Assembly: GCA_943704525.1 (NCBI GenBank)
Contig: CALSCQ010002045.1
Span: forward strand, 1 to 40,592
Length of the DNA stretch: 40,592 nucleotides
Direction: 5' to 3'
Origin: Pigoraptor vietnamica
Taxonomy: Eukaryota > Opisthokonta > Filasterea
Positions 1-40,592 of this stretch are shown in pieces (positions within the stretch are counted from its first letter, which is position 1; each line of letters opens with the position of its first letter). The position numbers were made by a program, and so were the translations under genes. Below the pieces are notes generated by a model. That model was not told the DNA's origin. It saw nothing but the letters and a program-made list of their open reading frames with translations, and did not search any database.

Positions 1-19
1 CCCCGCCGAATCGTCGCAG

Positions 20-1390
20 ATGGAGAATGCCGAAACTGCTGTCGCAGCCCGCGCGCCCGCCGACAATGCTTCGCCGACGCACTACGGAGGACGTGACGAC
101 ATGATTATTTTCCCGTCTTCCCCGAACTACATCGCCAAGTTCGTCGCACCTGTGGGACCCACGGACGCACGCCGCGGCCACAAGGACGACTGGGCGGCCG
201 AACTCGATCGCGAAGGGCTGTTGAAGATAGGTGGCGTTGCGATTGACTACGAAACCGCCATCGAATCAACGAAGGACGGCAACGTTCGCCTGAGCGTCAC
301 GATCACGAGCCCGGCGGTCACCGGCGACGGTTGCCCTGTGGAGAAGTCGCCGGTGGAGGAGACTGGCGGCGGCGGCGGAGTAGGCGGCATGCGGCGCGCC
401 GGGGTAATGCACCGCGTCCGTTCATTCATCGGGGCGCAATGGGAGAACAAATTGCGCGAAGAGGAGCGCCTGTCGAAGATCGCCGAGGATTTGCGCGCCG
501 ACAGACTCGGTCCCGACGTTGCCTACGTGCGCGTCAACGGCATGCTCGGTGAAAACGCGGACGCCCGCAAGTTCTGTGAGAGCTTCGCCGATAACGAGGC
601 GAAGGCCATAATACGGATCGTCGAGACGGTGGACGACGGCAAGGGAGTCGCATTCGCCGTCATTATGGCCAGGTCGTCGACCGACGCGGAAGACATCGCG
701 AAAAAAATGCGCGACGCAATGCAACAGGCACGGGACGCGAACGAAGCGTCCGTCCGTAACAACCCGACGCGCATATCCACTACAAACTCCATCGGTGTGT
801 CCTCTCCTGTCACGGCCTACGCCGGCGACGCGAAACTCTACTGCGGAGGGCGCGACGACGTGGGCATGGCAGTGCGCCAGGAATCCAACGGCAAGATCCG
901 CATACTCGTCGAGGTCCCACGTGACCATTTGAAGCAGCTATTCACGTTTCGGGAGTACGAAGCGTCGACGCCGGTGGTGCCTTCCGGCCGCACTCAACCC
1001 AGTGACTACATGCCCGACCGTGTGCGGGCATTCCTCAACACAGCGACTGAGGAGAACGCGCCGTTGCCCGTGATCAGCGTGGACTGCGAGACGTGGACGG
1101 CGGGCGGGAAACCGTCGGCGCGCATTGCGATACACGTCAGCGCGAAGGGCGCCGCCACCGCCGAAAGCTACGTCGCGGCGCTGCTGCAAAAGCTCGACAA
1201 GTGCCACGCTCTCCTCAAACTGCGGCGGCGCATAAAGAAGCCCTCCATGGAGGAGTATCCCGAATCGTGGACTGCGGCGTTCACAGCGCCGGCCGTCGTC
1301 AAACCTACGCCCGTCCGCCGAGACCGCTACGCAGCGGCAGACAGGCGCGCGGAACGCGTACGAGATGCGTTGGACAATCTTTTCTTTTGA
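20..1390 (+). CDS. Unrecognised protein with repeated alpha/beta-like segments
   Basis: An open frame of 456 codons from the first ATG. The frame is already open from base 2 with no stop, so the true start may lie before the window and the gene may be 5' partial. I do not recognise a family. Two segments share a GGRDD motif: HYGGRDDMIIF near residues 21-31 and LYCGGRDDVGMAV near residues 275-287. Several blocks repeat a pattern of a charged loop followed by two hydrophobic strands and an Ala-rich helix, for example around residues 195-240 and 365-400. A Gly run (GGGGGVGG) near residue 116 separates the first block from the rest. The C-terminus is Arg-rich. No signal peptide or membrane segment is visible in the part seen. 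Codon use matches the neighbouring real genes. It converges on the G8 gene downstream. Function unknown. Confidence 0.6.
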   Translation: MENAETAVAARAPADNASPTHYGGRDDMIIFPSSPNYIAKFVAPVGPTDARRGHKDDWAAELDREGLLKIGGVAIDYETAIESTKDGNVRLSVTITSPAVTGDGCPVEKSPVEETGGGGGVGGMRRAGVMHRVRSFIGAQWENKLREEERLSKIAEDLRADRLGPDVAYVRVNGMLGENADARKFCESFADNEAKAIIRIVETVDDGKGVAFAVIMARSSTDAEDIAKKMRDAMQQARDANEASVRNNPTRISTTNSIGVSSPVTAYAGDAKLYCGGRDDVGMAVRQESNGKIRILVEVPRDHLKQLFTFREYEASTPVVPSGRTQPSDYMPDRVRAFLNTATEENAPLPVISVDCETWTAGGKPSARIAIHVSAKGAATAESYVAALLQKLDKCHALLKLRRRIKKPSMEEYPESWTAAFTAPAVVKPTPVRRDRYAAADRRAERVRDALDNLFF

Positions 1391-1617
1391 TCTGCTCGGA
1401 ATGAGCGGGCCAAAGTGCGCGCGGCGACGGTCCTCGAACGGTCTCGTGCGTCTTCGGCAATACAATAGGCCTTGTCCAGGGGCTTTGTACTGCGCCGTTG
1501 TGTTAGGCCCTATTGCTTTAGCTGTGTTTGCCGACTCCGCACGTGTCCACTGATGATGGTGTTGTTACAGCGATCAGCTTTCGGAACAGACGGGCCTCTT
1601 CTTCGTAATGCGAGTCT

Positions 1618-1848
1618 GCAAGTGTGCGTGCGTGCGAATGCGTGGCGTGTGTGTGTGCGTGCGAGTGCGTGGCGGGTGTGTGTGCGTGCGAGTGCGTGGC
1701 ACGTGTGTGTGTGCGTGCGAGTGCGTGGCGCGTGTGTGTGCGTGCGAGTGCGTGGCGCGTGTGTGTGCGTGCGAGTGTCTGTGCGCGCGTGTGTGCGCGT
1801 GCGAGTGTCTGTGCGCGCGTGTGTGCGCGTGTGTGTGCGTGCGAGCCT
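1618..1848. repeat. GT/CG-rich minisatellite, unit about 27 bp
   Basis: Direct imperfect tandem copies of a unit built from GTGCGTGGCGC plus GTGTGTGTGCGTGCGA. The first copies keep about a 27-bp period; the last copies degrade to GTGCGAGTGTCTGTGCGCGC units. It lies between two convergent genes (stops at 1390 and 1985). All the His/Arg/Ala-rich reading frames across it are artefacts of the repeat. Confidence 0.85.
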
Positions 1849-1939
1849 TGCAATCACTGGTCATTTGCTTCTCTTATCGTTTCACTCTTTAGTCTCACTG
1901 CGCGCACACACTCACGCACGCCGAGCTCAATCTGCTTCA

Positions 1940-1970
1940 CGCGCACGCACGCACGCACGCACGCACGCAA
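1940..1970. repeat. (ACGC)n microsatellite
   Basis: A run of about seven ACGC tetranucleotides just beyond the 3' end of the minus-strand G8 gene. The rest of 1391-1984 holds no gene I can support. Confidence 0.8.
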
Positions 1971-1984
1971 ACGCGGTTATCGCC

Positions 1985-4900
1985 TCACACGGGCATCAGC
2001 GGCGCCGCGTCCTCGCCCCTCTTCTTGTACTTGTGCACTGCGACGGCAACGCCGACAATCGCACACGCGACGGTGGCACCGGCGAAGGCCGTCCCCACGA
2101 CAAAGGCCCCGGCTGCGGACGAATCGCCAGTTGCGGACTGTCCGCCGTTCGCGAATCGCGTGCCGGCCGACAACCGTCTTGCGCGCGATGCGAATGCACC
2201 AACGGCGCGCTGCGGGCGGTCGCCGTCGTTCTCCACCGTCGCGGGATCGGGGTTTTTTTCTGGCGACTGCGACGAGTGCTGCCCTTCGGCTGCCGTTTCG
2301 GGCTGCTCACGCTCACGGTGCTCGGGATCAATCGCCCAGTCTTGTATGGGGAGATCGACTGCAGGGGGATCGACAGCGGGGGGTTCGACGGCGACGTCCT
2401 CAGCTGGGCGAACGACGGGTGCGCGCGCGACGGAGGGCTGCGCCGTGCCGCCGGTGGCCTGTTCGGGAGTGCGCTGGACGTCGCGGGCGTCGAGGAGCGA
2501 CTTTTGGGGGCAGTAGTTGCTCGGAGTGCCGGCGCAGTCGTTGTGGACCGTCGTGTTGGCGCGGACGAGCGGCGTGTTCCAGGGCGCCTCGCACGAAAAC
2601 TTCTTCGTGAGGGGGAGGCCGACCTCCGCGTACGGCTTGGGCTTGAACGCCTTGGGCAGCGTGAAGACGAACGCGAGGCAGCCGCCGCGCGGGCAGTCGG
2701 CGAGAGAGCGACCTGCCGTCGCAGAGTGGCCGCTCGCGCGCGTGGCCCAATACTCACAGACATCCTTGAGCGTCTCGCGGAGCTGCGGGTCCGTCACGTT
2801 GCGCGAGACGACGCAGCCGGTGCCGGTGTGGTTCGGCTCGCACACGTCGCGGGGCATGCACTGGGCCCAGGGCTCGGTCCCGGCGATGTCAAAGTCGCCG
2901 GCGATGAGGGCGTTGTCGAGCGTGACGGTGAGGACGCCGTTCGACACGGACGCGCTGCCCTTGATGCTCGGCGCGGGGATGATCGCCTGTTGCTTGTTGT
3001 CGCCGTCGAGGTACTCCGTCGGAAACACGCGCGCGAAGAAGCCGTCCTTCGAAACGTCGAAGCCCTCGCCGACGTAGATCTGGTACGTCACGCTGCTCGT
3101 CTTCTGCGGGTAGAGCTGGTAGAGGGCGTACGAGTCGCCGCCCTGGAACAGCGCCTGCGAGCGGAAGTTGCTCTTGAAGCGCGCAGGTGTGGTCGGCCCC
3201 GTACCTCACGATGGACAAGATGACGTACTACATCGACACGCGCCAGCAGGGGCTCGACGGGCCCGTGTGCTCCCGCTTCAAGAGCAACTTCCGCTCGCAG
3301 GCGCTGTTCCAGGGCGGCGAGGTACGGGGCCGACCACACCTGCGAGCCCGCCATCATCGATGCGTGCGTGCACGAGAGCATGCCGTTGGCAGCCGAGACG
3401 GCGCCGCAGATGTCGGCCTTGCACAGCTCGTCGTCGTCCTGAAGAAGTTGGCGGTAGATGGGCACGTAGGGGAACGTCGTGTGGACGTTCGAGATGTCGC
3501 TCGACGGCTTCGTCGGGTCCTTGAGGCCCCAGTTGAGGTCCACGCGCCACGCCGAGGGCATGTCCTTGCTGCGACGGGCCGACGTGAGCACCGTCGTGAG
3601 CGCCTCGAATGGCGTCGTCTGCACGCCGAACGACCGGCACTCGGGCACCTGCGGCGGCGTGTTGAAGAACGTGTTGCTCGAGAGCGACGACGTGCGCATC
3701 GTGTGCGGGTTCACGACGCCCGTCAGCGTGCCGTCCTCATCGATCAGAATGGTCGACGTGTCGATCGGTCGCACGTTGTCGAAGAGGCCGTGGCCGGCGA
3801 GCGTGGGCTGCGACTTCGGACCGGAGAAGAGATACGGCTGCGTGACGTCGACGACCGTGTGGCGCAGCGTCTCCTTATCGAACGCCGACCGGCGGAAGGC
3901 GAAGGCGGGCGGGTAGTAGAACCCATTCGGCTGCTTCCACCCGATCGCGGCGCTGGTGACGGTCATGTGACGCGAGTTGCGGCCGCGGGAGATGTCCTGG
4001 GGCTGGTTCGACATGCGATAGACGCCGCACTCGGCGCTGCCAAGCGAGGCGTCGCAAGAAAAGTTGCCGGCGTTCATGAACACGCTCCCGTCCGCGAAGA
4101 ACGGGCCGTCGTAGATGGTGATCAGGCGCGAGTTCTGCAGGCCACCCGCGTTGATTGCGACGCCCTCCGCGGGGATTGGGCAGCTCGATGCGAGGCACAG
4201 CGACTCGTCGACGACGGGACCGGTGAAGTTCGCGTGCTTGCTCTCGGTCTGCGTGCGACCGATGAAGATCGAGTTGCTGGCGAGCATCCAAAACCCCGGG
4301 GGCGCATCGAGCCACGAGCCGCCGGTCACGAAGCCGACGCCGCCGAACAGCTGGTCGGTGACGGCGGCGTTGGAGACGAGGAACCAGTAGCCACGCAGCC
4401 ACACGGAGCCAAAGTTGACCTCGGCCCAGTTGAACGAGGTGCGGAAGCGGTCGATGAGAGCGGCGCTGCAAAGAAGAGGGTTGCGGTAGTGGTCGTCGGA
4501 GCCGGGGAAGGGAGGAGAGCGGTACAGGCTGGCCTTTGCGCACGTGACTGCGTCGTTGATCTGGTAGATGGCGTCGTTGCTGAAGCGCGTCGGCTGGAAG
4601 TTCTGCGTGACGCGCGGCAGCATGTTCGACTGCACCTGGTACGCCGCAGGGCGGGGAACGCTGTCGCGCTGGCCGCCGTTGAAGCCGGCGTCGCGCGTGG
4701 ACACGGGGAAGATGTCGATGGACGTCTGGATGCCTGCGTACGCCGTTCCGCACGAGTTGCCGCGGAAGCGCTTGATGGGGCTGAGGCGGCCGGGAATCTT
4801 GTGCCACTGTGCGTAGTCGCGCGAGGTGCTCGTCTTGGACGCCCACAGGAGTGAGCTGCTGGCGCCGCTGAGCTCCGAACCGAGCAGCCAGAAGCACGTG

Positions 4901-6754
4901 CCGAACCCGTGCACGCCGATCGCTGCATTGCCGACAATCTGCGGGTGTGCGTGAGAGCAATCAGCACGTTGATTGCAACAGCAGTGACGAATGCTGCCGT
5001 GCCGTCAACAGGAAAACACTGCGCGCGCACTCACGTCGTTCCACGCGTTCATGACCCAGAAACCCGTGGGCATGTAGTCGTCGCTGCCGCCAACCCGCGA
5101 GGGGTCGCTGACCGTGACGCCGGGGAGGATGCCGGGCACCTTGCGCGCGGTGAGGGCGCCCGCGGGCTGCGCCTTTAGGTAGGTCATTAGGGGCGCGCGC
5201 ATGCCAACGGCCAGGTTGTGGCACACGCGGTTGTTGATCTCGCTCGCGTCCTCCAGGTAGAAGCCGTGACCGACGGAGAGGTAGCCGACGTTGCGCGAGA
5301 GCTCGACGTTGTGCGTGCCGTGGATGACGGCGAAGCGGGTCATCGAGTCCCAGGAGGACGAGTCGCGCACAAACGAACGCGTGTACGTCGTCTCCTTCGC
5401 GAGGTGCCAGTGGATGGGGTAGTGCGCCATGCGGCCGCCCTGGCCGAGCTGGCGGAATTCGACGCCCTGCACCTCGTACTTTGCAAAGCCCTGGCGAACG
5501 ATCGTGTGGCCGCCAAAGTAGCACATGGGGTCGGTGGAGCCTGCGCCACACGCCGAAGCGGCGGGGAACGCGGCGTCGGCCGTCGCACCCAGCGAGCGGA
5601 TCGTAATGCTGCGCGTGAGCAGACCAACAACGGCGCGCGTGTCGACGTCCTTGTTCGGGTTGCGGGCCTGCTGGCGGAGCGCGTCGTCCACGGCGGTCAG
5701 ATCGCCAAAGTGGTCCCACTGCAGCGGCGCCGTGAGCTTCACCACCTTTGCGCCCGCGACGTCGGCTGCGACCGAGACGACCTCCGAGTGGCTGGGGTGC
5801 CAGTCGGTGGTACCCAGCACGATCGTGTCTCCGCGACGCCAGTTGACGGCGCGGTCGAGCGTGATCGACGAAGCGCCCGCCTTTGCCGTGACACCGAGGC
5901 GTGCCCACGAGTGTCCGGTCAGCTGCGCCCATGCATCGGACGAGTGGGGGTCGGCGGGCGTCTCGCACTCGTCGCTGTGGTCGCTCGTCGGGTCGACAAA
6001 GTGCTTGGGATCGACGCCGTTGCGGCCGAACAGCTCGAGGCTACCGCCGTACGAGACGGCGAGGACCTTGAAGCCGAACATGTTGCCGGTGCCGTCGATG
6101 GCGAGGGGTCCGTAGCCCTCGAACGCGCTGTTCTGTCCGGACGCGGCGCAGGTGGCAGGCCCTGCGCACGGCGAGGTGGCCTTGCTTCCGTTGCAGCAGA
6201 AGCGGGACTTTGCCGCCTCGGCCGGGTAGCAGCCGCCCTCTGTCTTGCACGCGATGCCTGTGGCCGCGACGGAGCCCTGCTTGGTCGGGTCGTCGCCCCA
6301 GAGCGAGACGGTGAGGTTGCCGCCGGCGCAGCCAAAGGGGCGGCACCACTGTCCCGCGACAATTCGACCGCCCTGTTCGATGAGGATGGAGTTGGCGCGG
6401 AGCTCGATCTGGCTGCCGTCGTCCACGAACCAGAGCATGCCGCCGGCGAGGACGTTGATGTGGCGGTAGGTGTAGGTGCCGGCGCCGAATGCCATGCATG
6501 TCTTGACGACAATGTCGGTCGAGGGGTCCTTGGCAGACGCCGCGTTCGCCATGGTGCAGCCGTTGGGAAGAGTCGCGGACGGACACGTGCGCGTGCACGC
6601 CGGATCTTGGCTGGCGGTCGCGAGGGTCGCTGCGCAAACCCTGGCGGGTCAGCCGTCGTTCTCAGTCTGTCTGTTGCTCCCAAAGTGACTTACCGAGAGC
6701 GAGCGCAAGGACAACCGCAGCTGCAGCCGTTGTGTTGCTGCTGTTAATAGCCAT
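1985..6754 (-). CDS. G8-domain / parallel beta-helix type I membrane protein, interrupted by an internal inversion
   Basis: Exons on the minus strand: 6754-6694, 6629-5035, and 4938 down to the stop at 1985. Splice phases agree at both introns. Exon 1 plus the start of exon 2 gives a signal peptide rich in Ala/Leu. A G8 domain follows (Gly-rich strands, about residues 65-190). A parallel beta-helix region comes next, with YPIHWHLA near residue 420 and IHGTHN shortly after, as in the CEMIP/CEMIP2 and fibrocystin-like families. Later come a Cys-containing ectodomain, a Pro/Glu/Ser-rich linker and a C-terminal membrane helix (about plus 2030-2110) ending in a KYKKRGED tail. The reading frame breaks at 3135-3344, where a 139-bp piece of the exon lies inverted between duplicated flanks. 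Without that rearrangement the protein would be 1,512 residues. As sequenced it stops at 3088 and loses the membrane anchor. CEMIP relatives bind or cut extracellular polysaccharide; the ligand here is unknown. Confidence 0.8.
3135..3344. repeat. Inverted segment with duplicated flanks inside the G8 gene
   Basis: Two perfect inverted repeats are interleaved: 47 bp at 3135-3181 against 3274-3320, and 26 bp at 3182-3207 against 3319-3344. They enclose a 66-bp unique core at 3208-3273. Read on the plus strand, 3182-3320 is a continuous stretch of G8-gene coding sequence (from VWSAPYLT to ALFQGG). The surrounding exon is coded on the minus strand. The arrangement in gene direction is B - (A' M' B') - A where the intact order would be B - M - A. 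The two repeat arms share 2 bp at 3319-3320. Confidence 0.93.
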
Positions 6755-7456
6755 CTTGATCTTGCCTGGTGCGAGGGCTTGTGCGGGGTGAAAAGGACCC
6801 GGTCCGCGCACGCGGGGCTGGAACGGGGTCGTTCCGCTGGTTTCAGTGCTTTCCCTGTTGAGAGACGTGTTGTTGCTGGTTGGCGATGCTGGCGCACTTG
6901 CAGATGTGTTTATATACGCAGACTGCGCGCGAGTGCGTAGTGTGCTGTAAACACTGGCTGTGTCGCTGTGCGAGCAGGAAGGCGAGAGACTGTGCACGTT
7001 CGGTGACCTTACCAAATTGGGCTTGAGTGCGAAACGTCTAGGTAACACGCATGACCAGAAAAGGTAATTTACGCAAGCAGTGCACACTGCATGGTTACTA
7101 ATTTTAGCTCCCGCTCGAGTTAAAGTGACATGGTCCGGACTTTGTGAGGGTAACCTTCGAACAATACCCCTCCAGATTTGGATTAAAATTAAGGGCAAGA
7201 CCATATTTAGGCTTTTGGTTTAGTAGACGTCTAATAAGGTATTATGTGCAGCTTTAGTACCTATTAATAGCGTGCTTTTCACATGCCCACCAATGGTGCT
7301 GTCCACGGCCTCGCCCCCTCAACACACTCGTTTTTTCGGCTGTGCGACACTCGCTGAGAAGAGAGCACGAACATAAGCGACAAGCCCGCACAGACGCGTG
7401 CGACTAACTTGCTGTTTACGACTCTCCATCTTCTCTCGCGCAGTGACGCCACCACG
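6755..7456. other. Divergent intergenic spacer
   Basis: About 700 bp between the start of the minus-strand G8 gene and the start of the plus-strand methyltransferase. It is more AT-rich in the middle (7020-7270) than the coding DNA around it and must carry both promoters. I see no convincing TATA box. A pyrimidine-rich stretch ending in CGCGCAG at 7435-7442, just before the ATG, could be the acceptor of a 5'-UTR intron of the methyltransferase gene. Confidence 0.5.
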
Positions 7457-8368
7457 ATGCTGTCCACGCGCCGCGTCGGCCACTGCGCCCTTTCCTCGCG
7501 CGCCACCCTTACGCACCTCCGCGGTTTCCACGGGACGCCGGCCTCGCGTGCGAATGGAGGCGCGAAGGAGTACGTGCTGAAGACGGGCACCGAGGGCGCG
7601 GACCGTCTGCGCATCCTCGAGGAGCTCTTCGCACCCGGCACCGAGCGCTTCTTCAGGGAACTCATCGGCGTCAAGCGGGGGTGGCACGTGGCGGACATTG
7701 GGTGCGGGACGGGCGGAGTTGCGCGCATATTGGCACGCCTCGTGGGACCCGAAGGGCGCGTGACTGCGATTGACGCAAGCGAGGGCTCGGTTGCGATTGC
7801 GCGCTCCAAAGCGGAGAAGGAGGGCATCAAGAACGTCACCTTCCGCACGGGCTCTGCCTTTGCGACGGAGCTACCCGACGGTCACGTGGACATGACGTAC
7901 TGTCGGGCGCTTCTCGTGCACCTCAACGACCCCGTGAAGGCGCTGCGGGAATTTGCGCGCGTTACGCGGACGGGCGGCGTCGTGTCGTGCGAGGAGCCCG
8001 ACCTCTCCCTCCGGTGGTGCGAGCCGCCGCACCCGAGCTTCGAGCGCTACGGAAAGCTTCTGATCGCGCTCGGTGCGAAGAGGAACCAGAACTTTAAGCT
8101 CGGTCGACAGCTGCACACGAAGCTGATGGAGGCGGGGTTGCCGAAGCCGAACGTCGCTTACACGTCGAACGCAATGCTGCGTGGCGAGTCGAAGCGGCTT
8201 GTGGACCTCACGCTCGCGGAGAGCGTGGACGCGATGGTCAAGGAGGGCGTCGAGACGCGCGAGAACTTGGAGAAGATCCTGTCGGACTTGCGTGCGCTTG
8301 CGGCGGATGAAACGACACTGTTTGTTATGAATTACGGCCAGGCGTGGGCGACCAAGCCAGCAAAGTGA
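7457..8368 (+). CDS. Class I SAM-dependent methyltransferase, probable mitochondrial import
   Basis: A single-exon frame of 303 residues. I chose the ATG at 7457 (context GCCACCACGATGC); in-frame codons upstream lack an ATG. Residues 1-30 are rich in Arg, Ser, Ala and Leu with no acidic residue (MLSTRRVGHCALSSRATLTH at the start), which looks like a mitochondrial presequence. A Rossmann methyltransferase fold follows: motif I VADIGCGTG from residue 78, the acidic end of strand 2 at VTAIDAS about 27 residues on, and later DMTYCRALLVHL and a GGVVSCEEPD segment like motif IV/post-I. These are typical of UbiE/Methyltransf_11-type enzymes acting on small molecules or lipids. The substrate cannot be told from sequence. 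It converges on the phosphodiesterase gene. Confidence 0.85.
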   Translation: MLSTRRVGHCALSSRATLTHLRGFHGTPASRANGGAKEYVLKTGTEGADRLRILEELFAPGTERFFRELIGVKRGWHVADIGCGTGGVARILARLVGPEGRVTAIDASEGSVAIARSKAEKEGIKNVTFRTGSAFATELPDGHVDMTYCRALLVHLNDPVKALREFARVTRTGGVVSCEEPDLSLRWCEPPHPSFERYGKLLIALGAKRNQNFKLGRQLHTKLMEAGLPKPNVAYTSNAMLRGESKRLVDLTLAESVDAMVKEGVETRENLEKILSDLRALAADETTLFVMNYGQAWATKPAK

Positions 8369-8395
8369 GCCGACTGTGGAGCCGAGTCAACTAAA

Positions 8396-8520
8396 GTGTG
8401 TGTGGTTGAAGGAGGGCAGTGCCTCTCTCTCTCTGTGTGGTGTGTGGTTGAAGGAGGGTAGTGCCTGTGTGTGTGTGGTGTGTGGGTGGATGAGGGTAGT
8501 GCCCGTGTGTGTGTGGCCGT
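8396..8520. repeat. GT-rich minisatellite between convergent genes
   Basis: Three imperfect direct copies of a unit about 42-50 bp long containing GGTTGAAGGAGGGTAGTGCC flanked by GTGTGTGTGG runs (near 8402, 8444 and 8484). The whole spacer 8369-9005 is GT-rich, with no gene that I can support. It holds the 3' ends of the methyltransferase and phosphodiesterase genes. Confidence 0.8.
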
Positions 8521-9005
8521 GTGGGCACTAGTATTGCGTCACGACAGTTCGCATAAGCCAGTCTGTATGTGAGCGACTGTTGCAGTCGACTGAAGTGTGT
8601 GTGATGGACGCCCTATGGAAATGTGCGTGGTTGCGTGCGGGTGCATGTGGCTGTGTAGCAGTAATAGCGCGTCATGTCAGTGTGTGAGTAGCGTGAAGAT
8701 CTCAGCCGTGTGAGTTATCTGTGCCTGTGGCCAACCGCCGCGAGTGAGCTCTTAAGACGTTTCTTGAAAGGAAAACCGATATGTACACGGCGAAGAGTAA
8801 AGACAGAGACTGAGAGAGAACTGAGTGTGTGCGAAAAAGGAACACGCCGCGCGCAACGCGGATAGGGGGTGGTGCCATCGAGAACACGCCCCAGAAGTTG
8901 AGAAAAATATCGCAGACGCAAGGCGCAGGTCCACGCACGCAACACGCGCACGCACGCACGCCGCAACGCAGACACACGCACGCGACCATACATATCCACG
9001 AACAG

Positions 9006-10323
9006 CTACGACTTGCCAACAGCCGCGTCCACGCGCTCCTTCCACCGCCTCCTGTTCTCAATGCAGTTGTCGTGGAGCGGCTTTGTCGCGGGGATGACCC
9101 GCTCGAGCAGCCCAAACGCAGGCGCGCAGATGAAATCGATGAAGCCAATCTGCATCTGAGGGAGGTCGCACGAGCGGTTCCGGTCCATCATCGGTATGGG
9201 CGTGCGACCCGCCGCGCGCTCAGCGTCGCCCTGCGCGTAAAACTCCTCAAAGATCGTACGCGCCGTCGACTCCTGCTGAACCCACGGCTTGGCGACGGCC
9301 GACACGTCGCACGCCGTCATGAGCAGCGACTGGAGCATCTGCACGTGGTCGGGCGACGACTTGTTGAAGCCGCCGTTCTGGACCGCGTCCTCGAGCTTCT
9401 TGCGGTTACCCGGATAAGACGCGAGGTCCGTCGCGAGAATGGCGTGTCGGATCACGGCGAGCATCGCACTGTACTGCTCTCGCGTGAGCCGCCCGAAGAT
9501 GTCGTGGCCCTCCTGGCGAAGGATGGTCACCGTGTGCGCAAAGTGGTGGTGCTCGAGGACGGCCGTCGAGTAGAGGCACGCTAGCGGCGTCATCTCGTTG
9601 ATCTGGAATTGGTTGTTGGTGCCGCGGTGGTCGAGGTCGTGGCAGAGACACGCGACGAAGAGTCCCATGAGTTCGATGTCGGCAAACACCTGCCGCATAC
9701 GACCGTGCTGAATGATGAGGAACATCGTGTGCGCCACGTTGAAGGCGTCTGCGGGGCGGGAGGGTCAACGGAGGGTTAGAAGATGAAACTACGTCACCCA
9801 AAGTAGCTGCGCGTGATGCAGATTTCTCCATGCGGAAAGCAAATGCTGCTTGGGCGCACACGAGAGGAAGACAGGCCGATGCAAGAACACATTCGAACAA
9901 AAAAGTGAGCCGTGTGCGATACCCACGCGTCCAGTTGTGGTACGGCACCCGTCGGTAGTTCTTTCGCACCGTCAGCACAAACCGGCAGAGCGTGTCGCGG
10001 TCCATTCGAAACTTCCCTTCGTACGCCCCGAGGTCCTCAAACATGCGCAGCACATAAAGCGGCTTCTGGTCCTCAGTGAGATCAAAGGGGCTCAGGTCAA
10101 ACGAGTCGAACATCGGAATTTCGACGACGCGCGGCACTCGCTCGTTGGCAAGGCCCTTCCACTCTTGCTCGGCGCACACGGCGTGGTACGAGAGCACCTC
10201 GAGGGCGACCTGCGCAAAGACGGAACGACGAATGTTCAGCTAAGAGTGACAAGGCAGATGCACGCGCACAGACAGCATACGGCCCACACCCCTTTGACCC
10301 CCTCCCCTCATATCAACACACAG

Positions 10324-10417
<94 letters not shown>

Positions 10418-12340
10418 GCGCGTACCTTGTGCATCTGTTCCGACTTGTTCAACTTCTCGTAGAGCTGCGCGTGGTGGATGGCGAGCCCGCAGAACGCCGC
10501 AAACGCAGCAAACAGCCGCTCGTCCGTCGCCGTAAAATGCCCCCCAATCTTATTCACCATCTGCGCGACGCCAATGATGGTGTCGCCGTTGCGAATCGGC
10601 ATGCAGAGGATCGTTTGCGTCCGATAGCCCGTCTGCAAGTCCACAGCCTTGTTGAAGCGCGCATCCGCGTAGGCGTCCCCAATATTCAGCACTTCGCCCG
10701 TCGTCGCCACGTGACCGGCAATGCCCTTGCTGAGGGGGAATCGCACCGCGTCGTCGGCAGGGGAAAATACAGAACCACGCGCGGGCGCACCCGCAGACGC
10801 CGTCGAAAGTTTCTGCGCCACAGGCTGCGGTATGCTGTGTAAGGACATATCGGGCCGCCCCCTCCCCAGCGCCGCCGATGCCAGGTCGTCAGCCATGGCC
10901 GTGACCACGTCGTCCGATTCGAGCGTCTCTTCGGCGCTGTCCTGCCCAAGCGAGTTGACGTTGAACACGCGAGAGTAGAGCTCTTGCGAGAGCTCGTCGA
11001 CGAGGAATATCGAGCACCGGTCCGCGTGGACGAGCTGTCGCGCGTGGTTCATGATCTTGCGCAGCAGCTTGTCGAGATCAAACACGCCGCCCCCCTCAAA
11101 CATCGACCGGATGGTCGTGAGGAGAAGCGCCGTGTTGCGCGCGTGCAGGCGCATCTCGGCGAGCGCCCGCACATTTCGCAAGAGCGTCTCGCAGTGCGAA
11201 ATGGCGTTGAGCACGAGCGACTCGTCCTCCGCTGAGAAACAATCCGCGCCCCGCTTGTCGAACATCTCGCAGACGCCCAGCAGTTCCACCTCCCCACTCG
11301 CGTCCTCCGCCGGCGAAGCAAAGCCCTCGTCCGTCGCATCGCTCGAGTTGTGGCTCGCGCGTTCCACACGTCCCGAACCGGAGACGAGGCGTCCCGTTCG
11401 CTGTGACGACACGGCCCGCGTGAGCGCGTTGAGCGATGGCGACGACTGCGCCTTCTGCGCCGCCCACAGCGGAATGCACATGATCGACCGCCGCGTGGAC
11501 CCCGCACCAACGAGCTCCCCGCGCCCCAGCCGCAACCGCATGCCAGACTCGGCGACCTTCCCACACACGCCGTGCCCAAACGCAATCGTGTCCGGCGGGT
11601 CCACCTTCAACACCGCGCCCGTCGAACTGTACAGCGCCGACCCAGAGCCGTTGCCTGTGCCGTGCCCCCCATTCGCAGCCGCGACAGACTCGCGCGATTG
11701 GAACGCCGTCCCCGACCGCAGAGGCTCGTTTCCCTTTCGCGCGACCACGAGGTGCAGCTTGCGTGCGGCGATATCGGCAGCGTACAGCGCAAAGCCCGCC
11801 GCATTCACGGCGCGCGCGACCGTGTTGAGGAGGCCGCCCAGCAACCTGTTGCCGTCCGAGGGGTCGCAGACGCCCTTCCACACGTGCTTGAGGAGGTCCA
11901 TCTCGGGATCCATGACGGGAAGACCAGCAAGCGCAATCGAACCTTCGTCTGCGCGAAGTGGAAGCGCACAACACTGTCAGAGAAAATGAACGGAACGCAC
12001 AAGGCGCAACAATTCGTGGCGCATATGCAACAGAATGCACGAACGAGGGAGACACCACACGCACGCACACGCACGCACACGAACCTGAGTGCTTGACGGG
12101 CGTTACGGGCTGCTCCGTCCCCGGCGCCGCCGCAGGCACCGGCTCAGGCTGTGTCGTGTCGGCCGTCAGCAGCTTGTGCCGAAGCCGGAGGAAGCGGGCA
12201 CGCACGCGCTCGGGGCTGCCGCAGTCCACCAAAAAGTCGTCGACAAAGTCGGGGTTGTCCTCGAGCCATTTGCGCATCTTTTTGCGCTCTGCGGGACGGA
12301 ACGACGGCACACGCATGAGTGAGTGTTGGGAGAGGGCCAT
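9006..12340 (-). CDS. Cyclic-nucleotide phosphodiesterase with tandem GAF domains (PDE5/6/11-like)
   Basis: Four exons: 12340-12085, 11948-10426, 10239-9927 and 9748-9006. All GT-AG phases agree and give 944 residues. The N-terminus has RKWLEDNPDFVDDF (about residues 23-36), like the N-terminal segment of PDE5/6/11 proteins. GAF-A spans roughly 105-350, with a Ser/Arg-rich insertion and a NKFDE-like DKR..FSAEDE signature near 316-328. GAF-B spans roughly 370-585, with a clear NKIGGHFTATDE signature near 551. The catalytic domain (about 610-940) has YHNWTHAFN at 693-701, metal-binding HDLDHRGTNN from 734, LEHHHF, and the purine-binding Gln in QMQIGFIDF. It hydrolyses cAMP and/or cGMP, probably with allosteric cyclic-nucleotide binding to a GAF domain. 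Substrate preference cannot be read directly. Intron 2 holds a long GT/CG tract. Confidence 0.93.
10326..10422. repeat. (CA)n followed by (CG)n, in PDE intron 2
   Basis: About 38 CA dinucleotides run straight into about ten CG dinucleotides. The CG end abuts the splice donor of the minus-strand gene (exon ends at 10426, donor GTACGCGCG), so the intron begins with (CG)n then (TG)n on the sense strand. Confidence 0.95.
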
Positions 12341-13488
12341 TGCCAGACCGTTGAGACGAACAACGCAAGGGCAGTGACAGAGTTGAACTCAAGTCACACA
12401 AAGCGGACTCTCTGGCGCGCGTGTGTGTGAGAGGGTGATGAACGGTGAAACGAGAGAGTGGCCCCCACCTTGCTCAGTGGGACCGACGCGGTTATCCCGC
12501 GACACACCGCACCCCATCCTCTCAAGGAGGGGCGCCGGCGGCAGCGGAAGGTCTCTAATGTGCCCACAGACGCAAGCGGTCCCTCAGGACCCGACGCGCA
12601 TCTCCGTAAGCCTCACGCCACGAGCCATGGCGAACAGCGCGCGAGGCGCTTATGGGGGAGACGACGGAGGTCCCAACTGCCACACGATGTCCGCACCAAG
12701 AACTACCACCCAAATAACCGCAGGAGTGCGCGGGACACGCCGAACGCGGTCAGATGGAGAGGCGCTCACGATATAAAGACGAAATCAGGGCGAAAAAATG
12801 CCCCGCCGTGGAGCACGGACTGAGGAGAGTGGGGCGCTGTCGGACTGCGCAACTTCGAAATGCGGAGCTCTCCGTCCCGCTTCAACAGTCGCGATGCACT
12901 AGCCGCTACCAGCTGTGTGACTGCGTGGTACGCTCTGTGTGCGAGGGAAGGAGAAGCCAGCTGTGCGCGAATGAAAGCGTCGAAAGCGATTAAAAGCGAT
13001 TAAGACGCGCAGAAGGGGCACTGTTTTCAGCGAGTGTTTCGCTCTCTTTGTTGCGCAAGCAGGGTCAGCCGAGACTATTAATTTGAAATTGCACGAAATT
13101 AGGGGCAAAATCTGATTGCTTATCCACATTCATGTCTGCTCTGGACACTTTGATTTGCCCAAGTCGCAAAAAAATGCAAATGTAGGACACATTTTTCAAT
13201 TCATTCGGGCGTTGCGACGTATTGAATTGGTTTCTAAGGCCGGTGGTGCGTAGCAACCGGGTCTGTACTTACATATATGGCATAAAGTGTAATAATTGAC
13301 TAAATATAGGAAAATTTAGGGGAGTAAGTATTTTGGGTAAATTTTTGATCGTCACGTGCTGCGAACAACGTTGTTTCAGTGGCGGCGCCGAAATGAGATG
13401 CTTCGGGTCACTTCGTGTTCCACTCTTTCGCTGTTACACTCGCCCTTAAACACAGAGAGCGCAAGAAAGAGAGAGCGAGAGAGGGAAA
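12341..13488. other. Divergent spacer between phosphodiesterase and CCDC25
   Basis: About 1.15 kb. The half near the phosphodiesterase is GC-rich; 13060-13340 is distinctly AT-rich. A purine-rich GAGAGCGAGAGAGGG run lies just before the CCDC25 ATG. Short open frames occur (for example 12423-12776 on the plus strand), but none shows a recognisable domain or coding-like periodicity. I see no gene here. Confidence 0.5.
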
Positions 13489-14969
13489 ATGGTGTTCTAC
13501 TTTACGAGCACAGGTGTGTATGTGCTTTCAGTGGTTGAATGGTTGCGCACATCGAATTAACGTGACGTACGCATAGCGTGCACGCCGGAAATCACTCTCT
13601 ACATGGGCAAGGACAAATACGAGAGTGAGTGCCCGCCTGCGTATGTGGCTCGCTGCAGCCGTCGTTGGGACCAGTGGCGCATCTGCGCACATGTGATGTG
13701 GTGTTACGCAAGCATGGCAGTGTGTGAGTGAGTTCACTTTCTTTGGGCGACGCTTGTAGACGAAGACCTTATCAAGTATGGCTGGCCAGAAGACGTTTGG
13801 TACGTTGCCGAGTGCGTGCGTGCGACGCCAGCACGTGCGTGTGCTTATTCGCATGTCGTTTAGGTTCCACGTGGACAAGCTGTCGTCGGCGCACGTGTAC
13901 CTGCGGATGCAGCCGGGGTGGACGCTCGACACCATTCCGGAGGCGCTTGTGCAGGACTGCGCGCAGCTTACCAAAGCCAACAGCATTGAGGGTGCGTGTG
14001 TGCATGTGCCGCGAGTGTGGCGCGCATTAAAACGCGCGGCGAGATAGCGTTCATGCACACGGAGGTGGCTTACGCAAACTGCGTTGTCTCTAATGTGCGC
14101 AGGTTGCAAGCTGACGAGCGTGCAGTGGGTATCTCTCGCACTCTCAGTCGCACACTCTGACATCGTCACGTGCGCGCACGGCCTTCAACCGAGGGTCTTC
14201 CACGCACCACACTCAGTCCGAACACCTATCGTGTCGAACGGATTGGAGGGAGTGCCCATTTTCTTGCCATTCGCGTCTCAATTGCCGCACACTCGCCCGC
14301 AGAATTGTGTACACGCCGTGGTCCAACCTGAAGAAGACGGGCGACATGGATGTGGGCCAGGTCGGATTCCACAACGACAAGGAGGTGCGTCGCGCGGCGA
14401 CTGTGTAATGTTGCATGCACCCGAGCGCCCTTGGGACGCCTACGTGGCGGTTCTTGCTGCGTGGCCGCCGACATCTGTCTGTCTGCACGCACTCAGTGGC
14501 CGTGACGACGGATTGTTGTGTCCGTTGCTGGCTTGTTTCTATTGGCTCTCATGAGGACTCGTCCCTAATTCGCTCTCTGTTTCTAATCCATTCATGTGCG
14601 CGTGGGCGGTCATGCTCCCTCTCGGCCGCAGGTGCGCCGCATTAAGATTGACAAGAGCAACGAAATTGTGAACCGACTCAACAAGACGAAGCGCGAGGAC
14701 CACCCTGACCTTGCCGCACTGCGGGACGCGCGCGACCGAAAGGAGCGCGAGGACAAGAAGAAGAACATGAAGGAACAGGTGCGTGGCGCGCTCCTCGGTT
14801 GCATGCGTGCGTGCGCATTGTGGCTGTGTGTGTATGTGCGTGCGTGCGTGTGTGTGTGTGGGTGTGTGTGTGCGTGCGTGTGTATGTGTGCGTGCGTGTG
14901 TGTGTGTGTGTATGTGTGTGTGCGTGTGTATGTGTGCGTGCGTGCGTGTGTGTGTGTGTGTGTGTGTCT

Positions 14970-15000
<31 letters not shown>

Positions 15001-15212
15001 CGTGCGTGCGTAAGTGCATGGCCGCGATTACCCCGCATCGTTCCGTACCCTTACTCTCTGGCGCGCAGCAAAGGGCGGAGAAGGCCGAGCAGGAGCGGCT
15101 GGCGAAGGAGAAGGAGCTTCGGTCGTATGCGACGCTGATGAACGAGAGCAAGATGAAGACAAACACGGAAAACACAAAGTCGGTCGCACAGTACGAGGAC
15201 GACTTCATGTGA
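13489..15212 (+). CDS. CCDC25: CCDC25-family protein (NFACT-R/DUF814 domain), complete
   Basis: Eight exons: 13489-13513, 13577-13624, 13760-13799, 13864-13991, 14103-14124, 14303-14384, 14632-14778 and 15069-15212. All junctions are GT-AG with matching phase and give 211 residues; the human protein is about 208. Diagnostic stretches are MVFYFTST at the start, [56 protein letters not shown] and the acidic C-terminus YEDDFM. The N-terminal half is an NFACT-R-like domain related to Tma20/Rqc2-associated modules; the C-terminal half is a Lys/Glu-rich coiled coil. In animals CCDC25 is reported as a membrane DNA sensor, but a conserved role in protists is not established. The tiny exons (22-48 bp) escape simple frame scanning. 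Intron 7 is a long GT/CG tract. Confidence 0.95.
14826..15011. repeat. (GT)n/(GTGC)n tract in CCDC25 intron 7
   Basis: About 185 bp of GT repeats with TATGTG and GCGTGC interruptions, ending in a pure (GT)n run and then (GC)n at about 14991-15003. It fills most of the 290-bp intron. Confidence 0.95.
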
Positions 15213-15469
15213 GGCACTGCCGAGCTGCAAAAAAAAAAAGGTGAAATCCAAACGATACAACTTGCTGCAATGGCGTCCACGGCGACAGAAGAGGCAGCTA
15301 GGCCAGCTACTAAGCAACAATGGGTCGGCTTTTTGGGTTGTTTGCCAGCATAATTTTTCTCTTCGCAAACGCAATACGCAACGCGCGAACACGCGGCAAA
15401 TCTGCACGCAAACTTCAAACGCGCAACACACAAACGCGGACACACACACACAGATATTCGATGCTTCGC
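15213..15469. other. Convergent 3' spacer
   Basis: 257 bp between the CCDC25 stop and the dynein stop on the opposite strand. It carries a pure A run at about 15229-15239, just past the CCDC25 stop, and a short (AC)n run near 15439-15452. No gene is visible. Confidence 0.6.
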
Positions 15470-18400
15470 TCAATCCGTGTTGAGCACGAGGCACACGCCC
15501 TGCACAATCCAGTGGCTCGGGTGCTCCGTCGTCGAGAGGTACGACTGGAACACAAAGCCGTCGCCCATGGCCGTGCGGCGCGCCTGCGTCACGTACACGG
15601 GCGTCGTGAACGTGTTCTGCGTCTTGAGGCGGTGCGCCTCGACGGGGATGATGCGCATGACGGGCAGCTCGTCAATGATCTGCTTGGGCTTCTGGCGCAC
15701 GAGGCAGCCCTTCTCGCGGCTCCAGCCGGCGCCCTCGAGGAATAGGCCCGACACGTAGCAGCCGAGAGCGGGGCGCTCGCGCACGTCCTCAGGGGCGACC
15801 CACTCGGTCACCTGCGTGAACAGCGTCGAGCGGTCGAGCGGCCACCCGTTGATCCGGCACGCCGTCTGGACGAGCGCCGTGAGGTACGACTCGGGAATGT
15901 GGAGCCCGGACAGCCACATGACGACCGGGTCGCCCTTCTTGACCCACTCGTCGTACTGGTTGTAGCGGCGCATAAAGTGGGCCATCCAGTTGCCGAGGTT
16001 CTTGCGCGTCGACGGCGCGAGGCGGCGCCACGTGGCGGGAATGTCGCCCTTGAACAGCGCGCTTGCAATCTCGTCGAGCTCGTCGTTCATGCCAATCTCG
16101 CCCGCGAGGGCCTTCTGGAGGTCCGCGAGCGTGACCGACATGCGCGTGACGAGGCGGTTCCAGCGCTCAATCTCCTGCAGCAGGACGACTTGCGTCGGCT
16201 TCGGCGTGCCCATCGCGCGGCTGATCTTCTGGAGGTCAAACAGCTCGGGCAGCTTCGTCTGGATGTCCTTGGCGATCGTCGCAATGAACGACTCGCGCGT
16301 GACGCCGCCGGACCCGTCGCCCGAGCGCGGCTGGAGGTCGATGAGGTTGCGCCACATCTCCTTGACCGCGTTCGTGAGGTACCCAATCTCCGCGTTGATG
16401 TGGAGGCCAAACACCTCGGGAGAGTTCGAGAGGGGCAGCGACTCGATGTAGTCCGTGTAGACCGACTTGGGGCCGTTCGCGGGGACGGCATACTCGACCT
16501 CGGCGTTCTTGTAAAAGCGGAAGGGCTGGAAGGCGTCAAAGAGGAACTCGCCCATGTACTCGTCGAGGTACGTCATGAGGACGCGGCGGTCCCAGCTGTC
16601 CGTCACACGGCCGCCGTACATCGCCTCGCCGATAAGGTACCGCAGCGAGCCCCACGGCATGCGCGTGTCGGCGTTGTCGTGGGCCTTGGTCAGGTACGTC
16701 TCGAGGAGCATCAGCGACACGCGGAAGTCCGACTCGTTGAAGTCGTAGGGCACGTTCCACCCGATCTTGCCGTACTTGCGGCGCTCCTGGACGACCGCGT
16801 GGAAGAAGGCGAGCACATACACGAGCGGCTTGAACGCCTCGTGCGGGCACCGCTCGAGCACGTCCTCCGACACGCGCGTGTAGCTGCCGCGCAGGTTGAG
16901 CTTGAGGCCGTTCGGGGGCTCCGTGACGACCTTGAGCGACCGCTGGAGAATGCCGATCGGGAAGCGCTCCGTGGGCTCCGTCGTGAGCCAGAGGCGGAAG
17001 TCCGGGTGCGGCTTCTCCAGCTTCTCGATGATGCGCTCGAGCTGCTGCAGCCAGTCGACGAGCAGGTGGCAGTTCTGGAGCATCAGCCACTGCCCGCGCG
17101 TGATCGCAGTCTCGAGCAGCTGCAACGCGACAGGTCCCTGGCCCTGGCCGAGCGACACAAACTTGAGACGCGTGTTGAAGCCCAGGCTGTCAGCGAGCTT
17201 GAGGAGGTCCGTCGCGGGGTCGGAACCCGGGCTGAGGATGAACACGACGGGCGTCAGCGCCGTCGTCTGCGAGTAGATCTGCTGGAAGTCGAGGACCGGG
17301 GGAGTCACGTAGCGCTCGCCGAGACGCCGGATGACAAAGTTGATGAACGCCGGCTGCACGCGGTCCACGCGGAGGCACTTGAGCAGGCACAGCCGCTGGA
17401 AGTCCGACACGGCCGCCTCGTACTTGAGCGGGAAGGGCGCGCTCTCGGGCGACTCGAGCGCGTACCACTTGTGCCACTCGGCCTCGTGGCGCTCAATGTC
17501 CTCGGGGAGCGACGCGAAGACCGTCCCGATCGTCGCGAGGCGCAGCACGTCGTTCCAGCCAGAGTCCGGCAGCCACGCCGGGAACGGGTTGTTGCGGTTC
17601 GAGCGCGCGAGCGAAATGTTGCCCTTGAGGAAAAAGTCGAGCTCCTCGGCGTCCATCTCGCCCTCGGCCTGCATCAGCTTGGTCGTCATGTGGAACGAGA
17701 ACATGAGCTTGTGGGCCTCAAACAGGCCCGTGCACGCGTAGTTGTACACGTTCGTCGTCAGCGCGTCCGTAATGTTCTCCAGGCGCTTCGGCAGGATCGG
17801 GTTCGGCATCGACCGCTTGAGCGACAGGTCGAAGATCTCGAGGTACGACGCCAGCGAGTACTGGTACATCGGGTTGATCGCCGAGAGCTCCGCAATGGCA
17901 AAGAAGAGGACGGCGCCGCGCTTGGCCGCCGGGCGATACTCGTCGCGCGCCGTCTCAATCTCCTTCGACGTCGAGTGCGCCTTGCGCAGCTTCTCGCCAA
18001 TGTCGTCCGCCTTGGCCTTGGTCTCCTCGAGCGTCGCGATGAGCTCGGCGTTGTCGAGCATGTTGCCGCTCGAGTTGGCGAGCTCTCGGAGAAGGAGGTC
18101 CTCGAGGTCCTTGAGCAGCGACTTGTTGACGCTCATCTCGTGGACGAGGCGCTCGCGCTCCTCCTGGAGCTCCTTGCGCTCGAACCCGACGACAATGTTG
18201 AGCAGCTGGTCCTCGAGGCCCTTGGGCGTCACCGTGTAGTTGATCACCATCGTCTTGCCAAAGACCGCCGGCGAGTAGTTCGGGTTCGCGAGCTTCGTCG
18301 TGAGGTAGAGGCGGAAGTTGGGGTCAAAGTCGACCTGCTTGTCGCCGAGCATAATGTACTGGCGGCCGGCCTCGGTGCGCACGTTCTTCTCGAGGACGGG

Positions 18401-21400
18401 ATCGATGACAGGGTCAATGTACTCGTCGACGTTCTTGAAGAGGAAGGGGAAGCCGTACGTCATGGCCATCTCCAGCTGCTTCAAAAAGTCGCCGTCCTGG
18501 AACGTGCACACCTTGAGCCCGTTCGGCCCCTCCTTCTTGCGGATCCAGTTGATCGCCTGCTGCTGCGGGTCGATGCACAGCGGCCACCGGTTCGCGCGCG
18601 TCGTGAGGATGCCGTTCTGCACCGAGAGCTCGTCCGACGGGAGGCCCTCCGACGCCCACTTGCTGATCTCGACGTCGTTCGTGAGGAGGCTCTCGAGCAA
18701 AAACGGCGTCGACATCGGCACCTCCTTCTCGCGCAGGTCCGCCTGCCACTCCTCGTAGACCATCCGCTGCCGGAACTCCCACGTGAACGCGCCCGTGTAG
18801 CTGAGGAAGCCAGCCGACAGCAGGCAGTCGCCGAGGAGTCGCTCGCGGCTCGCCTTGAGTTCCTCGAGCTCGAACTTCCAGCGCACCTTCTCCGAGCCGA
18901 GGCCCGAGATGAGCTTCTCCGCGGCGAGGAGTCGGCGCTCCATGAGCTCGGCCTCCGCCTTGAGCGACCGCTGCTCCGACGTCGCCTTCTCGTAGTCCTC
19001 GCCGAGCTTCGCGAGGTCGTGCTGCAGGCGCTTGACCTCCGCCTGGATGATCTGGAGGTCCTTCGTCGCAATGTGGAGATTCTTCTCGAGGCGCGCGACG
19101 GCCTGCCGCTTCGGGTTCACCGTCTTGGCGACCGAGCAGTAGCCCATGATGGCCTCGACGAACTGGAGCATTCCGGAGCCCGCCGCCGAGATCTCGCGCA
19201 TGCGATCCACCGTCGTGTCGAGGTCCTTGAGGAACTGCTTGACCGTCTTCTGCTGCTGGTTCGAGATGGCGTCGACGTCGAGGTTCATCAGTTGCGTGCG
19301 GAAGTCCGGCGCGGCCATCATCGACTTGGCGCTCTTCCACGAGACCTCCTTGATGTTGCGCAGCACGAGGATGCACTCGCACACCTTCTGCACCTCCATC
19401 GGCGGCTTCGCAAACGAGCGCACCTCGGTAATGTCAGAGTTCGACAGGTTCTGCAGAGCGAGACGCGCCTGCTCGAGCGCCGGGAGGGCCTCCGCCAGCG
19501 CCGCCTCGGCCTCCGCCTTCTCGCGCGAGATCTCCTGGTTCTGCGTCGCGAGCTCGGCCTCCTTCGCGATCGCCGCCTCCTTCTTCGTCTCGGCCTCCTT
19601 CGTGTTCGAGCTGATCTTCTCGAGGAGCGCGTTGCACGCCTGCGTCTTCTCGTTCACGGCGACCTTCTGCACCTTCAGCTTCTCCTCGAGCTCCTTGATC
19701 TGCTCGCTCGCCTCGATCAGCTTCGTGAGACCCGACCCGAGGCGCCGGCACTGCTGCTCAATCGACTGCCGGTTCTCGCGGAGGAGCGACAGGTAGTTGT
19801 TGACGTAGTCGAGGTAGTTCTTCGGCGTCACGTAGTTGGTGCGCCGCAGGCGTTGCTGGTACTCGCGGCTGTACTCGGCGACCGACAGGTGCACCTTGAC
19901 CATGTGCATGATCACAGACTCGCGGCGCTCGCCGGGCACGTGCTCCTCGCTGACAAACACGTCCGCGACCGACCGCAGCGCCTGCTCGGGCCACGGCGTG
20001 AACCAGTCAATGACCGTGTTGTTGACGAGGCCCGGGAAGTTGCGGCAGCGCTGGCGGAGCGTGTCGCCGACGGGCGACATGGCGAGCGCAATGTGGAGGT
20101 TGTCGGCGCACTTCTCGACAAAGAACGACCAGCAGTTGTCCTTGGTCGGGTTGATGCCCTTCGCGGCGACCTCGTCGCGGATCGCGTTGATGATCGTCTC
20201 CGTCTCGTCGGGCTCGTACAGCGCAGGGACCATGCCCGAGGTGAGCATGTTGTTGATCATCTCGAGGAACGACTCGCGCGCGACCTGCGCATCGCCAAAG
20301 AGGAAGAGCACGCGCTTGTTCTCCGTGCCGACGAGCGTGTAGAGCTTCTTCAGGTCCTCCTTGAACTCGGCCTCGCCGTACCCGCGCACCAGCGTAATCT
20401 CAAACATCTGGTAGCCGCACGTGAACGCCGACAGCCGAGCGAGCGACGACCGCCCGCTGCCGCCGACACCCACGAGCAGGGCGTGGCCGCGCGCCATCGT
20501 GATGATGCGCGTGATGCGCGTGAGGTGCTCGATGGCGTCGTCGAACAGAACGAGGTTCATCGGGGAGCGCTTGTCGTTGTACTCCTGAAGAATCTCCTCA
20601 AACACGGGCTTCACCGTCTCGTAACCGTCGACGTCCTCGTACAGGCGGAGCGCGCCGGGCTCGAGCGCGCGGCGGTAGTCCCCAAAGAGGATCGGGTTGC
20701 GCGCGGCGTACTCGGCGGCGTCCGGGAAGAACTCGCCAATCGCGACGCCGACGCGGCCCTGCACAAACGCGCGGTCCTCGTCGCTCACGAGGCGGTCGTG
20801 GAACACGCGGAGGCACTCGTTGCGCCACAGGCGGACAATGTGCGACGTCGTCGGGAAGCAGTCGACCGTCGCCTTCGTGAGGCCCTCGTACACGCGGCTG
20901 AGGTCGCGCAGGTTGAAGATGTAGTGGAACTTGGACGGCGTCGGCGGGAGCTGGTTCACAATCTCGCCGTACAGGCGCAGCGTGGCCTCGGTGATCTTGC
21001 CGGCGACGCCCGAGATCTCCGAGCTGAAGGGCTTGAGGTGCTCCGTGAGAATCGTCGTGTAGATGTGGCGGAGCGCGCTCTCGGACGGGAACGTCACGTT
21101 GAACACGCTGAAGAGCGAGAGGAAGCGCGGGTCCACCATGTTGCGCCCACCGCCCGGCGTCGCCATCGCGGCGACAAACTGCACATCCCGGAGGTACTTC
21201 CAGTTGAGGTCCTTGCCGCGATCGTAGAGGCCACCGCGGTCGATGAGCAGCTTGAGCAGCGCAATCGGCTGCTGCGTGCCGTACGTGTCGATCGACGGCA
21301 TCGAGAGATCGTCGATGAACACGAGCATGCGCTTGCCGGCGGGCGGCCCAAAGCTGTCCTTGGTGCGCTTCTCCACGTTCGCCTCGAGGTTCTTCTGCAC

Positions 21401-24400
21401 GTCCAGCGACGTCGTGCGGCTGCTGAAGCTGATGCACACGACGAGCGACCGGTCGGAGTCGAGCCCACGAAGGTAGTTCTGGATCGTCACCGTCTTGCTC
21501 GTGCCAGACGCGCCCACAAAGATGACGGGCTTGCGCGTGTTGACGACGCGGTCGAGGAGCCACGTGCTGCGCACCGTGTCGGCCGTCGGGACGAGAATCT
21601 TGTAGAACTTGTTGTCCTTCGGCGGGGCGTACTCGGGGACCATGTCCTCCCACGGGCGCCAGCGCAGCGCAGAGTCGTCAAAGTGGTAGTCAAAGAGCGT
21701 CGGGAGTCCGTTGGGCAGCTGCGAGAGGCCCGCGTTGCGCGCGGACAGCTGCAGGCCGGCAAGCTTCTTGATGAGCGTGTCGAGCTTGACGCGCCCGTCC
21801 TCGAGGAGGCACGCGCCCATCGACCACACGAGGCAAAAGATGAAGACGGCCTCGATCGCCTGCTCGTTGAGGTGCGTCTTGTCTTCCGTGAGGATCGACT
21901 CGAGCATCGTCACGAGCTGAGTCACGAGGTTCAGCCCCGTCTGCGGCACGGCGAGGCGCGGCTTCGTCTCGTGCGCGCCGCCCTCGAGGATGCCGTCGAC
22001 GACAAAGTTGACGCAGAACTTGACGTACTTCTCGTACAGCTGCCAGAGCGTCTCGGCCTGCCCGCGGTGCTGGTACATGTTGCACCACCGGCGGAAGAAG
22101 GGCTCGTAGCCGAGGTTCTTCGGGTCGACGTACACCATCCCGCTGCGGCTCACAGTCGCCGGCGACGCGTACTGCAGGTCGCCGACCTCGTAGAGGAGCG
22201 AGCAGTGGCGCTGCAGGCGGATGCGCTCGCCGTTCGCGAGGGTGAGGAGCTTGTTGTCGTCCATGACAGAGTTCATGTTCTCGACCCACACCGCGTCGAC
22301 GTCCCCGTCAAACACAATGTAGCGGCGCTCCTGCTTCTCCGCGCCGAGTGGGCGGTTGATCTCGCGGAATATGTGCGAGAGGAGACCGTCCGTCCACTCG
22401 CGCTTGACGGGGTCGAGCACACCGTACAGCTCGCCGACCGTGACGGCCTTCGGGTTGAGCGTGTATAGCTTCGTCATCAGCCCGAGACGCGTCTGCGCCT
22501 TGGCCAGCGTGCGAATTACCACCGACTTGCCGCCGCCCGAGGGACCGACGACCATCGTCGTGTGGCGCGTGAGCATCGTCTCGTACAGCTGCACGACCTT
22601 GTCGACCTGGTTGGGGAGGAGGACGTAGTTGGACTCTTGCAGCGACGCCTCCACCGCGTCGTTGAACGCCGGGTAGCGCACGCGGGGCACGTCGAGGCCG
22701 GGCGAGAGGTCCTGGATGAGGCCCATGAAGAGCGGCACGTCCTCAAACACAAACTTGGGGAGGTTCATGTCGCGGAGCGCGCGCATGAGCACGACGTCCT
22801 CGTTGAGCTCGGGGTTGCCGCGCTTGAGCTCGCCGGCCATCACGAGGACGGCCTTGAGGGCGCGCATGCCGAAGTCGTAGTGGTTCTGCTTCGACAGCTG
22901 CTCGCGCGCGAGCTGGTAGAGGACCGTCATCTTCTTCGCGAGGATCTTGGCAAGCTCGAAGCCCTCCGAGAAGAGCATAATCTCGCAGATGAGCTCGAGG
23001 TCGGGGACGACCATCACGACGGGGCGGAACAGCGACTTGATGTTCTGCGGCAGCTCCACGCGGCCGGCGTAGCCCGGGTTCATCGTAATGAAGATGCCCA
23101 TCTTGCCGTCGAGCGCAATCTCCGTCCCCTCAAACTGGAAGTGCTTGAGGCGCATGTTGAGCGCGCGCTGGATCGTCTGGATCTGCGCGGCGACGACCGA
23201 GAGCACGGAAAGATCGATGCGGTTGAACTCGTCGAAGCAGCCCCACGAGCCCGTCTGCGCGAGGCCGCTGAAGATCTTGCCGAGAGCGCGGTAGTCCATG
23301 CCCTCGCCGCAGTTCGTGACGATGCACAGAAGGCCGAGCGCCTTCGCGAGGTCCTTCACCGTCTCCGTCTTGCCCGTGCCCGCGGGACCCGCTGGCGCGC
23401 CGCCGAGGTGCAGCGACAGCGCCTGCGTGTTCGTGAGGTAGCAGCGGTCCGTGAGCGGCGTGATGACGAGGCGGCCGTTGAGTCCCATGTACTCGTAGCC
23501 GTAGTCGAAGCGCCCCGTGCACTGACGGATGACGACCGTGTCGGGCTTCTTCTCCCAGTAGAAGCGCAGCTGCGACTCCCACTCAAATTCGCGGGCGTCG
23601 AGAATCGAATCGCGAACGAAGCGGTCGACGATGTCGCGCGCGTGCACGTCGATGATGATGAGCGTGTTGATCTTCTTGCGGTCGTTGGCGCCGAGGTCCG
23701 AGCGCACCTGGACGACGAGCTCCTGCAGCTGCCCGCCCAGCTTCTTGCTCAGCGTCTTCATCGCCATCTTGTCGCCCTCCGCGACGCGACGGAACGTGTC
23801 CTCGACCTCCCACGTCCACCACACCTGCCCGGCGGCGAGCGTGACCATGCCGAGGTTGGCAAAGATCCACTGCACGCGGGGCATCGACGGGTAGTGGAAG
23901 ACGGCCTCCTTCGTGATCGCGTGGTTCGTGCGCTTCATCTCTTCCTGCACCTTCTTCATCCAGTCCTCGACCTTGCCCTCGGCCGTGACCGTGCGCCGGA
24001 ACGCAAGCTCCTCGCGCTCCGCAGAGATCATCCCGCTCACGACGTTCGACTGCGCGCCCGTGCCGAACCGCAGCGACTGCACGTTGTCGAACATCTTGAT
24101 GATGTGCTCCTGCACGGCCGCGGGGTCGTCGCTGCCGAGAATCGAGAGCAGCTCGTCGTCCGAGATGAAGAAGAAGCGCGGGAAGGCGTTGCGCTTCGAC
24201 TCGAGGTAGTCCGAGAGCGACTTTTGGCACGACTCGAGCTGGGCGAGCAGCCGCTGGAGCGTCTCGAGGCGGTCCTCGACGTGGCAGGCGTCGAGCACGT
24301 TCCGGTTCTTGTTCGTCTCGGTCATAATCTTCTTGAAGCTCTTGTCGATGAGGTCAAACTTCTTGGCCTCCTCGGGGAGCTGCTGCCGGATGTCGCCGCC

Positions 24401-27400
24401 GATGAAGATGCCCTCGAGGTACATCCACTTGCGCTGCACGTTCATCCACACCTCGGTCACTTCCGAAATGTGCGAGAGGCGCTTCTCCCAGTTCTGGACC
24501 TCCTCGCGGAACGACTCGACGAACCGCGATGCCGCCATGCTCTGAATGTTCATCACGTTGTCCTCGAGAAGCGTGTTGATCTCGTCGATCGTCGCGAGGA
24601 TAAAGCCGCGCTCCTCCGTCCCCTTCATGTACTTGACGACATCGAACGACGTCCGCTTCCACGTCTCGTCCACCGCCTTCAGGCCCTTCTCGATCGCCAA
24701 CTCCTTGATCGCGCCCGACGTGATCTCAGAGATGATGTCGACGTAGTTGTGCAGCTCCATCGCAAACACGTTCTGGAGCTTGAACGAGTCCGGGCTCATG
24801 TTGAACGTCTTGCCCGTCAGCGCCATCAGCTTCTTCCAGTGGCGGTCGCGCAGCGCCTCGTTCTTCAGATCGCTGAAGAGGGGGATCGAGTCGCGGAAGC
24901 CCGTCACCTTCTCGTGCACGACGTTGTACGTCGGCAACTGCTTGAGCTCCTTCGGAAAGCTGCGGAGCTCCGACGCAAACTCGTCCGTACCGCGGATGAG
25001 CACCTCGATGTCGAGGTCCGTCCAGAGCGTGTTCGACCACTGCTCGACGGCGCGCTTCTGCCGCACGTACAGGCCGTAGATGCGCTCGAGGCCGTTCAGC
25101 TTGCGCTCCATCTCAAACAGCTGCGGGTACGACGTGATCGGCAGGTCGAAGAGCTTCTCGGCGAGCACCAGCTCCTCGCGGCGGCGCTGCTTCTCGTGCA
25201 TGATGTCCTGGTACTTGCGCAGCAGCTCGACGCCGCGGTCGAGGTCCTCGCCGACGGCCGCGGGCCCGGCGTCCTCAAACTGCGTGAGCAGGCCGTCGAG
25301 ATCGGACGTGTAGTCGCTGACCTCGGTGCGTGTCGTCTCCGTGAAGTGCTTCTTCGTCGGGAGAAGGCGGACGTCGACCTCGTGCGCCTGCTGGAGCAGC
25401 TCGTTGCAGCGCGCCTCGATGCCGTTGGCCATCGCGAGTTCCTCCGCAGGTATCTCCATGCCGTACATGCGCAGCGTGCGGTACCGCTCGAGAATGTCCC
25501 GGTAGCGCACCTCGTAGTCGACAAACGAGTCGCGGATCTGCTCGATCACGTGCAGCACAAACTTGAGGTCCTCGAGCGTCTCGGGCGTGCGCTGCAGCTT
25601 GCGCGAGAGGTCCTCAATCTCCGTGTTGAGCTCGACGAGGGCCTCGCGTGCCGACTGGTTGAGGTAAGAGCCGATCGCCGCGACCCACGACGACGCCTCG
25701 CTCTTCACCGCAGACACGAGCGGTGCGACCGAGAGGCGAATAAAGTCGTGGTCGCGCGTGAGCGGTTGCTCCGAGACCTCGCGGCCGAGCTTCGAGTAGA
25801 ATGACAGTTTCTCGTCGTAAGCAATGACCGACGGGCGCTTCTGCGCAAACTTCTCCATCGTGATCATCTTGTCGAGCTTCCACAGCGGCTTGTAGCGGCG
25901 CCACGTGTCCACGTGACGCGCGAGGTGCGTCAGCGTCTTGGTCATGTTCGTGTTGATCGCCGTCAGCGTCGCAATGACGTCGGGGTGCGCGCTGATGTCC
26001 GGGTAGAAGCTGAAGATGACCGGCTGCTGGTCGTCGCCGACGTACTGCGGGGGCGTCTCGAGGCACGTGCCGTGCTGCCAGCGCACAAACTGCTTCATGC
26101 TGTCGACGAACCCGACGCAGTACTTCATGACAATCTTGTGGATGTCGGGGATCGATGGCGAGATGACGATCTCCGGCGCCGAGAGGCTCGCGCTGACCTT
26201 GAACAGGGGGTTCATGCGCTCGCGGCGCTTGCGCGTGATCATCTGGAGGAACGACGTCGTGTTCGCGAGGACGAGGTGCAGCAGCGCGTTGAACACCTGC
26301 CGTTCCCAGTGCCCGTAGTAGCTGCGCATGTCCGGCGACCGCCCCGTGTTCGTGTGCACGACGAAGCCCTCGAGCTTCTCGAGGAGCGGCGGAATCGACC
26401 GGTAGCGGCGCACGAGCGACTCGATGGCGCCGTTGCGGAACTGCTCGAGCTGGTCCGTGAGGTCCCTGCAGTCGATAAGCTCGTCCGTCGGCGCGATCGG
26501 GCGGATGAGGCGTGCGCCGGCGATCGACGCAATGTGGGCGCTGATGTCCTGCGCGCTCTTCTTGATCTGGTTGACGAGCGAGTAGAACTTCTTAATCTCC
26601 TGGTTCGCCTTGGCGAGAAAGTCGGGCACGCCGAGCGACTGCCAGTTGATGCGCTTGACGCCGGGGACGAGGACCTGCTCGAGGCGCGCCATCTCCGCGC
26701 GGAGGAGCCCGCGCTCGGCGTCCTTGAGTGAGTCGAACACGGCGTGGTAGTCGCGCAGCATGCCCTCGACGTCCTTCACCTGCGTGAGGTACTTCTCCTC
26801 CTGCAGCGTGATGTTGAGCGCCGTCTCCGGGATCGAAAAGCCGATCGTGTCGAGGTACTTGGCCTCGCGAATAATCTCCCAGATCTTCGACGAGAACGTG
26901 CACGAGATGCGGCGCGCGACCGACGGGTCCTCGGCGTTCTCGCGCACCTCAAACTCGAGAATGTTCTTCTTGAGAAAGTTGATCGCGTTCTCCTCGACGT
27001 CCTGGCACCACTGCTGGTAGAGCTTGTTTTCAAAGTCGCGGATGGCGCGCGCGACCGTCAGGTACTTCTTCGTCGCAAACTTGCCCTGGTCCGTGTTGAG
27101 CATCCCCTTGAGCGTCTGGAAGCGCAGCACGGGCTTCTTGATCCGGTAGAAGAGCGAACGCGACCAGTTGATGGCGCCGGCGACGGGCGGCTGGTTCTTG
27201 TAGCACGGCGGGTGCTCGCGACCGGCCTGGAACATCTGGTCCACGACGTCGACCTCCTTGCAAAACTGCATGAGAATCTCGTCGTACTTCTTGAGCATCT
27301 GCGCGTTCACGGCAGAGTTGATCGCCGCGCCCGACTGCAGGTTCTTAAAGTTCTGCAGGAGGTCAAACGCCGTCTCCGACGACCGCAGCGCCTTGAACGA

Positions 27401-29287
27401 CGCGTCGATAAAGTGCTTGGCGAGCGCCTCAATGTCCCGCTTCTGCCGCTCGAAGCGCTCCGTGACGCCCTGCCACAAGTGCGCCTGTCGCTGGTCGAAC
27501 ACGTCAAACGACACGTCCTCGACGAGGTCCACGAGCCCCTCCACACGACGCAGCACCTCGTCGATCCGCTCGTGGTCGCCCGTGACCGCCTTCAGCTCGG
27601 GACCGAGGACGTTGCGAAACTCTTCAATGTCCTGGATGATGTTGTGCACGTCGTGGCACCGCGCCTTCATGTAGTCGGTGCGGTCAAAGAGGCGCTTGCG
27701 ATCAAACTCCCACCGCTGGTCGCGGCCGGACGCCTCGATCTTCTCGCGGACGGTGAAGTACGTGTCGCTCCACAGCTGCAGCACGGCGGCCGACTCCTTG
27801 ATCTTCGCCTTGGCCTCGGCGGGGTTCTCGCGGAGAATGGTGCGCATGTTGACCGTCCCCTCGACGCGGTCGGCGAGCGTGTTGGCGATGCGCTCCATGA
27901 GCGGGACCATGCGATCGTCCTTGTTGTAGTGGCGCGAGATGATCCAGACCATCCGCAGCGCGTTCATCATCGACGGGATCGTCTCGAGAATCACGTTGAG
28001 CGTGCCGTGCGAGATGTTCTTAAAGTGGCGCTCGAGCGTCGCGAGGAACTTGACGTTGTCCTTCGCCTCGGCGTAGTACTTGTCCAGCTCGCTCAGCTTG
28101 TAGTCGAGGCGCCCGTACACCTGCGACTCGGACCGCACGAGGACCTGGATCATGTCCTGCACGATCGGGAGGCTCAGCTGCTCGTGCAGCGCGCCGAGAA
28201 GCGCGTTGCGATCGTGCCAAAACTGAATCTCCCCGAGCGGCCCCTTCGATGTCGGCACGCGGTTGAGGACCTGCTCGATGAGCGTGTCGATCGCCGCGAC
28301 CCACAGCTCGGCGGCCGACTCTATCTGCATGACCGTGTCAAAGTCCTTTGCCGCGACGTTGACGTCGTCGATGGTGACGTTGGGGATGTTGATTTGGATG
28401 TCCCCGGACACCTGCTCGATCACGTTCGCAATGTGCGACGAAAACTTCATCATCGACGTGATGAATTCGCTGCGGATCTGCGCGTCTCCCTTTCGCGCCT
28501 TCCCGCCGGCCGACGCGTCCTCTTCCGCCGGCGCCGCAGAAATGAGCGGCTCGTACACGTCGCCGATAGCCTGCTTCATCATCACGAGGCAGTTGCCCGT
28601 GAGCACGCCGTACTCAAACGCCTCGCTGATCGGCTCAGAGTCGGCGTCCCCGCGGTACGGCGTCGGCACCTTCTCGACGTTCTTGATGAAATACATGAGG
28701 CGCACGTACGTGTCCTTCTTCTTGTTTGGGAGGTGCCCGAAACACACGCGCAGCACCAGCCGCGTCTCAATCACGTACGACGGCTGGGGCTCGGCCGGCA
28801 CGAGCGCCGCGGCCGCACCCTCCAACACGGGCGCATCCCCTGCGGGCATCGCAAGGCCGTCCCCAAGCGACGCACCGAGGCTGATCGTGCTCTCCGGCGC
28901 CGCAATCAAATCGGCCGTCGACGCGGCCTCGAGCGGGCCCTTCGGCTCGCCCTCCGTTGCTGCAGCGACAGACTCGGCAGCGGCCTGCGCGTCGAGTCCA
29001 TTCGCGGTGCGACCGAGCGAATTCTCCGCCGAATCGACGGCGTCTGGCGTCGGCGGGTGCTCGATGGGAACGCGGACATCCTCGTGCGCCGTGTAGAACA
29101 CGAGCGCAGAGTGCGTCGAGATGCCGTCGAGAAAGTCAATCACGCGCTTTTCGTTCGGCTCCTTCGCGTCGGGATCTTCCCTCGTCATGAGATCGCTAAA
29201 CACGGACGTGTCGGGAAGCTTCAAGTGGATGCACGTCTTGCTCTGCAGCCACCGCAGCCGCACGTCGCTGTCCATCTTCGCGACCAT
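15470..29287 (-). CDS. DNAH10: Axonemal inner-arm dynein heavy chain, DNAH10 type (I1/f beta chain), intronless
   Basis: One uninterrupted frame of 4,605 residues from the ATG at 29287. A further in-frame ATG lies upstream at 29359 and another downstream at 29275, where [10 protein letters not shown] resembles the family start. The tail matches DNAH10 ([36 protein letters not shown]). The motor has P-loops GPAGTGKT in AAA1 (about residue 1967), GPSGGGKS in AAA2 (2248), GASGTSKT in AAA3 (2592) and GVGGSGRS in AAA4 (2940). The coiled-coil stalk with the microtubule-binding domain spans about 3180-3465. The C-terminal domain has IIPVEAHRL and ends GVCLVLNTD, the DNAH10 signature (IDA2/1-beta in Chlamydomonas). 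It drives ciliary bending as part of the two-headed I1/f inner arm. All key motifs look intact. It is remarkable for lacking introns over 13.8 kb while neighbours have four to nine exons. Confidence 0.97.
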
Positions 29288-29914
29288 TTTCCTCTCAACA
29301 GTCCCCCGCGCAAGCGGACGACCGGCGAGAAAAAGTGCAACGCACGACCCACCACGCACGCACTCACGCCACCGGCGGCGGAGCGATCACACGCGAGGCA
29401 AGGTCAGAAAGTTGCGAATAGGCCCGCCCAGCACAGCAGAGACAGGCAGTTCGGGGAACGACCCCCCGCGCACGCAGTGTATCGAATAATGATGCAGAGC
29501 AGAATGCGTGCGAATGTAAGCGAATAAGAGGGCCACGCACAGCACCGTGCGTGCGTCCCTGTCCGTTAGGAGAGAGAGGGTCGAACGCATGCGATTTTTG
29601 AACGCGAGACAGAGTCACTCCTCAGCTGCCAGTGGGCCAGTAGTGAAGGCGGCCGCGAATTATTAGGGTCATCCGGCGTCATACAGTTTCCATAGATAAG
29701 CAAAATTTATTACGCAAGGCTCAAATCTGCCCCACAACACATTCCCACTGTCAATCGCCATGACGACGGCTCACTTGATGACAACAGTCACGTGATACCG
29801 TCACGTGAAGTGTGTCATGTGATGTCACGTGATGACCCCTCGAACGGCGTCGCTAAACTAAAACAGAAAGCCGGGCTTCGTGCCAGTTGACGCAAAAGGG
29901 GCCGAGAGAGCAAA
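29288..29914. promoter_or_regulatory. Divergent promoter spacer DNAH10 / CENP-O
   Basis: About 630 bp with two start codons facing away from each other. The dynein side is GC-rich; 29640-29760 is AT-rich. The CENP-O side holds the palindrome cluster listed separately. Short frames here do not resemble genes. Confidence 0.55.
29771..29832. promoter_or_regulatory. Cluster of TCACGTGA (E-box-type) palindromes upstream of CENP-O
   Basis: Three perfect TCACGTGA palindromes at 29788-29795, 29801-29808 and 29825-29832, plus two one-mismatch copies, TCACTTGA at 29771-29778 and TCATGTGA at 29815-29822. All five fall within 62 bp, about 80-145 bp before the CENP-O start codon. CACGTG is the core bound by many bHLH/bHLH-ZIP factors. 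The binding protein here is unknown. Confidence 0.6.
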
Positions 29915-30933
29915 ATGGATGCGGAGGCGCAACGGGCGCTGCTACGGCAGCTCGATGGGCTGCATGACATGTCCGTCAGGTGGGTCTGCAACGGCAAGTG
30001 AGCACCCGACTGGCGCGGTTTTCCTGATTGCGCCTTGCGTGCCGCGGCAGACTGCGACAGGCACAGACGGGTGCGCACGAGTCGCTTCAAGAGCTCTTGG
30101 AACTGCGCAAGACGGCGGAAGAGGTGGTTTGACATTAGTAGACATCGAGAGTGACACGATAACAGACACGCTCACGAAAATACCTTCCGTCGTCCTCAGC
30201 TGACGAGACGGAAGGCGGCGCTTACTCTGAAGTTGGAGTCCCTTGGAACGCACTCTGTTGGCCGCTTGCTAGGCGAGGCGGAGAGCGGTCGACTTGCGCC
30301 AGAGGGCCAGGGCTCCCGCGTGACGTCGTTGTTGCGTCACGGCCAGGACGCGGAGTCGGACGGATCTTTTAACGTGTCGGTGAAAGATCGGCTCGTGCGC
30401 GACGTGTGTGGGAGCGCACGCAGCAGAAAAGTTCAGGAGGTGGGTGCGTGCTTCTTGTGTGCTGCATTTGGTGTGCATCTCATAAAAGCGGCTGTTGCGG
30501 TTCTGGCGCAGGTCAACATTGCGTATCGCCTCGCGGGAAAGACCGTGTTCACCGTGGACGAGAAGCGCGTCGGTGTGCGATTCGACACGTCGTACAATGG
30601 TGGGTGTGTCGGTGTCCGTCCGTCATTGGGCAATGGGTGCGTCTTGGACGCCAACGTCCTACTTTGTGTCTGCCAGTATGGTGGTGTGTGCTGACGGATT
30701 CGAACCCGCGTGCCGCATTTTTCAGGCGAGTATTTTGAGCGCTACTACGTGCTTCTCGAGTTTGCCGAGTCGGCCGAGGACGGCTCCACGCGGCTGTCTG
30801 TGTTCAAGCACACCCTGCCGTACTTTATTCCCATCGATGAATTGAAACGAACGCGGCTGAACTCGAACGTGAAGGTATCGTGGGCGGCGGCGGCACGCGC
30901 GCGGCACTGTGCGTTTTTGTGCACTATTCAGTT

Positions 30934-31009
<76 letters not shown>

Positions 31010-32006
31010 GCGCGCGACACACACACACACACACATACACACACACACACACCAGTTTTGATTGCCGCGCCGTTTTCCACTCATTGGGTGCAGTGGTTAA
31101 GGCCAGTGACCCATCGCCTTCTCTCGCAGTCTTTCTTGGAGGGAGTTGAAGACTACCTTAGCGCGTACATCACGCGCAGGCAGCAAGTGGCCGTGCTGTC
31201 GCGTGATTTTTGTGGGCCTGTCGAGGGTGCGGACGACATTCCGTGGGTGAGGAAAGAGACGGTGCTTTGCTCGGCGCCGGTGGACCTCGTGGAGTTTGCG
31301 GTTGTGCTTCCGCGCTCGCGTCGGAGTGAATTTGCGAGTGTTGCTACGAGGGGACGAGGCGAAGACGCGGTGGATGGTGCGTAAAGCTCTCTGTCACACA
31401 CACACACACACACACATACACGCTCGTACACACTTACATAAAGCACACGACACAAACACACACATTTACACGCGACGCGTGCATCATTAGACCCATTGCT
31501 AATGTGTTTCATGGTACCCTCAACAGCAGAAGAAGCCGCCAGTGTGAAGAGGAAGCGCGTTTTTCCCTCTCGTGGCCATCCCACTGCGAAGAGATCGCGC
31601 GTCGACGGTGCGTTCTTCACAGCCTCCTGTCACTGAGCACGTGCCGTACTGACATTGCCACACACTCGCAGACAACAGCGACGAAGAGATCGTTGTTACC
31701 GTTCGCCTTCTCTACGAAGACCTTCTGGAAACGATTCCGACGCGTGCTTCGGTGACTGTGCGTGTGGGAGGTACGGACGGTGCTCTTGTGTGAAGTGCGC
31801 GATCACGAGATGTCTCTCTCACCCCAACTATTACACTGTAGAGTTGTTGCACACTTTTTATCAACTCACACTCACTGTGCTACTCTGCCTGACGCTCTAC
31901 TGCTGCGGTCGCAGGAAGTGCCGAGAGACGGAAGAAGTTGGCGAGTGCGGAGGAAGCGTTCGAGTCAATGCCGTTGCTGGACGCATTCGCAGAATCCTTC
32001 CAATAG
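29915..32006 (+). CDS. CENPO: Centromere protein O (CENP-O / Mcm21 family), nine exons
   Basis: Exons 29915-29979, 30051-30123, 30200-30439, 30512-30599, 30726-30874, 31130-31376, 31527-31607, 31672-31770 and 31915-32006. Every junction is GT-AG with matching phase, giving 377 residues ending FAESFQ. The N-terminal third is a charged coiled coil (LQELLELRKTAEE; LTRRKAALTLKLESLG). The C-terminal part matches the tandem RWD region of CENP-O: VRFDTSYNGEYFERYYVLLE, then HTLPYFIPIDEL, then FLEGVEDYLSAYITRRQQ, then RLLYEDLLETIPTRASVTV and a final helix. CENP-O works in the CENP-O/P/Q/U(R) part of the inner kinetochore, linking centromeric chromatin to microtubule-binding parts. A basic, Ser-rich insert (about residues 240-285) between the two late blocks looks lineage-specific and carries an NLS-like KRKR. 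Identification rests on conserved motifs recalled from the family, not on a search. Confidence 0.88.
30939..31052. repeat. (CA)n with internal (CG)n, in CENP-O intron 5
   Basis: About 34 CA dinucleotides, then GCGCGCGC, then a second (CA)n block with one TA interruption. It fills much of the 255-bp intron. Confidence 0.95.
31395..31475. repeat. (CA)n-rich tract in CENP-O intron 6
   Basis: Short (CA)n runs broken by TACACG and AAGCACACGA; lies between exons 6 and 7. Confidence 0.85.
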
Positions 32007-32111
32007 CCCGACCTGCTGACGGTTGTTCTGAGATCACGTGCCATTAGAGTTTGGGAAAAATGTCAGTCACACTGTGGTGCTTCTCGCCATGTCAAAGCCG
32101 GAGAGAAGTGG

Positions 32112-32273
32112 ATGGCCAGTGAGTGGACAAAGGTGATGATTGAAGGATCAACCAGGGTCGCCGATTCGGAAGGAGCCGCACTCAATTTCATCGTGGAGAG
32201 TGATGGTGCTTTGCTGCTCAGGGAGTACGTTGTGGTCGGTGGCCGGCTTGGGTCACACACAGCCACGTCTTAA
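32112..32273 (+). CDS. Short ORF of 53 codons, unrecognised
   Basis: Starts MASEWTKVMIEGSTRVADSE and ends at TAA 32271-32273, about 100 bp past the CENP-O stop. It has a balanced composition (FIVESDGALLLREYVVVGG) unlike the repeat-driven false frames nearby. The frame is open for some codons upstream of the ATG, so it could be a terminal exon or a decayed fragment. No family recognised; may be chance. Confidence 0.25.
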   Translation: MASEWTKVMIEGSTRVADSEGAALNFIVESDGALLLREYVVVGGRLGSHTATS

Positions 32274-32980
32274 GTTTGCCGCCGCGCCCGCACTGACAGT
32301 TGGCCGTGCACGCCGGCTCGGACCCCCGCGACCATGACTGATGCCGGCGGCGAACGACATCTCACGGGCCCAGTCAGTGCGGCCCGGACGACTGTGACCG
32401 GCTCGGGCCCAGTTCATTGACCGAAGTTTGTCACAGATTCAGTGAAAATCAGGTCACTCTGCCTGACCGTTTATTGTCAATGATGAGTGCCTGCTGGTAC
32501 CGACTGCCGACTCGGCAGGATGGGCTCCGCCCCGCCAGTGACTGATATCGCCGAACGGACGCGACTGACGTTGCCGGCGGACAGCCGAGTTGCCGAAGGC
32601 CGCCGGCCGCGCTGCACTCGGCTCAGTCACGGCCGGGAGTGTGTAGCTGTCCAACTGAATCGAGTCACCAGGTCGCAGTGCATCGGGGGTCAACTGGGTA
32701 TGTTTTTTTTTCACAGTTTGCGTCAAGGCTGTGATGGTCGTCCGATGTGAAGTGTGAAAACTGGCGATGCTGCTGTTCAACAAAACGAATAGTCACTTAC
32801 TGAGCTCTTTTTTGTTTTTTTTTTTAATTCACTTTAATATTTTCGGGCCATTTTTCGATCGGTTTGCACGTCACGAAGTGTCCGCTTGATGTCGACCTTC
32901 AAAAATGACACAACTTAACTCAAATCTCGCAGATAGAATCGGAAGCGGGGTAATCTTGCCCATTCACCCACTGGGAATCT

Positions 32981-33146
32981 TGTTACCCTGCATTTCCGAT
33001 TCACCGCAGTGGTCGCTACTTTGGGATATATTCACCAACATCGGGTCCACTTCTACGGGCAATTTGGTTACCACGCATTTCCGATTCACTGCAAGTCGCA
33101 GTTTCGGGATATATTCACCCACATCGGGTTCCACAGTTCCCCGAGA
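32981..33146. repeat. Two tandem copies of an 84-bp promoter-proximal unit
   Basis: Copy 1 begins at about 32981 and copy 2 at about 33066. Both contain GTTACC, GCATTTCCGATTCAC, GGGATATATTCACC and ACATCGGGT blocks in the same order. The offset is 83-85 bp between matching blocks, with a modest number of substitutions. The pair ends just before the TATA-like element of the downstream gene. Confidence 0.85.
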
Positions 33147-33153
33147 CGCGGGA

Positions 33154-33161
33154 TATAAATA
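33154..33161 (+). promoter_or_regulatory. TATA-like box
   Basis: TATAAATA within GGGATATAAATACGGGG, 42-49 bp upstream of the ATG at 33203. The preceding GGGATATA also starts the conserved block of the upstream 84-bp repeats. Confidence 0.6.
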
Positions 33162-33202
33162 CGGGGACGGCGCACTGACACTGTAGCAAACATACAATCA
33201 AG

Positions 33203-33951
33203 ATGGCCGACCAAGACTCGATTGGAAGCAGTGCCTTTGAGGAGATCTATCCCCTCGCTGCTCTGCCGGCGGGGCGCCCAAGCCGTCGCATGTCGCTACA
33301 GCAGTTTGATCTCACTACCCCCTCTCCGACAAGCAAAAGCACGGAGGAGCGGCGAGTCGGGATTCTCATGTCTTCTTCAAAGGGCTCCGAACTTCAACTC
33401 TTAAAGAACGTCGCAACACGGCGCGATTATATCCAAGAAATGAAACGTATCGATCGCCGCAGTGCAATGGCGGCCGCCGAACATGAAGACGACATGGAGG
33501 CAATGCGGTGAGTAAGCCCGGCCGCCGGGCACCAGACTGAGTGCTGTCCTGACACTGGCACTTCACCGAGTTGCGCACTTGACCGTTCACTCCGCCGTCA
33601 TGGATGTCGCAGTTGACTGACAGTTCGGCTGAATGACGCCGCAGGAACAACCTCGCTCGCCTTCAGTCTTACCGTCGGGCGAGCGTGAGCGACACTCCTT
33701 TGCTACCTCCCGTTCGAAAGATGTCTGGCCGCGTGCTACTGTCACGATCATGCGGAGACACGCCACTGAATAATGAGCCGATTTCGAACCTACCAGACCT
33801 GTCTCACTCCAAGACGAACTCCTCGCGTCGGCTCCGGCCCGTCCACTCGCACACAGGCGATCAATGCGCGCACTGCAGGACATTGTCACGGTCTTCTGGA
33901 CGTTGGGACATACTCAGCCCGCCAAATGATAGCGGCACTAAACTGCAATAA
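33203..33951 (+). CDS. Two-exon gene of unknown function with RRxS motifs
   Basis: Exon 1 is 33203-33507 (start context ATCAAGATGGCC). A 137-bp intron, GTGAGTAAG to GCCGCAG, precedes exon 2 at 33645-33951. The phase-2 junction restores an Arg codon. The product is about 203 residues. I do not recognise it. The first 60 residues are polar and Ser/Thr/Pro-rich. A charged helix that could form a coiled coil (YIQEMKRIDRRSAMAAAEHE and onward) runs across the splice junction without a break, which supports the intron. Two basophilic kinase-type sites are visible, RRMS near residue 29 and RRAS near residue 113. The C-terminal 85 residues look disordered, with one CxxC (CAHC). A TATA-like box and a duplicated upstream region give it the clearest promoter in the window. 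Confidence 0.5.
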
Positions 33952-35151
33952 GAGTCGGCCGCCGGCTCCGACCACGATGGTGGCCACGCTCTCCGAGCGC
34001 ATTCCGGTCTTTAGCTTACTGACCTAGAGGCACTGAGTAACAAAAAGTTGCAATGAAACTGCGGACAGTCTGTGGATAAATTCTGTAGTGTGCCGCAACT
34101 GACCATCACCCGCAGCGCCTGATCCGGCCGGCACTGTCGGCGGAGTTCAGTGGTTAGACAGTGGCCGGCCGTGCCTTACTGAACAATTGACTGGGCAGCT
34201 TTGTGGCCGTGTTACAACTGACAGACGCTGCAAACTGAAACGCGGCATTGGCTAAGTCGCCGATTCAAGAGCTTGGCCGGCGCCGGAGCCGAATCAGACG
34301 AACTCAAGCCGAGAGGGGCTGCCGCAGTCACTCGTCCGTATCACTGTTCCGGCGGGACTGGCTTTCTGTCCCCGGCAAGCTTACTGCAGTAGAACGTATC
34401 GTCTGTGGGGCTCACATCTGATATGACTGATACAGACTAGCCGAGCCTTAGACTGCTCGGCCGGCGTCGTCAGTAACAGCACTCTGATTCCCTGTGTGTA
34501 CTGTAGGCACTCGTCGAGAGATCATAAAAAAGACAGAACAAACGCGCAAAGTCTGTATATAGAACTCATGGCAATGCAGCAAGGAAGACCGACAGTGCGA
34601 AAGACTGAAACATTCTTATTTGTCAAAGTCTGGTCCGTCAACAATATAAATTATAATACCAACGAACTGACGGAATTGATAACGAGCGCACTGCACCAGG
34701 CCGTGAGGACGTCAAGTCGGACGGTTGCTTGGCGACTGAGCTCGCGAATTAAAAGTAGCATTTTTTTGCCGCCGCCGCGTCCAACTGAACCGTCGTGAGC
34801 GGCACCTGAAAATCAACTGCTGCTTGCCAATGCTGCGGGACGCGATGAAATAATTGCACGCAACAGAGCGAGATCCAGCGGCCGGCCACACTGGCATTCA
34901 TGTGGTCGACGTCGATCAGGGGCGAACAGATCATTTCAAACTGTGAGTCGAGCCACACTGAAGTGTCGTACGTTATTCTTGCACTGCCGGCCAGTTTCGG
35001 ACTTTCTCGCGCAGCTGGCAGGGCATGACACTCCAGCATGGCACGCCAAAGTTCATGTCGCGCACGTACTTCACTGAACGCGGCCCCGACCCCTCGCGGG
35101 TGGCACGTCTCTCGAAACGTCCGGATGGACCCGTTACCGTGCCCTGCCAAC
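33952..35151. other. 1.2 kb without a supportable gene
   Basis: Lower GC than the flanking genes, with many ACTGA/TCAGT and GGCCGG words and a nested palindrome at 34123-34184. A 167-codon minus-strand frame at 34749-35252 is the longest here but shows no family features and overlaps the start of the leucine-rich-repeat ORF. Confidence 0.4.
34123..34184. repeat. Nested inverted repeats
   Basis: CCGGCCGGCACTGTC (around 34124) is matched, with a one-base difference, by the inverse copy GACAGTGGCCGGCCG at 34157-34171. Offset from it, GTTCAGT (34145) pairs with ACTGAAC (34178). The DNA can form a strong stem-loop. Confidence 0.6.
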
Positions 35152-35832
35152 ATGGACGCGCGCACCCTTTTTTCGCTCCCGGACGACCGGAGCTCTTCGT
35201 CGTCCACATTGCGCCACGTCTCAGTGGAGATGATGTCCGCGCGCTTGCCCACGCGTGCCGCCGAGAGCAGTGTGCTGCGGTTTGAGAGGACATACAGGCT
35301 CAGAGAACGCGTTGCGACGAGATTTTACGCGGACGGTCAGTTCAGGGACCTTGTCACGGCCACTATTCCCCGCAGCCGCCTCTCCGGCTCTGCGAGTTCT
35401 CCATGGCGATGGCGAAGTGTCTGTGCTCGACACACGCTCGACCTCAGCCGTTGTCTGCAACTGACTGACTCGGTTTCTGCGCTCGGCGTCCAAACGCTCA
35501 ACCTCAGCGGCTGTACACTACTGGTGGACGTATCTGCGCTTGGCGGCGTTCACTCGCTCAATCTCAGCGGCTGTTGGTACGTTTCGGACGTCTCTGCGCT
35601 CGGCGGCGTCCACACGCTCGACCTTTCCCTCTGCGAAGTCTCGGACGTCTCTGCACTCGGCCGTGTCCACACCCTCAACCCTTTGTCGTTGCGTGATGTT
35701 GTGGACATTTCTGCGCTCGGCGGCGTCCACACGCTCGACATATGTGGCTGTTGGCGAATTTCAGACCTCGAACCCCTTGTCGGTGTGTGGAGGCTCGTTT
35801 TTGACCAGCCGACTCCTTCCTTCTTGCGATGA
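35152..35832 (+). CDS. Leucine-rich-repeat protein, possibly F-box derived
   Basis: An open frame of 226 residues from ATG 35152; an in-frame ATG at 35038 also exists. The C-terminal 130 residues are about six leucine-rich repeats of 22-23 residues with the core DVSALGGVHTLDLSGC. They are also visible as about 67-bp tandem DNA repeats from 35430 to 35750. Solenoids of this type mediate protein binding. The N-terminus starts MDARTLFSLPDD, like the first turn of an F-box, but the rest of an F-box-like sequence (RLSGDDVRALAHACRR) lies in a different frame at about 35187-35282. So the F-box region appears overwritten by two compensating frame shifts, or the resemblance is chance. Expression and intactness are uncertain. 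Confidence 0.55.
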   Translation: MDARTLFSLPDDRSSSSSTLRHVSVEMMSARLPTRAAESSVLRFERTYRLRERVATRFYADGQFRDLVTATIPRSRLSGSASSPWRWRSVCARHTLDLSRCLQLTDSVSALGVQTLNLSGCTLLVDVSALGGVHSLNLSGCWYVSDVSALGGVHTLDLSLCEVSDVSALGRVHTLNPLSLRDVVDISALGGVHTLDICGCWRISDLEPLVGVWRLVFDQPTPSFLR

Positions 35833-36348
35833 CCCTCTGGTGGCACATGTCACTTGACGGATTAAATGATCTGCCTCTAGCTTCGTCCGCGCCGTCTGCG
35901 TCGTCGGTCTGAATTTTGCTTGAACCACTCCCGTTCTCGCTTGTACTCGCCCTTTTTCGTTTTCTTTTTTCTTTTTTCTTTTTTTTTTTTGCGGCGGACA
36001 TGGTCTCTGCATTGCCCCGGGGCCTTGACACTCGTAGAACCTCTCGCGCGTTCGCGTTTCGCACGCGCGCCTAACGCGTGCTTTATTTCACCGGGGTGGC
36101 TATGGAAATGCAAACTCAAAGGTGCCACGCACGCACACAAAATGCCGAACAAAGCGACGGGACCAAAGAGCAGTAGGGTACAGGACACGCACACGCGCAC
36201 GCACACGCACACGACGCGCCGCGGCACGCACGCACAACAGGACCAAACGAGAAAGAGAGATGCGAAGAGAGACAGCCGCATCACAAACGGCGCGACCGTG
36301 GCACCCACTTTCGAGCAAGATAGGGTCCACGCACACAAACGGCGTTCA
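35833..36348. other. 3' spacer with T-rich and ACGC-rich tracts
   Basis: Contains a plus-strand T-rich run at 35952-35991 and a CACGCACACG-type tract at 36185-36235, just 3' of the minus-strand membrane-protein gene. The Lys-rich minus-strand frame across the T run is probably just the poly-A of that strand. Confidence 0.5.
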
Positions 36349-37220
36349 TCACGGCGTCTCATCCCGCTCTTCATCCGCCTCTGCCTTCGCCTCCGCGGGC
36401 GTAATGCGCGCGTCGTCCCCAGCCGCCGCAATCGCAGCCGCGTCGTCGCCATCCACTTCGGGGATGGACTCGACCTCGGCGTTTGGCCTCGCCTCGTCGC
36501 CGTCTCCGTCCCCCTCCGCCTCTCCTTCTCCCTCTTCCGCCTCCCCTTCCGCAACATTGCGATCGCGCGCCGCAGCAGGGCCCACTTCGACCTCGTCGTT
36601 GGGCTCCGTCTCGCTTTCGGAGGCTTCGGCGTCCGTCTCGTCCTCATCGTCGGCGTCAGAGGGGAGCTTCTCGTCGGGGTCCTTCGCCGTCTCCTCAGCG
36701 TCAGCAGACGCATCTGCCTCGGCGGCTAGGCGGTCCACCTCTTCGGCAGTCGGCTCCTGGATGTCGGCTGGAAAACAGGAGGACAAGGCGTTTTTCAGTG
36801 AATATGTTAACATAGGGTTAGGGTAGGGAACCATCAAACAAGGCATAGTTTGTAGTGTGCACTACTGAGGCAAAAGCAGAGACTGCACACTGCCCATAGT
36901 CCATGGGCAATCACACACAGGTGAAGACGCGACAGACACGGAGCAAAAAAGAGAGATGGCGATCCCCCGCACGCACCATGAGGCGCAGGATGGTTGTGAC
37001 CGTGCGCATGGTTGTGGCCTTGGTGGGGGTTGTTGCTCCCCCCGAACAGCGCAGCGTGCGAGAGATACAGAAAAACGGCCGCAATAAACACCGCGACGCC
37101 AATCTGCACGATGCGCCGCTTCTGCGCGGACGCCGCCGAGAAGGAGCGCTCGTGAATGTGGTGCGAGCGGGTCTGGAAGTCGTATCCCGTGCCCTTCATC
37201 TTGTCCACTTCCGCCGACAT
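36349..37220 (-). CDS. Single-pass membrane protein with His-rich and acidic luminal/extracellular tail
   Basis: Two exons: 37220-36977 and 36767-36349. The donor GTGCGTGCG and acceptor TTTTCCAG join in phase 1, giving about 220 residues. Residues 1-36 are polar and basic (KMKGTGYDFQTRSHHIHERS). A membrane helix follows at about 37-58 (IVQIGVAVFIAAVFLYLSHA). Next is a short His-rich motif, HQGHNHAHGHNHPAPH, able to bind metal such as zinc or copper. The tail of about 135 residues is very acidic and Ala/Glu/Asp-rich, probably disordered. With no cleavable signal peptide and a positive N-terminus, a type II orientation (tail outside or in the lumen) is likely. No family recognised. The His-rich plus acidic design recalls metal-handling or Ca2+-buffering proteins; that is inference. 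Confidence 0.75.
36811..36829. repeat. Short telomere-like motif in an intron
   Basis: ATAGGGTTAGGGTAGGG inside the intron of the membrane-protein gene. Only one exact TTAGGG, flanked by TAGGG variants. Confidence 0.5.
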
Positions 37221-37809
37221 AGACACAGACTGGAAGTTGCAGGGGTCGCCAAGTGGCTGGGAAGGCGACGAGCACACAGCCCCCTCGCGTACGCGTGATC
37301 GCAATGCCGCTTGAGGACGAATCGGCCGAGACAAAACGCAAGGAGCGCAAAGAAGTGATGTGGAAAGATGTGGAAAACGTCGACTACCCGCAGCGCACCG
37401 CAAAGCGTGACAATAGAGCGAAACGGCAATGCAAGCACTCCGTCAAACACACGACCCTCCCCTCACATGCAGCGCACACGTGGGAACGGGAAGAAGAGGG
37501 CGATCTCGCGCAAAGCGGCGTGGGTGTGTGCGTGTGTGTGCGAGAGGCCTCCTCAAACGAAACACAGCCTAAAGTGGGGATGGGTTGAACACGCGAGGTC
37601 CTGCGGGCAGCCAATCAGACGCGCAATTCACACGAATCGTCATTACAATTCGTGCTGTCATCATGTCGTCATCACGTGAAATTCCGATCCCGGTGCGTCT
37701 GGACTGTCCGTGCACAGGCTGAAGGGAGAAGTGCAACGACTCCGCTTGTTTGCACCACAAATATAATAGCAGCCTCTTGTATTGTGCCACAGAGGGACCC
37801 CGCAGCCGC
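37221..37809. other. Spacer between two minus-strand genes
   Basis: Upstream region of the membrane-protein gene and 3' region of the kinase gene. One perfect TCACGTGA palindrome lies at 37672-37679, the same word as the cluster before CENP-O. No gene is visible. Confidence 0.5.
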
Positions 37810-40271
37810 TTACATGGTGACCGCAACCATTTCGATCGGCTCCTCCACCATCTCCACTGCATCGCTCTCGCCATTCCCCGGCTCGGCCGAGGCGGCAAGG
37901 GCCAACGGCTTGGGCGTGCGCGCCGTGTGCAGCGCCTCGCCAGCCCCGTCTTCCTCGTCAAGCACGGCGGGCGTCAGCGCAGTGGGTGCGTTGAGGCTGC
38001 GCTCCATGGTTTGGAGGAGACTCTTGCGGTCGTTCGACTCGTCCGACAGTGCCGATGTGTTCGACTTGATGTTCTCAAAGACGGTGCGCGTGGCAGGCGC
38101 GGCGACGTCCAAGGGCGCCCACGCGGACCAGTTCACGGTCGTGAGCCAGTCGACGATTTCGCGGAATGACGGGCGCGCCGTCGCGACACTCGCAACACAC
38201 CGCGTCGCGAAATCGACGAATTCGTCCGGAGTGCCCGTGGGGAAGGTGGGTCGAAGCCCTTCGTTTGCGATGGAGATCATGAGGGCGGCTTGGTTCTTGC
38301 CGGTGAACTCGCGATAGGGGCGCGTGCGCACGACGACCTCGTTCATGACAATCCCTGGAACGGACAGAGGGGGTTGTGTGCGTGTGAGCGACACGGCGTG
38401 AGTGACACGGCGAGGGCGCGATAAATATGCCAGAGTGGCAGGTGAGAGACACATCCGCGAGTGTGGGCGGAGCAAAGGGTTGTGAGAGTCATTACGAGCA
38501 GAACAAAGAAGAGCAGCACAACGAGACGCACCGAAACTGAAAACGTCCGATGAAAGGTCGGGCACTTCGCCCAGCATGATGTTCGGGTCCATCCTACGGA
38601 GAGAGTGCCGTTGTTGAGCCCATGACAAACACGAAGGGCACAGCCCGCACGTGACAAGCAGACGAAGACGCGACGTGTGGGCGCACGGTCGTACGTGCGT
38701 CAGACGCCCGCCTCGTGCGTGCGTGGTGCCAGGTGCCAGTGCTAGCTTATAGGATCAGAGGGCACCCACCATAGCAGCGTGCCGGCCATCCCGGATGTCG
38801 AGCTGGCGTCCTTCAGTCGCGCAAGGCCAAAGTCGCTCACCTACAACAGTGCGACACTCGCCGTCAAAATACGCATCGTATGAACAGCAAATGGAATAGG
38901 CAAGTCGGCGTGTAAGATTATGGCACACTGAATGCACCCTACGGCAGAAGCATGCCGCGCGTAGCCCACCTTGACCTTGTATCGCTCGTCGCACAGCAGA
39001 TTGAGTGACTGCGACAGAGGGAAACGAAGTTCATAAGCACTCACAGAGAAGGAAGGAAGCAAACTCACGCACAATAGTCTCACACCACAGTATGCCGTGC
39101 CCGTGCAAGAGGCTCTTGTGAGGATGTGTTACATTCCGTTACTCACCTTGAGATCTAAATGGAGGATGGGCGGCGTTGCCGAGTGGAGGTAAGCCATCCC
39201 CCTCGCTGCGTCCGTGAGCGAACTTATGCGGAACTGAAGGGGTGCACGCGTGTGTGTGCGTGCGCGAGTATGTGTCAGTGTAAGTCAGACGCCATAGGAG
39301 ACGGAGAGACTATGGACGATACATAGGGTATGTATCATTGTGTTTGTGCGCGTGTGTGTGTGTGCGTGTGTGTGCATGTGTGTGCGTGTGTGTGTGCAGT
39401 GCATACATTTGCATACTGGGCATCCGCACCTTCCAGTCGATGGCCATCCCAGGCGTTTCGAGGACGTGTAGGAGCGTCCCGTTCTCCATGAATTCGGCGA
39501 TAAGACACAGCTGAGGCGCCTTGATGTACGCGCCCTGCGGTGCATCCGACAGGTGAGTGCACTCGCGTTCCACACAGATGCACGTCCGCACACTCACACC
39601 CACCCATACGCGCACCCGCACTCACAGACACATGCAAGCACACTCGCACACACATGTAAACCACACAAGACTACGGACACCTGCTCACATGACCGAAAGA
39701 GAACACCAGGCTACGGACCATAAACAGCACGATGTTCGGATGGCGCAAAGTGCACATCGTGTGGACCTCCTGCAAAAAATCGTGCACTGCTTTGTCGATC
39801 TCGTCCTGGATATAGACGCGTTGAATTGAGACGCGCGCACGCACAGCACACCCCCGCGCACGCAAGCACACTCAGAACACCCCCCCCGCGCGCGCACACA
39901 CGCACACACATGCACGCACGCGACATGCCGCGCACTTTTACACACGCCAGCACCACACACGCGCCTACATGCGCGACGCCTGCCCTCCCTCCCCAACCTT
40001 CTCCTTCGCGTCCTTGCGCTTGTTGAGCGACGTGCTCAGGCCACTCGCCGCCATCTGCACACTGGCGCTCTCCGCAAGGCGAATGCTGTCCTCGTTGATG
40101 CCGCCGTGGCCCATTGGGCGAGGGCTCGCGGGCGCCTTTGCACTGCGCACGAAATCGCCGCCCTTGAACGAGCCGTTGTTGTTCGAGGCACGTGACTGCG
40201 ACCGCCGAAGGGAGAGCTTGGACGACACGCGACGGATGACCTTGCCGAGGAAGGACGTGTCGTCCTCGTGG
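37810..40271 (-). CDS. TKL-type protein kinase, 5' partial, with divergent HRD and APE motifs
   Basis: Exons in coding order: 40271-about 39998, 39805-39719, 39534-39430, 39233-39147, 39008-38970, 38840-38770, 38593-38532 and 38354-37810. From the second exon on, all phases agree. Visible kinase parts: helix C (DEIDKAVHDFLQEVHTM), RHPNIVLFMGAY, hinge CLIAEFMENGTLL, catalytic loop HLDLKSLNLL, metal-binding VSDFGLARLKD, then GTLLWMDPNIML, SSDVFSFGIVMNEV and RPSFREIV. This is the TKL/Raf-like pattern. Two motifs differ from consensus: HRD is HLD, making it a non-RD kinase, and APE is DPN. The first exon encodes a basic Ser/Arg-rich segment where strand beta-3 and the glycine loop would be expected. 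So the glycine loop and catalytic Lys either lie beyond the window with a long insertion, or are missing. The C-terminal 110 residues are acidic and disordered-looking. Active kinase or pseudokinase cannot be decided. Confidence 0.85.
39335..39402. repeat. (GT)n-rich tract in a kinase intron
   Basis: GTGTGTGTGCGTGTGTGTGC-type runs between the 39534-39430 and 39233-39147 exons. Confidence 0.85.
39831..39965. repeat. CA/CG-rich intronic tract
   Basis: ACGCACGCAC and CGCGCGCGCACACACGC runs with a C homopolymer. It fills the intron between the first visible exon and the helix-C exon. I found no hidden glycine-loop exon in it. Confidence 0.7.
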
Positions 40272-40330
40272 CTGTCGGGACGTCATCGCACGCGTCACTC
40301 AAGCAGCTCTGAAAGGATGCTCCACCCCGC

Positions 40331-40345
40331 ATGCACACACACACG

Positions 40346-40381
<36 letters not shown>

Positions 40382-40497
40382 CACACACACACAGACACAC
40401 ACACAGACACAGACACAGACACAGACACAGACACAGACACAGACACACAGACACACAGACACATAGACACAGACACGCAGACACACAGACACACACA

Positions 40498-40592
<95 letters not shown>
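40331..40592. repeat. Compound satellite: (CA)n, (GA)n, (CAGACA)n, (CA)n to window end
   Basis: CA repeats, then an AGAGAG block, then at least eight ACAGAC hexamers, then about 46 pure CA dinucleotides running off the end. It lies upstream of the first visible kinase exon, so it is probably intronic. Confidence 0.97.

Follow-up and report, generated by a model that had tools for sequence, protein, structure and literature searches.

How did a conserved coding gene come to hold a piece of itself reversed in place, with both flanks of that piece present twice? The question is raised by a stretch of Pigoraptor vietnamica DNA, here called the window, which is the whole of contig C837 (40,592 nucleotides) in an assembly of 32.5 Mb and 1,395 contigs. 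The gene concerned is encoded on the minus strand, and its parts, together with those of the rearranged stretch, are as follows.

5005 to 6552, minus strand: first large frame, with a G8 domain and a CEMIP beta-helix.
3088 to 4914, minus strand: second large frame as sequenced; the reading is correct as far as ...GSQVWSAPYL, and 76 foreign residues follow before the stop at 3088.
1985 to 3133, minus strand: continuation of the gene below the lesion, shifted out of frame in the sequence as it stands, with an open frame of 382 residues.
3135 to 3181, plus strand: arm A, the 47-bp copy left at its original position, a perfect inverted repeat with 3274 to 3320; in gene orientation it codes for the end of the conserved stretch.
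3182 to 3320, plus strand: inverted segment (b, core and A'), 139 bp; its coding strand is the plus strand, that of the gene the minus strand.
3182 to 3207, plus strand: b, 26 bp, the inverted copy of B'.
3208 to 3273, plus strand: inverted core, 66 bp, single copy, with 4 differences from the paralogue on contig C316.
3274 to 3320, plus strand: A', 47 bp, the inverted copy of A.
3319 to 3344, plus strand: arm B', the 26-bp copy left at its original position; the GA at 3319 to 3320 is common to A' and B'.

Two Pfam families were found in the first large frame, both above the Pfam cut-off (PF10162, E 3.8e-9, and PF24606, E 2e-37), and it also matched PDB chain 8c6i_A ('Cell surface hyaluronidase', E 8e-22). 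The gene product is predicted to be a surface protein like CEMIP or cell surface hyaluronidase, with putative hyaluronan-degrading activity. Elsewhere in the window, on the minus strand, a single open frame of 4,629 codons (15470 to 29359) encodes a dynein heavy chain with a coiled-coil of the axonemal 2/5/8 type, and an open frame of 557 codons (10240 to 11913) contains a GAF domain. Matches to the tubulin family were found as well. The dynein heavy chain, with its axonemal type of segment, shows that the host is a eukaryote, probably one with flagella or cilia.

On the plus strand the order of the rearranged stretch was L - A - [b - core - A'] - B' - R, in which two inverted repeats are interleaved. 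The initial annotation had placed perfect inverted repeats of 47 and 26 bp here, interleaved and overlapping by 2 bp, and each of these points was reproduced at the same coordinates: A and A' were identical at 47 of 47 positions, b and B' at 26 of 26, and the overlap fell at 3319 to 3320. It had also described a frame shift ending at 3088, which was recovered after ...GSQVWSAPYL as the 76 foreign residues listed above, and a membrane anchor at the end of the restored gene. The correct frame below the lesion did remain open to 1985, where it ends in a hydrophobic anchor-like segment and a basic tail, the anchor being judged by eye. As rearranged, the gene predicts a truncated protein without an anchor. 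As for a rescue by splicing, 82 GT..AG pairs of at least 50 bp around the lesion would restore the frame with no stop in the tested stretch, but this is a raw count of dinucleotide pairs, which are frequent anyway, and it says little by itself. With a stricter donor pattern there were two matches within 3000 to 3500, at 3228 and 3131.

DNA and protein searches of the same genome, in which only the best candidates were scored so that the counts are lower bounds, identified at least three further members of the family, on contigs C316, C650 and C147. In C316 and C650 the flanks and the core lay in gene order, the arms were not duplicated, and the frame ran through the region uninterrupted, ending in an anchor-like stretch. 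Matches in C147 agreed in order and strand and were separated in places by intron-like interruptions, and its core match was short (11 codons). Three of the three further members found were thus collinear, with that one short core match. Because all three keep the segment in gene orientation, the collinear order is taken as ancestral and the window copy as derived. This comparison bears out the earlier description of an in-place inversion that duplicated both flanks. Relative to the ancestral 139 bp, the derived stretch measures 210 bp, a net gain of 71 bp (2 modulo 3).

The claim that the plus strand of 3182 to 3320 encodes the stretch missing from the gene also held. Compared with the gene strand of C316 at 9589 to 9727, this piece was identical at 129 of 139 bases, ungapped, over 45 codons with no stop and a dN/dS of 0.41. 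Piece U gave a dN/dS of 0.30 over 536 codons and piece D one of 0.39 over 208 codons, neither with a stop, piece D having a 1-bp gap on each side near its end. Window positions 2507 to 3134 matched C316 at 556 of 627 bases.

C316 was considered as the other allele of the window and rejected: strong matches covered the gene only (2507 to 6606, 82-93%; 30,000 of the 49,855 C316 bases were compared), and the other matches between the two, among those listed, were simple repeats. No near-identical collinear copy was present among the best 9 genome matches, which contained one haplotype only. Identity between window 2507 to 6606 and C316 6331 to 10355 was patchy, from 0.71 to 0.98 in 150-bp windows. 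Upstream, the longest identical runs were 80, 75 and 74 bp, at or above the longest of 2,000 shuffles (74), and downstream a run of 82 bp exceeded the 95% point of 54. Such patchiness could reflect gene conversion or strongly constrained blocks. C316 homology of the window copy stops near 2507, yet an anchor-like end follows; PF11617 (MopE metal-binding motif) was not seen in the window copy at 1985 to 2506, is present in C650, and is apparent by eye in C316.

With C316 standing in for the ancestor, the stretch resolved into three ordered ancestral fragments, the middle one reverse-complemented, which is the pattern of a four-point template switch. The pieces aligned without gaps: L-A at 121 of 132 bases, b-core-A' at 129 of 139 on the other strand, and B'-R at 104 of 130. 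Described in this way, 401 bases were accounted for with 47 mismatches and no gap, compared with 306 bases, 47 mismatches and 8 gap runs in a single linear alignment under one set of penalties. The copies of each arm had in common all 6 of their differences from C316, 5 in A and 1 in b. Therefore the locus copied itself, and not a paralogue, as templating from the same locus in a four-point switch requires. Junction homology, again with C316 as the ancestor, was nil at 3181|3182 and 2 bp (GA) at 3319 to 3320.

Inverted repeats of at least 6 bp were absent from the 139-bp segment of C316, and no minus-strand self-match was found in the 19 kb of C650 that were compared. Because the C316 segment is free of such repeats, those of the window are taken to be products of the event and not its substrates. 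In the portions consulted of the work on human/chimpanzee microinversions (PMC8755829) and on a yeast spacer (PMC8604942), a small inverted piece likewise lies between inverted repeats, but in those cases the repeats are regarded as the driver of the event, whereas those of the window are a product and are missing from the closest paralogue. Judged against the C316 segment, the flanking repeats do not predate the inversion, so a repeat-driven inversion of the kind described in those portions is inapplicable.

Coding DNA flanked by inverted repeats, with an anchor-like end downstream, also invites the idea of an invertible element that toggles between an anchored and a secreted protein. Flips preserve length, and with the 71-bp gain (2 modulo 3) the downstream piece stays out of frame whichever way the segment lies. 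By this deduction, recombination at either repeat, A/A' or b/B', does not restore the other functional form, in agreement with the earlier remark that simple recombination would not repair the gene. Because of this, and because such repeats are absent from the closest paralogue, C316 (as from the 19 kb of C650), a programmed toggle is very unlikely, and the option of an invertible switch raised in the initial annotation was dropped. Its two other proposals, a double template switch and an artefact, were retained, and repair of staggered breaks was added to them.

To place the repeats against background, perfect inverted pairs of at least 14 bp lying within 1 kb were scanned under a low-complexity filter. 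The set comprised 252,903 bases, 5,000 of them N, in 24 pieces that were drawn from 13 contigs and scanned one at a time; it included the window and the contigs of the two nearest paralogues, and amounts to about 0.8% of the 32.5-Mb assembly. The filter removed 10,500 of the 10,526 perfect pairs found, and only A/A' and b/B' among the remaining 26 exceeded 14 bp. Random expectation at 60% GC is about 1e-7 pairs of at least 26 bp and 6e-20 pairs of at least 47 bp, and the two repeats are far beyond chance. In a gapped minus-strand self-comparison, the lesion locus was retained along with one pair on contig C1 (5920 to 6741 of L014 against C1 15762 to 16567, within L015), about 840 bp long, 75% identical and about 9 kb apart. 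No second comparable case occurred in the scanned bases, although others may exist elsewhere in the assembly. Pure AC arrays were seen in the window at 10326 to 10403 (78 bp), 30935 to 31006 (72 bp) and 40499 to 40592 (94 bp). The contig terminates within the last of these, and contigs C1, C300 and C500 likewise start or finish in simple repeats.

The best explanation for the rearrangement, to which we give an even chance, is a recent one-off copying accident, a template switch, in this copy of the gene. Synthesis would have proceeded from L through A and then crossed over to the other strand, landing at the far end of B'. It would next have copied back 139 bases, by way of the core, to the start of A, before a second jump to the start of B' and onward to R. 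The switch points would then stand in the ancestral order 3-1-4-2, and the outcome would be an inverted core, two arms duplicated in inverted orientation, a gain of 71 bp and a shifted frame. Four-point template switches were described by Walker et al. (2021, PMC7954356), who cite the model of Loytynoja and Goldman. In the parts of that paper used here they share with the window the joining of L to point 1, of a reversed piece from point 2 to point 3, and of point 4 to R, as well as perfect inverted repeats. By the logic given in those parts, a switch within one nascent strand is impossible when point 2 lies ahead of point 1; the order 3-1-4-2 has this feature, and the switch would therefore be between strands. 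The commonest types reported in the same parts (1-4-3-2 and 3-2-1-4) leave a single inverted repeat, whereas the window has two, interleaved. In the literature library searched, no paper was found that names the order 3-1-4-2 together with template switching, and none that joins template switching, microinversion and a protist. Against a template switch counts the first junction, which is without the homology that is usual in template switching.

Exactly this product, an inversion whose two ends each carry an inverted duplication that the standard order lacks, would also come from two staggered breaks, if the single-strand tails over A and over B' had been filled in and the released segment ligated in reverse. 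Such a structure is called 'dupINVdup' in the excerpted human work (PMC5338099), and staggered breaks are given as the main origin of inversions in Drosophila subobscura in the excerpted text of PMC5080602. In both, as far as these excerpts go, the inverted segment is duplicated at both ends as in the window, but the cases are chromosomal inversions, whereas the lesion here occupies no more than 210 bp of a coding frame. Junction homologies of 0 and 2 bp suit end joining. The breaks would, however, require four nicks within 139 bp and the survival of a segment with just 66 bp double-stranded, and this origin is rather improbable. Template switching and staggered breaks give the same product and are not separable by sequence alone; template switching is preferred because it needs one replication accident in place of the four nicks.

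The arms without any difference, and a gene that is otherwise conserved and open, fit an artefact as well as a template switch. The assembly has only one haplotype at this locus among the 9 genome matches, which also suits an artefact, either an amplification chimera or a short piece set backwards between overlapping contig ends. Strand-displacement amplification (MDA) gives mostly inverted chimeras, 406 of 475 in the available part of PMC1855051, and these resemble the lesion in their local inverted joins with little junction homology. The chimeras in that part are two-segment joins, mostly inverted with an intervening deletion, whereas the lesion combines two joins with no deletion. A hairpin read would have one junction and no return to the original path, in contrast to the two junctions and return of the window. 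For an assembler error, the junction overlaps of 0-2 bp would require reads spanning both, and the repeats of 47 and 26 bp are unequal, unlike equal k-mer overlaps. The scan of 252,903 bases, with no second case, also argues against an artefact, which is judged a clear minority possibility. A real mutation, template switch and breaks taken together, is fairly likely and is moderately favoured over a chimera in the sequenced DNA. We infer both the presence of the arrangement in living DNA and its origin in replication.

Across the 71 independent arm positions no differences were found. If neutral, the lesion would have an age below about 11-18% of the synonymous divergence between C837 and C316 (95% bound, dS 0.37-0.24), barring conversion between the arms. 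In this respect a very young lesion and one that never existed in vivo look alike. With C650 as outgroup, window-specific and C316-specific residues stood at 9:6 of 211 downstream and 5:16 of 265 upstream (Fisher two-sided 0.041, one-sided 0.032). This weak excess of window-specific residues downstream gives a weak hint of relaxed selection and of some time elapsed since the lesion, drawn from small counts, a distant outgroup and patchy paralogue identity. The hint sits badly with mutation-free arms and counts weakly against a brand-new lesion. Loss of one gene copy is plausibly tolerated, since collinear paralogues exist.

If the rearrangement is an artefact, it is relevant only to the gene models of this assembly. 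The kind of event is already known, as short dupINVdup or four-point template switch. If real, the lesion is a clean example, with paralogues giving the ancestral order, of one local accident that produced two perfect inverted repeats and an inversion in a conserved exon. It indicates that inverted repeats around an inversion may be products and not substrates, and that an outgroup is needed before they are taken for a switch. It is highly doubtful, but conceivable, that the rearranged allele is fixed or at appreciable frequency, yielding a truncated, anchorless, secreted paralogue with a new tail of 76 residues while the collinear paralogues stay anchored. If this were true, about 46 residues of the tail would come from the antisense of the gene itself and the rest from a shifted frame, and a new protein would have arisen from one double template switch.
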